A stretch of 64,000 nt of DNA, from contig NZ_OY761553.1 in the NCBI RefSeq assembly GCF_963664735.1, forward strand, positions 2,123,303 through 2,187,302, given 5' to 3'. This document shows positions 1-64,000 of the stretch, piece after piece. A program made the translations under genes and the position numbers. The notes beneath the pieces were generated by a model. It made no database searches, was not told the DNA's origin, and saw only the letters and a list, made by a program, of their open reading frames with translations. Source of the stretch: an uncultured Cohaesibacter sp. (GTDB lineage Bacteria > Pseudomonadota > Alphaproteobacteria > Rhizobiales > Cohaesibacteraceae). Within the stretch, counting starts at the first letter, position 1, and every line of letters begins with the position of its first letter.

Positions 1-353
1 ACAAAGCAAATCGCCGTATTGTCGGCAACAGGGAGATATTTCAGCCCGATGAAGACAGAGCCGATGCCCGCGATCTGGACAATCGCCCGGACGACAAGGC
101 GAACAAAAACGTACCGCGACATGCGAAACAAATGCGCAATCCCGCCACGCTGAATGAGCATGAGGGTCCCCATCATGGCGATTTGCATGATGAAGCGCAC
201 CAGCAGCAAAGTCATCAAGGGCACGCTATTGCCGAGCAGCTTCATCAGGGCGTCGCCGAAAGGGATGAACATGCAAAAGAACGCCATCAGCGAGATACCG
301 AGAACCGGATTATCTCCCTCAAAGCCTGTTTTGTTGGTGGTGCTCTGTGTCAT
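1..353 (-). CDS. EamA/DMT-family transporter, N-terminal part (runs off window)
   Basis: The minus-strand frame opens with ATG at 353 and stays open to the window edge, giving about 117 residues and no stop. The start reads MTQSTTNKTGFEGDNPVLGI, then hydrophobic segments (LGISLMAFFCMFIPFGDALM; LMTLLLVRFIMQIAMMGTLM) and a GLKYLPVADNTAI stretch typical of the drug/metabolite transporter (EamA) superfamily, whose full members have ten membrane helices. The substrate cannot be told from the sequence. It resembles the complete EamA protein at 48560-49435. The C-terminal half lies outside the window. Confidence 0.8.
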   Translation of the reverse strand, partial: MTQSTTNKTGFEGDNPVLGISLMAFFCMFIPFGDALMKLLGNSVPLMTLLLVRFIMQIAMMGTLMLIQRGGIAHLFRMSRYVFVRLVVRAIVQIAGIGSVFIGLKYLPVADNTAICF

Positions 354-513
354 GGTCAGGTTCCGGGCATTGTGCCAAAAGTGGCAAGAGACTGTCCCCT
401 ACAGGAGAGGCCAGCCCCAGACAAGTAAAACATATTGATGGATCAACGCAGCAAATTTATGAATGCGTTGTCCAGGCAATTTTGGCAAAGCCCACCCCGG
501 ACAGAACCATGCC

Positions 514-1158
514 TTACTCGGTAAGCGCCAACTTGGCCCCAAGGCCAATGAGCAAGCTTCCGACAGTCCGATCTATCCATCGGGCAACCGATTTGTTACG
601 GCGCAAATAGGAGCCTAGCGGCGCTGCCATCAAAATGTAAACGGCCTCTACTGCAAGCCCCATAACGATGACTGTTACACCCAGAAGGATTGTATCAAAC
701 AAGATCTGATGGGCGCTGAGAGATCCGTCATGGGGAATGAACTGGGGCAGGAATGCCATGAAGAACAGGGCCGCCTTGGGGTTCAATACGTCTACCAGCA
801 CGCCCTGACGATAGACAGACCACACCGTTACCCCTGCTTTCTTCTTGCCCTCTATCGGCAACACGCTATCTCTGCTCAACAATCCCTTGATACCAAGCCA
901 AACAAGATAGGCGGCACCGATATATTTAACCAGCATGAAGGCGGTTGCAGAGGTCGCCAGAATGGCCGAAACGCCAAGTGCGGCGGCCATGACATGGACC
1001 AAAGCGCCAGAGCACACGCCGACCGAAGCTGCAAATCCGATCTTGCGCCCATGAGCCAATGTGCGTGAGAGAATGAAAATGAGATCCGGCCCCGGAGCAA
1101 CATTGAGCATCAGGCAAGCGAAAAGAAACAGGCCCCAAGCCTCTGCAGACATGAACAT
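514..1158 (-). CDS. LysE/RhtB-family amino-acid exporter
   Basis: About 214 residues, the usual length of the LysE/RhtB family of inner-membrane exporters for amino acids or their analogues. The N-terminal signature is present: a first helix followed by NVAPGPDLIFILSRTLAHGR and then GFAASVGVCSGALVHVMAAA. A later NPKAALFFMAFLPQFI block is also diagnostic. About five or six membrane segments are visible. An upstream TTG (1164) and a later ATG (1152) are alternative starts; I chose ATG 1158. The substrate is unknown. The gene stands alone, downstream of the chemotaxis receptor and on the same strand. Confidence 0.88.
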   Translation of the reverse strand: MFMSAEAWGLFLFACLMLNVAPGPDLIFILSRTLAHGRKIGFAASVGVCSGALVHVMAAALGVSAILATSATAFMLVKYIGAAYLVWLGIKGLLSRDSVLPIEGKKKAGVTVWSVYRQGVLVDVLNPKAALFFMAFLPQFIPHDGSLSAHQILFDTILLGVTVIVMGLAVEAVYILMAAPLGSYLRRNKSVARWIDRTVGSLLIGLGAKLALTE

Positions 1159-1334
1159 GATCAAACCGACTTTCTAGACAATATCTGGCTAATCAAATAA
1201 CGGAAAATTCCAAGAGGAGAGATGCGAACGGCGGACATTAGGCGCAGCTCGCATGGTCAAGCCTAGCGATAAACAGAGCCTGAGACAACCCGTCAAAGCC
1301 GCGGCAAAATTGTTCACCACAGTTGGGCCTGCCG

Positions 1335-3080
1335 TTACGATGCCTGCAAAGCTGAAATGAAGCGGCTTACTTCGCTCTTGAGGCTGTTGGCCTGATTGTT
1401 TAACCCTTCGGCAGCACTCATCACGTCGGAGGAAGCGTTATCGACAGACTTGGATGAGGTTTCTACGCCATCCACGCTTTCAGACATCTCACCCGCTTTC
1501 TCGGATACGGTCTGCATATTCTTGGCAATCTGACGGGACATTTTACCCTGTTGCTCAATAGCATCCTCGATGCCGCTTGATGCCTGGCGCAATTCCTCGA
1601 TGATCGCTCCGACTTCTTCAATGGACAGCTCGGCCTGTTTGGTTGCCTTGCGAATGTCCTCAATCTGGTTCGTGATCTGCTCGGTTGCCTTGCCGGTCTG
1701 CATGGCGAGTGCCTTGACCTCGTTTGCCACCACGGCAAAGCCCTTGCCCGCTTCCCCGGCGCGTGCGGACTCGATTGTCGCATTGAGGGCCAGGAGATTG
1801 GTTTGCTCGGCGATATCGGAAATGAGCTTGCTGACCTCGCCGATTGCCTGCGCAGAGCTGGCCAACTGCCCCACATGCGCCGAGGTTTGGGAAACCACCG
1901 AAACGGCGCTGTTGGCCGAATGCGCGGTTAGCGTTGCGCGGTGCTGAATGTCCGCGATGGATTGGTCAAGCGATTGAACGGCCTCCGCGCTGGACTGAAC
2001 ATTGGATGACATGAGCCGCGAAGACTGATTGACGTTGCCGAGCTGGTTGGCCGTTTTTTCGACGCTCTTGCTCATGGTCGATGCGGTCTTGTTCAGCTGA
2101 TCGGATGCCTCAAAAACCTTTTCGACAATCGATTTGATCGTTTGGGAAAAGGACATGACGGCTTCATCCAGCTTGGCGCGTTTGGCTGCTTCCTGCTCGC
2201 GTTTCTCCACTCGTTTTTGCTGTGCCCGTTTCTGATCGGCCAAAACACCGCGGAAATGCTGCAAAGCCTTGGCGATGGTGCCGAACTCATCCTTACGCTC
2301 CGGATTGATGCAAAAAGGACGGCCTTCGTCTTCACTGACCACGATTTTTACATCAGTCAACAGGCAGTTGAACTCACGGCGGATGAACAGAAAAACAAAG
2401 GTTGCTCCGATCAACGCAATGATGAGGCCTACCGCACCCATCATGAGCGTCACATTCAACGAGCGCTGATTGGCTTCCATGCCGGATTTTGTTGCTTCAT
2501 CAACACCCCTTATAAGGGCATTGACCGGACTGGAGGTGTCAGTCACCTCCTCTACGAGCGTATCGACGCTTTCGGAAATGCGAGCAGCAACGGTGTCAAA
2601 TTCTCCCATGAGCTTGTTGCCACCGGAAGGCCCTTCAGCCACATAGGCCTCAGCCATGCGTTTGCCGGTTTCATAATATGGCGGAAAGTCCTTTTCGATC
2701 TGCGAAAGGGCAGCCTTGAAGCTGGACAGCTTCAAACTGGCAGAATAACGCTGGGCATCGGCAACCTTTTGGTAAAAGGCCTTGGCGTGGTTTTCGGCTT
2801 CGTCAAAGCCATCGTTGAGCCCATCCAACCCGCGCGTTGCAGAGATATCGGTCAGCCATTGCTGAACCTGAACAACGTGAAACTTGATCTGTTCGACAGT
2901 GATAAGCAGAGGAATAGCTTCTTCCAAAACAAGAACGGCTTGTTCGTGCGCTTTGTCGAGAGTCGGTTTCTGGCTAATCAGCTGATAGCTGTTATAGCCG
3001 ATTGAACCGGCCAGAATGACCATAACCAGACAAAGCTGGAAGACAATCTTGCCACGTAAAGACAATGCGTTTTGGAACAT
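1335..3080 (-). CDS. methyl-accepting chemotaxis protein
   Basis: A transmembrane chemoreceptor of about 581 residues. A first membrane helix near residue 20 precedes a helical periplasmic sensor region, a second helix ([18 protein letters not shown]) lies near residue 225, then a HAMP-like linker and a long coiled coil. The signalling hairpin is unmistakable: [20 protein letters not shown] followed by [17 protein letters not shown]. It should bind CheA/CheW and control flagellar rotation. No C-terminal CheR-docking pentapeptide is seen; the protein ends [11 protein letters not shown] 3080 is preferred over 3113 because GAGGAAACTGAC precedes it as a ribosome-binding site. A CtrA-like box lies 49-63 bases upstream. 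Confidence 0.95.
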
Positions 3081-3128
3081 GTCAGTTTCCTCATGAAATC
3101 CGAATGTTCCCAAAGTGGCAATTTATGG

Positions 3129-3143
3129 TTAACAGCCAATTAA
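3129..3143 (-). promoter_or_regulatory. CtrA-like TTAA-N7-TTAA site upstream of the chemoreceptor
   Basis: On the minus strand the site reads TTAATTGGCTGTTAA, an exact TTAA-N7-TTAA match to the alphaproteobacterial CtrA consensus, 49-63 bases before the chemoreceptor start. Two bases further on comes ATAAA. The same extended arrangement occurs at 27018-27032. CtrA control of motility and chemotaxis genes is known in this class; binding here is inferred. Confidence 0.5.
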
Positions 3144-3347
3144 ACTCAAGATTGTTTAAAACTAGATCTTCAATCAAATACAACAAATCCGAGAAATTTG
3201 GAAGATTTAGAACGAAACATAAGTAACATATAAAATATTTCTTTGTCTCTTCTTTTTTATTACATGCTTTACTTCTACCAATGATAGAAGAAACAAAATC
3301 GCGCACTTATTCTGCAAGCTCCCCTGCATCACAGCGATTGAACGGCA

Positions 3348-4121
3348 CTACTCTTTCCAGTCGCCCAAGACAGCCTGCACAATAGCCAATGCGGCAACTG
3401 CGGCGGTGTCGGCGCGCAATATGCGCGGGCCAAGAGGAATGGCCGTTACAAAAGAGGATGCACGCAGCATCTCGCGTTCCTCAGCCGAGAATCCGCCCTC
3501 GGGGCCAATCAACACGGCCAGCGGAGGGACCGCGTTGCCATCCCCCCGAATGGTATCAAGAATCGAAAGCGGATCCTTGCCCAATTCTCCCTCATCGCAA
3601 AAGATGATGTGCCGACCTTCTTGGGTCGCTTCCCATGTTTCAAGCAGTTTGGTGATCGTAACCGGCTCGGTTACTTCAGGGATGGCAAGGATACCGCATT
3701 GTTCAGCCGCTTCGATGACATTCATCCGCATCTTGTCGAGCTTGGGGCGACGTTCCTGTGTATGCTGGGTGAAGACCGGGCGTAACATGCTGACACCCAT
3801 CTCGACCGCCTTTTGCGCCATATAGTCGATGCGGGCTGATTTCAGCGGCGCAAACAGATAGTGCAAATCACTGGCGTCCGGATCCGGCTGAGGGCGCACT
3901 TGTTCGAGAGGAATGAGGGCGCACTTCTTGCGACCCATGGGACGCACTTCCACTTTCCATTCGCCGTGTCTGCCGTTGAAGATGAGCATCTCGTCACCTT
4001 CCTGCATCCGCAAGACGTTGAGCAGGTAGTTTGCCTGAGCTCTTTCGCACGGAATGGCAATGCGCTCGGCAATATCCTGTTCTACCCAAAGGCGCTGGCT
4101 CTTGAAATCATAATGGGACAT
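3348..4121 (-). CDS. rsmE: 16S rRNA (uracil-1498-N3)-methyltransferase RsmE
   Basis: A 257-residue SPOUT-class methyltransferase, the usual RsmE length. It has an N-terminal PUA-like RNA-binding part (HYLLNVLRM-type block, here NYLLNVLRMQEGDEMLIFNG) and the C-terminal knotted SAM site VLIGPEGGFSAEERE followed by LGPRILRADTAAVAALA, which is diagnostic for RsmE. The enzyme methylates U1498 in the decoding centre of the 30S subunit using SAM. ATG 4121 is preceded by AGAGGC at normal spacing. It is transcribed away from xseA. Confidence 0.95.
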   Translation of the reverse strand: MSHYDFKSQRLWVEQDIAERIAIPCERAQANYLLNVLRMQEGDEMLIFNGRHGEWKVEVRPMGRKKCALIPLEQVRPQPDPDASDLHYLFAPLKSARIDYMAQKAVEMGVSMLRPVFTQHTQERRPKLDKMRMNVIEAAEQCGILAIPEVTEPVTITKLLETWEATQEGRHIIFCDEGELGKDPLSILDTIRGDGNAVPPLAVLIGPEGGFSAEEREMLRASSFVTAIPLGPRILRADTAAVAALAIVQAVLGDWKE

Positions 4122-4299
4122 GTTAGCCTCTTCCGAACGAACTGTTTTCCCCTTTTCTTAGCTGATTTTCCCCCAAGAGCAAGTGGCCTCTGCAAGATCG
4201 TGGATGCTTTGTCATAAAAGCATTCGCGCCAAGCTTGACCAGAGAGGCAAAGATGGGCACCAATGGACCAATTCAAACGAATCTCCATCAGGAATCATC

Positions 4300-6315
4300 A
4301 TGGTCTCGCGCGCCCCCAGCAATGCAACCGAATTTACCGTCTCGGAAATATCCTTCGCGGTGAAAGCCTCCATAGAGGATCAATTCGGCTATGTGCGCGT
4401 ACGTGGAGAACTGGGACGGGTCTCGCGGCCTGCATCGGGCCATATCTATCTTGATCTGAAAGACGAAAAGTCGGTGCTCTCTGGCATCATCTGGCGGGGT
4501 GCAGCCAGCAAGTTGGCTGTCAAGCCGGAACAAGGGCTTGAAGTCGTCGCCACAGGCAAGCTGACAACATTTCCCGGCCAATCCAAATATCAGATGGTGA
4601 TTGATCATATGGAACCCGCTGGCGCGGGAGCCCTGATGGCACTTTTGGAAGAGCGCAAGAAAAAGCTTGCTGCCGAGGGGCTGTTTGCTCAAGAGCGCAA
4701 AAAGCCCCTGCCGCATCTGCCAACCGTCATTGGCGTTGTGACTTCCCCGACAGGTGCAGTCATTCGCGATATTCTTCATCGGGTGCGCGACCGCTTTCCG
4801 GTGCATGTGATCGTCTGGCCTGTGCGGGTTCAGGGGGAGAGCTGCGCAGAAGAGGTTGCAGCAGGTGTGCGCGGCTTCAACGCCATTGCGCCGGGCGGAC
4901 CGATCCCGCGCCCGGACCTGCTGATTGTTGCCCGTGGCGGCGGCAGCCTTGAAGATCTATGGGGCTTTAACGAAGAAGCCCCCGCACGCGCAGTGGCAGA
5001 AAGTGACATCCCGGTCATTTCCGCTGTTGGCCACGAAACGGACGTCACACTGATCGACTATGTCGCCGACCTGCGAGCGCCAACGCCGACAGGCGCTGCC
5101 GAAGTTGCCTTGCCGGTTCGCTCGGAGCTGGTGGCAACGCTTGGAGATCTGCATTTACGCCAATATGGTGCCGTCGCTCGCATGATGGATCGACGCCGGT
5201 CTGACTTGCGCTCTGCATCTCGCGCTTTGCCGCAACCAAGGGACATTTTGGCCTTGGCCCGCCAGCGCTTTGATATGGCGTCTGGCCGTCTGGAACAGGG
5301 GCTGATTACGTCCACTCAGGTACGCCGGTCGCGCCTTGACGTTGCAGCCGGTCGTCTGCGCCCTACTCTGGTCACGGAAAGACTGAAGGGACAGAAAGAG
5401 CGGCTTGGAGACCGTGCGGATCGTCTGCAAAAGAGCCTTGCGGTTGCCACCCAGAGCAAACGCGCCCAGTTTTCAGGCACAGCCATCCGCTTGCGCGGTG
5501 AGCTTGTGACCGGTCGTATCTCTTTGCAAAGTGAGCGTCTTTCGGATCGAGCAGCCCGGCTTAATCGCGTATCCCTGCTCACCGTCGAGCAAAAACGCAA
5601 GCAGCTTGATGCAGCCAGCCGCCTTTTGGAAAGCTTGTCGCACAAGGGCGTGCTCAAACGCGGCTTTGCATTGGTGCGCGACCGGAACGGCAACCTGATC
5701 CGGCGGGCAGACGAAATCAATCCGGGTTCTCCGCTCAGCCTCAGCTTTGCAGATGGCTCCATCAACGCCACAGCCTCGCTCATCGATAGCTACGAGCCCG
5801 GCCCCGTTTCATTGGGCCAGTCTTCATCAGGAAGCAAAGAGGATCCGGTCGAACCAAACGAAGCAACAAGTGAAACAGATACTTCCGAAGCGGCCTCTTC
5901 CGGCATCATGAGCGCGAAAGCCATTTCAGCAGAAGATATCGAGGCCCATTTGCGCTCCATCGCCGGCAAGCGAGCCCGCAAGCGCGTTGCCAAGGCCAAG
6001 GATATTCCGGTTGAAAGCCTGCCGGAAGCAGAGGCTCCAACCAAGGCCCCAGACGAAAAATCAGTCGAAGACGAGATATTGATCGAAGACGACATGCCAG
6101 TCGAGAAGGTCGTGGCCAAAGTGCTGTCTGAGGATGCTTCCGCCGAGCGTCTTGAAAAGGCAACGGCCAAGCTGACCGAAGCCATAGAGCGTGAGATTCT
6201 GGCGCGTCTTGCAGAACAGGACATGCAGCAAGAACCGAAAAAGCCTGCCCGCGCGCGCAAGAGCAAGAAGCCGAGCAAAAGCGGCGATGATGACGCTCAG
6301 GGTAGCCTGTTCTAG
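4300..6315 (+). CDS. xseA: exodeoxyribonuclease VII large subunit XseA with long acidic tail
   Basis: Large subunit of exonuclease VII, which degrades single-stranded DNA together with XseB. The N-terminal OB fold (EISFAVKASIEDQFGYVRVRGELG) is followed by the catalytic core motifs GVVTSPTGAVIRDIL, VARGGGSLEDLWGFNEE and SAVGHETDVTLIDYVADLRA. A helical coiled-coil region then ends in LKRGFALVRDRNGNLI. The protein is about 671 residues, longer than the usual 400-530, because of a roughly 150-residue tail rich in Glu, Ser and Ala ending in a Lys/Arg-rich KPARARKSKKPSK. ATG 4300 has AGGA upstream; an in-frame ATG at 4183 is less likely. xseB is not in the window. Confidence 0.95.
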   Translation: MVSRAPSNATEFTVSEISFAVKASIEDQFGYVRVRGELGRVSRPASGHIYLDLKDEKSVLSGIIWRGAASKLAVKPEQGLEVVATGKLTTFPGQSKYQMVIDHMEPAGAGALMALLEERKKKLAAEGLFAQERKKPLPHLPTVIGVVTSPTGAVIRDILHRVRDRFPVHVIVWPVRVQGESCAEEVAAGVRGFNAIAPGGPIPRPDLLIVARGGGSLEDLWGFNEEAPARAVAESDIPVISAVGHETDVTLIDYVADLRAPTPTGAAEVALPVRSELVATLGDLHLRQYGAVARMMDRRRSDLRSASRALPQPRDILALARQRFDMASGRLEQGLITSTQVRRSRLDVAAGRLRPTLVTERLKGQKERLGDRADRLQKSLAVATQSKRAQFSGTAIRLRGELVTGRISLQSERLSDRAARLNRVSLLTVEQKRKQLDAASRLLESLSHKGVLKRGFALVRDRNGNLIRRADEINPGSPLSLSFADGSINATASLIDSYEPGPVSLGQSSSGSKEDPVEPNEATSETDTSEAASSGIMSAKAISAEDIEAHLRSIAGKRARKRVAKAKDIPVESLPEAEAPTKAPDEKSVEDEILIEDDMPVEKVVAKVLSEDASAERLEKATAKLTEAIEREILARLAEQDMQQEPKKPARARKSKKPSKSGDDDAQGSLF

Positions 6316-6368
6316 CAAGCCGCCTTCGCCTCTCATTACAATCTCGGGCAGCAGAGAAGCCCAAACAA

Positions 6369-6402
6369 AACGCCAGTGACAGATCATCACTGGCGTTCCT
6401 TT
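6369..6402. terminator. bidirectional terminator between xseA and peroxiredoxin
   Basis: AACGCCAGTGA (6369-6379) pairs perfectly with TCACTGGCGTT (6387-6397) around a 7-base loop. It is flanked by A-rich and T-rich runs, so it can serve both convergent genes. Confidence 0.8.
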
Positions 6403-6443
6403 TGCTGCCTGAAAGCCCGCTCTGATCAGAGAGCGGCGGCTCT

Positions 6444-6935
6444 CTATTTGCCTTTAAGCTGAGAAATGATGCAAGCGGCACCGCTGGTGTCGACTTCGCC
6501 CGGATTTTCCTCGATGTTCAGCTGGGTTACCGTGCCATCTTCCACGATCATGGAGAAACGCTGGAAGCGAATGCCCATTCCGCCCTCGGTTGCGTCCAGC
6601 TCCAAACCGGTGGCCTTTGCAAATTTGGCACTGCCATCAGCAAGGAAAGTCACCTGCCCTTTGCCACCGCTGGCTTTTGCCCAGGCGTCCATGACATATA
6701 CGTCGTTAACAGCCACAACAGCGACTTCATCAACGCCCAAAGCGTGAATTCCGTCGATCGTATTGATATAGCCGGGCAAATGGTTGAGATGGCATGTCGG
6801 GGTGAAGGCGCCCGGAACGCCAAAAATCACAACCTTGCGGCCTGCGCAGAGTTCAGACACAGTACGTGTCTCTTTGCCATTGTCTCCCATGACCATGAAT
6901 GTGGATTCTGGAAGTTTATCGCCAACTTTAATCAT
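6444..6935 (-). CDS. peroxiredoxin, Prx5-like (AhpC/TSA fold)
   Basis: A 163-residue thiol peroxidase of the Prx5 class. The peroxidatic motif is PGAFTPTCHLNHLPGY with Cys48, where the usual text is PGAFTPTCS. A further Cys sits in GAACIISQL near the C-terminus and might resolve the disulfide, or glutathione/glutaredoxin might; this is not decided by the sequence. It reduces hydrogen peroxide and organic hydroperoxides in the cytoplasm. ATG 6935 has GAGGAGAG upstream. The DsbD-like gene lies 23 bases upstream on the same strand, so the two are probably one operon. Confidence 0.92.
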   Translation of the reverse strand: MIKVGDKLPESTFMVMGDNGKETRTVSELCAGRKVVIFGVPGAFTPTCHLNHLPGYINTIDGIHALGVDEVAVVAVNDVYVMDAWAKASGGKGQVTFLADGSAKFAKATGLELDATEGGMGIRFQRFSMIVEDGTVTQLNIEENPGEVDTSGAACIISQLKGK

Positions 6936-6958
6936 GCTTGCCTCTCCTCTGGTAAAAT

Positions 6959-7837
6959 CTATTTCTCAAGAGCTCTCGTTTCAACGACCGCCTCATCACC
7001 GTTCGTCAAAGTGAATGTCAGTTTTTTGCCTACAGTTGATGTATTCTCAGGCAAACCGTCGAGGCGCAAAGAGAATTGCTCTTGCTCGCCTACGTTGTTT
7101 TCCATATGGGAAGTCAGAGGCAAAAACCAACCCTCTGGCGCTTCTACGAACAGATCTTTTTTGCCATATCCATCGGGAATAAGCGCGTTGATGATCAGGC
7201 GCTTTTGTCCATCATCCGTTTTGTCATATTGAATGTCGGTTATGCCGAATTTATCGCTCGGCGCTAGGGGAACAAGCGCTATGTCCCGATCAATCAGCAA
7301 TTCGACCGCCAGATCATGAGCGCCGCCAGCGGGAATATCCAGAGAAAATTCTGCATAAAGGGGCACACATAGCTGGGCACAGAGGCCCACTTGCGCGGCC
7401 AGATCCAGGGTTACAGACTGAGCAGCATCTTTCGGGGTTATCAGGAAGGGGAAAATAATCCCGTCTTTATAGCCAAGAACTTCGGTGCCGCCCGCCTTTA
7501 TGCGATGAGGGACGGGCCACAAGGTTTCGATTTTCGCAGCATTCCGGGATGCATCTGTGTCAAAAGATGGCGGCAGCCCAGAATCCCCGGGCACTTTCCA
7601 GTAGGTTTTCCACCCTTCATCCAATTGGATTTCAAGTCCGGCCTTGAGGCGACCATCTGTCATCCCGGCGCTCACCAAACGCATACGCCCGCCTTCAGTT
7701 TCCTGCCAAGGGGTTGCCTCCGCAAAAGCGGAATATCCGCTAAACAGCACCAGAACAAGGCTGACAAGTGCGACGCAGAACGCATTCTTGAAAATTTTAT
7801 CTGGTAAATTCAACAACTTCATTTCGGTCATCCCCAT
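6959..7837 (-). CDS. periplasmic DsbD N-terminal-domain-like protein
   Basis: A secreted protein of about 292 residues. A signal segment (FCVALVSLVLVLFSGYSAFA) precedes a domain like the thiol-disulfide interchange domain of DsbD/ScsB: GLEIQLDEGWKTYWKVPGDS, GYKDGIIFPFLI and AQVGLCAQLCVPLYAEF, where the two cysteines are three residues apart (CAQLC). The DsbD membrane part is absent, so this is a stand-alone periplasmic redox domain that probably works with an electron donor encoded elsewhere. Candidate starts are ATG 7837, 7831 and 7822 and TTG 7876; 7837 has GAAG in place. Its pairing with a peroxiredoxin suggests an oxidative-stress or redox-repair role (inference). Confidence 0.83.
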   Translation of the reverse strand: MGMTEMKLLNLPDKIFKNAFCVALVSLVLVLFSGYSAFAEATPWQETEGGRMRLVSAGMTDGRLKAGLEIQLDEGWKTYWKVPGDSGLPPSFDTDASRNAAKIETLWPVPHRIKAGGTEVLGYKDGIIFPFLITPKDAAQSVTLDLAAQVGLCAQLCVPLYAEFSLDIPAGGAHDLAVELLIDRDIALVPLAPSDKFGITDIQYDKTDDGQKRLIINALIPDGYGKKDLFVEAPEGWFLPLTSHMENNVGEQEQFSLRLDGLPENTSTVGKKLTFTLTNGDEAVVETRALEK

Positions 7838-8081
7838 CACATCTTCAAGAATTTGATCGCGTGGCACCGTCGGCAATCATTATCCTAACACTCGAACCAA
7901 TACCAACGTCGGGCCATTTCTTGATGCCGTTTAAAGGTGATCCTAATATGGCAAACAGCTTTCCGGGCACTTTTTTGCACCAATGGGCACAGCAAATTTA
8001 TGTGATGAAAAGCAACCTGATGACAAGTCATGCGATGGAAGCGCTTTACAGCGCGCCATGCACGCAGTTACCCTGAGCGGC

Positions 8082-8702
8082 ATGAGCAAGCAAGAAACAA
8101 AGCACCAGACCGGCATGATGCCTTCCTCACTGGAGGGGCAATTTCTTATTGCCATGCCAAATCTGAAGGGACCACATTTCGAGCGGTCTGTTGTTTACCT
8201 CTGCTCCCACTCCGAAGACGGTGCCATGGGGCTTGTGGTCAATCACATTTCTACCCAGATCACCTTCCCGGATCTTCTGCGACAGGTCGACATTTTGAAA
8301 GAGGACGAGGACATTATCAATCTTCCTCTCCCTCTGCAAAGCATGGAAGTGCTCGATGGCGGTCCGGTCGATCAGGGGCGCGGCTTTGTGCTGCATAGTG
8401 CCGACTATCAGCTGGGCACCTCAACTCTGGCGGTGTCCGATGACGTTTGCCTCACCGCAACGGTCGAAATTCTCAGAGCATTGGCAGAGGGCCGCGGTCC
8501 ACAATCAGCCCTTCTGACGCTTGGCTATGCCGGTTGGTCTCCGGGACAGCTGGAAGACGAGTTGCAAAGCAACAGCTGGCTAACATGCAGTGGAGACCGA
8601 TCTCTGCTTTTCGAGTGCGCCCCTCAGCATCGCTATGAAGCGGGCCTCAAAATGATGGGCGTGGACATAAGCATGCTTTCAAGCGAAGCAGGACACGCCT
8701 GA
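8082..8702 (+). CDS. YqgE/AlgH family protein (UPF0301)
   Basis: About 206 residues of the YqgE/AlgH family. Diagnostic text is LEGQFLIAMPNLKGPHFERS followed by VVYLCSHSEDGAMGLVVNHI, then GGPVDQGRGFVLHS and LGYAGWSPGQLEDEL. The family is widespread in proteobacteria; AlgH affects alginate production in Pseudomonas, but the biochemical function is not settled. ATG 8082 follows GAGCGG; the frame is open further upstream to 7983 and an ATG at 8058 is also possible, but family members start near here. Confidence 0.9.
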   Translation: MSKQETKHQTGMMPSSLEGQFLIAMPNLKGPHFERSVVYLCSHSEDGAMGLVVNHISTQITFPDLLRQVDILKEDEDIINLPLPLQSMEVLDGGPVDQGRGFVLHSADYQLGTSTLAVSDDVCLTATVEILRALAEGRGPQSALLTLGYAGWSPGQLEDELQSNSWLTCSGDRSLLFECAPQHRYEAGLKMMGVDISMLSSEAGHA

Positions 8703-8775
8703 TCGCCTCTGACCGGCAGAGCTTTCATTTAGGCTTATTTGCATTTCTCAACGGATGCATAGCGCGGCAGCAAGC

Positions 8776-11700
8776 CTAGGACTTTTTGCTTCCGCCACGC
8801 ATGGCCTGCTGAATAGCCGACGCGATATCCTGATCTATGTTTGAAAAGTCCGGCATGGTGAACGGGAATTCACCATCGTCGGCTGAAGGCCTTCCCTTGG
8901 TGGCACGACCGGGCTGGACGTCATGATCCCTTGCTTCAGATTGAGTTGGAGCAGTATGTGGTGCGACTTCTGCCGGGTTGTGAATGACAGGCCCTTTTGC
9001 AATAGCTCTCTCGTTAGCAGTTTCCGCATTGGCCGCCACCTGTGCAGGGGCTGTCTGTGCGGCTTGCTCCTGCTGAGGGAGCGCCGTTGGTGTAGCCGTT
9101 GGCGTGTGTTGCTGTGGGTGGGGAGCCTGTGGAGCTGGGCCCGAATGAACATGACTTTGTTGCGGACGGACGGCGGTTTGCGCAGGCTGCGGCGCTTGAC
9201 CCTGTTGAGGACGAGGCGCTTGGGCTGCCTGAGGTGCATGCTGCTGAGCCGGTCCCTGCTGAGGGCGAGTCGCCTGAGATGCATGTGGCTGAGCCGGTCC
9301 CTGCTGAGGACGAGTCGCCTGAGATGCATGTGGCTGAGCCTGTCCCTGCTGAGGACGTTGAGCATGTGCGATTTGGCCTGCCGGTGGCCGACCGGCACCT
9401 TGAGGCACTTGTTGTTTTATATCACCGGGCCGGTGAGCTGTGGCAACCTGAGGAATTGGAACGGGCTTATCCTTGGACTGCGCCTTGGAATTGTCTTTCG
9501 CCTTCGGCTTTTCAGCAGACTGCGCACTACCAGCCTTTTCGGACTTGGCCACATAGGAGGATGCTTTTTTAAACGGATTTGAGAAAAGCGATTTGGCACC
9601 GGAAACCTTTTCTCGCAAGGATGCGCCGATCATGGCGACGGACTTGCCATCCCGAGATTGGCCTTTGCTTTCTTCTCCAGACAAGTCATCCAGTGCTTTT
9701 TGAGCAGCAGACCCGACGGCATCTTCAAGAGACCGTTCCAGATCCAACATCAAATCATCGCCGCCTGATGCCTGCTTCTGGGCTGCCTCTGCCTTCTGGT
9801 GCGGCGCCGTCACAGTAGCGGATTTCGAATCTGCAGGTTTGTTCTGATCTGGCTTTTGACCGATTGCCGGAGCGCTGGCTCTGGTAGAATTCTCCGTTTG
9901 AGCATGAGGCTGCTTTTCAACCGGCTTGGCTGAAGCATCTTGGGCAGGTTTCGTTCCTGCTGCTTTTTGCGCATCAGTTTTAGGCGGTTCGGACAGGATC
10001 TCGTCTTCCAAATCCAAAGCCAGACTTTCTGCCAGCATCGTTTCCAGAGAAGATCCATCTTTTTCTTCTCCAGAAGCACTGTCTTCAGCATGATCTGGCT
10101 TGGATGGCACGGATGCAGCCAAGCTCTTTGCTGCAATGGCCCGAGCGTGAGCCTGAGCCCGCTCGAGCTCTTCAATCTCTTTGCGGTGCTCTTCCTCTCG
10201 CCTGCGCTTCTCTTGCTCGGCCTTGCGGGCAGCGGCTTCCTGCGCAGCCTTTTGTTTGCGCGCCTGCATTTCCTGCTGCATCTGCCGCGTCAGTTCGACC
10301 TGCTTGGCCAGCATGGCCTCTGCATCATTTGCGGTCAGCGGCTTGCCAAACAGATAGCCTTGCCCCAATGGGCAGCCCATGGACGAGAGCAGCTCGACAG
10401 ATTGCTCGCTTTCCACCCCTTCTGCTACAAGGCTCAGCCCCAGATCATGGGCAAGGCCGATGATGGAATGGAGAATGACCTGTGAGGTGCCCTTGTCGTT
10501 GGAGACAAAGCTTTTGTCGATTTTCAGGGTGTCAAACGGGAAATGCTGCAAGTAGGACAGCGAAGAATAGCCTGTGCCGAAATCATCCAGCGACAGACCG
10601 GCCCCCAATTGGCGTAGACGCATCAGAACCTGAGAGGCATATTCCGGATTCTCCATCACCAGGCTTTCGGTGAGCTCCAGCTTGAGGGTTCCGGAATTCA
10701 CGCTAGAGCGCGCCAGAATGGTCTTGACGTCATTGATAAGATCATGGCGCAGCAACTGCTGGGAAGAAACATTGACGCTCATGAACAGCCGATCCATGCC
10801 TTCCAGCGTCTGTTGCCACTGGTTGAGCTGGCGCGCGGCCTGCTCCATCACATGCAGCCCCAAAGGCAGGATGAAACCGGTGCGTTCTGCGGCCGGGATG
10901 AAATCGGACGGAGGAATGAGCCCGCGCTGAGGATGGTTCCAGCGGGTGAGTGCTTCAAAGCCCTTGATCATGCGGTCTTCGAGATTGACGATCGGCTGAT
11001 AGACAATTTCGAATTCGTTGCGTTCCAGAGCAGACTGCAGATCCTTGTCCAGCGGCCCACGCAGCTTACCCTGCTGGCGAAGCGATGGCCGGAACGGCTC
11101 GATACGATCCCCCCCCATACGCTTGGCATGATAAAGCGCCAATTCGGCATCATTGATCACATCGTCTGCGGTGATATGTGCCTGAATGTCATGGATAGCG
11201 ATGCCGATGGAAACCGACAATGTCAATTCCCGTTCACCAAAGACGATTGGCGCGCGCAGAACCTTACGAGCGCTGTCCGCAAATACAGCAATACGCTCTG
11301 GCTGTTGTTCGGAAAGCAGAATGATGGCGAACTGATCACCGTAAAAACGAGCAATGGAATCCTGAAGCTTCAGCAACCGCGTCAGGCGTCGGGCAACTGT
11401 CAGCAGAATGGAGTCACCAACAGAAAGGCCATGGGTGTCGTTGATCTGACTGAATTTGTCTATATCGATCAACAGTGTCGCAGGACGCGCAGCCCCTTCC
11501 GCCTTGGTGCGTTTCATGGCCGCGTTCAAGCGGTCATGGAGCAGCTCGCGGTTAGCCAGTCCGGTGAGATTGTCACGCACGGCATCATGCAGCATGCGTT
11601 CTTCGGCTGTGCGCTGGTTGGTAATATCCAAAAGCGTGCCCACGCAGCGCACGACCTCGCCATCGGTGCCGACGACAGGGCGGGCCCTGAGCTTGAACCA

Positions 11701-13167
11701 ATGATAATGGCCATCTTCTGCGCGAAGGCGGAAATCGAGATTCACCCGTCCGCGCCGTTGCTCGATAATAGCATCCAGCATCGCTGTGAAACGGTCTTTG
11801 TCCTGAGGGTGAATAAGATCAAGCCAATCACGCGCAGGCCCACCCAAGGCACCACGCTTTAGACCGAGTAGTTTTTCAGCCTCGCGGGAGGTATGCATGC
11901 GATCGCGCGGAACATCCCAGTCCCAAACCATGTCGCCAGAGCCGACAATGGCCAAAGCGCGGCGCTCGCTATCGGAAACGATGCCCTGAGCAAGGATGCC
12001 ACCGGAAAAGGCATGCTGCATGATGGTGAAGCAAAAAAGCATCACCAGAAGCACCAGGCCACCGTTAAGCGCGGGCTGAGCCAGATCGTTATCAAGGAAT
12101 CCGGCAACAGTCGCCCCGGCTGCCAACAACCACAATAGCAACAGGATCCATGTGGGGATCAGCATAATCGCCCGGTCAAACCCTGTGTAGGCCAGGTAAA
12201 GGATAACCGCGAAACCGGCTACAGCCGTAATCACGATCGACAGACGCGCGATCCCTGCTCCCAACGATGGATCATAGAGTGCGACACCAAGCACGACGAC
12301 CAGAAACAGCAGCCAGACACCTGAAGCATGCAAATAGCGCACATGCCAGCGATGCAGGGTCAGGTAGGTGAAGAGCAAAATGAGAATGGATGCGGAAAAG
12401 GCGACCTCGGCGACGGCGCGCCAGATTGGTTCATGCGCGGTGGGGATATCGAACAGCCGCCCCATAAAGCCGAAGTCGATCGCCAGATAAGCCAAGACGG
12501 ACCATGCGAGCAAGGCTGCAGCTGGGAACATCGCTGCGCCTTTGACCACGAACAGGATTGTCAGGAAAAGCGCAAGCAGCCCGGCAATGCCGAGCACGAT
12601 TCCGCGATAGAAGGTGTAGCTGTTGACGTAATCCTTATAGGCCTCGGGCTGCCAGAGCGTCAGACTGGTAAGGCTTTTGGCGCTTTGCTCCCCAACGAAT
12701 GTCACCACGTTGCCCGGGTCGAGCGTCACTCGAAAGACGTCTGCTTCAGTGTCCGGGATCCGTTCTGGCGCAAAGCCCTGAGAGGTGGAAATGGAATAGA
12801 CCCGACGCGCACCGAGATCGGGTTTAAGCATGCCAGAGCCGGACAGACGAAAGTGCGGAACGACCAGATAGCGGTCAATCTGCCGATCCGTGTTGTTGGC
12901 CAGGGCAAAGACAAACCAGCCGGGCACAACAGTGCCTTGCTGACGGGCACGCACTTCAATGCGCCGCACGATGCCGTCTGGGCCGGGCGCGGTCGAGACC
13001 TGCAAACGATCCTCATCGCCCTCATAATATTCGACCACATTGTCCAGCTTGAGCACTTTTGTGTCAGCGTTGACTTCTACAGCTTCAACTGCCCAGGCTG
13101 CGGTTGAGGCCGCAAGACCTAGCATCATGGTCAAAACAGTTATGATAAGGACGAATACGCGATTCAC
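8776..13167 (-). CDS. 7TM-PAS-GGDEF-EAL cyclic-di-GMP protein with degenerate GGDEF and long low-complexity tail
   Basis: A giant membrane c-di-GMP protein of about 1463 residues. Order (approximate residues): signal sequence 1-35, 7TMR-DISM-like extracellular domain to 185, about seven membrane helices 190-400, PAS domain 410-530 (DMVWDWDVPRDRMHTSREAE), GGDEF 535-700, EAL 710-950, then 500 residues of charged coiled coil and Pro/Gln/Ala-rich tail. The cyclase signature is RFYGDQF instead of R-GGDEF, so cyclase activity is doubtful. The phosphodiesterase motifs look intact: EALTRW, NVSS, LELTES, DDFGTGYSS, KIDKSF, AEGVE. I prefer GTG 13167 because GAGAGGG precedes it; ATG 13191 is possible. 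It probably hydrolyses c-di-GMP in response to a ligand. Confidence 0.9.
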   Translation of the reverse strand: MNRVFVLIITVLTMMLGLAASTAAWAVEAVEVNADTKVLKLDNVVEYYEGDEDRLQVSTAPGPDGIVRRIEVRARQQGTVVPGWFVFALANNTDRQIDRYLVVPHFRLSGSGMLKPDLGARRVYSISTSQGFAPERIPDTEADVFRVTLDPGNVVTFVGEQSAKSLTSLTLWQPEAYKDYVNSYTFYRGIVLGIAGLLALFLTILFVVKGAAMFPAAALLAWSVLAYLAIDFGFMGRLFDIPTAHEPIWRAVAEVAFSASILILLFTYLTLHRWHVRYLHASGVWLLFLVVVLGVALYDPSLGAGIARLSIVITAVAGFAVILYLAYTGFDRAIMLIPTWILLLLWLLAAGATVAGFLDNDLAQPALNGGLVLLVMLFCFTIMQHAFSGGILAQGIVSDSERRALAIVGSGDMVWDWDVPRDRMHTSREAEKLLGLKRGALGGPARDWLDLIHPQDKDRFTAMLDAIIEQRRGRVNLDFRLRAEDGHYHWFKLRARPVVGTDGEVVRCVGTLLDITNQRTAEERMLHDAVRDNLTGLANRELLHDRLNAAMKRTKAEGAARPATLLIDIDKFSQINDTHGLSVGDSILLTVARRLTRLLKLQDSIARFYGDQFAIILLSEQQPERIAVFADSARKVLRAPIVFGERELTLSVSIGIAIHDIQAHITADDVINDAELALYHAKRMGGDRIEPFRPSLRQQGKLRGPLDKDLQSALERNEFEIVYQPIVNLEDRMIKGFEALTRWNHPQRGLIPPSDFIPAAERTGFILPLGLHVMEQAARQLNQWQQTLEGMDRLFMSVNVSSQQLLRHDLINDVKTILARSSVNSGTLKLELTESLVMENPEYASQVLMRLRQLGAGLSLDDFGTGYSSLSYLQHFPFDTLKIDKSFVSNDKGTSQVILHSIIGLAHDLGLSLVAEGVESEQSVELLSSMGCPLGQGYLFGKPLTANDAEAMLAKQVELTRQMQQEMQARKQKAAQEAAARKAEQEKRRREEEHRKEIEELERAQAHARAIAAKSLAASVPSKPDHAEDSASGEEKDGSSLETMLAESLALDLEDEILSEPPKTDAQKAAGTKPAQDASAKPVEKQPHAQTENSTRASAPAIGQKPDQNKPADSKSATVTAPHQKAEAAQKQASGGDDLMLDLERSLEDAVGSAAQKALDDLSGEESKGQSRDGKSVAMIGASLREKVSGAKSLFSNPFKKASSYVAKSEKAGSAQSAEKPKAKDNSKAQSKDKPVPIPQVATAHRPGDIKQQVPQGAGRPPAGQIAHAQRPQQGQAQPHASQATRPQQGPAQPHASQATRPQQGPAQQHAPQAAQAPRPQQGQAPQPAQTAVRPQQSHVHSGPAPQAPHPQQHTPTATPTALPQQEQAAQTAPAQVAANAETANERAIAKGPVIHNPAEVAPHTAPTQSEARDHDVQPGRATKGRPSADDGEFPFTMPDFSNIDQDIASAIQQAMRGGSKKS
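9228..9357 (-). repeat. 45-bp in-frame tandem repeat (about 2.9 copies)
   Basis: Copies begin at 9228, 9273 and 9318 with only a few changes. Each codes a 15-residue Pro/Gln/Ala/His unit (QGPAQPHASQATRPQ) in the tail of the large GGDEF-EAL protein. Flanking sequence carries more diverged units. Such repeats often vary in copy number by slippage. Confidence 0.85.
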
Positions 13168-13432
13168 CAGGGGCCCTCTCTCATTCAGCATCCAAGCGGA
13201 TACAGTGCACCATAGTTAAAATTTTGCTTTGCGCCACACAAGGCGTAATTCTCATTATTGTGCCTTTTTAAAAAGGAAATGGACGCTTTGGTCCAACATC
13301 CCGCAAGCTTTCGCTCTATTGGATTGTTATTCCTGCCAGCTTGCTGCCTTCAGCAGCATCTGACAGCGCGTGCCCACAGCAGAGGGAATCGCTCCAGAAA
13401 ACAAACCTAACCCATCCTGATTCACGTCTTTT

Positions 13433-14131
13433 TCAGAAACCGACAGACACCATCACGTCGCTGCGCAAGGCCGAAAAGAGCAGGTGATCTTCCCATCGTC
13501 CATTGATGCAGAGATAACTGCGTGCTCTGCCTTCCTCCTTGAAGCCCGCTTTTGTCAGCACTGCGATCGAAGCATTATTGGACGGAAGACATGCCGCCTC
13601 AACCCGGTGCAGGCCCTGACAATCAAACAAATAGGGCAGAAGCAAGGCCAAAGCACGAGTCATATAGCCTTGTCCTGCGTAATTTGCCCCCATCCAATAG
13701 CCTATGGTTGCGGTCTGGCAGATGCCTCTACGAATGTTAGAAACATTCACCCCTCCCAAAAGCTGATCGTCGTTGGCATCGAAAATAAGATAGGGCAGCG
13801 CACGCCCGGATTTTCTGTCACGCTGATATTGCTCAAGCCGTCGCTGAAATCCGCTTCTGGTGAGATCATCGCGCGGCCAAATCGGTTCCCACGGCTTGAG
13901 AAAGTCTGCACTGGCAGCCCGCAGGTGTCCCCATTGCTTGAAATCACCCTTCACCGGGTGCCGCAGATAGATGCTGGCATTGCTCAGTCTGGGATGAACA
14001 GCGCCGCGCGGGGTGGTACGGCCAAGCACGGAGCCAAGTGCCACAGATAGAAAACCGACAGGCGACCCCGCTCCACTTCCCCGGAAACGGATGACTTTCT
14101 CAGGAAACATTTCCGAGCCTTTCACACTCAT
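13433..14131 (-). CDS. GNAT-family N-acetyltransferase, RimJ-like
   Basis: About 232 residues. A 50-residue lead precedes a GNAT fold of the RimJ/RimL type: IYLRHPVKGDFKQWGHLRAA, the acetyl-CoA loop region TIGYWMGANYAGQGYMTRAL and the terminal VEAACLPSNNASIAVLTKAGF with EEGRARSYLCINGRWEDHLL. It would acetylate an N-terminal or small-molecule amine; ribosomal protein S5 (RimJ substrate) is the nearest guess but is not proven. ATG 14131 is used; ATG 14110 is an alternative with AAAGG upstream. The gene is single. Confidence 0.88.
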   Translation of the reverse strand: MSVKGSEMFPEKVIRFRGSGAGSPVGFLSVALGSVLGRTTPRGAVHPRLSNASIYLRHPVKGDFKQWGHLRAASADFLKPWEPIWPRDDLTRSGFQRRLEQYQRDRKSGRALPYLIFDANDDQLLGGVNVSNIRRGICQTATIGYWMGANYAGQGYMTRALALLLPYLFDCQGLHRVEAACLPSNNASIAVLTKAGFKEEGRARSYLCINGRWEDHLLFSALRSDVMVSVGF

Positions 14132-14574
14132 ATAGCGCCAGTTACGGACCCTTGAACTCCGTTTCTTGCTCTAGCATTCTGCGCAGGCGCACCTGAATTG
14201 AAAGTCGTTTCAGAATGAACCGCGACAAGATCGGCCTGTCGATCCGACAGACCTGAAACCACCGCGCAATATTTCCAAATTGCCACAAAACCCGTCTGGC
14301 TTTTTATCTACTGCTCCCTTCCATCCGCCGCGCCCGGTTCTGCGACCAAATGGAGTAGAAAGAGCTTATTGCACCTCTACAGATTAGCCAGAGCAAAGGA
14401 AAAGGGGAAGTCTTTCTTTCTGAAATGCTTGTATTTATCGAGCAAAAGTCAGACATTTTCAGCTTGAAACTTATGAAATGGCCATCATGGCAAAAAAACA
14501 GGTAAAAACCTTGCAAGAGGATCTTTTCTCCTCTCTGCTAAAGCAGAACAGGACCCCGAAGTCTCAAGGTGCAA
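14132..14574. other. intergenic region, no gene recognised
   Basis: 443 bases between the GNAT start and the 3' end of the M16 peptidase. I see only short frames without protein-like composition. Two small hairpins (14518-14548) sit just past the peptidase gene and could terminate it, but there is no clear T run. Confidence 0.4.
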
Positions 14575-15858
14575 TTAACGTGAAAGTGGACGCGGGGCTC
14601 CAAGCCTATCGGCAACCTCGCCGACGGTCATCAATTTGTCGACCGGCCCTACTGACGCCATGGATGGTGCACTGCCAGAGAAAATCTGCCGAGCCAATTG
14701 CCGGACATCCTCGGTTGACACGTCAGCCACGGTTTCTTCCATTTCCTCCAGCGAACGAGGACGGCCATATAGGGTTACTTGCCGGGCCAGCTGACTGGCA
14801 CGGGAGGACGGGCTTTCGGTGCCCATCAGAAGTCCGGCCTTGATCTGGGCGCGGGCGCGATTCAGCTCCACATCTGTCAAATCTTCAGATACACGCAGCA
14901 ATTCAGAGGCGATGACGGGAACAAGTTCTTCCAGATGCTCGGCCCCCGTTGCGGCATGAATGCCAAACAGGCCGCTGTCGTCGAAGCCCCAGTGGAAAGT
15001 GTAGACGGAATAGCACAGCCCCCTCTTTTCGCGCACTTCCTGAAACAGGCGCGAAGACATGCCGCCGCCCAGAATGGCCGCGAGCAACTGTGCTACATAA
15101 TAGTTATCATTGGTGAAGGGACAGCCTTGGAACCCAAGCACGACCTGTGCTTCCATGAGATCACGCTGGATATCCCTGATTTCGCCGCCCCGATAGTCAG
15201 CCTTTGGCAAAAGCTTGGGCGGGGTCTTGCTGAAACTGGCAAAGGCCCTTTCGCCCAAATCGACCAGCTCTTCATGGCGCACGGCACCAGCAGCGGCCAG
15301 TATCATGTTCGGGCCGTGATAGTGGGTCGCCATGTAATTCTCGATATCGAAGGAAGAAAAACTCTGAACAGTCTCCGGCGTGCCAAGAATGGGCCGACCG
15401 AGCGCCTGATCAGGAAAGGCCTGCTCGACGATATGATCAAAAACGCGATCTTCGGGCATATCATAGGCCGCGCCGATTTCCTGAATGATGACCTGCTTTT
15501 CCCGTTCCAACTCGTCTTCATCAAAAACGGAATTGGTCAGAATATCACCAAGAATATCAACGGCCAAAGGCAAGTCATCTTCCAGAATGCGTGCATAATA
15601 GGAGGTATTTTCGATGCCCGTGGAGGCGTTGACTTCTCCTCCTACCTGCTCGATTTCTTCCACGATCTGAACCGCCGAGCGCGTTTCCGTTCCCTTGAAG
15701 GCCATATGTTCCAGCAGATGGGAGATGCCGTGCTCGTTTGGCTCTTCAGAGCGAGACCCAGCGTTGACCCAGACGCCAACGGCGGTGCTCTTGAGATGAG
15801 GCATTTGATCGGAAACTACGGTCATGCCATTGGCAAGACGGGTCATATTCACGGACAA
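14575..15858 (-). CDS. M16-family zinc metallopeptidase (processing-peptidase-like)
   Basis: About 427 residues, the size of bacterial relatives of the mitochondrial processing peptidase beta subunit. The inverted zinc motif HLLEH occurs in GISHLLEHMAFKGTE, with the downstream glutamate region ENTSYYARILEDDLPLAVDI. The second half holds the inactive-domain repeat (SSRLFQEVREKRGLCYSVY). It cleaves peptides in the periplasm or cytoplasm; no signal peptide is seen. The start is taken as TTG 15858 (M-SVNMTRLANGMTVVSD) since AGGAG lies 11 bases upstream and family members begin there; ATG 15846 is the alternative. thrC lies upstream on the same strand, as in many Rhizobiales. Confidence 0.9.
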   Translation of the reverse strand: MSVNMTRLANGMTVVSDQMPHLKSTAVGVWVNAGSRSEEPNEHGISHLLEHMAFKGTETRSAVQIVEEIEQVGGEVNASTGIENTSYYARILEDDLPLAVDILGDILTNSVFDEDELEREKQVIIQEIGAAYDMPEDRVFDHIVEQAFPDQALGRPILGTPETVQSFSSFDIENYMATHYHGPNMILAAAGAVRHEELVDLGERAFASFSKTPPKLLPKADYRGGEIRDIQRDLMEAQVVLGFQGCPFTNDNYYVAQLLAAILGGGMSSRLFQEVREKRGLCYSVYTFHWGFDDSGLFGIHAATGAEHLEELVPVIASELLRVSEDLTDVELNRARAQIKAGLLMGTESPSSRASQLARQVTLYGRPRSLEEMEETVADVSTEDVRQLARQIFSGSAPSMASVGPVDKLMTVGEVADRLGAPRPLSR

Positions 15859-16027
15859 TTCAACGCATACTCCTGATACCAGCCAAGGCAACCTTCCGGT
15901 GATTTGACCGGAGGCACACTCTGTGCTCATTCTGCCTTTTCAGGATAACAAAGAGCAACTTCTAGAGCGCGACCTCATTCTTTCTTATGGTCTTCCTGTT
16001 GATGATCTTCAGCGTGGACCTGCCCGG

Positions 16028-17479
16028 TTACTCCGTTTCGCTGGCAGCACGAGAACGGGCCAGAATGAAGGCTTCCACATCATCAAGCTTGTTGTCGATG
16101 ACGCTCAACCGTTCTTCTCGTTCCATCAGATCACCCAGCCAGACAGGCAATGCCGGATAATGACCGGAAGCCGCTTCAACGGCAGCGGGGAACTTGGCAG
16201 GATGGGCCGTGGACAGCACGATCATCGGAGCAAGAATGCTCTCATCTTTCGTTTCGGCATCAGCCGCGCTCTCGGCTGCTTTGGCGGCAAGTTTGCGGGC
16301 AACGTGAACGCCAACCGCAGAGTGCGGATCCAGCAAGTATCCGCTATCGGCCAGAACGGTCTTGATGGTGGCGGCGGTGTCGTCTTCGCTTGCGCGATCA
16401 GCCGCAAAGCCTTCACGCAACAGCGCCAGTGGTTGCTCTTCGATGGAGAAAGACCCCGATTGCTTGAGCCCTGCCATCATGCGATTGACGGCCCCACTGT
16501 CCCGTTCATGCACTTCGAACAGCAAGCGCTCGAAGTTGGATGAAACCTGAATGTCCATGCTCGGTGAAACCGAAGGCGTTACGCCCTTGACCTCATAGCT
16601 ACCGCTTTCCAGCGTGCGGGCCAGAATATCATTCTGGTTGGTTGCGATGACCAGCTTTTCAATCGGCAGCCCCATTTGCTTGGCCACAAAGCCGGCGAAG
16701 ATATCACCGAAATTGCCTGTCGGCACAGTGAAGGAAACCGGACGGTATGGAGCACCCAGCGAAATGGCCGAAGAGAAATAATAGACGATCTGGGCCATGA
16801 TGCGGCCCCAGTTGATCGAATTGACCCCGGACATGGCGATACGATCACGGAAGGTTTCGTGGGCGAACATCTCCTTGAGGAGTCCCTGGCAGTCATCAAA
16901 ATTACCGTTCAGTGCGATGCAATGCACATTGTCGTCCAGCACAGAGGTCATCTGGCGTTGCTGAACCGGTGACACCTTGCCGTTCGGAAACAGGATGAAG
17001 ATGTCCGTATTGGAGCGGCCGCGGAAGGCTTCGATGGCGGCGCCGCCAGTATCACCGGAGGTCGCGCCGACGATGGTTGCGCGCGCGCCCTTTTCGGCCA
17101 GCACATAATCCATCAGGCGCGCCAACAGCTGCATGGCAACATCCTTGAAGGCAAGCGTGGGGCCGTGAAACAGTTCCAGCACATATTCATTCGGTCCGGT
17201 CTGGACCAGAGGCGCAACGGCATCATGACGGAAGGTCGCGTAAGCCTCATTGATCATGGAGCGGAAAGTTTCTTCGGCGATCTCGCCTTCGACATAAGGC
17301 CACATCACCGCAAAAGCGATATCGGCATAGCTCTTGCCTGCGAGCGAAGCGATCTCTTCATCGCTCAGTGTCGGCCAAACCTTGGGCACATAGAGACCGC
17401 CATCGCTGGCAAGTCCGGCCAAAATGGCATCACAAAAGCCCAGTTCAGGCGCAGTGCCTCGCGTGCTCACATATTTCAC
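16028..17479 (-). CDS. thrC: threonine synthase
   Basis: PLP-dependent last step of threonine biosynthesis (O-phosphohomoserine to threonine), about 483 residues. The start MKYVSTRGTAPELGFCDAIL and the cofactor lysine motif HGPTLAFKDVAMQLLARLMD are typical, followed by the phosphate-cup text GATSGDTGGAAIEAF. GTG 17479 gives the canonical beginning; TTG 17488 is in frame. thrB lies separately at 36960-37925. A perfect hairpin terminator lies upstream and separates thrC from the ParD-like gene. Confidence 0.95.
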   Translation of the reverse strand: MKYVSTRGTAPELGFCDAILAGLASDGGLYVPKVWPTLSDEEIASLAGKSYADIAFAVMWPYVEGEIAEETFRSMINEAYATFRHDAVAPLVQTGPNEYVLELFHGPTLAFKDVAMQLLARLMDYVLAEKGARATIVGATSGDTGGAAIEAFRGRSNTDIFILFPNGKVSPVQQRQMTSVLDDNVHCIALNGNFDDCQGLLKEMFAHETFRDRIAMSGVNSINWGRIMAQIVYYFSSAISLGAPYRPVSFTVPTGNFGDIFAGFVAKQMGLPIEKLVIATNQNDILARTLESGSYEVKGVTPSVSPSMDIQVSSNFERLLFEVHERDSGAVNRMMAGLKQSGSFSIEEQPLALLREGFAADRASEDDTAATIKTVLADSGYLLDPHSAVGVHVARKLAAKAAESAADAETKDESILAPMIVLSTAHPAKFPAAVEAASGHYPALPVWLGDLMEREERLSVIDNKLDDVEAFILARSRAASETE

Positions 17480-17618
17480 GTCTTTCAAGCCCTTATATCT
17501 ATGCGCCTCGCGTCAAGCCAAATGGCGCGCTCTCTTTACGCGGCGCACCCTACAACTTCGGCATTTTCAGGGCAAGAGCCTTGAAGCCAGAGCCCTAACC
17601 CAAAGAGACGGTAAAGAC

Positions 17619-17651
17619 AAAGAAAGCAGCGCGGGGGGCGCTGCTTTCTTT
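17619..17651. terminator. perfect 14-bp hairpin upstream of thrC
   Basis: AAAGAAAGCAGCGC (17619-17632) pairs with GCGCTGCTTTCTTT (17638-17651) around GGGGG. On the minus strand it lies just downstream of the ParD-like gene, so it most likely terminates that transcript before thrC. Confidence 0.75.
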
Positions 17652-17688
17652 GAAAGGCTCAATATATCCTGCGCACTTGCAGGGCAGG

Positions 17689-18042
17689 TCACTCCGCAGC
17701 GATTTGCGAGCGAAGCAAACCTTTGGTGACGGGAATAGCAGGCAGAGAATCTGTTGTATCAACAGCAGCCGTTGCCAGAGCACGCATAGCCTCGGTAACG
17801 GACCGGGACACTTCACCAGCTTCATTTTCAGAAGCTGTCAGTTCTTCAGCACTGTCACCCAACCTGGATTTTCCAAGATGGATATGCAGTTCCTTTTCTT
17901 CAAGCAGGCGCAAACCAGCTCGCAATACTTCCAGATTACTGGAAAAACGACCACTTGCTACCTGTTTGGAGATGAACTGCTCAAAGTAGGCACCGATTTC
18001 TACCGCATTATCTGTCTTGTTCACGTCAGCTTCGCCTTTCAT
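17689..18042 (-). CDS. ParD-like antitoxin (ribbon-helix-helix), no partner toxin seen
   Basis: 117 residues. Residues about 15-52 ([20 protein letters not shown], then [19 protein letters not shown]) match the ParD/CC2985-type antitoxin core, which normally folds as a ribbon-helix-helix DNA-binding dimer with a toxin-binding tail. The tail here is longer than the usual 80-90 residue total and continues as [20 protein letters not shown]. No ParE-like gene lies on either side: a strong terminator follows and an AT-rich gene-free region precedes. It may be an orphan antitoxin or a repurposed regulator (inference). Confidence 0.75.
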
Positions 18043-18829
18043 TTATGGTCTCGCCATCCTAGTAACCGGTTCCAGCTCATTCGATGTGCCGCATCTGAGC
18101 TGCAACCAGATTTCGCCACCGACAGAAATAACGCGTGCCCAGCAATATTGCTTTGCCTCTAGACTTGCGCATTTTTGGGGCATTCATTCTCAAGACAAAT
18201 TCGAGCCAGAAAACTCTCGCTATATCTTTGCTGAAATCCCCTGCCTGAAGATGTCGTGGGGCTAGTTTGGCAAGCAGCGAAGCATTTGAAAATGATTCTT
18301 TCTCTTGCTTTTCCACTGAAGGCAGCAAGCACTTTTTGAGCTATCCACAAATCCCCAGTTAACCAATTCTTAAGCCTCTGAGGAATCTAGCAACCCGCCT
18401 GTCAAGATTGCTTACGGCCAATTTTTTTAAAATTTTTTCTATCACTATCGACCAAATTTGTTATCCCCAGTCGTACCCTTTTCGTTCTCATTTGCTTTCA
18501 TTTTTCCCATCAACTTTGCGCAAAATTTCCATAGATTCTTGGCTGAGAAATTGGGGGCAGCTTTGTTGGAACCAGAGACATCAACCGGGATATCAACTGT
18601 CAGGTGTTTTTATTTTTTTAAAACTTAAGATTTAACTATCTGAATTCTTGCGTTTATTGGGTTCTCCCCCATCTCCTGCCATTTCGTTAAACCATTCATT
18701 AAGGGTTTTTACAGAAGGCGCATGCAAACCCCCTCAAAAATTGCTAAAATTTGAACAAAATATTCATAACGCCGATCAATCCCCCTTAAGAGTAATGATC
18801 GCCTAATCGGGATTATAAGAAAGACTCCA
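18043..18829. other. long AT-rich gene-free region
   Basis: 787 bases between the ParD-like gene and the first PilZ gene, markedly AT-rich (T/A runs near 18420 and 18600-18620). I find no credible protein. It holds one exact TTAA-N7-TTAA site (18359-18373), a near-copy with an 8-base spacer (about 18686-18702) and two single-mismatch DnaA-box-like words (near 18341 and 18460). It could contain a long leader or a small RNA. Confidence 0.4.
18359..18373. promoter_or_regulatory. CtrA-like TTAA-N7-TTAA site
   Basis: TTAACCAATTCTTAA, an exact consensus match, 317 bases upstream of the ParD-like start and 457 upstream of the PilZ start. Because the region is AT-rich, a chance match is more likely here than at the other two sites. 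Confidence 0.35.
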
Positions 18830-19171
18830 ATGACCAGTCTTGCACAAAATGAAGATCGAAGAAGACAGCCCCGTCATCCTGTCGAGAAGAACGGGAAGCT
18901 TTTTTGCGACAATTTTTCCGTCATTTTCGACTGCCATATCGGCAACGAGAGCGTGAAGGGCATGAGCATTCTTCTGGATCTTGATCCGGCTATCCCATTG
19001 CCAAAAGATATTTCGCTTCTGGATAAAAAGACAAACAAGATTATCGATGCGAGAGTGGCCTGGCGCGACGGCAACAAGGCGGGGATTCAATTTGTCGGCA
19101 AGAAGGTTGATGTTGATCGCTTGCCCGGAGCAGGCATCAAGCGCGTCTCAATTCTTGCGACACACAGATAG
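18830..19171 (+). CDS. single-domain PilZ protein
   Basis: 113 residues consisting of little beyond one PilZ fold, a c-di-GMP receptor. The first binding motif RxxxR is present (RRQPR at about 11-15) and the second, (D/N)xSxxG, reads NESVKG (about 39-44), with Asn in place of the usual Asp. It ends near a VAWRDGNKAGIQFVG strand typical of PilZ. A second related gene follows at 19638. It probably relays c-di-GMP level to a partner protein; the output is unknown. It is preceded by a long AT-rich gene-free stretch and followed by a terminator. Confidence 0.78.
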   Translation: MTSLAQNEDRRRQPRHPVEKNGKLFCDNFSVIFDCHIGNESVKGMSILLDLDPAIPLPKDISLLDKKTNKIIDARVAWRDGNKAGIQFVGKKVDVDRLPGAGIKRVSILATHR

Positions 19172-19637
19172 GATTTCATCCAGCACCAAGACCAGACATT
19201 GGCTCTAGCGAGCGAACCAAAATTAAAGCACGATCTCACACATCTAACTTCAAGGCAGGCCTCAGGGCCTGCCTTTTGTTATTTCGGGCCATAACGGCGG
19301 TGCCTGGGTAACGACCATAAGCCTCTTTCTTTTCAAAGGGACATTCCTTCCATGAAATGAGTCACACCCCAAGTGCGTCCAGCTCCTTCGCACAATAACC
19401 AATTAACCACATGAAACCATAAACTAATTTCAGATGGCACTATAAATTTCTCAATCGCATTTACCTTTTGTTAATACAACCCCAAAGTTACGTTTAATAA
19501 AGTTTGAACTTTTTGGATGAATGTTTACATTTTGTTATAGAGTAGAAAAACATTTACATAATCAAGACATATACCATTCATTTGACACGAGCATAGCAAG
19601 GCCTGATACGACCTCGGCTAAATAAAGAGAATTTCCA
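19172..19637. other. AT-rich intergenic region between PilZ genes
   Basis: 466 bases. After the terminator at 19252-19280 the sequence is AT-rich with many TTAA-containing words but no exact TTAA-N7-TTAA site. No gene is recognised. The PilZ gene at 19638 presumably has its own promoter here. Confidence 0.4.
19252..19280 (+). terminator. rho-independent terminator after first PilZ gene
   Basis: AAGGCAGGCC (19252-19261) pairs with GGCCTGCCTT (19266-19275) around TCAG and is followed by TTGTTATTT. Confidence 0.85.
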
Positions 19638-19961
19638 ATGACCGCCATTCTAGAGAGAAGACAGAGCCGACGTCGGAGGGTTTTCAAGGGAGCAAAACTC
19701 TTCTACCAGAATTTCATGATGAGCGTTGACTGTACCATCCGTAACGAAAGCCAAAATGGCATGCAGCTTGTGGTGGATCCAAACATCATGCTTCCCGACG
19801 AGCTTTCCGTGCTCAATCGCAAGGAAGGCACAATTGCGCCGGTGCAAATGGTCTGGCGGCATGGCCGACGACTGGGCATCGCAGTCGATGGGGATGTGGT
19901 GGATGTTCGGTCTTCAGACAAGCGCAGCATCCGCATGTTGACCTCACTGATTCAGGGATAG
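19638..19961 (+). CDS. single-domain PilZ protein (paralogue)
   Basis: 107 residues, clearly a paralogue of the 18830 gene: both start with MT after the same TCCA word, share an Arg-rich RxxxR segment (RRQSRRRR), DC-I-NES--GM (here NESQNGMQLVVD) and a VWRHGRRLGIAV strand. The c-di-GMP motif (D/N)xSxxG is kept as NESQNG. Two separate transcription units of one small PilZ family, rather than an operon, are indicated by the terminator between them. The partner is unknown. Confidence 0.75.
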   Translation: MTAILERRQSRRRRVFKGAKLFYQNFMMSVDCTIRNESQNGMQLVVDPNIMLPDELSVLNRKEGTIAPVQMVWRHGRRLGIAVDGDVVDVRSSDKRSIRMLTSLIQG

Positions 19962-20034
19962 GCCGTCTTGGCGCTTGTTCAGGGGCAGGCCCAGTCCCTG
20001 CCGGTCATTGAGGGAGACCGAGAGGCCTCAGCCC

Positions 20035-20475
20035 TCAGCTTTTCTTGAAAGGGGCCATGCCGCGCCGCGCCAATTCATCGGCCTTTTCGTTGCCGTCATG
20101 ACCTGCGTGCCCCTTCACCCAATGCCATTCCACCTTGTGGCGCTTCAAGGCTTCATCAAGAGCCATCCATAGTTCTGCATTCTTGACGGGCTTTTTGGCG
20201 GCGGTTTTCCAGCCGTTTTTCTTCCAGCCGTGAATCCAGCCAGTGATACCGCCTTTGACATATTGACTATCGGTATAGAGAGCGACCTCGCACGGCCTGG
20301 TCAGAGCATTCAAGGCCTCGATTGCGGCAGTCAGTTCCATGCGGTTATTGGTGGTGTTGGCTTCCCCCCCACAGAGCTCCTTTTCGTGCTCACCCATGGT
20401 CAGCAAGGCGCCCCAGCCGCCAGGCCCCGGATTTCCCGAACAGGCTCCATCTGTATATATCGTTACTAGGCTCAT
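20035..20475 (-). CDS. rnhA: ribonuclease HI
   Basis: 146-residue RNase HI, which removes RNA from RNA-DNA hybrids. The four carboxylates are visible: Asp in [17 protein letters not shown], Glu in [13 protein letters not shown], Asp in [10 protein letters not shown] and the late Asp in [18 protein letters not shown] 20475 is preceded by AAAGGAG. The frame runs on upstream into the repeat array, but that extension is repeat sequence and not part of the enzyme. The first 17 or so codons, the ribosome-binding site and 5' DNA are repeated three more times upstream (20555-20935). Its 5' leader is therefore unique in this window. Confidence 0.96.
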
Positions 20476-20935
20476 ATCGGCTCCTTTGCCTGCTGGCGGC
20501 TTCTTATTGTTCTTCTCGTCCTCGCGCAAAATGCGCTGCGGGCGTAGAGGGCCAAGGCCCCGGGTTTCCCGAACAGGCTCCATCTGTATATATCGTTACT
20601 AGGCTCATATCGGCTCCTTTGCCTGCTGGCGGCTTCTTATTGTTCTTCTCGTCCTCGCGCAAAATGCGCTGCGGGCGTAGAGGGCCAAGGCCCCGGGTTT
20701 CCCGAACAGGCTCCATCTGTATATATCGTTACTAGGCTCATATCGGCTCCTTTGCCTGCTGGCGGCTTCTTATTGTTCTTCTCGTCCTCGCGCAAAATGC
20801 GCTGCGGGCGTAGAGGGCCAAGGCCCCGGGTTTCCCGAACAGGCTCCATCTGTGTATATCGTTACTAGGCTCATATCGGCTCCTTTGCCTGCTGGCGGCT
20901 TCTTATTGTTCTTCTCGTCCTCGCGCAAAATGCGC
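20422..20935. repeat. 133-bp tandem array containing the rnhA start region, 3.9 copies
   Basis: Copies begin with AGGCCCCGG at 20422, 20555, 20688 and 20821; the last is cut at 20935. Each full unit is 115 bases of rnhA 5' region plus an 18-base filler (20537-20554 in the first). I count two substitutions across copies: AAT/AAC in the gene copy versus the rest, and TAT/TAC in the outermost copy; both are silent in the rnhA reading. On the minus strand each upstream copy has AAAGGAG and ATG and encodes a 34-codon frame that repeats the first residues of RNase HI and then stops. Confidence 0.95.
20509..20608 (-). other. truncated rnhA-like leader frame (one of three, 34 codons)
   Basis: Inside the second repeat copy an ATG at 20608 opens a frame with the first 17 residues of RNase HI ([17 protein letters not shown]), then [17 protein letters not shown] and a TAA stop near 20504, 28 bases before the true rnhA start. 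It has its own AAAGGAG site. Equivalent frames start at 20741 and 20874. They could act as upstream open reading frames; they are too short to be RNase HI. Confidence 0.6.
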
Positions 20936-21073
20936 CCGTGCTGTTTACTGCTCTGTCTAGACAACCCTGCACCAAGGTGCAAGATGCTTGCTCTTGTAAA
21001 GAGGCCGGTGTAGAGCTACGCCAAACAGAAACAGTCATGCTGGCCCTGAGCCCGAAAGATCTGGAAGATACCA

Positions 21074-21913
21074 ATGTCCGAGATTGACCTTGACGCCTTG
21101 CAAGAGGCTTACAACAAAGCTTTGGAGTTTGAAAAGGCAGGCAAGTTTGAAGAAGCGGCCGCGGGTTATCGGAAAGCTCTGGAGCTGGACCCGGAAGATC
21201 ATGTAGGCGCTTCAGTGCGTCTGGCCTCCATGCAACTGGCCCCCTCGCCGGACAAGGCTCCGGTTGCCTATGTAGCGACCCTGTTCGACCAGCACGCAGC
21301 AGCCTTTGAAAAAATTCTCGTTGATGACCTCGGCTATGCCGTACCGATGATGGTGCGCGAAATGATCGTTAAATATCAGCCTGAACGCCACTTCGCCCGG
21401 ATGCTGGACCTCGGCTGCGGAACGGGGCTCACCGGAATATCCATGAAAGGCAAGGTAGACAACATGATCGGCGTGGATATTTCCACCGGCATGCTGGATG
21501 AGGCCTATGACAAGGAAGTCTATGACGATCTTTACGCCGGAGACGTGGTCGAATTTCTGAGCGAAATCGAAGATGATGGCGAGGGAGACGCGAGCGGCTG
21601 GGACCTTATCGTCTCAACCGATGTGCTGCCCTATCTGGGTGAGTTGGAAGAAAAATTCCATCATGTAGGCCGCTGTCTTGATGCGGGGGGACTGTTTGCC
21701 TTTTCCTCTGAAACCCAGCCGGAAGAGAGTTTCGAAGGGGCATCCTACAAGGTTGGCCCCAAACAGCGTTTTGCCCATTCGGAGCGCTATATTCGCCAAC
21801 TGCTCGATGCGAATCGCATGGCCGTGAAGCATTTCGAGCTGATCGTCGTACGGACTGACGAAGGCAAACCGATCTACGGTCATCTGGTATTGGCCGAGAA
21901 GCTGGCCGACTAG
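21074..21913 (+). CDS. TPR-containing class I SAM-dependent methyltransferase
   Basis: 279 residues. Residues 5-45 form a tetratricopeptide-like hairpin (NKALEFEKAGKFEEAAAGYR and KALELDPED), then a Rossmann methyltransferase with motif I MLDLGCGTGLTGISMKG, acidic motif II IGVDISTGMLDEAY and motif IV DLIVSTDVLPYLGELEE. This TPR-methyltransferase type is common in alphaproteobacteria, but the substrate is not known. ATG 21074 follows GGAAGATACCA. It diverges from the rnhA repeat array, whose DNA lies immediately upstream and may supply its promoter. Confidence 0.88.
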   Translation: MSEIDLDALQEAYNKALEFEKAGKFEEAAAGYRKALELDPEDHVGASVRLASMQLAPSPDKAPVAYVATLFDQHAAAFEKILVDDLGYAVPMMVREMIVKYQPERHFARMLDLGCGTGLTGISMKGKVDNMIGVDISTGMLDEAYDKEVYDDLYAGDVVEFLSEIEDDGEGDASGWDLIVSTDVLPYLGELEEKFHHVGRCLDAGGLFAFSSETQPEESFEGASYKVGPKQRFAHSERYIRQLLDANRMAVKHFELIVVRTDEGKPIYGHLVLAEKLAD

Positions 21914-22169
21914 GCCGCAGTGCAATCAGATCTTTTTTATAGATGAGCGGAAGGGCGAATAAGATCCGCCTTTTCTGTTTGTCGATGCCTCATCGGCAAT
22001 TCCCACCGACCATTGCCGGATCGCTCGGCCCGTTTCGCACATCTTTTATCTGGAGAGGAGATCGAAACATGCAGACGGCGGCTTGACTTTACACGCCCTG
22101 CCAAGCACCTTGGTCGGGCAGGAAAAAATGTCGCGTTCCTGTCGTCACTGCCGCAACGCGGCGTGGCTC

Positions 22170-22432
22170 AAGGTCAGCGGGAGAGCGCCCGATTCCAATT
22201 TGGGGTCTTGCGCGCCGAAGGAGCAACCGCCTCGGAAACTCTCAGGCACAAGGGACCGCCCGACCAAGCGAACTCTGGAAAGCAGTCTAGAGGCAGACAA
22301 AGCTGTGCGTGGAAGGGTCTGCGCATGGTCGGTCCGCTTCAAGGCTCACCGAAGGAAGCAGCTACTGATGTGGCTATGGCGCGTTTGCCATGGTGACAAT
22401 AGTGGGAAATCTCTCAGGTTCTGTGACAGAGG
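22170..22432 (+). ncRNA. tandem glycine riboswitch controlling gcvT-gcvH
   Basis: Aptamer 1 (about 22176-22285) shows GCGGGAGAGCGCC, CGCCGAAGGAGCAACC and GGAAACTCTCAGGCACAAGG. Aptamer 2 (about 22290-22432) shows ACCGAAGGAAGCAG, a CTATGGC/GCCATGG hairpin and GGGAAATCTCTCAGG. These are the conserved words of the two glycine-binding aptamers. The 115-base gap to the gcvT start would carry the expression platform. Glycine should switch on the cleavage genes. Confidence 0.93.
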
Positions 22433-22547
22433 AGGCACCGATGCAGACGAAAGCTTCCCCTCAGGAGCCATGTAGTCAGCACCCGTGCAACCACTGTGTG
22501 CTCCGTGAACACCATCAATGGGCACCAGCAACAGAAAGAGAGACGCT

Positions 22548-23684
22548 ATGGTCGACCTGAGCGGCGCCAAAAAGACACCCCTTTATGAACTGCATGAAGA
22601 GCTGGGCGCAAGTCTGGTAGATTTTGCAGGCTATGCCCTGCCCGTTCGCTATCCGGCAGGCATTATGGCTGAACATCTGCATTGCCGCGCTGAAGCTGCG
22701 CTGTTTGATGTTTCCCACATGGGACAAGCCATACTCGAAGGTCCGGATCATGAAACAACGGCAAAGGCGCTGGAAGCGCTAACCCCGTCAGCCTTTACCA
22801 AGCTGGCCCCCGGTCGTATGCGCTACAGCGTGTTGCTCAATCAGGACGGCGGGATTATCGACGACTTCATCGTGACGCGCCCTGCGGATCCGGCATTGGA
22901 TGGCACTTTGATGCTGGTCGTCAACGGTGCCTGCAAGGAAAAGGACTATGCCTTCCTTAGCGCAAACCTGCCCGAAAGCATCAAGCTCAAGCGCCTCGAT
23001 GACAAGGCTCTCATTGCTCTGCAAGGCCCAAAAGCCGTTGACGCGCTCAAGCGCCATTCCACCAAGGCTGATGAGCTGACCTTCATGTCCCAGACACCAG
23101 ACGAGATCAATGGCATCAGTGTCGGCATCTCCCGTTGCGGTTACACGGGCGAGGACGGATTTGAAATCTCTTGCGCGTCTGAAGACGCAGAAGCAATCGC
23201 TCGCCTTCTGTTGGCCGAGCCAGAAGTGGAACCCGCTGGCCTTGGTGCCCGTGACAGTCTGCGCCTTGAAAGCGGCCTTTGCCTTTATGGTCATGATCTT
23301 GACGACAGCATTGATCCCGCCGAAGCGGATCTTGGCTGGGCCATTCAGAAAAGTCGCCGATTGGACAAGGCCTTTCCGGGATCAGACCGCATTGTGAAGG
23401 GGCTTAAAGAAGGTCCGGCTCGCATTCGCGTTGGTCTTGCCATTGTCGGCAAGGCTCCGGCTCGCGAGGGAACCGAGATACAGGATCCTGACGGCAACAG
23501 CATTGGCATCGTGACTTCTGGAGGCTTTGCACCAACCTTGCAAGCGCCGATCGCCATGGGCTATGTGCCACCTGCCTTTGCCAGGCCGGGCACAAAGGTG
23601 ACCCTGCTCGTGCGCAAACGGGAGCTGGAGGCCGAGATTGCGGAAATGCCATTTGTGCCGCAAAGATATGTGCGCAAAGCGTGA
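22548..23684 (+). CDS. gcvT: glycine cleavage system T protein (aminomethyltransferase)
   Basis: 378 residues. T-protein of the glycine cleavage complex: it transfers the methylene group from lipoylated GcvH to tetrahydrofolate and releases ammonia. Typical text: TPLYELHEELGASLVDFAGY, FDVSHMGQ and GYTGEDGFEI. ATG 22548 follows AAAGAGAGACGCT. gcvH lies 79 bases downstream. The upstream glycine riboswitch is expected to activate both genes. A gcvP gene, which usually follows in this class, is not in the window. Confidence 0.95.
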   Translation: MVDLSGAKKTPLYELHEELGASLVDFAGYALPVRYPAGIMAEHLHCRAEAALFDVSHMGQAILEGPDHETTAKALEALTPSAFTKLAPGRMRYSVLLNQDGGIIDDFIVTRPADPALDGTLMLVVNGACKEKDYAFLSANLPESIKLKRLDDKALIALQGPKAVDALKRHSTKADELTFMSQTPDEINGISVGISRCGYTGEDGFEISCASEDAEAIARLLLAEPEVEPAGLGARDSLRLESGLCLYGHDLDDSIDPAEADLGWAIQKSRRLDKAFPGSDRIVKGLKEGPARIRVGLAIVGKAPAREGTEIQDPDGNSIGIVTSGGFAPTLQAPIAMGYVPPAFARPGTKVTLLVRKRELEAEIAEMPFVPQRYVRKA

Positions 23685-23763
23685 GTCTTAACCGGGCTAA
23701 AATGGCCCTTGGAAGCAACAGAAATAGATAAGCATCATCTCATATTCATAAGGGATCACAAAC

Positions 23764-24138
23764 ATGACCACCTATTACAGTGAAGACCACGAATGGGTCG
23801 AAGTAAACGGCAAGACCGCGACCGTTGGTATTACCGATTTTGCTCAGAAGCAGCTTGGTGACGTCGTTTTCGTAGAATTGCCAGAGGTTGGCAGAGAGTT
23901 GGAAAAAGGCGACGAAGCAGCTGTTGTAGAGAGCGTCAAGGCCGCTTCCGAAGTCTATGCGCCAATTGATGGTGAAGTGACCGAGGTGAACGAGGCACTC
24001 GAAGAAGACCCTGCCCTTGTCAACAATGACGCAGAAGGCGATGCCTGGTTCCTCAAGATGACAATCTCCGACAAGAGCCAGCTTGATGATCTCATGGACG
24101 AAGATGCCTATAAGGAATTCGTTGCGGATCAGGATTGA
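23764..24138 (+). CDS. gcvH: glycine cleavage system H protein
   Basis: 124-residue lipoyl carrier. The lipoylated lysine lies in [20 protein letters not shown]. It shuttles the aminomethyl arm between GcvP, GcvT and Lpd. ATG 23764 follows AAGGGATCACAAAC. A strong hairpin terminator 82 bases after the stop ends the operon, so gcvP cannot be cotranscribed. Confidence 0.96.
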
Positions 24139-24219
24139 TCAGGCTGCTGTCTCATATTTTCAGAGTGTTTGCGCCTTTGGCCAATATGCGATGCTTTGAG
24201 AATAACGGCGCGCAATATC

Positions 24220-24258
24220 AAAGAGGTGTGAAGCAGGACGCTTCACACCTCTTTATAT
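24220..24258. terminator. terminator after gcvH
   Basis: AAAGAGGTGTGAAGC (24220-24234) pairs perfectly with GCTTCACACCTCTTT (24240-24254) around AGGAC. The T-rich end on plus, and the A-rich start that reads as T on minus, let it serve both gcvH and the convergent GGDEF-EAL gene. Confidence 0.85.
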
Positions 24259-24279
24259 TATAAAGGCTGGACACTGGCC

Positions 24280-26358
24280 TTACTGGACCAGCTTCAGATT
24301 TGGAGGATTTCCATCTGATGGGCGATGTTTGTGAACTTCGACGAGCCCGGGACGGGCATCGCTTCTAGCCTCGTTCAGCATTGCCAAAAGAGCCAGTTTG
24401 TGCATCGGACGGCCAAACAGGAAGCCTTGGAACATGTTGCAGTTATTTTCGCGCAAGAACAGCATCTGCTGCTCGGTTTCAACGCCTTCAGCAATGATGC
24501 TCAAGCCCATGCCCTGAGCAAGATTGATGACGCCGCGAACCAGTTTTCTGTCTTCGTTCTTGTCCTCGATCTGTTGCACGAAAGAGCGGTCAATCTTGAG
24601 AATGTCCAGAGGCAAGCTTTTGAGATAACCCAGATTGGAATATCCTGTTCCGAAATCATCCATCGCCAGAGCGATACCCTTTGCGGAAAGCTGTGATAGC
24701 AGTTTCGCCGCATTTCGGGTGTCTTTCACATCGACACTCTCCGTGATTTCCAGCGTCAGATAGGTCGGGTCAAAACCGGTCTGATCAATCAGATCGAGCA
24801 ATTCGGCGGGCAGGTTGTCGTTGTTTAGCTGATGCGGAGACAGGTTGATGGACAGGTGCAGCTTGAAGCCTGCCCGATGCCAACTGACAAGGTCAGTGAA
24901 CGCCTGCTTGAAAATCCAGTCAGACAGCGTGCCGATAAGGCCGGCGTCTTCGGCGATCTCGATGAAGTCCATTGTCGGAATTTGTCCCTGCTCGGGATGG
25001 AACCAACGGACCAGAGCTTCAACACCGGCAATCTTGCATACATCACTGGAAGTATCGGTTGAGACCTGCGGCTGATAATAGACCTCAAGCCCTTCACCAC
25101 CATACTGCAATGCACTGCGCAAATCCGCTTCAAGGCGCATTCTGTTCTGGATCGCAACACTCATGCGCGGTTCATAGATGCAATAGGTCTGACGCCCCGT
25201 GCTCTTGGCCTCATACAGAGCCAAATCGGCATTACGCAACAATTCATCAGCGGAGCTGGACAAGGTCGGATAGCGGGAGATGCCTACAGAGCTCGAAATG
25301 CAAATGTCATTGCCGGAAAGCTCAAATGCCGAACTCAGGGCTTCGATGGCTTTCTGCACGGTTTGAGCACTGCTGGCCAAATTCGTGCGCTGAAGGACCG
25401 CAAATTCATCCCCTCCCAACCGGGTGACAATGTCCGTTTCAGCTGACAGCAGGCTGGTCAGACGCGCGGCTGCGTTCTTGAGCAGGCGATCGCCCATGGG
25501 ATGACCGAAAGTATCGTTCACGTCCTTGAACTTATCCAGATCAAAGAGGATCAAATTGAACCCCGTGCCTGTTTCATCTGCATGATTGATGAACTCATTC
25601 ATCTTTTCGTTGAGAAATGCCCGATTGCCCAAGCCTGTTAACGGATCATGCTCGGCAAGGAAACGAATTCTTGCCTCACGACCTTTGATCTTCTTTTCTT
25701 CCTTGCGGGCCCGATAGGCTTCAACACCAAACAGAGACAGAATGAGCGCCACGCCTGCCGCGGATGTCAACAAAAGGGAATCCATAGACAACAAAGCAGC
25801 TTCCAACTGACGCTGCAGCACCCCTGCTTTTTGCAGCCGTGTCTGTGCAATAAGCGAGGCCATATCGCTGATGGTGCCCTCATATTTTGAAAGAGCCCGC
25901 TCAATTGTTCGAAGGCCTGCAATGTCGCCGGGAACAAGATGCTGAACCACAGGATCTATGCTGCGCATCTCGCTTCTCAGATCGGCCAGCAGCTTTTCGA
26001 ACCGCATTTGTTCTTTATACGGCACTTCAACACCGGCGGTATTGATGCCGAAGACCCGGCTCCAGAGAATATCAAACCACTTGAGAACTGTATCGTGGGA
26101 AACATTGCCAAGCACATTGGTCTGTTGCTTTTCGTTGTTAATCTTGCTTCCCAAGACATATTTTGCGGCAATGCTGCTAAAACGCCGATATTCCAACTCC
26201 AGGCGAATTCCTTCGTCTCGGCCTGAAATTACTTCGTAGCTTTGGGAAATCTGCCCACGCAAATGGTCGACTTCCTTGAATTGCGAAAATTCCAGAAACA
26301 GCAAAATAGAGACGGCAACAATATAAGCAAGTGCCAGGACTTTGGTGTAAAGCTTCAT
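24280..26358 (-). CDS. membrane GGDEF-EAL protein (intact cyclase and phosphodiesterase motifs)
   Basis: About 692 residues. An N-terminal membrane helix (VLALAYIVAVSILLFLEF), a periplasmic helical region, a second helix near 200-220, then GGDEF (about 230-395) and EAL (about 415-660). The cyclase site is intact (RLGGDEFAVL) and so are the phosphodiesterase motifs: VEALVRW, LEITES, DDFGTGYSN, KIDRSF, AEGVE. Which activity dominates is not known. ATG 26358 overlaps the TGA of the upstream gene by ATGA, so translation is coupled and the Moco-fold protein is the likely sensor partner. Both are probably under the TTAA site at 27018. Confidence 0.92.
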   Translation of the reverse strand: MKLYTKVLALAYIVAVSILLFLEFSQFKEVDHLRGQISQSYEVISGRDEGIRLELEYRRFSSIAAKYVLGSKINNEKQQTNVLGNVSHDTVLKWFDILWSRVFGINTAGVEVPYKEQMRFEKLLADLRSEMRSIDPVVQHLVPGDIAGLRTIERALSKYEGTISDMASLIAQTRLQKAGVLQRQLEAALLSMDSLLLTSAAGVALILSLFGVEAYRARKEEKKIKGREARIRFLAEHDPLTGLGNRAFLNEKMNEFINHADETGTGFNLILFDLDKFKDVNDTFGHPMGDRLLKNAAARLTSLLSAETDIVTRLGGDEFAVLQRTNLASSAQTVQKAIEALSSAFELSGNDICISSSVGISRYPTLSSSADELLRNADLALYEAKSTGRQTYCIYEPRMSVAIQNRMRLEADLRSALQYGGEGLEVYYQPQVSTDTSSDVCKIAGVEALVRWFHPEQGQIPTMDFIEIAEDAGLIGTLSDWIFKQAFTDLVSWHRAGFKLHLSINLSPHQLNNDNLPAELLDLIDQTGFDPTYLTLEITESVDVKDTRNAAKLLSQLSAKGIALAMDDFGTGYSNLGYLKSLPLDILKIDRSFVQQIEDKNEDRKLVRGVINLAQGMGLSIIAEGVETEQQMLFLRENNCNMFQGFLFGRPMHKLALLAMLNEARSDARPGLVEVHKHRPSDGNPPNLKLVQ

Positions 26359-26912
26359 TTTACAACAATCTGTTCGATCTGCCACACGAAGCGGGACGTA
26401 TATGTCGGGCTTTGAAGAGACGGGTTGTGATCAACCGGATAAATGATCCGAGTTGGCCCTCGGGAGCGGATACTCAATCGCTTGCCATTGCGTTTCGTCG
26501 CAAGCAGCACGTCGTAATCATAGAAATCTGAAATCGGAATGGTCGTGCTGTAGCCATCAAGGGCTTTTATTTCGACAAGCGACCCTTTTGCCCCGACAAA
26601 CTCAAGCAGATCACGCATAAGAACCCCATGCCATTGATGAGCCGATGAGGAATATATCGTGTGCGTGACAAGCGACTTCAGACCAATGCCCTCCAGCATG
26701 GGAATGTCCAGCTGCACTGCGCTGTTACCGTTATGATTGGTTACGTTCCCCGAAACAGTCAGGACCACTTCCTGCTGTGGCTTCTGGATTTCAGTCGCCC
26801 AGACATATCCGGGACTTGCTTCAGCATATGTGAAAAATGTAAAGGCAATCCAATAGAATATCTGAAAGTACAAACTCTCGAATGCACTTCCTCCTCTTCC
26901 CCGACAAGCCAT
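26355..26912 (-). CDS. small secreted protein with molybdopterin-oxidoreductase (sulfite-oxidase-like) fold
   Basis: About 185 residues (maybe less; an AGGAGG at 26890 suits a TTG start at 26873). A signal-like hydrophobic segment is followed by the SUOX-type text WHGVLMRDLLEFVGAK, DGYSTTIPISDFYDYDVLLA, NGKRLSIRSRGPTRIIYPVD and SRFVWQIEQI. Sulfite oxidases coordinate molybdenum through a cysteine; the predicted mature protein has none, so it probably does not carry a catalytic Moco in the usual way. Encoded directly before and coupled to the GGDEF-EAL gene, it may be a periplasmic sensing partner (inference). Confidence 0.75.
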   Translation of the reverse strand: MACRGRGGSAFESLYFQIFYWIAFTFFTYAEASPGYVWATEIQKPQQEVVLTVSGNVTNHNGNSAVQLDIPMLEGIGLKSLVTHTIYSSSAHQWHGVLMRDLLEFVGAKGSLVEIKALDGYSTTIPISDFYDYDVLLATKRNGKRLSIRSRGPTRIIYPVDHNPSLQSPTYTSRFVWQIEQIVVK

Positions 26913-27017
26913 TCCGATCCCCTCAAAAGTTACAGGAAATCAAACCACATAGGACATTCACAAATGGTAAAGCGGTAATGCTGAGGGAAAAAACGAAAAG
27001 AGATTTTTCTTTTATAC

Positions 27018-27032
27018 TTAACTGCCAGTTAA
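27018..27032 (-). promoter_or_regulatory. palindromic TTAA site upstream of the Moco-fold/GGDEF-EAL pair
   Basis: On the minus strand it reads TTAACTGGCAGTTAA, a perfect 7-bp-arm palindrome and an exact TTAA-N7-TTAA match. Two bases later comes ATAAA, as at the chemoreceptor site (3129-3143). It is 106-120 bases upstream of ATG 26912. Confidence 0.5.
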
Positions 27033-27103
27033 TCTGAAGAAATCAGGAAATAGACTTGAAGTGGTACGCCCAACCGAAGCTTTAAAAGGACACAGGTCCA
27101 AGG

Positions 27104-27129
27104 CAAGGTGCCCAATATTAGGCACCTTG
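27104..27129. terminator. hairpin downstream of the HAD gene
   Basis: CAAGGTGCC (27104-27112) pairs with GGCACCTTG (27121-27129) around an 8-base loop. There is no clear T run, so it may be a weak or rho-assisted end of the minus-strand HAD gene. Confidence 0.4.
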
Positions 27130-27144
27130 AAATAATCTCTTATC

Positions 27145-27816
27145 TTAATTTTCGTGCCAGCTGATCAATGCCGCAATCGTGGCAGGAAGATCAGAGAGAC
27201 GGCGCACGACGGTTTCCGCTCCGGCATCCATCAAATGCTCACCATGGCCGGGATAGGTGTGGCTGGCACCGATAATGCCGATCACCCGCATACCCGCTTC
27301 ATGGGCGGCGATCACGCCATGGACGCTATCCTCAATGACAAAGCACTCGGAAGGGTCCGTTTCCAACACTGAGGCGGCATGAAGGAAGACATTGGGATCA
27401 GGCTTTGGCTGTTTGGTGCCAACAGCAACTGCAGAATAGACATAAGGGCGGAAACGATCCCATAGATCGGCCCGTCGCATGTTGCTTTCAAGCCGTTCAG
27501 GCATGGTGTTTGAACAGACACACCGCGGATAGTCGAGCTGGTCGAGCATTTCATGCGCTCCCTCGATGACCTTCATCGTGTCGATTTTCTGCATGGCGCG
27601 ATCATCAATACGCTGAAGAATATCATGAGGCAATGAATGCTCGATTTCCTCTTCAATCAGCGGAATGATCTCGGCATTGGTCATACCGGCATAGGTGCTG
27701 TTATAGGTGTCCAGATCCAGATCGAGTTCTTCTTCCTGAAAGATTTCAACCGTGGCCTTGGCCCAGATGATTTCCGTATCAATCAATGTGCCATCACAAT
27801 CAAAAATCACCAGCAT
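27145..27816 (-). CDS. HAD-family phosphatase
   Basis: 223 residues, HAD superfamily subfamily IA (phosphoglycolate/beta-phosphoglucomutase-like). Motif I FDCDGTLIDTE provides both aspartates, motif II is CVCSNTM, motif III lies in KPDPNVFLH and motif IV is VIEDSVHGVIAA. It hydrolyses a small phosphate ester. The substrate is not predictable from sequence; YieH-type 6-phosphogluconate phosphatase is one candidate. It lies downstream of the SURF1 gene on the same strand with 136 bases between. Confidence 0.88.
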   Translation of the reverse strand: MLVIFDCDGTLIDTEIIWAKATVEIFQEEELDLDLDTYNSTYAGMTNAEIIPLIEEEIEHSLPHDILQRIDDRAMQKIDTMKVIEGAHEMLDQLDYPRCVCSNTMPERLESNMRRADLWDRFRPYVYSAVAVGTKQPKPDPNVFLHAASVLETDPSECFVIEDSVHGVIAAHEAGMRVIGIIGASHTYPGHGEHLMDAGAETVVRRLSDLPATIAALISWHEN

Positions 27817-27951
27817 CTCGTCTATCCTTGCAATCTGTCTCGAATTTCAAACCATTCCTCAGGTCAAACCCTTTGGCTTCCGTTTCTTCCGGTCGTGCCC
27901 AAGGCCCTTCATGTGGACCTTAAGACCGGATACGTCAATGCATGGAAAGCT

Positions 27952-28758
27952 TTATTTCCGGGAAACCTTGAAATCTTGCCCAGTCTTGTTGCTCTCCTCT
28001 AGGCTTTTACGCAAGAAAAGCAAGAATATGATGACAAGAACCGCTGCCAGACCATACCAGGTGAGAGCATATTGCAGATGGCTGTTGCGGAAAGAAATAC
28101 GGGTTTCACCGCCCTGAGGCAGGCTGGCTGCATCCTCCCCCCTAGGCACGCCCTGCCCTTTGACAAGATCGATCCAGTAGGGGGCGGTTTTGGCGGCATC
28201 CATCCCAAGGAAAGCCGCCATTTCCTGCACTTGCCGAACAATCCAGACATTCTTCTTTTTGTCCGCCTTCGGGCTCAGCCAATTGCGGGGTTCGTCAAAT
28301 CGCACAAGGCCGGTAAGCGTTGTGTCGCCCTCTACGAGCGTTTCAGGTCTGGTTGAGGGGTCTTTGAGTTGCTCGGGCACAAAGCCGCGGTTGACGATGA
28401 CCTGCCAACCGTCGCTGGTGACAAAGGGCGTCATGATCAAATATCCCGGCCCATTGAGCGGCCCGCCTTGCGGATTATTGAGCGCAAACCAGACGTGAAT
28501 TTCTCGGAAATGGTCGAAATGACCGGAAACCAGGACCCGCCGATAAGCGTCAGTTTCGCGCGAGAGCGTAGCCCAGCGCTCCGGCCCAGGTGCTTCAACC
28601 GGCTCGGAGGAAACTCGGCTTGTCACATCAGCGATCAATTGCTCTTTCCATGCAAGGCGCCTGATTTGCCAGTTACCCAATGAGACCAGAATAACAAGAG
28701 CAACAAGAACAGTTGCACTGAACAGCCAGAATCTTGGTCTGGTGATCACTTTTCGCAC
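27952..28758 (-). CDS. SURF1-family cytochrome oxidase assembly protein
   Basis: 268 residues with a membrane helix at each end (about 10-30 and 235-255) and the SURF1 signature SLGNWQIRRLAWKEQL and the LVNRGFV-type block, here VIVNRGFVPEQLKDPSTRPE. SURF1 helps heme a insertion into subunit I. GTG 28758 is used, with GGAGAAAGTTGC before it. It is the distal gene of the oxidase cluster and follows DUF983, as in other Rhizobiales, but a small plus-strand frame is interposed. Confidence 0.92.
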   Translation of the reverse strand: MRKVITRPRFWLFSATVLVALVILVSLGNWQIRRLAWKEQLIADVTSRVSSEPVEAPGPERWATLSRETDAYRRVLVSGHFDHFREIHVWFALNNPQGGPLNGPGYLIMTPFVTSDGWQVIVNRGFVPEQLKDPSTRPETLVEGDTTLTGLVRFDEPRNWLSPKADKKKNVWIVRQVQEMAAFLGMDAAKTAPYWIDLVKGQGVPRGEDAASLPQGGETRISFRNSHLQYALTWYGLAAVLVIIFLLFLRKSLEESNKTGQDFKVSRK

Positions 28759-28849
28759 GCAACTTTCTCCACTTCATGCTACAGGCTAGCGGCAGACTTT
28801 TTGATTACTTCAGTCCGTCGCCCAAAAGAGGATCCGGATTTTGTTTTCC

Positions 28850-29179
28850 ATGCAATCACAACCAGGCCGATTCGCCTTACTCTTCTTTGCCCTCAACCTT
28901 GTCTTTCCGCTCGCAGTTCAAATCAGCGTCGCGATCATCGGCTTGTTCGGCCCGGATCTGCGCAGCCTCACTGTGGCGCTACCGGTTATATTCGTTATCA
29001 ACGTCGCCAACATAAGTTTTGCCTTTTATTATAAGGCATGGCAACGGGTGGCGCTGATCACCATCATGCTTTTCAATGCGGTTTCAGTTTTTGCCATGGG
29101 TGGTCTTTCCTTCTTCACCTCCGTCATCGGATGGGAAGAGATTGTGCCCGATCTGGTCAATCTGCTTTTACATCATTGA
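28850..29179 (+). CDS. small membrane protein, unrecognised
   Basis: 109 residues with three hydrophobic segments (FALLFFALNLVFPLAVQISV, VALPVIFVINVANISFAFYY and VALITIMLFNAVSVFAMGG). It lies on the plus strand between the minus-strand SURF1 and DUF983 genes and overlaps the 3' end of DUF983 by 23 bases. I recognise no family. Composition is protein-like and strongly hydrophobic, but the opposite-strand position and the overlap leave doubt. ATG 28850 is used; TTG 28841 is possible. Confidence 0.5.
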   Translation: MQSQPGRFALLFFALNLVFPLAVQISVAIIGLFGPDLRSLTVALPVIFVINVANISFAFYYKAWQRVALITIMLFNAVSVFAMGGLSFFTSVIGWEEIVPDLVNLLLHH

Positions 29180-29549
29180 CCGGAAGCTGTTCGCGCTGGC
29201 CTTGCTCAGCCTTGGTTCTATATTGCTGGCCGATCAAAGCGCCCTTCAGCCAATAGAGAAACAACAGGCAAAGCAGGATGGCCACAGGGGCCCATATCAC
29301 AGCCAGCACCCAGACGGGCGGCTCATAGACAAATTCGGTATACAGCAATCCTCCGGTAGCAATGAAACCGACGATCATGATAACAAAAACCGCCGGCCCG
29401 TCGCCACTATCAATAAAGCCATAGTCCAAACCACAGGCGTCGCAACGGTCACCGATCTTGAGGAAACTCTTGTAGAGCTTGCCCTCGCCACATCGGGGGC
29501 ATTTGCCCGCAAAGGCTGTTCGGGCCACACTTCCCTTATAGTCTGTCAT
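29157..29549 (-). CDS. DUF983-family zinc-ribbon membrane protein
   Basis: 130 residues. A CPRCGEGKLY plus CDACGLD zinc ribbon is followed by two membrane helices (about 50-75 and 80-100). DUF983 genes sit in aa3 oxidase operons of alphaproteobacteria, and a role in oxidase assembly is supposed but not proven. ATG 29549 has GGAGTTCGGACC upstream. It lies 63 bases downstream of ctaE. Confidence 0.9.
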   Translation of the reverse strand: MTDYKGSVARTAFAGKCPRCGEGKLYKSFLKIGDRCDACGLDYGFIDSGDGPAVFVIMIVGFIATGGLLYTEFVYEPPVWVLAVIWAPVAILLCLLFLYWLKGALIGQQYRTKAEQGQREQLPVNDVKAD

Positions 29550-29612
29550 GGTCCGAACTCCTGCTTGTTTGAGGCTGAGGAAATATCATTCGCTCAGTAG
29601 GGTGTTATCGGC

Positions 29613-30449
29613 CTAATGCGCGATGTGCCCGCCGAAATTGCCCCACACATAGATGGTGGTAAAAAGGAACAGCCAGACCACATCCACGAAATGCCAATAC
29701 CAGGCTGCGGCTTCGAAGCCAAAATGCTTCTCTGGTGTGAAATGGCCCTTATAGACACGGATCAGGCAGACAATCAGGAAGATGGTTCCCACGAAGACGT
29801 GGAATCCGTGGAAGCCGGTGGCCATGAAGAATGTGGCACCATAAATGCTTTCCTTGAAGGCGAAAGGCGCGTGAACATATTCATAAACCTGAACGCCGGA
29901 GAAGACGACGCCGAGAATGATCGTAAGAGCCAGACCTTTCTTCAGCCCTTCGCGGTCATTTTCCAAGAGGGCATGGTGCGCCCATGTGATGGTTGTGCCC
30001 GAAGCGAGCAGAAGAAGCGTATTGAACAGCGGCAGATGCCATGGATCAATCACCTCCAGCCCTTCAGGGGGCCATATGCCGCCGGAATATTCAGCCCGCA
30101 GAAACTGCTTGGCTTCACTGGTAAACAGGCTGGCATCGAAGAAAGCCCAGAACCATGCCACAAAGAACATCACTTCCGAGGCGATGAACAGGATCATTCC
30201 ATAGCGCAAATGAAGCTGAACCACCGGGGTATGGTGGCCTTCAAGGGATTCCTTGACCACATCGCGCCACCAGCCAAGCATGGTGTAAAGAACGCCGAGC
30301 GTTCCCGCAATCAGAATAAGGCTGGTGCCACCGTGAAACAGGGTTACCGCGCCAATCGCCATGATGAAGGCAGACACCGAGGCGATGATCGGCCATGGGC
30401 TGGGATCGATAATATGATAGTCGTGATTTTTGCTGTGAGCCTCAGCCAT
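29613..30449 (-). CDS. ctaE: cytochrome c oxidase subunit III
   Basis: 278 residues, the seven-helix subunit III of aa3-type oxidase. Characteristic text: HDYHIIDPSPWPIIAS at the start, EVMFFVAWFWAFFDASLF, WAHHALLENDR, TGFHGFHVFVGTIFL and HFVDVVWLFLF. It stabilises the catalytic core and the proton uptake path. ATG 30449 has GGAGGAG seven bases upstream and overlaps the ctaG stop by eight bases; translation is therefore coupled. Confidence 0.96.
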   Translation of the reverse strand: MAEAHSKNHDYHIIDPSPWPIIASVSAFIMAIGAVTLFHGGTSLILIAGTLGVLYTMLGWWRDVVKESLEGHHTPVVQLHLRYGMILFIASEVMFFVAWFWAFFDASLFTSEAKQFLRAEYSGGIWPPEGLEVIDPWHLPLFNTLLLLASGTTITWAHHALLENDREGLKKGLALTIILGVVFSGVQVYEYVHAPFAFKESIYGATFFMATGFHGFHVFVGTIFLIVCLIRVYKGHFTPEKHFGFEAAAWYWHFVDVVWLFLFTTIYVWGNFGGHIAH

Positions 30450-31104
30450 TGTCTGCTCCTCCTCCAAAGCGCTTCAATGTCTTGTCGCGGGTTGCGGAAT
30501 TTCTGTCGATTTTGATCGCCGTTTCCTTTGGCTCTTTCTCCAGCGGAAAGAAGGTGTAGGACAGGGTAATCGTGTCGATAAACCTAAGATCGGGATCATT
30601 GTCTATTTCCGGATCTATAAAGAAGATCACCGGCATGTGGCTGGTCTCTCCTGCGGCAACCGTCTGTTCGGTAAAGCAAAAGCACTCCAGCTTGTTGAAG
30701 TAGGCACCGGCTGCCTGTGGTGTGACATTGAAGGTCGCGGTTCCTGCCGAGGAGGCCAGTCCGGTGTTTACCACCTGGTAGCTGGCCTCGCCGGTCTCAC
30801 CCACCTTGAGTGTCACAGGTTTGGTTTCGGGCCGAAATGTCCAGTTGAGACCGCCGGACACATTGGCATCAAAACGGACGGTCATCTTGCGGGCAATCGC
30901 CTCACTTGGCGCTGCACTGGCCGACTTGGTTGTGCCGCCATAGCCTGTCACCTGACAGAATAGCGAGTAGAGCGGCACTGCCGCATAGGCCATGCCGACC
31001 ATCACTCCGACAAAGGCCACCAACCCATAAGCCAGCCGCAGATTGGCACGGGCATTGTCCGCAGGTTTCGGCTTGTCGTCGTTTTTGGTTTCAGGCGCGC
31101 TCAT
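30442..31104 (-). CDS. ctaG: Cox11/CtaG copper chaperone for cytochrome oxidase
   Basis: 220 residues: one N-terminal membrane anchor and a periplasmic immunoglobulin-like domain. The Cox11 signature is present: YSLFCQVTGYGGTT and the copper-binding KLECFCFTEQTV. It inserts CuB into subunit I. The gene lies between coxF and ctaE and overlaps ctaE. Confidence 0.96.
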   Translation of the reverse strand: MSAPETKNDDKPKPADNARANLRLAYGLVAFVGVMVGMAYAAVPLYSLFCQVTGYGGTTKSASAAPSEAIARKMTVRFDANVSGGLNWTFRPETKPVTLKVGETGEASYQVVNTGLASSAGTATFNVTPQAAGAYFNKLECFCFTEQTVAAGETSHMPVIFFIDPEIDNDPDLRFIDTITLSYTFFPLEKEPKETAIKIDRNSATRDKTLKRFGGGADNG

Positions 31105-31131
31105 CAGGCTTTCAATCCCTTACTATCAGGC

Positions 31132-31293
31132 TCAGAGCGGACGGTTCATCACGCCCGGCCCCATCTTGACGATGGTGATGGCGTAGAAAATGAGCACCAG
31201 AGCACCCAGCGTGAAAGCAATTGCGACAGATCGTCTGTGCTGGCGTTTCTTCTGTGTTTCGGTCAATGAGACCTTTTCGATAATTTCAGCCAT
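31132..31293 (-). CDS. CoxF-like small membrane protein
   Basis: 53 residues with one membrane helix (VAIAFTLGALVLIFYAITI). Positively charged QKKRQHRR precedes it and the protein ends KMGPGVMNRP. This matches the short CoxF protein found between ctaB and ctaG in alphaproteobacterial oxidase operons. ATG 31293 follows AAGGGAAAGAAC. It lies 27 bases upstream of ctaG. Its exact role in the oxidase is unclear. Confidence 0.85.
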   Translation of the reverse strand: MAEIIEKVSLTETQKKRQHRRSVAIAFTLGALVLIFYAITIVKMGPGVMNRPL

Positions 31294-31334
31294 GTTCTTT
31301 CCCTTTCGTTGGGGTTTCGGGCGACTGCAGAAAA

Positions 31335-32324
31335 TCAAAGCAGCGCAGGCAATGCCTCAAGACCTGCGAGGCGCTCGAACAGCAAGGTGGCATAAAGCAG
31401 AAACAGATAGAGAATGGAGAAGCCGAACATCTGCCCGGCAGCCTTTCTGGCCGCCCCCCCTTCCCGAATGAAATAGACCCGCAAGGCAGCGCCCACGAAC
31501 AACACCCCAAGCGCAACGGACAGAGCGCCATAGACCACACCGGCAAAGCCGAGCATAGCGGGCATCACCCCGATGGGGGCCAGCAAAAGCGAATAAATGA
31601 GGATCTGCGAGCGGGTGACGGCTTCACCCGCAACGACAGGCAGCATGGGCACGTTGGCCGCGCGATAGTCATCGCTCTTGATCAGCGCCAGCGCCCAGAA
31701 ATGCGGCGGGGTCCACATGAAGATGATGAGAAACAACGTGATGGATTCGATGCTGACGCTGCCCGTCACGGCCGCCCAGCCGATCATCGGAGGAAAGGCA
31801 CCAGCGGCACCGCCAATGACGATATTCTGCGGCGTGGACCGCTTCAGCCACATGGTGTAGATCACCGCATAGAAGAAGATGGTGAAAGCCAGCAGGCCAC
31901 CGGCAAGCCAATTGACCAGCAGACCCAGCATCAGCACAGAGCCGAAAGACAGCGTCAGGCCAAAAGCCAAGGCTTCTTGGCGCGTTATGCGGCCAGCGGG
32001 TATGGGGCGATTGGCAGTGCGTTTCATCACCGCGTCGATATCGGCGTCATACCACATATTAAGCGCACCGGATGCACCGCCACCGATGGCGATGCATAGA
32101 ATGGCGATAAGGCTTTCCAACGGATGCAAGGTGCCCGGAGCGACCATCAGTCCGACGAGAGCGGTGAACACGACAAGCGACATGACCCGCGGTTTCATCA
32201 AGGCGAGATAGTCGCGCACTTCCGCACCACCGAAATCGGCTCCAAGGGCAGGAGCAAAATCTGCACGTGCAATCGCTTTCGCTGCTATGGCCTGTTTGCG
32301 ATCTGTCTGGTCCATCAGGGTCAT
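31335..32324 (-). CDS. ctaB: protoheme IX farnesyltransferase (heme O synthase)
   Basis: 329 residues, polytopic UbiA-type prenyltransferase. Motifs: [18 protein letters not shown], the Asp-rich substrate site [20 protein letters not shown] and [16 protein letters not shown]. It farnesylates heme b to heme o for aa3 oxidase. ATG 32324 has GGGAGAGAGACC upstream; frames open further upstream are spurious. About 190 bases separate it from ctaD and it precedes coxF. Confidence 0.95.
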
Positions 32325-32511
32325 GGTCTCTCTCCCGGCAGGTTTCGTCCCTGCCGCCTTGTTATGTGTCCTCTTGGTCTTGTCTTGGTCTTGTCTTGAT
32401 TTGGCCATGCGCCGCACTTGCGGCGAATGGAACGGTCGTCACGGGCTTTCCCCCATTCGGGTCCTCCCGGAAGGCCCATGACGACCTGGCCTCCTTCTTG
32501 GAACTTTGGCC
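32325..32511 (-). other. ctaD-ctaB spacer with hairpin and short repeat
   Basis: 187 bases between the ctaD stop and the ctaB start. It contains CGCCGC-ACTT-GCGGCG (32410-32425, a 6-bp stem) and the 11-base direct repeat GGTCTTGTCTT (32376-32397). It could attenuate or process the long oxidase transcript; no gene is visible. Confidence 0.4.
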
Positions 32512-35069
<2,558 letters not shown>

Positions 35070-35547
35070 GTTTGATCCTCCCTTGTCAAACCTCATTGCC
35101 AACTGCAATGTTTCCTAACAAACAGTGCGGCGGCGTGATCTGCCTCTCCCGATTTGCCTTCGGCTTTCCTCCATCTTCGGCTGCTTGCTGGTGCGCCAGA
35201 CAGCCAGGTTTTGGCGAGGGGGATTTACAACTGCAAAAATCTGAGATTTGATACAGATCAAGTCCGCACCTATTCAGACACATGCGTCAGTCTGTCGCAA
35301 CCTCCAAGAATAGTCCATTAGTGCGACAACGTGCCCCAGTTGGCGATTTAAGCTTTATTATTCAGAAATATCCACACAAGTTTTTTGGCTAATGCGCTCA
35401 TTGTGAGTTAAATATCCCCAATATTTTATTGCCACAATTAGGGCATAGAGCTTTCATGCAGTGCATTTCCAAGACATAGCAGTAACGAATCAGGCAAAAG
35501 AATACTGTGTCCGTCTAATCCCAATCTGGCCCTTAAGAGCGATAGTC
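35070..35547. other. divergent ctaC/ialB intergenic region
   Basis: 478 bases between the oxidase operon (minus) and ialB (plus). It contains the FNR/FixK-type box at 35248 and AT-rich DNA nearer ialB (35345-35440). No further gene is recognised. Confidence 0.5.
35248..35261. promoter_or_regulatory. FNR/FixK-type box between ctaC and ialB
   Basis: TTGATACAGATCAA is a perfect TTGAT-N4-ATCAA palindrome, 179 bases upstream of ctaC and 287 bases upstream of ialB. FNR-family control of aa3 oxidase by oxygen is known in alphaproteobacteria. I cannot tell which gene it serves; no convincing -10 sits at the class II distance on either side. Confidence 0.6.
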
Positions 35548-36114
35548 ATGGTGACATATTCAATAAACCACAAGCACGCCCCTGTTCGTTTCTTCATCAA
35601 GTTGCCCCAGAGCGCTTTGCTTGTCGCAGCCCTGTTTCTGGCTTCCCTCATGACCATCAGCTTTTCAACCAGCGATGCCGAGGCTCAAGGGGCTGTCCGA
35701 TCCAAACATGGAGATTGGGAGATCCGTTGTGATACACCTCCCGGTGCACCGTCCGAGCAATGCGCTCTCATGCAATATGTCACCGCTGCCGATCGTGACA
35801 ATGTGGGCCTTACGGTCATCGTGCTGAAAACAGCCGACAAGTCAGCCCGCATTCTCAGGGTCTTGACGCCGCTCGGTGTGCTCCTGCCCCACGGTTTGGG
35901 ATTGCGCGTTGATTCCACCGACGTTGGCAGCGCGGGCTTTGTTCGTTGCCTGCCGCAAGGCTGCATCGCCGAGGTCATTATGGATGACAAACTGGTACAG
36001 CTGTTGGAGCAAGGCAAAACGGCCACCTTCATCGTGTTCCAGACGCCTGAAGAAGGCATCGGTATCCCCATCGAGCTTAATGGCTTCAAATCCGGTTTTG
36101 ATGCTCTGAACTAA
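35548..36114 (+). CDS. invasion-associated locus B (IalB) family protein
   Basis: 188 residues. A signal peptide with LVAALFLASLMTISFS is followed by the IalB fold: SKHGDWEIRCDTPPGAPSEQ, CALMQYVTAADRDNVGLTVI and the second disulfide-like pair in GFVRCLPQGCIAEVIMDD. IalB was first described as aiding erythrocyte invasion in Bartonella; homologues are common in Rhizobiales that do not invade animals, where the role is unknown. ATG 35548 follows AAGAGCG; a longer frame to 35461 looks unlikely. Confidence 0.88.
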   Translation: MVTYSINHKHAPVRFFIKLPQSALLVAALFLASLMTISFSTSDAEAQGAVRSKHGDWEIRCDTPPGAPSEQCALMQYVTAADRDNVGLTVIVLKTADKSARILRVLTPLGVLLPHGLGLRVDSTDVGSAGFVRCLPQGCIAEVIMDDKLVQLLEQGKTATFIVFQTPEEGIGIPIELNGFKSGFDALN

Positions 36115-36288
36115 TCTGTTTCAAGACGTCTCGTCTCAGTGACAGAGGTGCTATGGTGAATTGCGTCCATGCTCTCGTCACCCAAGCAACGAAGCCTTTG
36201 TTGAAGCTGCGCGCCTTGCCAGACCAAAGCGTCTGGCTTTGGGCGCCCTGCGAGAACAATTCATTCGTAGACGGCTGGAAAAGTAGGC

Positions 36289-36924
36289 CTAGTGCAAGCG
36301 GTGAATGTTTGAGGATCTTTCGTCAGCGGAACCGGTACGCCCACCATCAATAACCCTTCCACCACCGCGCCAGCGATTGGCAAGTGCCTTGAGGCCGGAT
36401 ACTTCCACCATGCCTTGCGAGCGGAATCCCATAAGAAGCCGGATTTTTTCAGCCTCTTCTTCGGACGGGAAGGCTCCGAAGGACGGCAGGCTGTCACCAT
36501 TTTCCAGCACCGGATGGATTTCAATCACGGTTTCTTCGGTCGCCCAGCCCGGACTATGGAATTCCAAAATCGAGATATCATCAAAAGGCGTGCGGACAAC
36601 ACGGCGCCGAAAGAGCCAGTCGCGGGTCGTCTGGATCAGCTGCTGGCCCTCGACATCAAGCCGCGTCTCCCGCGCCTCTCCCAACAAGGCAGAGAGAAGG
36701 AACAAGCTACCGCCCACAGCCCCCATCAGCCCAATAAGCGCATAGGGGATGAGAACCCAGTTGAAGCTATTCCACTGTGGCGCAATCAGCAGGGCATAGG
36801 GCAACAGCCACAGCACCACCCCGAACAATCCGACCATTCCGCGCACGGGCAACGGGTAATGGTTGCGAAACAGGAAGGGATCATCCTTGGCCCTGGTGCC
36901 TGTATTTATGCCACAGCTGCTCAT
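36289..36924 (-). CDS. conserved-type membrane protein with PH-like soluble domain, unrecognised
   Basis: 211 residues: two membrane helices (about 28-50 and 56-82) and then a beta-rich domain (RETRLDVEGQQLIQTTRDWL, TPFDDISILEFHS). It ends in a basic, Gly-rich tail. The layout resembles small membrane proteins with a PH-like domain and also the protein at 41404-41937, but this similarity is by eye. AGGTGAGGCCAT precedes ATG 36924. It lies 35 bases downstream of thrB on the same strand and is probably cotranscribed. Confidence 0.72.
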   Translation of the reverse strand: MSSCGINTGTRAKDDPFLFRNHYPLPVRGMVGLFGVVLWLLPYALLIAPQWNSFNWVLIPYALIGLMGAVGGSLFLLSALLGEARETRLDVEGQQLIQTTRDWLFRRRVVRTPFDDISILEFHSPGWATEETVIEIHPVLENGDSLPSFGAFPSEEEAEKIRLLMGFRSQGMVEVSGLKALANRWRGGGRVIDGGRTGSADERSSNIHRLH

Positions 36925-36959
36925 ATGGCCTCACCTGCCTGTTCATGGGCCTTTTGGGG

Positions 36960-37925
36960 CTAGCGCTCGATGCCATAGTCCATTGGCGTGCGAATGGAGC
37001 GATGGAAGCGGAGTTTCTTGAGATATTCGATCGGATCTTTTGGCGTCACCTGAGCCCCTTCGGGCACGTTGAGCCAATCATACAGGCGTGTCAGATGAAA
37101 GCGCAAGGCTGCGCCTCGAGCCAACAGCGGCAACGCTTTATATTCGGCTTCACTGAGCGTGCGAATGGACTGATAGCCCTTGAGCATTGCCCGCGCCTTG
37201 GTAACGTTGAACATGTCATCGGGCTCGAAACACCATGCGTTGAGGCAGATCGCAATCTCATAGGCAAGCAGATCATTGCAGGCAAAATAGAAATCAATGA
37301 TGCCTGACAGCTGCCCTTTGAGGAAGAAGACATTGTCGACAAACAGATCGGCGTGAATAACGCCTTTGGGCAGATCGCGTGGCCAATGGGTCTCGAAAAA
37401 GTCCAGTTCCTTCTCGATTTCGGCCTGAAGCCCTTTCTGCACCTCGTCTGCACGATTGGCGCACATGGCAAACAGAGGACGCCAGCCACCGACAGACAGG
37501 GCATTGGCACGCTCGATCTCAAAGCCTTCACCTGCCTTGTGCAATTGGGCCATTGCGACGCCAAGCTGTTCGCACTGCTCGACCGACGGGCGCCGCACCC
37601 ACATGCCATCAAGGAAGGTGACCATTGCCGCAGGACGCCCGGCCAGATGCCCCAGAGATTTTCCCTGGCGGTTTTTCAGCGGCGTCGGGCAATTGAACCC
37701 ACGAGCAGAGAGATGCTCCATCAGCCCAAGAAAGAAGGGGAGATCGGAAGGGTTCACGCGCTTTTCATAAAGCGTGAGAATGTAGGGGCCGGTTTCGGTC
37801 TGAACCAGGAAGTTCGAGTTTTCAACCCCTTCTGCGATACCCTTGTAAGATGTGAGCGCGCCGATGTCATAACTATCGATAAATGCGCTCAATTCTTGAT
37901 CGCTGACTTCCGTATAGACCGCCAT
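36960..37925 (-). CDS. thrB: homoserine kinase (ThrB, APH-fold type)
   Basis: 321 residues of the aminoglycoside-phosphotransferase-fold homoserine kinase used by many alphaproteobacteria (not the GHMP-type ThrB). Start [20 protein letters not shown]. The catalytic loop is [14 protein letters not shown] and the metal-binding motif is [12 protein letters not shown]. It phosphorylates homoserine before threonine synthase (16028). ATG 37925 has GGGGACCGAA upstream. ispH lies 109 bases upstream on the same strand, as in relatives. Confidence 0.93.
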
Positions 37926-38034
37926 TTCGGTCCCCTTTCAACTTGCTTTTCATTGTCGTTTCTTGTGGCAGAGCTCACAAGAAGCCCTGTTTCATTTCAT
38001 CAGGCTCCGGCCTTGCGTGGCCGGCTCGGCGGTT

Positions 38035-39042
38035 TCACTGAACCGGCTCGGCTTTAGGGCCTTCTTCCAGAACACCTGCTGCCACAGCCGCCTCGCGCAA
38101 CTCGCGCGGTATGTTGAAAACCATATCCTCGTTGGCAATTGTGATCACTTCGACGGTCACTTCATAACGCGCAGAGAAGGCTTCGATCACTTCTTCCACC
38201 AGAATTTCCGGCGCGGATGCGCCTGCGGTGATTGCCACCGAAGAAATATCGCCAAGGCTATCCCAGTCAATATCAACCGCGCGCTGCAAGAGCAAGGACT
38301 GGCGGCAGCCTGCCCGCTCACCAACTTCCCTGAGCCTTTTGGAATTGGAGCTGTTGGGGGCGCCCACAACGATCATGACGTCGGCCCGAGGCGCGACGGT
38401 CTTTACCGCTTCCTGCCGATTGGTGGTCGCGTAGCAGATATCATCCTTGTTCGGCCCCTGAATGTTGGGGAAGCGTTCCTTCAAAGCTTCGACAATCCCT
38501 GCAGTATCATCGACCGACAGGGTTGTCTGGGTGATCCAGGCAAGATTGTCCGGATCCTTTGGCTCGAAGGTCGCGACATCGTCAACCGTTTCGATCAGCT
38601 TGACCACATTGTCAGCCAACTGCCCCATGGTGCCAATCACTTCAGGATGACCGGCATGCCCGATCAGCACCACTTCATGGCCGCGACGATCATGCAGCAT
38701 TGCTTCCTTGTGAACCTTGGAAACCAAAGGGCATGTGGCGTCGAGATAGAAGAAATTCTTCGCCTGAGCAGCGGCAGGCACGGATTTGGGTACGCCATGG
38801 GCCGAAAAAATAACCGGCTGCTTGGTTTCCGGAATCTCGTCCAGTTCCTCGACAAAGACTGCCCCCTTTGCCTTGAGGCTTTCGACGACATATTTGTTAT
38901 GGACAATCTCGTGGCGCACATAGACCGGCGCACCAAAGGTCTTGAGCGCCAGATCGACAATCTGGATCGCCCGGTCGACACCGGCACAGAAGCCACGCGG
39001 CGCACAAAGCAGAATTTCCAGGGACGGTTTCGTCTCGCTCAT
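38035..39042 (-). CDS. ispH: 4-hydroxy-3-methylbut-2-enyl diphosphate reductase
   Basis: 335 residues, the last enzyme of the non-mevalonate isoprenoid pathway. The three iron-sulfur cysteines are in [29 protein letters not shown] and the block [16 protein letters not shown] and [18 protein letters not shown]-type text (here [19 protein letters not shown]) also fit. It makes IPP and DMAPP from HMBPP and needs reduced iron-sulfur protein. ATG 39042 is used with GGTAAAATCATC upstream. Confidence 0.96.
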
Positions 39043-39381
39043 GATGATTTTACCTTCGGGCTATTGGCATTCAAATCGATAGGGGCTCCTAAGGATATGA
39101 AGAGTGTGCATCGGCTTATGTCAAGGCAAGAGGGATTGGAAAAGACTGATGTGAAGCGTTTTTCTCTTCAACTGAGCACCAATTCAGACAACTCAAGCCG
39201 AAGAAACTGGCGATTATCCCAATTTGCCCGTTGAGAAAATCGCAAAATGCATTATTGCCGGGTATTATTCGCCAATGGCCGCATTTATGCTATAAGTCTG
39301 GGCCAAATAGGGTATGGAAAATCTCGAGTCGCCCCAAAAGGGCGTTTTTCCGTGCTGATGTGATGCGTATAGAAAGAGTTG
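39043..39381. other. divergent ispH/lipoprotein intergenic region
   Basis: 339 bases. AT-rich near 39240-39300 with TATAAG at about 39290 that may be a -10 for the lipoprotein gene, but the matching -35 is poor. No gene is recognised. Confidence 0.35.
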
Positions 39382-40056
39382 ATGATGTCGGTGTCTTTTT
39401 CCAAACTCATGAAAATGTCCGCCTTGGGTGCTTTGGGCGTGGGCATGAGCCTGTCTCTGGTCGGTTGTGGTTCAACGGGACCAGCAGGTCTCTCCATGCC
39501 TTCGATGCCTTCCTTCGGAAGCAAAAGCACCAGCCAGCAGACGCAACCGGCCGGGCCAGGAGTTACGTCAACGGCGCAGGATGTGGCAGGCACCGGACAG
39601 ATTGTCGACAGCACCACCAACCTCATTCTCAGCAACGCCAAAAAGATCAACGGCTATTGCCCGACTGTCAGCATTCTGGGTGACACCAATGTTTATCAAT
39701 CATTCGCCAAAGGCGGCGAAGGTCAGGCTAACAAACTGATCCATCAGGCCAATATCACGCAAACCGCGCGTGAATGCACCGACATGGGCGCGGAGATGTA
39801 TATCAAGGTTGGAGTTGCCGGACGTGTGCTGGGTGGGCCAGCCTCCGTCAACAAGGATAAAGCCGAGTTGCCATTGCGCGTCGTCGTCAAGCAGAAGGAT
39901 AGCGTGCTTTATTCCCAGCTGCACAAGGTGCCAGTCATGTTGGCACCACCGGATCGTTCGGGCATGTTTGCCAAAGTGGTGGAAGGCATCGCCATCCCCA
40001 TGCCGCGGGAACGCGATGTGCAGATTCTCGTCGGATTTGATTCTGGCAAAAACTAA
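39382..40056 (+). CDS. predicted lipoprotein, unrecognised
   Basis: 224 residues with an N-terminal hydrophobic segment ending in the lipobox LVGC (LGVGMSLSLVGCGSTGPAGL), so it should be lipid-anchored in the envelope. A Ser/Pro/Gln-rich linker follows, then a domain with YCPTVSILGDTNVYQSFAKG, RECTDMGAEMYIKVGVAGRV and PLRVVVKQKD. I cannot name the family. The start is ATG 39382 (ATG 39385 follows directly), with AAAGAG before it. Confidence 0.8.
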   Translation: MMSVSFSKLMKMSALGALGVGMSLSLVGCGSTGPAGLSMPSMPSFGSKSTSQQTQPAGPGVTSTAQDVAGTGQIVDSTTNLILSNAKKINGYCPTVSILGDTNVYQSFAKGGEGQANKLIHQANITQTARECTDMGAEMYIKVGVAGRVLGGPASVNKDKAELPLRVVVKQKDSVLYSQLHKVPVMLAPPDRSGMFAKVVEGIAIPMPRERDVQILVGFDSGKN

Positions 40057-40076
40057 GCGTGATCAATCAGAGGGGC

Positions 40077-40931
40077 TTACAGTCCCTCTTTTTCGTCTTG
40101 CATGGCTCTGATGAAACCGGGCACTGCGCGCGGATCAACCGAGGCCTCCCGAACCAGTCTGTCGAAATGGTTGGTAAGCGAGGCAATGCGCGCGCTTTCG
40201 CGGAAGGCGATGTAGAATTCCCCAATATAAACGACGGCGAGCTTTGGCCCGAAAATCGTCACCGGCGCGCTGAAAATCTGGTGAGCATCATAGAGGAAGA
40301 GCCGCAAGCGCGGATATAGGTCTTCACACATACGCGCGATCGAAGAAAGCTGATCCATGCGCACCTCAGGCGGCAAACCGGCATAGTAGGCACTACCCGC
40401 AGCCAAAGCACTCAGCTCATGCATAGGCATGGCAATTTCATAATCCGATTGTCCGGAGCGCAGCCATGTAAATAGCTCCTGCATCGCCTCGATGGCCAAT
40501 GTTGAGGCTTGGTCTAGCGCCGACGAATATTCCCACTTCAGCATCGCTTCTGTTTTAAGCATATCGGGCAAGGTCGCCGGAACATGCCGCAGTTTGTAGC
40601 CCGCAGCTTCCTTGTGCCAAGTGAGAATCTGGGCATCTGCTGCACTTCGAGCTGCCGGACTGAGGGCGAAGGAAGAGGCGATAATGTCGCCGGGACGCTC
40701 GGGTCTGTCGGTCAACCCGAGCAGCCAATCCGTACTCACCTTCAGGGCTGTTGCGGCATCTGCGGCCAATTGCGCATTGGGCAAGCGGCATAGATCTTCC
40801 TTGAGCAACTGCCCGATGGTGGAGCGATCAACACCGCTCGCACGAGCCAGTGCACTGCGTGACATTTCACAATGATCCATCGCCGCCAAAAGCCGATCCC
40901 GGAAAAGCTGAGCTCTATCCCGTTTGTCCAT
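40077..40931 (-). CDS. XRE-type transcriptional regulator with C-terminal effector domain
   Basis: About 284 residues. The N-terminal helix-turn-helix spans about 10-70 (SRSALARASGVDRSTIGQLL, then ALKVSTDWLLGL), like phage-repressor-type XRE proteins. The remaining 200 residues form a helical and then mixed domain (MPMHELSALAAGSAYYAGLP, HQIFSAPVTIFGPKLAVVYI) that I do not recognise. ATG 40931 follows an upstream in-frame TTG. An inverted repeat at 40964-40978 lies 33 bases before the start and may be its own operator. Confidence 0.85.
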   Translation of the reverse strand: MDKRDRAQLFRDRLLAAMDHCEMSRSALARASGVDRSTIGQLLKEDLCRLPNAQLAADAATALKVSTDWLLGLTDRPERPGDIIASSFALSPAARSAADAQILTWHKEAAGYKLRHVPATLPDMLKTEAMLKWEYSSALDQASTLAIEAMQELFTWLRSGQSDYEIAMPMHELSALAAGSAYYAGLPPEVRMDQLSSIARMCEDLYPRLRLFLYDAHQIFSAPVTIFGPKLAVVYIGEFYIAFRESARIASLTNHFDRLVREASVDPRAVPGFIRAMQDEKEGL

Positions 40932-40963
40932 TTTTCTACCCAATGGTGATTTAAATCCACAAA

Positions 40964-40978
40964 CTGCATTTTATGCAG
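40964..40978. promoter_or_regulatory. inverted repeat upstream of the XRE gene, candidate operator
   Basis: CTGCAT-TTT-ATGCAG, perfect 6-bp arms, in an intergenic region between divergent genes and 33 bases before the XRE start. The position suits autoregulation or control of the DUF2061 gene. Confidence 0.45.
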
Positions 40979-41149
40979 CAAAAGAACCAAATGTCCAATC
41001 AGGTTTTTGTCAGCTACAAATAGGCAGGCTTATTCGAGCCAGATCTTTTCAAGAAATTCAAACGGTTCCTTCCGCCCGCCGTGAGCGATCAGAAAACTCA
41101 TGGCCTTCGGACTTTTTAGCCGGACCTTTTTAAAACTGGGACGAAACAA

Positions 41150-41356
41150 ATGGACTCAAAAACAAGAACAATTGCCAAAGCTGCGAGTTGGCAAGTCCTC
41201 GGTCTCTTTTCAATGACACTCGTGGGCTATTTCTTCACCCATTCGGTTGCTGCAAGCGGCGGCATTGCGATCACGTCGGCGCTCACCAGCTTTGTGTTTT
41301 ATTGCGGGCACGAAAGGGCATGGTCGCACATCCGCTGGGGCCAGCTTTCCAAATAG
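41150..41356 (+). CDS. DUF2061-family membrane protein
   Basis: 68 residues with two membrane helices (ASWQVLGLFSMTLVGYFF and GGIAITSALTSFVFYCGHE). The pattern matches DUF2061 (short proteins with an RTIAKAASW start and a HERAWSHIRWG end). Function unknown. ATG 41150 is preceded by ACGAAACAA, a weak ribosome-binding site. Divergent from the XRE gene. Confidence 0.85.
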   Translation: MDSKTRTIAKAASWQVLGLFSMTLVGYFFTHSVAASGGIAITSALTSFVFYCGHERAWSHIRWGQLSK

Positions 41357-41403
41357 AAGTTTGCAAGCTCCACCACACGGTATGCCAAGAGCGAGGCCGT
41401 AGG

Positions 41404-41937
41404 CTATGAGCGAGGCTGTTCGTCCGGATCGGCATCTTCGGCCACGGCAGCCTTGATGCGGTTGGCGATATCCTCGGCGGCTGCATGGCTTTCAAAAAGC
41501 TCCACATAGAGCAATGTACCGCCATGCACATCCAGCATTTCGATGATGGCTTCACCGCTGTCTGGCTTGGACGCCTTCTTTCCGGCCGGTTGGATATTGA
41601 AACCGGAAATACGGACAAACGGCACGACGAAGGGGCGGGAGCGCCCCAATATCGAGACCGATGTTTGCCGCATCTGGCGCTTTTCAAAATCGAAATCGAT
41701 CTGGCGCGACCAGCCCATCAAGCCTTGTGAAGCAAAGGTCCACCCGAAACCGAACGCCAGAAAGGCAACAATTAACACAACCGTGAAAAGATAGGGATTT
41801 TCGCCATTGAAGGAAAAACCGAAGATCACATAGAAGGCGAAAAGCAGCAGCAGGATACCCGACAACGCCTTGACGGCTCTGACCGAGCCCGAAATGTGGT
41901 TTCTGACCGTGGTGATGTTTGGATTATCCTTGCGCAT
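41404..41937 (-). CDS. membrane protein with PH-like soluble domain, unrecognised
   Basis: 177 residues: two membrane helices (about 22-42 and 48-68, LLLLFAFYVIFGFSF and VVLIVAFLAFGFGWTF) followed by a beta-rich domain with IDFDFEKRQMRQTSVSILGR and FVVPFVRISGFNIQPA. The layout recalls the protein at 36289. Family not recognised. It lies 20 bases downstream of the dgkA stop on the same strand, so the two are probably cotranscribed. Confidence 0.75.
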   Translation of the reverse strand: MRKDNPNITTVRNHISGSVRAVKALSGILLLLFAFYVIFGFSFNGENPYLFTVVLIVAFLAFGFGWTFASQGLMGWSRQIDFDFEKRQMRQTSVSILGRSRPFVVPFVRISGFNIQPAGKKASKPDSGEAIIEMLDVHGGTLLYVELFESHAAAEDIANRIKAAVAEDADPDEQPRS

Positions 41938-41957
41938 GGGTCTTGGCGTCTTTCTGC

Positions 41958-42308
41958 TTACAATTGGCTATAGACCACATAAAGACTGTAAAGCGAAAGC
42001 ATGGTCAAGCCGCAAAATACCGCAAATGACCCCAGATCCTTGGCCTGTCGCGCAAATTCGGCGAATTCGTTGGTCAAATGGTCCACCAGAACTTCCACTG
42101 CCGTATTCAACGCTTCGAGCGCAATCGTCAACAGGAATAGGAAGGTCAGTATGGCAAATTGTTCCGCACGGGCGCCAACCAGAGCATAAATGGCCAGCAG
42201 CACTGCAAAGAACATGCATTCAGCCTGTGCCGCGGTTTCTTGCAGGAGCCGGATAAAGCCTGCCAAGGAATATTGGGCTGCGTTCAAAACATGCAGGAAA
42301 TGCTTCAT
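41958..42308 (-). CDS. dgkA: diacylglycerol kinase
   Basis: About 116 residues, close to the usual 120 of the three-helix DgkA kinase. The signature is visible: the N-terminal LNAAQYSLAGFIRLLQETAA and the catalytic ALEALNTAVEVLVDHLTNEFAEFARQAKD region with the Glu-Asn and Asp. It phosphorylates diacylglycerol for phospholipid recycling. A longer frame to 42413 exists, but ATG 42308 gives the family start. Confidence 0.92.
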   Translation of the reverse strand: MKHFLHVLNAAQYSLAGFIRLLQETAAQAECMFFAVLLAIYALVGARAEQFAILTFLFLLTIALEALNTAVEVLVDHLTNEFAEFARQAKDLGSFAVFCGLTMLSLYSLYVVYSQL

Positions 42309-42455
42309 CTGTTCTGTGCTCTCGTATTTTCTGCCGATCTGGTTCGGCAATGTTTCACTTGATTGGTGTGACAGAGAGATGACGTCCCTCTGCTTCAATC
42401 GACGGAGAGACAAGAAAACTCGGGGATAGCCGTAAAAATTGGACTGCGCTCGATG

Positions 42456-44501
42456 TTAGCTGCGGGAGAACAGGCGCTCAATATCGCTCAATTTCAACTC
42501 CACATAGGTCGGGCGACCGTGGTTGCACTGGCCCGAATGTGGCGTAGCTTCCATTTCGCGCAACAGAGCGTCCATTTCTTCGGCCCGCAAGCGCCGGCCT
42601 GAACGGACAGAGCCATGACAGGCCATGGTCGCGGCCACATGCAGGATTTTTTCTTCAACGCGGGTGGTTTTGTCCCATTCGGCCAGATCGTCGGCAATAT
42701 CGCGCACCAGACGGTCAATATTCGGCTTGCCAAGAATGGCAGGGGTTTCTCGCACGGCGATCGCGCCAGGCCCGAAACTCTCCACCGTGAGACCCAGACG
42801 CTCCAGATCTTGCGTCGCATCAAGCAGACGGGAAACGTCGTCTTCTTCCATCTCCACGACATGGGGGATGAGCAATCCTTGCCTCGCAATGCCCTTGGCG
42901 GCAAGCGAAGCCTTGAGCTTTTCATAGACGAGACGTTCGTGGGCTGCGTGCTGATCGACAATGACGAGGCCGTCTTCTGTTTGCGCAATGATGTAGTTTT
43001 CATGGATCTGCGCACGGGCCGCGCCAAGGGGCCGGGCAAGGGCCGCCGCGTCCAGCTCGGTATCGTTGGCGCGTGCATCGGCTGAAGGGGCCGCGACATC
43101 GGCCATGCGCCCCTGCATCTGAGGCATTTCGGCCACCGGCATCTCTGGAGCTGAAGTCTTTGCCGGATCTGCAGTTTCCCGCTCCGGAGCAATAAAATCA
43201 TCTTGCGCCCGCTCCCTCATTTCCCGCAGGGGTACACTCGTTTGCTGAGCTCCCTCGGCTGGCGTTTGCGGAGCATAGGGGCTTTGCCGCCAGTCCCAAT
43301 TGAGCGGCTTTTGAGGCTGATAGCCCTGCGTGGGACTTCGCCCTGATGGAGAGCCATACTGAGCGGTTGGCTGGCCGGAAAGCTGACCTGACAGATTGCC
43401 GGAAAGAATGGCGCTGCCCGCTTCTGTTGCGCGCACACCATCGGGGCGCAGAGCAGCCAGCGTTGCCGAGCCACCGGTATTGGTCGCCCTGTGACCGGCG
43501 GCAGCGATGGCCTGACGAATGGCTCCGACGACCAGCCCGCGAATATGGCCAGCATCGCGAAAACGCACATCGGCCTTGGTCGGATGCACGTTGACATCCA
43601 CCTCATGGGGATCGAGATCAATAAACAACACCACGCAAGGATGGCGACCACCGAAGAGATAATCGGCATAGGCGCCACGAATGGCACCGAGCATCATCTT
43701 GTCGCGCACCGGCCGTCCATTGACAAAGACGAACTGTTGCAGGCTGTTGGCCCGGTTGAGCGTTGGCAGCCCAGCAAAACCGGTGAGGCGCACGGTGTCG
43801 CGCAGAGCATCAATTTCCACGGCATTGTCGCGGAAGGCCTTGCCCATCACCTGCCCCATGCGCACCAGATGAGCGTCGGGCCCGTTGACATTGGCATATT
43901 CAAGGCGCGTGCGATCCTCTCCCGTCAAGGTGAAGCGCACCTTCGGATTGGCCATGGCGATCCGCTTGACGACCTCGGAGACGGCCATGTTCTCGGCTCT
44001 GTCGGTCTTGAGAAACTTGAGCCGTGCTGGCGTGGAGAAAAACAGATCCCGGACCTCTATGCGCGTGCCCACATTAAGGGCAGCGGGCTTGGGCTCGCTC
44101 TCCTTGCCGCCGTTTACCACGATTTCCCATGCGTGAGGCTCGGAGCTGTGGCGTGACGTGATTTCCAAACGGGCAATCGAGCCTATGGAGGGCAGAGCCT
44201 CACCACGAAAGCCCAAATGGCGGATATCCATCAGGTCGTCAGGATCAAGTTTGGACGTACAATGGCGACGGACCGCCATTTGCAGGTCTTCTTTGGTCAT
44301 GCCGAGACCATTATCGGACACGCGGATCAGATTTTTGCCGCCCCCTGCGGTAACGATCTCGATCCGGTCCGCTTGCGCATCAATGGCGTTTTCAACCAGT
44401 TCCTTGACAACGCTGGCAGGGCGTTCGACCACCTCGCCTGCGGCTATCTTATTGATGGTGGCTTCATCAAGCTGTCTGATAATGGTTGAATTGTCGCTCA
44501 T
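42456..44501 (-). CDS. mutL: DNA mismatch repair protein MutL (endonuclease type)
   Basis: 681 residues. The N-terminal GHKL ATPase has [31 protein letters not shown] and [16 protein letters not shown]; a Pro/Gln-rich linker (about 350-480) follows, then the C-terminal dimerisation domain. The latter has the metal-dependent nicking site [12 protein letters not shown] (DQHAx2Ex4E), [10 protein letters not shown] and NHGRPT, so MutL itself should nick, as in organisms lacking MutH. ATG 44501 is used. It is followed by the dgkA gene at 42308 on the same strand. Confidence 0.96.
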
Positions 44502-44709
44502 AAAAACACACGGGGGATTGAGGAAAGAGGCGGAGAATCACCGCGCCATTTGACTGTGAACGGAGGATGCCACAGACAGCGGGATGCTTCAAACGGCTTC
44601 GGCTCGCAACCGGCCCGGTAAGTACAAACACCACAGGTCTTGTTTTACGGTCAAGCAGATCTACTTTAGCGGGTGTTAGCTTCGCTTTTCACTATTTACA
44701 GGCATTCCA

Positions 44710-45009
44710 ATGATCAATAAATTTCTCACGCTCATGCGCGAAAATGAATCCATGACCATTCATGAAGTCGCAAGCAAGCTGGGCGTCTCATCTGACTCCG
44801 TGCTGGCTTATGAATGCGGCACCATCGCGCCAACGCCGGACATTATCGAAAAATATTCAGAAGTTTTTGGCGTACCTGTTTCCTCTATCCAGTTTTTCAG
44901 CAAGGAAGACAATAACGGCGTCTTATCGACCAAGGCGCGTCTGTTTCTTGCCGACAAGTTTGTTGGCATGGTGGAAAAACTTCTTGCGAGCGAATCCCGT
45001 TCCGCTTGA
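44710..45009 (+). CDS. helix-turn-helix (XRE-like) small regulator
   Basis: 99 residues with an XRE-type helix-turn-helix (MTIHEVASKLGVSSDSVLAY, then IAPTPDIIEKYSEVFGVPVS) at about 15-60. The rest is a helical tail. No sensing domain is seen, so it is a simple DNA-binding protein of unknown target. It stands between divergent mutL and convergent tadA. Confidence 0.8.
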   Translation: MINKFLTLMRENESMTIHEVASKLGVSSDSVLAYECGTIAPTPDIIEKYSEVFGVPVSSIQFFSKEDNNGVLSTKARLFLADKFVGMVEKLLASESRSA

Positions 45010-45032
45010 GGCAGACCCTTTGCCAGTTGATC

Positions 45033-45464
45033 TCAATCTCGGCGGGACAGAAAGAAAGACTTCAGTAAGTCTGCGCATTGTTGCTCGTTGATACCGGAGT
45101 ATATTTCAGGCGCGTGATGGCAGGTGGATTGGCCATAAAGACGCGCGCCGCTTTCCACGGCTCCGCCCTTTTCATCGGATGCTCCGTAATAAAGCCTCCG
45201 AATGCGGGCAAAAGAAATCGCGGTCGCGCACATGGGGCACGGCTCAAGCGTAACATAGAGATCGCAATCAGGCAGCCGTTGGCTTGAAAGATGTGCACAT
45301 GCGGCGCGGATCACCAATATTTCCGCGTGCGCGGTGGGGTCATTTTGCTCGATTGTCCGATTTCCGTCAGCGGCGATGACCTTGCCTTGATGCACAAGCA
45401 CCGCGCCGATGGGAACCTCGCCACGCGCTTCAGCGAGCCTTGCCTGTTCCAGCGCCATTTCCAT
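45033..45464 (-). CDS. tadA: tRNA-specific adenosine deaminase TadA
   Basis: 143 residues, zinc-dependent enzyme that makes inosine at the wobble position of tRNA-Arg. The zinc/catalytic motifs are PTAHAEILVIRAAC and LEPCPMCATAISFARI. The start is taken as ATG 45464 since AAGGTGAG precedes it and family members begin MEMALEQAR; an ATG at 45527 (longer by 21 residues) is possible. The gene is convergent with the small helix-turn-helix gene. Confidence 0.95.
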   Translation of the reverse strand: MEMALEQARLAEARGEVPIGAVLVHQGKVIAADGNRTIEQNDPTAHAEILVIRAACAHLSSQRLPDCDLYVTLEPCPMCATAISFARIRRLYYGASDEKGGAVESGARLYGQSTCHHAPEIYSGINEQQCADLLKSFFLSRRD

Positions 45465-45661
45465 AAAACTCACCTTGCCGGACCCCGGCATGCCAGATGA
45501 ATTTCTGTCAGAAACGGTGAATGTCATGGTTGCACCCAAATCAGTTTTTGCGGTTTTCCAAGTTTATTTGTTAGCCTTGTCAGCGAAATCTGACAGCTAT
45601 GCAACTTTGAAAGCGATTTTCTCTCGCCTTTTCTTTAGCACTTGTGATAAAGGCTGTCGCC

Positions 45662-47746
45662 ATGGAACGAAAATCTGCTCAAAATGGACCCCGTTCTGCC
45701 GACGCGACGTCGCCAGAAGGCTCCGAAAATGCGCGCCGGGATGGCGCCCATCAGAAAAAATTCGCGTCGAAATCCGGTAAGGGTGAGACGCGCAAATTTG
45801 GCTCTAACAAATTCGCAGGCAAATCTGCTGGCAAGTTCTCCGGAAAGAAGAACTTTGGCAAAAAGCGCGATGACAATCGCGGTTTTGGACGCGGTGACCG
45901 CAAGGAAGGCTGGGCACCAAGCGTCGATGCGCGCCGGGAAACCGATGAAGAGCGCAGCCTGCGCCAAGGCGCTGATCGCCAGAACCGTGGTGAACGCAGC
46001 GAACGCCCCAACAGAAACGACCGGTTTGACCGCAATGACCGTCGCGGCAATGGCCCCAGACGTGAGGGTGCCGGACGTGAGGGTTCAAGACGTGAAGGTT
46101 CAAGACGTGAAGGTGGTTTTGATAAGGGACGCCGCTCCGGCAATGGTGCTGAAGGTGGTTTCAAAGGCAAGAGCTTTGCCTCTTCACCTCGCATGGGCGC
46201 ACGCAAATTCGTAAAAGCGACTGACGACAACAAACCAAAGGGACCAGCCTACACCCCTCCAACCAGAGCGCTGGAAGAAGGCGAACGCATTGCCAAGATC
46301 ATGGCGCGCGCGGGCCTATGCTCTCGCCGCGATGCCGAAACATGGATCAAGGAAGGCCGTGTTTCCGTCAATGGCAAGGTGCTGGAAACCCCAGCAGTCA
46401 ACATTCACACCAAGGACAAGGTCCTGGTGGATGGCGCTCCCCTGCCCGTTCGCGAACGTACACGCCTGTGGCTTTATCACAAGCCGAAAGGGCTGGTGAC
46501 AACCACATCCGATCCGGAAGGTCGGCCAACGGTCTTTGAAAAGCTGCCTCAGGGCCTGCCTCGCGTCATCACTGTGGGGCGTCTGGACATCAACACCGAA
46601 GGTTTGCTGCTGCTGACCAACGATGGTGGTCTTGCCCGGGTGCTCGAACTGCCGACCACGGGCTGGTTGCGCCGCTATCGCGTGCGCGCCTATGGCCGCA
46701 TCACGCAGGCTCAGCTGGATACATTGGCCGATGGCGTTGCGCTGGAAGGCGTGCTCTATGGCTCTATTGATGCCCAGCTTGAGCGAGAAGTTGGCGACAA
46801 CGTCTGGATCACGGTCGCCCTGCGCGAAGGCAAGAACCGTGAAGTCAAAAAGGTTCTGGGCCATCTTGGCCTCGACGTGAACCGTCTGATCCGTGTCTCC
46901 TATGGTCCGTTCCAGCTTCTGGACATGGCAGAGGGCTCGGTACAGGAAGTCCGTGGCCGTGTTTTGCGGGATCAGCTCGGCGAGCGTCTGGTAGAAGAAT
47001 CCGGTGCCGATTTCGATGCTCCGATCCTCACCGAAATGCCAAAGGACGAGCCCAAGAAAGACCCGCGGGACGAACGCAAGAAGTCCGGCGGCGCCAAGGG
47101 CGGCTATCTCTCAGCCAAGGAAGGCGCGCGCGTCATGTCCGACCAGAGAGACGGCAAGAAGCGCTTCAGTGATGGTGATCGCGGTGACCGTAGAGATCGA
47201 GGTGATCGTGGAGATCGCGGTGATCGTGGAGACAGAAGAGACCGCCGCGATGACGGCGGCAGGGACTATGATCGGCGTGGTGAAAAGGAAAGCTACAATG
47301 CTATTCCTTATGCAGAGCGCAAGAAATTTGACCCAACAGCCCCACGCCGCACCAACTATGTCTATCGTGAAGAAGGCGCAGACGGCAAGAAAACCGAGGG
47401 CCGCTCTTCCCGCAAGGTGGGCGGACGCCCTCAAAAAGCAGACCTGATGGATCCGAATGCCCGCATTCTGGGCAAGTCCAGCAACAAGGGCGGCTATGGC
47501 AAGAAATCTGCTGGCCCATCAGCTCGTGCTGGCGGCGGTTTTAGCGATCGCTCACAAGGTCGCAACGGTGGTGAACGAACAGGTCGCCCATCTGGTCGGC
47601 CAGAGGGCAAATTCGGAGATCGTCCTCAAGGCCGGAGTGGCGGTGATCGCCCAGGTGGCTTCCGTGGTGGCAGACCAAGTGGTGGTCGGCCGGGCGGCGG
47701 GCGTCCGAATGGCGGCCCGGATCGCGGAAACCGCGGTTCTCGCTAA
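45662..47746 (+). CDS. RNA pseudouridine synthase (RsuA/RluB family) with basic repeat-rich extensions
   Basis: About 694 residues. The central 220-460 region is a normal RsuA-family enzyme: an S4 domain (RIAKIMARAGLCSRRDAETW) and a catalytic domain with GRLDINTEGLLLLTNDGG containing the catalytic Asp. Both ends are long, basic and low-complexity: the N-terminal part is rich in Lys/Arg/Gly, the C-terminal part has tandem RGD repeats. Similar extensions are usual for this gene in Rhizobiales and probably bind RNA. The target, 23S or 16S rRNA, is not settled. ATG 45662 follows AAAGG. Confidence 0.92.
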   Translation: MERKSAQNGPRSADATSPEGSENARRDGAHQKKFASKSGKGETRKFGSNKFAGKSAGKFSGKKNFGKKRDDNRGFGRGDRKEGWAPSVDARRETDEERSLRQGADRQNRGERSERPNRNDRFDRNDRRGNGPRREGAGREGSRREGSRREGGFDKGRRSGNGAEGGFKGKSFASSPRMGARKFVKATDDNKPKGPAYTPPTRALEEGERIAKIMARAGLCSRRDAETWIKEGRVSVNGKVLETPAVNIHTKDKVLVDGAPLPVRERTRLWLYHKPKGLVTTTSDPEGRPTVFEKLPQGLPRVITVGRLDINTEGLLLLTNDGGLARVLELPTTGWLRRYRVRAYGRITQAQLDTLADGVALEGVLYGSIDAQLEREVGDNVWITVALREGKNREVKKVLGHLGLDVNRLIRVSYGPFQLLDMAEGSVQEVRGRVLRDQLGERLVEESGADFDAPILTEMPKDEPKKDPRDERKKSGGAKGGYLSAKEGARVMSDQRDGKKRFSDGDRGDRRDRGDRGDRGDRGDRRDRRDDGGRDYDRRGEKESYNAIPYAERKKFDPTAPRRTNYVYREEGADGKKTEGRSSRKVGGRPQKADLMDPNARILGKSSNKGGYGKKSAGPSARAGGGFSDRSQGRNGGERTGRPSGRPEGKFGDRPQGRSGGDRPGGFRGGRPSGGRPGGGRPNGGPDRGNRGSR

Positions 47747-47764
47747 CAATCGATAACACCCTTC

Positions 47765-47803
47765 AAAGAGAGGACAGTCTCTGCCCTCTCTTTTCTTTTT
47801 CAA
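47765..47803 (+). terminator. terminator after the pseudouridine synthase gene
   Basis: AAAGAGAGG (47765-47773) pairs with CCTCTCTTT (47785-47793) around an 11-base loop and is followed by T-rich TCTTTTTC. Confidence 0.75.
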
Positions 47804-47863
47804 TATTCAGTGCCAAACTCAACACAGATGGCACGACAATTTCTACCATTCAGGACCCGGATC

Positions 47864-48421
47864 ATGCGCATCGTAGGCGGACGCTTCAAAGGCAAGCATT
47901 TGGCAACTCCAAAGAGTCAGGCTATTCGCCCAACGACAGACCGCGTACGGGAAACCCTGTTCAATATTCTCACCCATAGCTACGACAATGTGGTCAATGG
48001 TGCACGCGTGCTAGACCTGTTCTCAGGAACGGGGGCTCTGGGATGCGAGGCCTTGTCTCGCGGCGCCACGGCAGCACTCTTTGTTGAAGATGGCACCGAG
48101 GGGCGTGGCCTGATCCGAACCAACATGGAGCAGCTCGGTCTCAATGGTGTTGCCAAGATTTTCAGACGCGACGCCACCAAGCTTGGCGACATCGGAACCA
48201 TGGAGCCCTTCACGCTGGTTTTCATGGACCCTCCCTATAATAAGGGACTAGGCGAGCTGGCGCTTGCCAGTGCAGCCCGTGGCGGATGGCTGGTGCCAGG
48301 CGCCCTGATCGTGTGGGAAGAAGACGCCAAGGCTGAGCTGGAAGTTCCTTCAGGATTTACCGTTTTGGACGAACGTGCCTATGGCGATACCAAACTGACG
48401 TTTCTTTCCTATCAGATTTAG
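47864..48421 (+). CDS. rsmD: 16S rRNA (guanine-966-N2)-methyltransferase RsmD
   Basis: About 185 residues. SAM motif VLDLFSGTGALGCEALSRGA and catalytic FMDPPYNKG (the usual DPPY) identify RsmD, which methylates G966 on 30S particles. It starts at ATG 47864 (MRIVGGRFKGKHLATPKSQA), the family's canonical beginning; a longer frame from 47810 is not needed. It follows the pseudouridine synthase gene, as commonly in Rhizobiales, but has a terminator in between. Confidence 0.94.
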   Translation: MRIVGGRFKGKHLATPKSQAIRPTTDRVRETLFNILTHSYDNVVNGARVLDLFSGTGALGCEALSRGATAALFVEDGTEGRGLIRTNMEQLGLNGVAKIFRRDATKLGDIGTMEPFTLVFMDPPYNKGLGELALASAARGGWLVPGALIVWEEDAKAELEVPSGFTVLDERAYGDTKLTFLSYQI

Positions 48422-48559
48422 TCTCATTCTTTTTGATTGCGCGCATTAATCACTTGAACTCAGGCGTGGTAAAGGGATAATTGTCAATATCAATGAGTGA
48501 GATCCTTCGGGTCTTGCAGACGCTCCGTCAAACGATTTCCCTGCTCTGAAAGCTTCAAT

Positions 48560-49435
48560 ATGCGACTCTCCGGTCCCTTCTACGCCCTGCTTGCAGTGAC
48601 GATTTTTGCCGCTCAGGATTCCATCACCAAGGTGATTGGTCAGAGCTACCATCCTGTACAGATTACAATGGTGCGCTATTGGGCCTTTGCTCTGTTTGCC
48701 ATTGTCTGGGCACTGAAGTCTTCAAAGGGATTCAAAGCGACAACACATACCGATCATCTTTGGCTACAAATCGGTCGCAGTTTCTTGCTGGTCGCACAGA
48801 TCATCATCTCCATTCTCAGCTTCGCCTATGTCGGACTGGCGCTCAGTCAGGCCATTTTTGCCGCTAGCCCTTTGGTCGTTGCCATTCTTTCTGTACCCAT
48901 GCTGGGCGAAACTGTTGGCTGGCGTCGTTGGGTGGCTATCGTGGTCGGCATGAGCGGCATGCTGCTGATCATCAATCCGTTTGGTCAGGAACTGAATTAC
49001 TGGTTCTTCATGCCGGTTCTCTGCACGATCACGCTGGGCTTCTACAATATCATGACGCGCATTGCTGGCAGGCATGACACTGCAAATGTCAGCTTCTTCT
49101 ATACCGGCGTTATCGGCCTCATCGTAACCAGCATCATTGGACCATTTTTCTGGACACCGGTTGCGCCGGTTGATTGGGCCTGGTTGATCGCTCTGTGCCT
49201 GACGGGCGTGAGCGGGCACTATTTCCTCATCAAGGCTCTGGCGATGACAGAATCCGTGACGGTCCAGACCATCACCTATTTCCAGCTGGTCTATGAATTG
49301 TTCATTGGATACTTCATCTTCAACGAAAATATCACGATGGCAATGCTGCTTGGCAGTGCAATCGTTGTCGCGGCTGGCAGCTTCACAATCTGGCGTGAGC
49401 ACCACCTCAAGCGATCTGCCAAAATACCGGCCTGA
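48560..49435 (+). CDS. EamA/DMT-family transporter
   Basis: About 291 residues with roughly ten membrane helices in two repeats (e.g. LSGPFYALLAVTIFAAQDSI, SILSFAYVGLALSQAIFAAS). It fits the EamA superfamily, and a paralogue is at the window's start. The substrate is unknown. ATG 48560 is preceded by a weak GAAAG. Confidence 0.88.
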   Translation: MRLSGPFYALLAVTIFAAQDSITKVIGQSYHPVQITMVRYWAFALFAIVWALKSSKGFKATTHTDHLWLQIGRSFLLVAQIIISILSFAYVGLALSQAIFAASPLVVAILSVPMLGETVGWRRWVAIVVGMSGMLLIINPFGQELNYWFFMPVLCTITLGFYNIMTRIAGRHDTANVSFFYTGVIGLIVTSIIGPFFWTPVAPVDWAWLIALCLTGVSGHYFLIKALAMTESVTVQTITYFQLVYELFIGYFIFNENITMAMLLGSAIVVAAGSFTIWREHHLKRSAKIPA

Positions 49436-49774
49436 GCCTGCCATTGAGCCTTGCTATACTCCATTGATCTGAAGATTTGCGCAGAAGAGAGCCTGTGTAT
49501 GCGTCTGTGGCGGATCTTATATAGATTGCCTTTATCTTGCTATTTGGCCTACTGCCTAAGTCTATGCTGGATCAGGATGAATCCGTACAAAGATTGATCC
49601 CTGTCAAAGCAGCTAAGCAAATGCTGGCGGCATAATTTTTTTATCCGGAGATGTTTCCAATCCCGATAAACCTGACCAATTAGCAGGATAGGAGACTGTA
49701 ACGTTAGGAGTCGCCAGCGAAGATTGGTGAGATATAGGGTCTCGTTGCGACCCGGTAGATAGAGGAGGCCAAGC
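49436..49774. other. promoter region of the universal stress protein gene
   Basis: 339 bases without a gene. It carries the FNR-type box (49594-49607) and a -10 (49631-49636) described next, followed by a leader of about 130 bases. Confidence 0.5.
49594..49636 (+). promoter_or_regulatory. FNR/FixK box plus -10 for the universal stress protein gene
   Basis: TTGATCCCTGTCAA (49594-49607) matches TTGAT/C-N4-G/ATCAA in both half-sites. CATAAT (49631-49636) lies where a -10 should be: it places transcription near 49643, so the box is centred about 42 bases upstream, the standard class II activator position. Anaerobic or low-oxygen induction is inferred. Confidence 0.7.
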
Positions 49775-50611
49775 ATGGCCATTAAAGACATTGTCTGCCT
49801 GTTGGACATTGAAACGGATCTCACGACTGCCACCATACAAATTGCGAGTGAATTGACAGCGCAAATGGGCGCACATCTGACCGGTGTTGCCCCGTTAATC
49901 GAGCCGATTGTTCCGGCATTGATGGTACAGCCTGTGCCTGACCAGTTCATCACTGACGCCCGTAACCGGGCCAAAGAAAAAGCAGAAACGGCCATTGCCC
50001 GCTTCTCCGAATATGCCTCCGTCAACGGTATTCCGTTTGAAACCCGCATATTGGACATCATGCCCGGCGGGCTCGACACTTTGCTCAACCACGCCCGGAT
50101 GTGCGATCTGATCGTTATAGGACAGGACAATCCGGAACGCCCAGAACCTCTGCGCGTAGACCTGATTGAAGCGTCTTTGTTTGATTCAGGCCGGCCAATT
50201 CTGCTGATCCCCTATGTCGGAGTTGAAGCCTTCTCGGCTAAAAAAATCATGGTGGCCTGGGACGGCTCGAAGACTGCGGCTCATGCGGTTTATGCTGCCA
50301 TGTCCATACTGGAGAAAGCCGACGAGGTGGAGATCACCATGGTCGACGCTGACAAGCTGCATTTACCTGGGGATCCGGGGGCTGACCTGGCCGTCTATCT
50401 CTCTCGTCACGGAGTGAATGTATCCGTTCAAAAGCTTACCTCCACCGAGGAAGGCATCGCAGATACCATGATCAAGTATGTGGCCTCCGCAGGCATTGAT
50501 CTGGTGGTTATGGGTGGTTATGGGCATAGTCGAGTCAGGGAATTCATCCTTGGCGGGGCAACCCGCGGCATGCTGGAAAGCATGCCTGTGCCGTGCCTGA
50601 TGGCCCATTAA
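49775..50611 (+). CDS. universal stress protein (UspA), tandem-domain type
   Basis: 278 residues with two Usp-like halves. The second half has the ATP-type loop VVMGGYGHSRVREFILGGAT followed by RGMLESMPVPCLMAH; the first half lacks a clear loop. Such proteins often accumulate in low oxygen or stationary phase. ATG 49775 has AGAGGAGGC upstream. An FNR-type box with a matching -10 lies upstream, supporting oxygen-linked control. The transcript ends at the strong hairpin at 50688. Confidence 0.93.
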   Translation: MAIKDIVCLLDIETDLTTATIQIASELTAQMGAHLTGVAPLIEPIVPALMVQPVPDQFITDARNRAKEKAETAIARFSEYASVNGIPFETRILDIMPGGLDTLLNHARMCDLIVIGQDNPERPEPLRVDLIEASLFDSGRPILLIPYVGVEAFSAKKIMVAWDGSKTAAHAVYAAMSILEKADEVEITMVDADKLHLPGDPGADLAVYLSRHGVNVSVQKLTSTEEGIADTMIKYVASAGIDLVVMGGYGHSRVREFILGGATRGMLESMPVPCLMAH

Positions 50612-50687
50612 GACATTCGCCTCGGCCACCGCTGGGTGGTTCGGAAGGATCGCTAATCCTTTAAAAGCGAACGTGCCATAAATAGAG

Positions 50688-50721
50688 AAAACCCGAAGCT
50701 GCTTCCAGCTTCGGGTTTTTT
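50688..50721. terminator. terminator between the stress protein gene and a convergent gene
   Basis: AAAACCCGAAGCT (50688-50700) pairs with AGCTTCGGGTTTT (50707-50719) around GCTTCC and is followed by further T. Usable from both sides. Confidence 0.9.
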
Positions 50722-50741
50722 GATCGCCGAATTGGTGTGCT

Positions 50742-51095
50742 TCACTTGAAAAAGATAGCCCAACTCAAAACAAGCTGAATGAGGGCGAAGATCGGCAACC
50801 AGGTGTGGCGCAGCTGTTCTACAGACATCAGCTGCTTGATCTCGTCCTGTTTTTTCAAACGACGCTCTACGCGCTCAAGTCTGGTTTCAGCAGCCAAACT
50901 TTTAAGATGGATATCTTCAATCGGAGCGACCTGGTGCATGAGCATGTTGATCTGTTCTTTCAGATCATTCATCTGCTTTACAACCATCTTCGCATCAGAC
51001 GAATGACCGTAATCTGCAGCTCGAATCTTATTACCCAAGCTATTGATATCGGCCCGTATCCTTCGGATCTCGTTGTTAAACTCTTCTGGTTCCAC
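50742..51095 (-). CDS. coiled-coil protein with C-terminal membrane anchor, unrecognised
   Basis: 117 residues if read from GTG 51095, which has GGGAGGCCAACA ahead. A long heptad-like coiled coil (about 10-85: EEFNNEIRRIRADINSLGNK, QMNDLKEQINMLMHQV) ends in a hydrophobic tail (LPIFALIQLVLSWAIFFK), so it is probably tail-anchored in the inner membrane. No family recognised. TTG 51134 is an alternative start without a good ribosome-binding site. Confidence 0.7.
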   Translation of the reverse strand: MEPEEFNNEIRRIRADINSLGNKIRAADYGHSSDAKMVVKQMNDLKEQINMLMHQVAPIEDIHLKSLAAETRLERVERRLKKQDEIKQLMSVEQLRHTWLPIFALIQLVLSWAIFFK

Positions 51096-51569
51096 TGTTG
51101 GCCTCCCAGCAGCAATTCCACTTCTTCTTCCCAAGTTATCAGCAAGGGTTTAAATTTTTGTTCATACGGATCAAATTCTTGACCCCATCAAATCGTGTTT
51201 TATCACCCAAACATCAATAAAAAATAATTCTCTATTTAAAATTTTACTTAAATATATTGAACAAATTAAATCCCTAAACCAGATTTATTTATACTTTTAT
51301 ATTAATTTCCGAAAATACTTCATAATTTAAGGGAAACACGTATTATTATATTATTTACCATCTTTTCAAAAATTTTAAAAAAATACTTTCGCATCTGCAC
51401 AGACCCTTTGCAGAAAGGCGCAAGAAAAAATCCTCCTTATACTTCTGAACGATTGGGTCCGAAAGCCTTTGATAATCCAACAGCTTTGAAAGAAACTGTA
51501 GTCAGTTCAAAAAATTGCAACTCATGCTATTGGCGACACCCTCGTCCTTGCAGCCGGAGGCCCTGATTA
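51096..51569. other. AT-rich intergenic region before the Pat-like gene
   Basis: 474 bases, strongly AT-rich in 51200-51400, between divergent genes. No gene is seen. It must contain promoters for the coiled-coil gene and the Pat-like gene; none stands out. Confidence 0.4.
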
Positions 51570-54284
51570 ATGAGCAGTTTTAATCTAGATGTATTCTTCC
51601 ACCCCCGTAATGTTGCGCTGATTGGAGCATCCACGACACAAGGCACCATTGGCAAGGCGCTGGTCGAAAATCTGCTCGAAGGGCAGTATCGCGACAAGCT
51701 TTATCTGGTGAACCCGCGCGGAGGCGAACTGGACGGACATCCGCTCATCAAATCCATTGCTGAAATCGATGGCAAGATCGATCTAGCCATTGTCGCCATA
51801 GCACCTCCTTCGGTGGTTGAAACCATTGAACAGCTGGGTCAGAAGGGGTGTAGAGGCGCCATCATTCTGTCCATCGACATGGGCACAGGCGAAGGCTCTC
51901 TGGCACAAGCGGCAGCAGCGACAGCGGCCCGCTACAAAATGCGCATTCTGGGGCCCAACACCATTGGCGTTCTGTCTCCGGCAGCTGGGCTCAATGCCTC
52001 TTTCAGCCATGTACCCGGGCTTTCAGGCGATTTGGGGCTGATTTCCCAGTCAAGCGCGATTGTCACATCTGTGGTCGAATGGGCAAGCCACAATAATGTC
52101 GGCTTCTCTGGGCTCGTGGCCTTGGGTGACAAGGCTGATGTCGATATTGCCGACATGCTCGACTATTTCGCCATGGATGCGCGGACGCGAGCGATCATGC
52201 TTTATATCGAAAATATCCGTGATGCGCGCAAATTCATGACCTCGGCCCGCGCCGCCGCGCGCGCCAAGCCGGTCATCCTGATGAAAACGGGGCGCCACCC
52301 ACAGGGGCTGGCTGCGGTTGCCTCCCGCAAGAGCGCGTTGGCCGGTGCTGACGAGGTGTATGAGGCCGCTTTTGAGCGCGCCGGAATGCTGCGGGTTTTC
52401 AGTCTGCATGAGATCTTTGATGCGGTTGAAACCCTCACCCATATTCGCTCCCTGAAAGGCTCGGATCTGGCCATTGTGACCAATAGCAACGGCGTCGGGG
52501 TTTTGGCTGTTGATCATCTGGTTGAACAGGGCGGCACCTTGTCTGAACTCAATGAAGAAACACTTACAAGGCTCAATGAGATTTTGCCGCAGAGCTGGTC
52601 ACACAATAACCCGGTCTATATCGTGACGGATGCCAATACTGCCAGATACAAGGCCGCGCTTGATGTCGTCATGGACGACAAGAATGTCCACGCCGTACTC
52701 GGCATGTTTTGCCCTTCGGCCATTGGCTCGAGCGAACAAGCGGCACAGAGCGTTATTGATCTTCTGGCAGAACGCAAGAAAGCCGGGAAAAGACGTGTGC
52801 CGGTTTTCGCCGTGCGTCTTGGTGGGGGGCCTGAACTGGCTCGGCTTTATGAAGATGCCGATATCGCTCATTACGAAACACCCGCCGATGCTATTCAGGG
52901 GCTTTCCTATGTTCTGCGCCATATGAAGGCGCAAGACCAGCTGATGCTCATGCCTCCGTCTCTTGGCACATTCCAACCCGATTACGAAGCAGCACGCACT
53001 GTCATCGACAAAACCCTGATGGAAGGCAACGAATGCCTTGATGCTGTTGACGTCTCCACCTTGCTGAAGGCCTACGGATTGCCCATGGCAGCCTCATGTG
53101 CTGCCACAAACGCAATTGAGGCCGCTCAGATGGCAGCTCCCATTATCGCTGCCCATGGCGCAGCTGTGGTGAAAATCGACAGCCCCGATATACGCTTCAA
53201 GTCAGATATCGGCGGTGTTGTACTCGGGCTCACCAGCAGCAGCGCAGTGGCCACGGCGGCGCAACAGGTTCTTGACCGGGCAAAGGATGTTTATCCGGCC
53301 TCCAGCATTAAGGGGGTGACCGTTCACCCCATGATCCGCAGACCCCATGCGATTGAGCTGCTACTGGGCATGATGGTCGACGAGGTTTTTGGCCCGGTGA
53401 TGGTTTTCGGACGCGGAGGCACGGCAGTGGAGGTTATCCGCGACAAGGCATTGGCCCTGCCGCCACTGGACATGCTCTCGGCTCGCGCCATGATCGAGAA
53501 AACGCGAGTGAACCGCCGTCTTGAGGGCTATCGCGACACAGCTCCTTGTGACAAGGATGCCCTGGCGGAGATGCTCGTTCGCATGAGTCAGATGATTGCT
53601 GATTTCCCCGAGATTCAGGAGCTGGACTTCAACCCTGTGCTCGCAGATGTCAGCGGCAATGTCATTGTCGATGCCCGTGTTCGCGTGGCCAAAGTGGAAG
53701 GCCATGCCCATCCTCACAAGCGATTTGCAGTCAAGCCCTATCCGGGAGAGTGGGAGCAGGAACGCACGCTCAAGGATGGACGCATTGCCTTCATTCGCCC
53801 GATGAAGCCCGAAGATGAAGCATTGTTCCCAACCTTTTTTGATCGGGTAACCGATGATGATATGCGGCTCAGATTCTTTTCCTCTGCCCGCAGCCTTAGC
53901 CACGCTTTCATCGCTCGCCTCACCCAAATCGACTATGCCCGCTCCATGGCCTTTATCGCCATAGACAAACAATCTGGAGAAATGCTCGGGTCCGTGCGCC
54001 TGATGGGCGATGCCAATCATGAAAAAGGCGAATATGCCGTCATGGTGCGCTCGGACCTCAAGGGCCTCGGGCTGGGCTGGTTGCTGATGAAACTGATCCT
54101 TGCCTATGCCGTAAAGGATGGCTTCAAAGAAGTGGACGGGGAAGTCTTGCGCACCAACCAGACCATGCGGCAAATATGCGAAGCACTCGGATTTGAAACC
54201 AGAATGGACCCCGACGATCCGGATCTGGTGCATATGGTCTTCAAGGTTCCCAATATTTCCAGCAAGATCAACAATCTAATCTGA
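51570..54284 (+). CDS. acyl-CoA synthetase (NDP-forming)-GNAT fusion, Pat-like protein acetyltransferase
   Basis: 904 residues. Residues 1-460: CoA-binding and ligase domains of NDP-forming acyl-CoA synthetases (FFHPRNVALIGASTTQGTIG, SQSSAIVTSVVEWASHNN). About 490-710: ATP-grasp domain (FGPVMVFGRGGTAVEVIRDK). About 740-900: a GNAT domain (LTQIDYARSMAFIAIDKQSG, then RSDLKGLGLGWLLMKLILAY). This is the layout of PatZ/Pat, the lysine acetyltransferase that inactivates acetyl-CoA synthetase in enterics; the substrate here is not known. GGAGG is eleven bases from ATG 51570. Confidence 0.93.
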   Translation: MSSFNLDVFFHPRNVALIGASTTQGTIGKALVENLLEGQYRDKLYLVNPRGGELDGHPLIKSIAEIDGKIDLAIVAIAPPSVVETIEQLGQKGCRGAIILSIDMGTGEGSLAQAAAATAARYKMRILGPNTIGVLSPAAGLNASFSHVPGLSGDLGLISQSSAIVTSVVEWASHNNVGFSGLVALGDKADVDIADMLDYFAMDARTRAIMLYIENIRDARKFMTSARAAARAKPVILMKTGRHPQGLAAVASRKSALAGADEVYEAAFERAGMLRVFSLHEIFDAVETLTHIRSLKGSDLAIVTNSNGVGVLAVDHLVEQGGTLSELNEETLTRLNEILPQSWSHNNPVYIVTDANTARYKAALDVVMDDKNVHAVLGMFCPSAIGSSEQAAQSVIDLLAERKKAGKRRVPVFAVRLGGGPELARLYEDADIAHYETPADAIQGLSYVLRHMKAQDQLMLMPPSLGTFQPDYEAARTVIDKTLMEGNECLDAVDVSTLLKAYGLPMAASCAATNAIEAAQMAAPIIAAHGAAVVKIDSPDIRFKSDIGGVVLGLTSSSAVATAAQQVLDRAKDVYPASSIKGVTVHPMIRRPHAIELLLGMMVDEVFGPVMVFGRGGTAVEVIRDKALALPPLDMLSARAMIEKTRVNRRLEGYRDTAPCDKDALAEMLVRMSQMIADFPEIQELDFNPVLADVSGNVIVDARVRVAKVEGHAHPHKRFAVKPYPGEWEQERTLKDGRIAFIRPMKPEDEALFPTFFDRVTDDDMRLRFFSSARSLSHAFIARLTQIDYARSMAFIAIDKQSGEMLGSVRLMGDANHEKGEYAVMVRSDLKGLGLGWLLMKLILAYAVKDGFKEVDGEVLRTNQTMRQICEALGFETRMDPDDPDLVHMVFKVPNISSKINNLI

Positions 54285-54646
54285 TGTAAAAACGGAAATA
54301 AGGGACCACTCAAGCAAATAGTAACGGGAGTGCAAAATTGGGGGACATTGCACTCCCGCATTCAGTAAAGAGCAGGAACGAAAAATGCCGCACTCGCCTT
54401 CCGTCGCCTCTCTCCAATTTGTCTTTGTGCGTTGGTCTCACTCCCATGAAACTTGACAGGAACACGCAAAGACATTGTCTCCGAAGAAGTGGGGGGCTCA
54501 TAACTGGCTGATTCTTCACTCAAAGACGAATCAAGCTTGTTGCTTCTGGCTCACCCCAGCTTTGATCTGAAGCAAAATCCCCAACTGGCTGAGCAAATAA
54601 TATATAGCATCAGCATAATTTCAGAGCACAATATTCCGCTCTGGTT
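54285..54646. other. intergenic region with a long hairpin
   Basis: 362 bases. CGGGAGTGCAA (54325-54335) pairs perfectly with TTGCACTCCCG (54348-54358) around 12 bases. It lies 40 bases past the Pat-like gene and may end its transcript, although there is no T run. Otherwise I recognise nothing. Confidence 0.5.
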
Positions 54647-55024
54647 TTACATTTCCTCTGCCACAACCACCATGAATGTATAGAGCGTTCCGTTCTCGTC
54701 CTTGATCGAAACATATTCGCCGGGGATAAAGGCGTGATGCCCGAAGCGATAGCCAGCTTCAACATCTTCATCTCCTTCGACATCATAACAGAAGGCCCAG
54801 CTTCCTCCCGGACGATGAATCAGATGACCGTGCTCGTCGTTTTCATCTGGCCAGAAGCGCCGAACGAGACATTGCTCGCGATGAGACTTCCATTCCACAG
54901 GATCGATGAAGCCTTCTTCATCCAGCGGCGCGACAAATTCATACCCATGCTGCGTGCTTCCGTTGGGATAGTCAGCATTACGGGCCAGATTCAAACGTAT
55001 CTTCTTCATTCTGCTCTGGTTCAT
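54647..55024 (-). CDS. small conserved-type protein, function unknown
   Basis: 125 residues, acidic and rich in aromatic residues (SWAFCYDVEGDEDVEAGYRF, GHHAFIPGEYVSIKDENGTL). ATG 55024 has GAGAGGAG ahead. It looks like the short soluble proteins of unknown function common in marine and soil alphaproteobacteria. It stands alone. Confidence 0.75.
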   Translation of the reverse strand: MNQSRMKKIRLNLARNADYPNGSTQHGYEFVAPLDEEGFIDPVEWKSHREQCLVRRFWPDENDEHGHLIHRPGGSWAFCYDVEGDEDVEAGYRFGHHAFIPGEYVSIKDENGTLYTFMVVVAEEM

Positions 55025-55383
55025 ATTGCTCTCCTCTCGAAGTTTCAGGCACCCGATGAGACCTTGTTATATATTGCTTTTGTCAGCTTCCGCGCATGAC
55101 GACTGATCAATTATGCAAAACGTCAAAACAGCTTTCACATTGTCAATTTCAACGTCTTAGTCTCTATTCCATATTGTTTACTTTTAATAAAAATACTATA
55201 TTTTACGTAATTTTACAAATTTATACTTTTCATTTGATACTTTTTACTTATCTTGATTTCCATCAATGCAGTTATGCGCCTTCCTCGCCAAACTCGCCGC
55301 CAAATTCTCGTTGACCATTTGATTTTACATACCAAGCATTACGGGACTTTTACTCCAAGTAAAATTGACCGGGACCGGATATT
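55025..55383. other. AT-rich intergenic region
   Basis: 359 bases, very AT-rich at 55160-55260. A plus-strand frame from 55253 overlaps the next gene in another frame and has no recognised relative. I see no gene or clear site. Confidence 0.35.
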
Positions 55384-57180
55384 ATGGGTATTGAACGCTC
55401 CCAACATCGCAGATCGGGGATATCATCATCTCATGAGGCGAAGAGTACCCTTGGCAAACATCATCAGATTTCTGCAGATCGCTATGCCCTGCTGCAAGAA
55501 AAGGTCGTCACCTTTCTGAGCAGTCCGTCCAGCTATGGCCTTGAAACACCGGTAGAGCGTTTGGAGACGCCACAGTTTCTGTTCTTCATGGCAGGGCCGT
55601 TCTGCTACAAATTGCTGCGCCGAAATGCGCTCGGTCGCAATGAGCCTCTCTCTCTAGAGCAACGGCATAGCCTTGCGATCAAGGAAATCCTTTTGGGGCG
55701 TCATTTTTCGCCAGAGCTTTATCTTGATCTCATCCCTGTGAGAGAGCGCGGCAAGACGCTTACCATGCAAATCCCCTCACCGGAGCAAGATAGCCTTGAA
55801 CAAGAAGCCATAAGCCATGGCGACGAAAGTGCTATTGTCGACTGGGTGCTCGTGCTTCGGCGCTATGCCTTTTCCAGACGCTACGATCAATTTGCCGAGC
55901 TGTATCAGCCGAACTTTACAGAGTGCCGCGAGCTGGCAAGGCTCATCCCCCAAGGCCAGTCCATCGACCATCCGATGAAGCATGCCCATGCCTGGCTGAA
56001 CCTGCTTGACGAGATGTTCGACGATCTGGAACCAGTCGTTCGCCGTTTGGGCCAGAAGTCGAAAAAGAACACTCTGCGCGCTTGCTACAATCGGGCTCAG
56101 GATCAGCTGGAGCGGATGAAATCTGTTCTATATCGTCGCGTTGAGCGTGGGCATTTCGGTCAGATCCATGGCAATTTACGCCTGCGCAACGTCGTCAAAC
56201 TTGTCGATGGCCTGCGCCTCATGAACCCCAAGGTCAATGGCTCCAAGAGCCTGATGCGAGATCAGATAGGCGATCCATTTTATGATCTCGCTACAGTGAT
56301 CGGAGAGTTCTGGTCCAGAGGCTTTTGTCGACAGGCCAACTGGGTTTTCTCCCATTATTGCAACAGCCTTTTTGACAGCCATGCACTGGAAGGATTGCAA
56401 GTGCTGGACCTCTACATCTTCCTGCAAGCACTGGCAGATGCAAAGAGCATCAAGGCAACGATCAATGCACGCACATCTAGCGCACAGTCGGTTCCTTCCG
56501 GCCTGTTTCTGGGCGGCAAGGAAGAGACCATCTTGCAGGGCCATGCCAATACGGCGCGAGACAGCCTGTTGCAAGACGAAGCCAGACTGATTGCCATCCG
56601 TGGGGGCAATCAGTCTGACCGGTCCAATCTGGCACGGTTGCTTGCTCCCGTTGCCGGAAGAATGCCCGGAGCGCTGTATCTGTCCGCCGAGCAGGAATGC
56701 CTGGCACTCTATGAAGTCTCCACTCTGGAGAATCTGCCGCAGTCGGCGTCGCGCAATTCCGTCTGGGATCTTGTCTACCGACGCATGATTGATAAAGCCC
56801 GCCTGGCGTTGAATGCGGGATATTCCGTTATTCTGGAAGGCACTTTTGAAACAGCAGAATCGCGCTCACTGCTTGGCTCGCTCTCCTGCGAGATGGGACA
56901 GGAAGGAGCATTGCTCGCCTTCAACCTCATCAAGGGCCACAAGGATGATCTGCGTCGCAGGGAGGCATTGTCTGCATTTCTGCCGCGGGACATGGAACCA
57001 CTGGCAACAGCAATGAGCCCTAAAAGTGGAGCGATCGAAACCGAGCCTTCGACGTCAGAGGCAGAGTGGACGCGCTGGATTGAGTTGGACGCGAGCAAGC
57101 CGGTCAGTGATCAGCTTAGTTTGGCTCTGTGTCACATCAACACGGCTTGGACGCCAGTTTTCCACGAAACCCTGCACTGA
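55384..57180 (+). CDS. APH-fold plus P-loop-fold fusion with both active sites degraded
   Basis: 598 residues. The layout matches the two-part family of an aminoglycoside-phosphotransferase-like kinase (here about 50-380) followed by a P-loop nucleotide kinase (about 400-590). The first half keeps the shape but the loop is IHGNLRLRN: Asn264 replaces the catalytic Asp of HGDLHxxN, and LMNPKVNG (279-286) replaces the metal-binding FDxIEF. The second half has IRGGNQSDRSNLA (405-417) where relatives have a GxxGxGKST Walker A, so the lysine is missing. It is therefore probably a scaffold or sensor, not an active kinase (inference). The frame is intact over nearly 600 codons. Confidence 0.8.
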   Translation: MGIERSQHRRSGISSSHEAKSTLGKHHQISADRYALLQEKVVTFLSSPSSYGLETPVERLETPQFLFFMAGPFCYKLLRRNALGRNEPLSLEQRHSLAIKEILLGRHFSPELYLDLIPVRERGKTLTMQIPSPEQDSLEQEAISHGDESAIVDWVLVLRRYAFSRRYDQFAELYQPNFTECRELARLIPQGQSIDHPMKHAHAWLNLLDEMFDDLEPVVRRLGQKSKKNTLRACYNRAQDQLERMKSVLYRRVERGHFGQIHGNLRLRNVVKLVDGLRLMNPKVNGSKSLMRDQIGDPFYDLATVIGEFWSRGFCRQANWVFSHYCNSLFDSHALEGLQVLDLYIFLQALADAKSIKATINARTSSAQSVPSGLFLGGKEETILQGHANTARDSLLQDEARLIAIRGGNQSDRSNLARLLAPVAGRMPGALYLSAEQECLALYEVSTLENLPQSASRNSVWDLVYRRMIDKARLALNAGYSVILEGTFETAESRSLLGSLSCEMGQEGALLAFNLIKGHKDDLRRREALSAFLPRDMEPLATAMSPKSGAIETEPSTSEAEWTRWIELDASKPVSDQLSLALCHINTAWTPVFHETLH

Positions 57181-57215
57181 AGGCGTTTCATGTCAGGCAA
57201 GAAGCCGGGCTATTC

Positions 57216-59402
57216 TCAGGCGGCTTTACGCGAGGTGGCCTGCCTCTTCTTGACTTTCTTTCTGAAGCGGCAACGCAAGTGAGTTCCAACCTCATGCTCG
57301 CTGGAAATGGCGAACTCTCCCCCCATGGCATTGACCAACCGTGAGGCCAAAATCAGGGGCAATATTTGCCTCAAACCAAGGTCTTCGATGGCGCGATCTT
57401 CAGACAACGGATCCCGAATAGCACGAATTTGTCGTGCAGAAAGCGTCACGCCCGTATCAAGGCAATCCAGCACCACATATTGCCCCGAAGAGTGTTCGCG
57501 AAGCTCCAGGCGAACGGGGCGCATTCCATTCTCGAGCTGCCGGTTGAGCGCCCCTTCGACTGTCAGGGTAAGGATGCGCGAAAAGACATTCGCGTCGCCA
57601 GTTACGGTCAAGCCACTTGTCACAGGGCAATCGATCTGAACCGGGCGATTGCGCAATTCGGCGAGCACTTGGATGCGCGCTTGCTTGTCTGCGAGCAGTT
57701 GGGCCAAATCGCAAATATGATCTCGGGCGAAGAGACCATCCAGTTGCGCCTCTTCGAGATCCCGCAAAAGCTCGATCTGATGAACTCCGTTCGATACGAT
57801 TTCGGCGGCCGTGATGATGATATTCTCAAGCTCACCCAATTCAGCCTGAAGCGGGATGTGGCGTGCCAGCTTGTCAATGTCCTCAAGCACCGGCGCAAGC
57901 AGCTTATCAAGCACATCCTGCCCCCATGACAGGAATTGCTCGCTGCTGATGTCACCGCTTCCCGTTGGCTTCATGATCTCTTCCAGCAGCATCAGGATGT
58001 CTTCTGCCTTTACGCGCAAGCTATCTTCGGCCAGCCTGATGCGCAACACCATTGCGGCACCTTTTTGAGGCTCTGAAGTGCTGGCGAGAATGCGCTCTGT
58101 TGCCCGATTGGTTGCCCGATGCAGCGATGCAATAGCCTCGCTAAAGTCCGAAGACAGCCGCGTCACTTCGGCGGATCGAGCACCAGAAGAAAGCACCTCA
58201 CGGCTCACATTGCGTGTTGCATTGGAAATCATGAAATCGGGCTCACTGATGAAACCGAAATGGGTGACCGAAAGGCCTCGCTTTTCATCAATTTCACTCA
58301 CTCGCAGGAGGCCCGAAACTCTCAGTATGAGCGCCAGAAATAGTGTAACGCCGAAAGCCCAGACCGCAATTGCTCCGATACCCATCAATTGAACAACAAA
58401 TTCATCAAGAAGAGAATTGCCAAAGCCTTCCTTCGTCAAAGGGGCCATAAGCCCACCGACCAGACCACCGGACAAAAAGGCAGAGATCAAGTCTCCGGGA
58501 TCATCCAACTCTATACTCGCCAAGATTTTGCTGAACCCGACTGAGAGAGTGCCTGCCAGCATTCCGATCAGCGCGGCATCTGCCGGTTCCGCAAAGTTCG
58601 CGATGGATGTCAGCGCAACGGTCCCCGCGACAACAGAGGTCGATACATGCTGGCTTGCCTCTTCCTTGCGAATAATAAGAGCAAGGAAGGAGCCTGAAAG
58701 GGTCGCAAAGCTGGCGCCGATGAAAAGAATATATATCGCGGCAGACATTTCCTGCACGCTTGGCTCTTGCATGACGGTAAGGCTGGTGCCGGAAAAAACA
58801 ATTGCCACAACCCCGACACCATACCATGTGGGGCTATGTCCACGAGGACGACCGACTTGCATGGGAAAGCGCCCCGCTCTCGCCCCTACAGCCAAAGATA
58901 TGGCCAGCCCGACAAAGCCTGAGCAGATGAAAATGATGTTCGAACCACCGATATCCTGAAAGCCGCGCGATACGAGCCAGCCTGCACCTGTCTCTGAGTT
59001 GTGCCAGCTCCAATGAGCAACGACAGGAGCAATTAGGACCGCCACCGCAAGACTGAGGAAATTCCCGCCATGAAACCTGCCGCGCTCCACCATGGCCGCG
59101 GCGGCGGCAATCGGCGGAACCGAAAAGAGAATGAGCCGCCGCAGGTCCGTTTCCCCTAGCATCAAATCCGAGCGATGGAAAAAGCCCTTTGTTAATCCGA
59201 CAAATCCGTCAATGGTGTCGCCACTGTAGAGACCGTAACCAACGGCCCAATAGGCTATGACTGAAATGCAAAAAGCTGCAATCATACGCATGAAGGTGTC
59301 CAGCTCATTGCGATATCTCACGCGCCCGGACATCACCATGATAAGCCCCATCGGCAATCCGAGGCCAGCAATTGACATTAGCAACTGAGCAAATTCATGC
59401 AT
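57216..59402 (-). CDS. ammonium-transporter (Amt) domain fused to a degenerate histidine-kinase region
   Basis: 728 residues. Residues 1-395 form an Amt domain with about eleven membrane helices: HWSWHNSETGAGWL, FQDIGGSNIIFICSG and ELDDPGDLISAFLSGGLVGG align with E. coli AmtB. Both pore histidines are Phe: F158 for H168 and F309 for H318. Residues 400-600 are helical/coiled coil; 600-715 is a HATPase_c fold (DANVFSRILTLTVEGALNR, GGEFAISSEHEVGTHLRC), but the N box has Glu instead of Asn and the glycine boxes are partial. No clear phosphoacceptor motif is visible. It probably senses ammonium or acts as an adaptor. ATG 59402 is used. No response regulator adjoins. Confidence 0.88.
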   Translation of the reverse strand: MHEFAQLLMSIAGLGLPMGLIMVMSGRVRYRNELDTFMRMIAAFCISVIAYWAVGYGLYSGDTIDGFVGLTKGFFHRSDLMLGETDLRRLILFSVPPIAAAAAMVERGRFHGGNFLSLAVAVLIAPVVAHWSWHNSETGAGWLVSRGFQDIGGSNIIFICSGFVGLAISLAVGARAGRFPMQVGRPRGHSPTWYGVGVVAIVFSGTSLTVMQEPSVQEMSAAIYILFIGASFATLSGSFLALIIRKEEASQHVSTSVVAGTVALTSIANFAEPADAALIGMLAGTLSVGFSKILASIELDDPGDLISAFLSGGLVGGLMAPLTKEGFGNSLLDEFVVQLMGIGAIAVWAFGVTLFLALILRVSGLLRVSEIDEKRGLSVTHFGFISEPDFMISNATRNVSREVLSSGARSAEVTRLSSDFSEAIASLHRATNRATERILASTSEPQKGAAMVLRIRLAEDSLRVKAEDILMLLEEIMKPTGSGDISSEQFLSWGQDVLDKLLAPVLEDIDKLARHIPLQAELGELENIIITAAEIVSNGVHQIELLRDLEEAQLDGLFARDHICDLAQLLADKQARIQVLAELRNRPVQIDCPVTSGLTVTGDANVFSRILTLTVEGALNRQLENGMRPVRLELREHSSGQYVVLDCLDTGVTLSARQIRAIRDPLSEDRAIEDLGLRQILPLILASRLVNAMGGEFAISSEHEVGTHLRCRFRKKVKKRQATSRKAA

Positions 59403-59505
59403 GGATATCTCGGATTCTTCTAGGCAAATCTAGTCACAACAAATGGTGGCGCTGGCACTGATTCAAAAGACGCATCAGCCCGGGATTAAGGATAAATTGT
59501 TATGG

Positions 59506-59520
59506 TTAGCTTTGCGTTAA
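59506..59520. promoter_or_regulatory. near-match TTAG-N7-TTAA upstream of the Amt-kinase gene
   Basis: TTAGCTTTGCGTTAA (one mismatch to TTAA-N7-TTAA) lies 104-118 bases upstream of ATG 59402. Suggestive of the same regulator as at 3129 and 27018, but weak. Confidence 0.3.
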
Positions 59521-59610
59521 TTAACCAAGTCTGCAATAGCTCGCAAGAAATGCACCATCGGAATGCCATCACAACAGCATGGTCAAATGCCGAAACAAGA
59601 GGCGGTAGCA

Positions 59611-60144
59611 TCAGGGCTTGATCTCGACACCGGCCTTATCGGCCAGCCCAACCAGAATATGCTCACCATCGGCGCGCAAATGCATCATGCCGAAACGTGC
59701 CGCATTGTAAAAATCGCCGTGCCCTTCCTGAAAGAAGAAGGATTGAGGCGCGAGCTGAATTGCACGAGTGCCGCCATCTGCATCAAACTGGAACGTTATC
59801 AGACGCTCGTTCTCTGCCAATGATTGCACCTTGTCATAAAAGCGCACAAAGCTCGCTTTCTTTTCCGCATCAAGGCGGATCACCATCTGTCTTGCTTTGG
59901 GGCCGCTTTTTTCATCGAGATCAGGCTGTTGTTTCAAGCGTTGTTGCCAAGCGGCGTTGGCATCCTGTGAAACCGAGTAGCGCAGGCGCATATAGTCCCC
60001 CTGCATCAGCGAACGCGGATCAACCGGCGCCAACTCCAGCAGCACGAGTTCTCCACCTTGTCGCAGGTTTTCCCGTTCATATACCGCGTAGTTGAGCAGG
60101 ACGAGAATAGGCACGAGGGCCAGAAGAATAAGGTGCCGCTTCAT
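59611..60144 (-). CDS. GDYXXLXY-domain protein
   Basis: 177 residues: an N-terminal membrane anchor (LILLALVPILVLLNYAVYER) and a periplasmic domain with the name-giving motif GDYMRLRY at about 50. Function unknown. It is the third gene of an operon with DUF4401 and DUF2157, and its ATG 60144 overlaps the TGA of the preceding gene. Confidence 0.9.
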   Translation of the reverse strand: MKRHLILLALVPILVLLNYAVYERENLRQGGELVLLELAPVDPRSLMQGDYMRLRYSVSQDANAAWQQRLKQQPDLDEKSGPKARQMVIRLDAEKKASFVRFYDKVQSLAENERLITFQFDADGGTRAIQLAPQSFFFQEGHGDFYNAARFGMMHLRADGEHILVGLADKAGVEIKP

Positions 60145-61373
60145 TCTGTGCCCCCTTCACCCAAGCGCCCATCTGGCATAAAGCCGGAGTGCTCATCGTC
60201 CGCCTCCCTGTGCCAGCCGCGCCAATAGATATAGCCCGAACCAAGCAACAGGATCAGGCCTGACGCAACAAGGATTATGGCTTTCTGCATCAAGGTGAGA
60301 TCGAGCATGTAATAATAGAGAAAGCCAAACACCAGAGCAAACATCAGCCCGAGCACCGTTTGGCCCGGCCTGTGCGTAGCAAAGCCGAGGATCATGAGCC
60401 CCAATGCAAGCAGGATGCCTCCGTCAGACAACAGCGCCAGCGCAACAATGCCGACAACACTGATCAGGATCGGCTCACGCGCCATGGCTCCCTTGCCGCC
60501 TGACACCCAGAAAATTAGGATGATAAGCGCTACGGCTAGAGAGATTTGCACTGACCATTGATAGCCAAATCCCATAAGGGCCTGCATCTGTGAGGGCATA
60601 TCCAACCATGAAGGATGGCCCACGGAGATAAAGCTCTCGATCAAGCCAATGGCCAGACACAGGGAAATGAGCAGAGCATCATAGAAACTCGTGAGCCGCT
60701 GGCGCACAATCGGCCAGCGCAGAAATGCGGCAAGTAACAGCAAATGAGCAACAAGCAGAAAATCAAAGAACAGCAGTTCCATCGATTTCGGGCTTTCGAT
60801 CAGCAAGCAGACCCAGAGCGAAAACAGGAAGGAGAAGGCGGAGACAAAGCGTTCAATTCTGGAAGGAAAAGCAAAATAGCTGATGACCATGACCAGCCCC
60901 AGAATGACCGAAAGCGTCCATATCCAGCTAATATCGAAGGCATCCTGAATGACCTGCACAAGACCGGCCACAAGAGCAAATTTTCCCACCTGCAACAATG
61001 TCAGGGCTAGCTGAATATAGAAATCCCGACCAAGATTTTCCTTGCGTAACCCACGGGCATGCAACAAGGCAGAAAGCGCAATAAAGACTAACCCGTTGAT
61101 GCTCAGGCTGATTTTGTCGATCCCGAATAAGCCAAACAAAAACAGCAAATATAGAAACAGGGCACCGGAGATAACCGCGCCAATCGCGCTAAGCGCACGC
61201 AAGTAAATCGGGACTTCTTCACTTTGCCGGGTTTTGATAACCAGAATATCGCGCCCGATCTCTGCCAGCTGATGCTTTTCGGCCTGCCCGCTTTGACGCA
61301 GATAAGAGAGCCACTGCAAGGCGGTTGGCGCATCAGCAAGAAAACGATAGGCTTGTTGATTGTCGATCATCAT
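60141..61373 (-). CDS. DUF4401-type membrane protein
   Basis: 410 residues with about twelve membrane helices. The N-terminal soluble segment (RFLADAPTALQWLSYLRQSG) precedes them. The family is recognised mainly by its position between DUF2157 and GDYXXLXY genes. ATG 61373 overlaps the upstream TGA (ATGA). Function unknown; envelope-related is a guess. Confidence 0.85.
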   Translation of the reverse strand: MMIDNQQAYRFLADAPTALQWLSYLRQSGQAEKHQLAEIGRDILVIKTRQSEEVPIYLRALSAIGAVISGALFLYLLFLFGLFGIDKISLSINGLVFIALSALLHARGLRKENLGRDFYIQLALTLLQVGKFALVAGLVQVIQDAFDISWIWTLSVILGLVMVISYFAFPSRIERFVSAFSFLFSLWVCLLIESPKSMELLFFDFLLVAHLLLLAAFLRWPIVRQRLTSFYDALLISLCLAIGLIESFISVGHPSWLDMPSQMQALMGFGYQWSVQISLAVALIILIFWVSGGKGAMAREPILISVVGIVALALLSDGGILLALGLMILGFATHRPGQTVLGLMFALVFGFLYYYMLDLTLMQKAIILVASGLILLLGSGYIYWRGWHREADDEHSGFMPDGRLGEGGTE

Positions 61374-62434
61374 GCACCAAGCTCTTCCTGATCAATGCCC
61401 AAAGCCAAAAGACGCCGCAAGTACCCTGCTGCGGCGGCAAAGCATACGATTGCCGAGATTGCGGTAAAAAAGGTGGTTCCCAAAGATTCAAACAAATTGT
61501 CAAACATGAAAATCGCCACCGCGATAACGGCCAGAATGCAGATCATCAAAAGAACCATGGCAAGCGCCGGTATGTCTGGTCGCCAATAGCGAAAGGCAAT
61601 GAACAGGGTCACCGTAATAACTGCGGCAAAGAGCGCACAGAAGGCGACCATAAGGCTCGCAGTTTCCCAATTGGCGATCCAGATCATCAAGGTCGGGAAA
61701 AGGAACACGAGCATTGCTGCCAGCAAAAGCCATCTCGTCCACTGTGGCGCAAGCCATGAAAAGGCATCGGGCACGCCAAGGCCCTCTCCTTCTCGCGGTA
61801 CGAGCCACTCCCTCGCCAGCATGATGGCTCCATTGACCATCACATGCGTCAGATACATAAGGCTCTTATAGTCTTCCTGCACATTTACGCCGTTGCTCCA
61901 CCAGAGAAAGAAGGAAAGATTGATCAGTCCAAGCCAGAGCACCCATAGCGGCAGGAAACGGCCAATAACTGTCCAGATGGAAATCAGCAATGCCCAGACA
62001 GCGAACAGCTGCCAAGCATCAGCTCCGGTCTGATAGATTTGCCCGAAAACAGCCAGAAAGACCCCTGTCAGAACAGCAGCAGCCAAAAGCAGCAGCCTTC
62101 CCGGCAAACTGGTGGTGGGCAAAAGCCATGCCCCGAAAGCTGCCAGCACAATTCCGGTCTCGATCAGAGCAAGTTTGGCCAAATCCGGAATTGAGGCCCA
62201 GTTGAAGGCGAAGAAGAACGTGATGCCGGTCAAAACCAGCCCTGCACCAAAAGCCATCAGCATAACCATTGCCCAGCGAGCCCAGAGGTAGCCGGGATGA
62301 AGCCAGCGTAGGCTGTTGATCCGCATTTCCGGATCGATCGAACCCCGCGAGGCCAATTCATCCATCAGGTAGCGATCAATCTTTATGCTCTTGAGCAACT
62401 CAAGACTGGCCTGCCCATCAGGCTTTTGTTCCAT
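61370..62434 (-). CDS. DUF2157-type membrane protein
   Basis: 354 residues, about ten membrane helices after a short soluble N-terminus (RYLMDELASRGSIDPEMRIN). Matches DUF2157 and shares position with DUF4401/GDYXXLXY genes. ATG 62434 has GAGGAACG ahead. It is the first gene of the three-gene operon. Function unknown. Confidence 0.86.
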   Translation of the reverse strand: MEQKPDGQASLELLKSIKIDRYLMDELASRGSIDPEMRINSLRWLHPGYLWARWAMVMLMAFGAGLVLTGITFFFAFNWASIPDLAKLALIETGIVLAAFGAWLLPTTSLPGRLLLLAAAVLTGVFLAVFGQIYQTGADAWQLFAVWALLISIWTVIGRFLPLWVLWLGLINLSFFLWWSNGVNVQEDYKSLMYLTHVMVNGAIMLAREWLVPREGEGLGVPDAFSWLAPQWTRWLLLAAMLVFLFPTLMIWIANWETASLMVAFCALFAAVITVTLFIAFRYWRPDIPALAMVLLMICILAVIAVAIFMFDNLFESLGTTFFTAISAIVCFAAAAGYLRRLLALGIDQEELGA

Positions 62435-62544
62435 AGCCGGGCGTTCCTCTCGTGATGATCTGGGATATCAACTCACTCATATTCACCCCAAGAATGGGGC
62501 CTTTTCAAGATAAATCCCCATAACTGGCCCCAGCTTTATTCAGC

Positions 62545-63843
62545 TCAAACCGCTTTTCCAATAGCCCTGTCTTTACGATCACGCCAGCGCTCGGTCTGGA
62601 AGACAATGACAAGGGAGATGGAACCGCACAGCAAGAAACTGCCAACCATCGCAATGATGGATCCGTCATATATCAACCCGGCAAGCGTCGCGATTGACAT
62701 GGCGATGAGTGTTGAGACAGCGCCAATCCAGGCAGAGGCCAGGCCAGCAACAGAACCGACCTCTTCCATGGCCAGACTGTTCATGTTGCCGAACAGCAAG
62801 CCGACACAAAAGAACATTGGGCTGAAGAGCAGGAACAAGAGCCAAAGATCGGGGACGAAGCCGAACGGCATGGTGCAGACGATGTTCAAGGCGGCCAGTG
62901 CGAGCATCACATAAAGGGCGCGCCGAACCAAAAACCGCATGCCGAAGCGCAAGACCATGCGACTGTTCAAGAAGGACGCAAGCCCCATGGACAAGGCAAG
63001 ACCGGCAAACGCAAAGGGGAAAAGCGTTCCCATGCCATAAGTTGACTGGAAAAGGTCTTGAGCCGTGCTGAGATACAGCAGGAATGGCCCCTGCGCCAAG
63101 CCGGTAGCGACCATGTAACCAACGCAGCTGGGGGTGCTGAAAATCAGTTTCGTGCCTTGCCACAGGTTGGCGGGCGTGACACGGATGCGATTTGCGCTAT
63201 GCAGGGTTTCGTTCTGGCGCACCTGCAGCCAGATGGCGCCAATTGTCGAGAGAAGGATGAACGAGAAGAAGACTGATCGCCAGCCCGCTATTGCCATGAT
63301 TGCCTGTCCCGAAATCGGGGCCAAAGCTGGCACAAAGATAAAGACGCCCATGACGAATGACATGATGCGCGCCATTTCGCGCCCGGCATAAAGGTCGCGC
63401 ACCAGAGCAATCATAACAATTCTGGGGCCAGCCACGCCGAAGCCTTGCAGAAAGCGGCCCAGCAGCAACATTTCAAAGCTAGTCGAAAACCAGCTGATCA
63501 CATTGCCAACGATGAAGATAGCGATACCAATCGACATCCCTTTCTTGCGCCCGATCTGGTCCGATAGTGGGCCGTAAATCAATTGCCCTACTGCCAGACC
63601 GGCAAAGAAAATCGTGATAATCTGTTGCAGTTCCTGCGGTGTCGAGCGCCCGAACTCTTCTCCGATAACGCCAAATGCGGGCATAATGGAATCTGTGCAC
63701 AAGGCTGCCAGCGACATCAGCAGCGCCATGAGAATGATAAATTCCGCAAATGGCATATTCGGTTCGGCGATGTGGGTTCCTCTGGCAGATCGAGCCGGAC
63801 CGGCAGAGGTTTGAGCGCCTTGATGACCGTTTTCATTTGTCAT
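62545..63843 (-). CDS. Bcr/CflA-type MFS multidrug exporter
   Basis: About 432 residues, twelve membrane helices. Signature text: DSIMPAFGVIGEEFGRSTPQ, the loop motif GPLSDQIGRKKGMSIGIAIF and QGFGVAGPRIVMIALVRDLY, which is typical of the Bcr/CflA subfamily (bicyclomycin/florfenicol-type exporters). Substrate unknown. ATG 63843 follows GGAAACTCC; an in-frame upstream extension is not needed. Confidence 0.93.
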   Translation of the reverse strand: MTNENGHQGAQTSAGPARSARGTHIAEPNMPFAEFIILMALLMSLAALCTDSIMPAFGVIGEEFGRSTPQELQQIITIFFAGLAVGQLIYGPLSDQIGRKKGMSIGIAIFIVGNVISWFSTSFEMLLLGRFLQGFGVAGPRIVMIALVRDLYAGREMARIMSFVMGVFIFVPALAPISGQAIMAIAGWRSVFFSFILLSTIGAIWLQVRQNETLHSANRIRVTPANLWQGTKLIFSTPSCVGYMVATGLAQGPFLLYLSTAQDLFQSTYGMGTLFPFAFAGLALSMGLASFLNSRMVLRFGMRFLVRRALYVMLALAALNIVCTMPFGFVPDLWLLFLLFSPMFFCVGLLFGNMNSLAMEEVGSVAGLASAWIGAVSTLIAMSIATLAGLIYDGSIIAMVGSFLLCGSISLVIVFQTERWRDRKDRAIGKAV

Positions 63844-64000
63844 TTGGAGTTTCCTAAACAACCCGCTATCGGGCACTTCCGAGAGGAGCAAGCAATAGAG
63901 TGATCTTGCAGCGAAGAGAAAGGGAAATTCCGCAGCAATATTCGGATTAAAGAGTATAAGGGTGCAAAATACTTGCAATTATAACGTCAACGCGACAGCT

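What the first reader, a model, noticed from the sequence alone, without database searches (positions are those of the whole stretch)
20422..20935. Fourfold tandem repeat of the rnhA start region creates three upstream decoy reading frames
Seen: a 133-bp unit repeated 3.9 times, each with rnhA's AAAGGAG site, ATG and first 17 codons. The three upstream copies each encode a 34-codon frame ending 28 bases before the next start. Changes between copies (I count two) are silent. Units are not a multiple of three, so reading cannot run through. The array began by duplication with an 18-base filler. Inference: it could lower or time RNase HI synthesis through repeated start sites, or set copy-number variation as a slippage-based tuner. 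An assembly artefact is also possible.
Basis: partly seen in the sequence, partly recalled or inferred. Interest (0 to 1): 0.85.

Follow-up and report, generated by a model that had tools for sequence, protein, structure and literature searches.

The report
Guide-bearing hairpin element duplicating gene ends
The repeated start of the rnhA gene belongs to a family of tiny DNA hairpin elements that sit inside the ends of conserved bacterial genes, usually carry a short stretch complementary to the gene they interrupt, and leave a rebuilt gene end next to a leftover copy.

Summary
The array is real: 133 bp x 3.9, 20422-20935, three 34-codon rnhA-start copies. It is not an artefact: 9 of 17 genus genomes with rnhA carry 1-4 recognisable copies, a tenth a decayed one, homogenised within genomes (97% vs 72% between). 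The '18-base filler' is part of a conserved hairpin, found in 36 of 397 genomes of the order, also at hisF, glyS and cimA starts, groEL, dnaJ and ilvC 3' ends, tRNA-Gln and tRNA-Met ends. Recurring anatomy: orphan gene end, hairpin, linker, segment complementary to the intact gene (strict run of at least 7 nt in 28 of 35 loci; 0 of 20000 class permutations), rebuilt gene. Flanking duplications: 23 of 30 loci versus 9 of 2000 control positions. One relative shows an empty site. In 20 of 23 located 5' loci the orphan frame stops at -3 to +8 of the rebuilt start. Best reading: a target-matched insertion element, repeated or amplified at rnhA. The guide role is inferred and the enzyme unknown; Y1 transposase is nominally commoner in carriers (10 of 38 vs 2 of 34), mostly within this genus.

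The parts
20422..20935 (-). tandem array, 133-bp unit x 3.9 (read in rnhA direction from 20935 down to 20422)
20035..20475 (-). rnhA, ribonuclease HI, the intact gene downstream of the array
20504..20608 (-). start copy 1 (gene-proximal), 34-codon frame with AAAGGAG site
20637..20741 (-). start copy 2, 34-codon frame
20770..20874 (-). start copy 3 (distal), 34-codon frame
20512..20561 (-). hairpin copy nearest rnhA (covariance-model match; core GCCCGCAGCGC-ATTTT-GCGCGAGGAC)
20645..20694 (-). hairpin, second copy
20778..20827 (-). hairpin, third copy
20917..20939 (-). truncated hairpin (right arm and inner stem) in front of the most distal start copy
   Evidence: read by eye in the sequence
20493..20501 (-). 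target-complementary segment AGCCGCCAG in the leader; repeated at 20626-20634, 20759-20767, 20892-20900
   Evidence: repeat positions read
20415..20423 (-). complementary stretch CTGGCGGCT inside intact rnhA (gene nt 53-61), straddling the end of the duplicated part
20955..20982 (-). possible promoter TTGCAC-16-CTAGAC just upstream of the array; similar CTAGAC/CTAGAT elements are seen by eye in many relatives; the sigma-70 consensus scan found none
   Evidence: negative

Best explanation
The array is the rnhA instance of a family of ~100-160-bp elements. Each unit reads: hairpin (CGCCCGCAG-variable stem-CGAGGACG), A-rich linker, ~9-nt target-complementary segment, copy of a conserved gene's end up to the junction. 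Inserted inside a gene end, it leaves the old end as an orphan and rebuilds the gene with its own copy; at coding starts it also supplies a ribosome site and a stop-start overlap. Shown: hairpin conservation, flanking duplication, complementarity, one empty site, stop-start overlap, concerted evolution, copy-number variation between species. Inferred: that the complementary segment acts as a guide choosing the insertion point (as RNA or single-stranded DNA), and that the rnhA array grew by repeated insertion at the still-intact target or by unequal recombination. Unknown: the enzyme.
For: Same hairpin at unrelated genes: model R2, 36 of 397 order genomes, 18 of 141 genera; 2 of 385 class genomes, one of them G000 itself (both runs with strict filters and 15 candidates scored per genome). 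Model R1 in the 18 genus genomes: all 24 hits with E < 1e-5 lie in rnhA leaders; three weaker hits (E 0.03-0.07) lie at groEL-end sites. Structure: RNAalifold recovers the main hairpin on its own; 5 pairs with two-sided changes against 2.1 in shuffles, 8 of 500 shuffles as high. Flanking duplication: score >=36 at 23 of 30 loci vs 9 of 2000 control positions. Complementary segment: strict run >=7 nt in 28 of 35 loci vs 4.8% of pairings between different classes; 0 of 20000 class permutations as high over 9 classes. In those 28 it starts 14-20 nt after the hairpin core; the window searched was core+10 to +34, and with a window of 0-75 most starts also fell at 15-20. Target-matched differences: tRNA-Gln CTACCGCCC/GGGCGGTAG in G052, CCTTCCGCCC with GGGCGGAAGG in G157. 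Empty site: G793 has closely similar sequence before the hisF start as G193 and no insert (by eye). Orphan stop at -3..+8 of the rebuilt start in 20 of 23; in none of the 23 does the orphan frame run on into the gene in frame. Orphan vs gene codons: 52 nt changes in synonymous, 7 in nonsynonymous codons, 12 of 18 loci measured. Gene names.
Against: No insertion event was observed and no enzyme found: Y1 transposase 10 of 38 carriers vs 2 of 34 others (7 of the 10 in the window's genus), reverse transcriptase 15 vs 7, IS110 19 vs 16. Within one gene the complementary segment does not track the exact junction: hisF rho -0.09, n=16. Seven of 35 loci have a strict run below 7 nt: G079 3, G206 4, G003, G010 and G177 5, G246 and G012 6. 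G060 has hairpins only. Covariation is moderate: the number of further pair types is not raised (147 of 500 shuffles as high), and slides by 3 columns also give 4 pairs with two-sided changes. Many loci share ancestry, so counts are not independent events. In some loci left and right copies share species-specific codons (G813, G797), which fits local duplication or gene conversion as well as imported copies.
Confidence: 0.5

Rival explanations
1. Footprints of integrative elements: a recombinase-driven island once sat at each gene end, its body was lost, and hairpin plus duplicated end are its attachment-site remains.
For: Targets look like typical attachment sites (gene and tRNA ends; recalled), one gene end is rebuilt, and copies differ mostly in synonymous codons.
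Against: No larger version was seen: at 23 of 30 loci the duplicated end lies within 250 nt left and about 320 nt right of the hairpin start, though longer insertions were not searched for. One hairpin family serves 9 target classes. The complementary segment extends past the duplicated part into gene sequence that the element does not otherwise hold.
Confidence: 0.17
2. Passive mutation: a hairpin-prone quasi-palindrome causes template switching and tandem duplication; arrays are neutral slippage.
For: Unequal recombination readily expands 133-bp tandem repeats (general knowledge); copy number varies and copies homogenise.
Against: The same hairpin sequence recurs in different families and genes. 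In G193 the left hisF copy lies in native context with no hairpin before it, and a relative has the empty site, so material was inserted, not only duplicated. The complementary segment sits at a narrow range of offsets.
Confidence: 0.15
3. Cis-regulation: start copies, hairpins and the segment pairing with codons behind the start control translation of the downstream gene.
For: Leader-gene pairing predicted (mean probability >=0.5) in 16 of 18 loci that I chose because they had a complementary segment; by eye GCCGCC is kept in most rnhA leaders while the surrounding spacer diverges; stop-start overlap.
Against: Same anatomy at 3' ends of groEL, dnaJ and ilvC and at tRNA ends. Upstream frames vary in length, frame and stop between rnhA species. 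Six of 17 genus rnhA leaders show neither array nor hairpin. Whole units fold no better than shuffles.
Confidence: 0.12
4. REP/IS200-like single-strand DNA element moved in trans by a Y1 (HUH) transposase.
For: Short hairpin plus a base-pairing guide is the IS200/IS605 logic (passages of PMC6006769); Y1 proteins occur in G000 and are nominally commoner in carriers, 10 of 38 vs 2 of 34.
Against: Known guides are tetranucleotides 5' of the hairpin foot; here ~9 nt lie 3' of it. Y1 not found in 28 of 38 carriers. To my knowledge those elements leave no such long target duplication (recalled).
Confidence: 0.05

Closest known systems
REP/REPIN sequences and IS200/IS605 ends with Y1 (RAYT, TnpA) enzymes
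   Same: Short imperfect hairpin; short sequence that base-pairs with the cleavage site (PMC6006769, passages seen)
   Different: Segment 3' of the hairpin and ~9 nt instead of 4; copy of a gene end; mostly one locus per genome; no Y1 protein found in 28 of 38 carriers
Integrative elements and prophages with attachment sites in gene ends (e14/icd, tRNA 3' ends; recalled)
   Same: Gene end duplicated and rebuilt, copies differ mainly in synonymous codons
   Different: Only ~100-160 bp, no genes seen, one hairpin across many targets, complementary segment reaching into the gene
IS110 bridge RNA (PMC11208160, passages seen)
   Same: Target chosen by short base pairing around the insertion point
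   Different: Two split guides pairing opposite strands and a recombinase; here one continuous complement, no recombinase found, long duplication; no association with IS110 genes
TIGR arrays (PMC12045711, passages seen)
   Same: Tandem units with ~9-nt guides; some arrays use stem-loops
   Different: Dual guides between box C/D motifs beside a Tas gene; I recognised no such boxes by eye and did not search for Tas genes; the segments here match the host's own adjacent gene
Rickettsia palindromic elements (recalled)
   Same: Palindromic insert readable through in open frames
   Different: Here at gene ends, with the end duplicated and the gene rebuilt

Membership tests
REP/RAYT or IS200/IS605-type element | tetranucleotide guide just 5' of the hairpin foot | tested here: not met
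   complementary segment lies 3' of the hairpin, 7-13 nt in 28 of 35 loci; definition from passages; a separate 5' tetranucleotide was not searched for
REP/RAYT or IS200/IS605-type element | cognate Y1 transposase in the genome | tested here: not met
   found in 10 of 38 carriers, 2 of 34 others
Integrative element attachment site | direct duplication of a gene end with the gene rebuilt | tested here: met
Integrative element attachment site | integrase-bearing element between the two copies | tested here: inconclusive
   copies lie close together at 23 of 30 loci, leaving no room for one; longer insertions were not searched for
IS110 / bridge RNA system | IS110 recombinase associated with the element | tested here: not met
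   19 of 38 vs 16 of 34 genomes
Retroelement | reverse transcriptase associated with the element | tested here: inconclusive
   15 of 38 vs 7 of 34
Known Rfam RNA family | covariance-model match at the element | tested here: not met
   none at gathering score in 6 rnhA loci or the window; none over the element at E<=0.1 in 7 other loci, apart from tRNA genes beside it
TIGR-Tas array | box C/D motifs and a Tas (Nop) gene | not tested
   motifs not seen by eye; Tas genes not searched

The most novel reading that the evidence does not exclude
A genome-resident, protein-free mobile hairpin whose transcript or single strand chooses its insertion site through a ~9-nt guide spanning the junction, is copied together with a rebuilt gene end, acquires a new guide when it changes target, and can re-insert into the rebuilt target, giving tandem arrays like that at rnhA. 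That would be a new class of guide-directed DNA insertion.
Probability: 0.35. Interest if true: 0.96.

Novelty: categorically new. Interest (0 to 1): 0.86.

Why it matters
If the complementary segment is a guide, bacteria hold a minimal, gene-free system that targets DNA insertion by base pairing and repairs the gene it hits; finding its enzyme would open a new insertion chemistry. Even without that, it explains an odd class of duplicated gene starts and ends in alphaproteobacteria, and it warns annotators that short upstream frames with the N-terminus of HisF, GlyS, CimA or RnhA can be orphans of this element rather than genes.

Tried and rejected
Assembly artefact: rejected (G000 is one contig; independent relatives carry arrays). 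Known RNA family: none at the element. Unit fold stability: no better than shuffles for three whole units (z -0.06, 0.14, 0.50), so stability is not evidence for a structured leader; only the hairpin's covariation is, and that is moderate. Conserved upstream peptide: frames and stops differ between species. Consensus promoter: none found. Loose pattern over the class: 74 of 385 genomes matched, control patterns (read backwards) also matched in many; by eye most matches have no palindrome between the arms. Plasmids: one record matched, beside a tRNA-Ile gene with a 13-bp repeat and, by eye, no clear complementary segment. Phage records: two, both of one mycobacterial phage, not followed. Register test within hisF negative (29 loci; I had left out G184, G246, G003 and G010). 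First anatomy script: 34 loci given, 3 gave no core or duplication (G206, G157, G246). Literature: nothing similar found in searches; apart from passages of three papers I saw only their listings, and the library holds open-licence PMC papers only.

Full report
What is there. The array is as reported: TRF 20422-20935, period 133, 3.9 copies, 99% match. It lies on the - strand in front of rnhA (start 20475; ribonuclease HI). Three upstream start copies at 20608, 20741 and 20874 each encode the same 34-residue frame and stop 28 nt before the next start. The genome is one contig and the region matches once.

It is a genus-wide feature. rnhA was found in 17 of the 18 genus genomes, G005 (64% complete) being the miss. 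Upstream start copies number 3 in G000, 2 in G014, 2 in G003, 1 in G010, 2 in G004, 4 in G007, 1 in G001 (degenerate ribosome site), 2 in G012 and 1 in G008, and there is one decayed copy in G011. G013 keeps hairpin and single start; G002, G017, G016, G015, G009 and G006 show no array. On a tree of RnhA plus the divergent neighbour the carriers fall in more than one clade (several nodes are weak). Units are 97% identical within genomes (13 pairs) and 72% between (140 pairs), so they evolve in concert.

The conserved part is a hairpin. Between start copies lies CCCGCAGCGC-loop-GCGCGAGGACG, nearly invariant while the rest diverges. RNAalifold predicts the main hairpin unprompted. With the structure I named, 5 pairs show two-sided changes against 2.1 in shuffles, 8 of 500 shuffles as high, and the covariation score is reached by 3 of 500; but further pair types are not raised (147 of 500) and slides by 3 columns give 4 such pairs. 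Many stem pairs never vary. Support is moderate. Three whole units do not fold better than shuffles. No Rfam family matches the element.

The hairpin leads away from rnhA. An exact pattern hits 9 of 61 relatives, each time in the rnhA leader. A covariance model R1, then a broader R2, finds it in 17 of 297 and 36 of 397 genomes of the order, in 18 of 141 genera for R2, usually at one locus per genome. In a class sample only G426 adds a match beyond G000 (2 of 385). These runs used strict filters and scored 15-20 candidates per genome, so absences are soft. At the new loci the hairpin again stands between two copies of a gene end: hisF, glyS and cimA starts; groEL, dnaJ and ilvC 3' ends; tRNA-Gln; tRNA-Met (anticodon CAT; that it is the initiator is recall). 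Names come from NCBIfam for one locus of each protein class and from ARAGORN for the tRNA loci; other loci were assigned by similarity of the start or end. Using one local-alignment score, 23 of 30 loci reach 36 against 9 of 2000 control positions (window lengths differed slightly between loci and controls). Of the other seven, five have short repeats of a tRNA end (G157, G206, G426, the second G769 locus, the Paroceanicella plasmid), G246 scores 33, and G060 is a hairpin-only array.

Anatomy. In hairpin orientation the intact gene lies to the right at the loci read, whether its 5' or 3' end is hit (G060 aside). The order is orphan end, junction, about 10 nt, core of about 25 nt, A-rich linker, complementary segment, gene end, rest of gene. 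The segment is a reverse complement of the intact gene around the junction. Strict runs of at least 7 nt occur in 28 of 35 loci and in 4.8% of pairings between different target classes; permuting the nine classes never reached the observed fit in 20000 trials. Examples: ilvC GCCGTGGATC/GATCCACGGC; glyS GCATGCGGG/CCCGCATGC; tRNA-Gln CTACCGCCC and, where the tRNA differs, CCTTCCGCCC; rnhA AGCCGCCAG/CTGGCGGCT (window 20493-20501 and 20415-20423). Misses: G079 (3 nt), G206 (4), G003, G010 and G177 (5), G246 and G012 (6). In hisF the exact junction and the paired position are not correlated (rho -0.09, n=16), so the fine register is not proven.

Insertion, not only duplication. In the genus of G193, hisF was found in 44 of 46 genomes and 30 loci were held and read over the 150 nt before the gene. 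Eight carry orphan, hairpin and rebuilt start; G783 has a hairpin only; the other 21 read as plain leaders. G793 has closely similar sequence before the start and no insert, an empty site for G193 (by eye). The orphan sits in that native context, while the rebuilt gene has a new ribosome site from the linker.

Built to be read through. Of 24 loci listed (18 hisF, 5 glyS, 1 cimA) 23 were located (not G246). In 20 the orphan frame ends -3 to +8 nt from the rebuilt start; the others end at -80 (G184), -15 (G206b) and +19 (G127). In none does it run on into the gene in frame; three (G119, G206b, G745) share the gene's frame but are closed by a stop before the start. This is typical of translational coupling. 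At rnhA the frames end 28 nt before the start in G000 and overlap it in G003 and G010. In 12 of 18 loci where my pattern found both copies, 52 nt changes lie in synonymous and 7 in nonsynonymous codons. This fits copies that diverged as working starts, or conversion by the gene copy. Some orphans are visibly decaying (G792, G705, G796).

Mechanism. The simplest account of one hairpin at nine target classes, each with its own complementary segment at a narrow range of offsets, is that pairing guides insertion. Since the rebuilt gene still holds the full target, further insertions can follow, which would give tandem units such as those at rnhA (133-137 bp in most genomes), ilvC (123) and tRNA-Gln (about 121). 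Unequal recombination would amplify and homogenise them as well. I could not name an enzyme: Y1 transposase in 10 of 38 carriers vs 2 of 34 others, a nominal excess that comes mostly from the window's genus (7 of 12 carriers and 2 of 5 non-carriers there); reverse transcriptase 15 vs 7; IS110 19 vs 16. The 34 'others' had no hit where searched, or an empty hisF leader; elements elsewhere in them are not excluded.

Regulation stays open. In 18 loci selected for having a segment, RNA folding pairs it with the gene in 16, enclosing the start codon, and by eye GCCGCC is kept in most rnhA leaders. A role in translation may have been added at coding starts but cannot explain tRNA and 3'-end targets.

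Known systems. Passages of three papers were seen: HUH enzymes (PMC6006769), TIGR-Tas (PMC12045711), bridge RNA (PMC11208160). Those passages do not describe this anatomy. Searches listed no paper on it; the library holds open-licence papers only.

Noticed in passing
window 22168-22268 (+): Glycine riboswitch aptamer (RF00504, 47.9 bits) ahead of a frame that looks like gcvT (by eye); also in G013 (L003).
   Followed up: no
window 9227-9357: 45-bp tandem repeat, 2.9 copies, 94% match; 45 is a multiple of three, so it may be coding.
   Followed up: no
L198:1501-1868 (G060): Hairpin-only tandem array with 46-bp period after a frame that looks like a MarR regulator (by eye); no gene-end copy. Perhaps the hairpin amplifying alone.
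   Followed up: partly
L015:1383-1453 (G008): Hairpin duplicated by itself inside the single rnhA unit.
   Followed up: no
L211:1-135 and L210 (G769): Element copies beside two tRNA-Met (CAT) genes of one genome, at contig edges.
   Followed up: partly
L246:5806-5841, L250:4626-4670, L248:7871-7914: Weak model matches in viral contigs without flanking duplication; possibly related palindromes inside phage genes.
   Followed up: partly
G000:C1:3182788-3183189: Second RNase HI-like gene, 55% identical to the window's RnhA, with counterparts in G002, G010 and G013.
   Followed up: no
L334 (Paroceanicella profunda plasmid): Hairpin beside a tRNA-Ile gene with a 13-bp repeat, in another order (Rhodobacterales).
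   Followed up: partly
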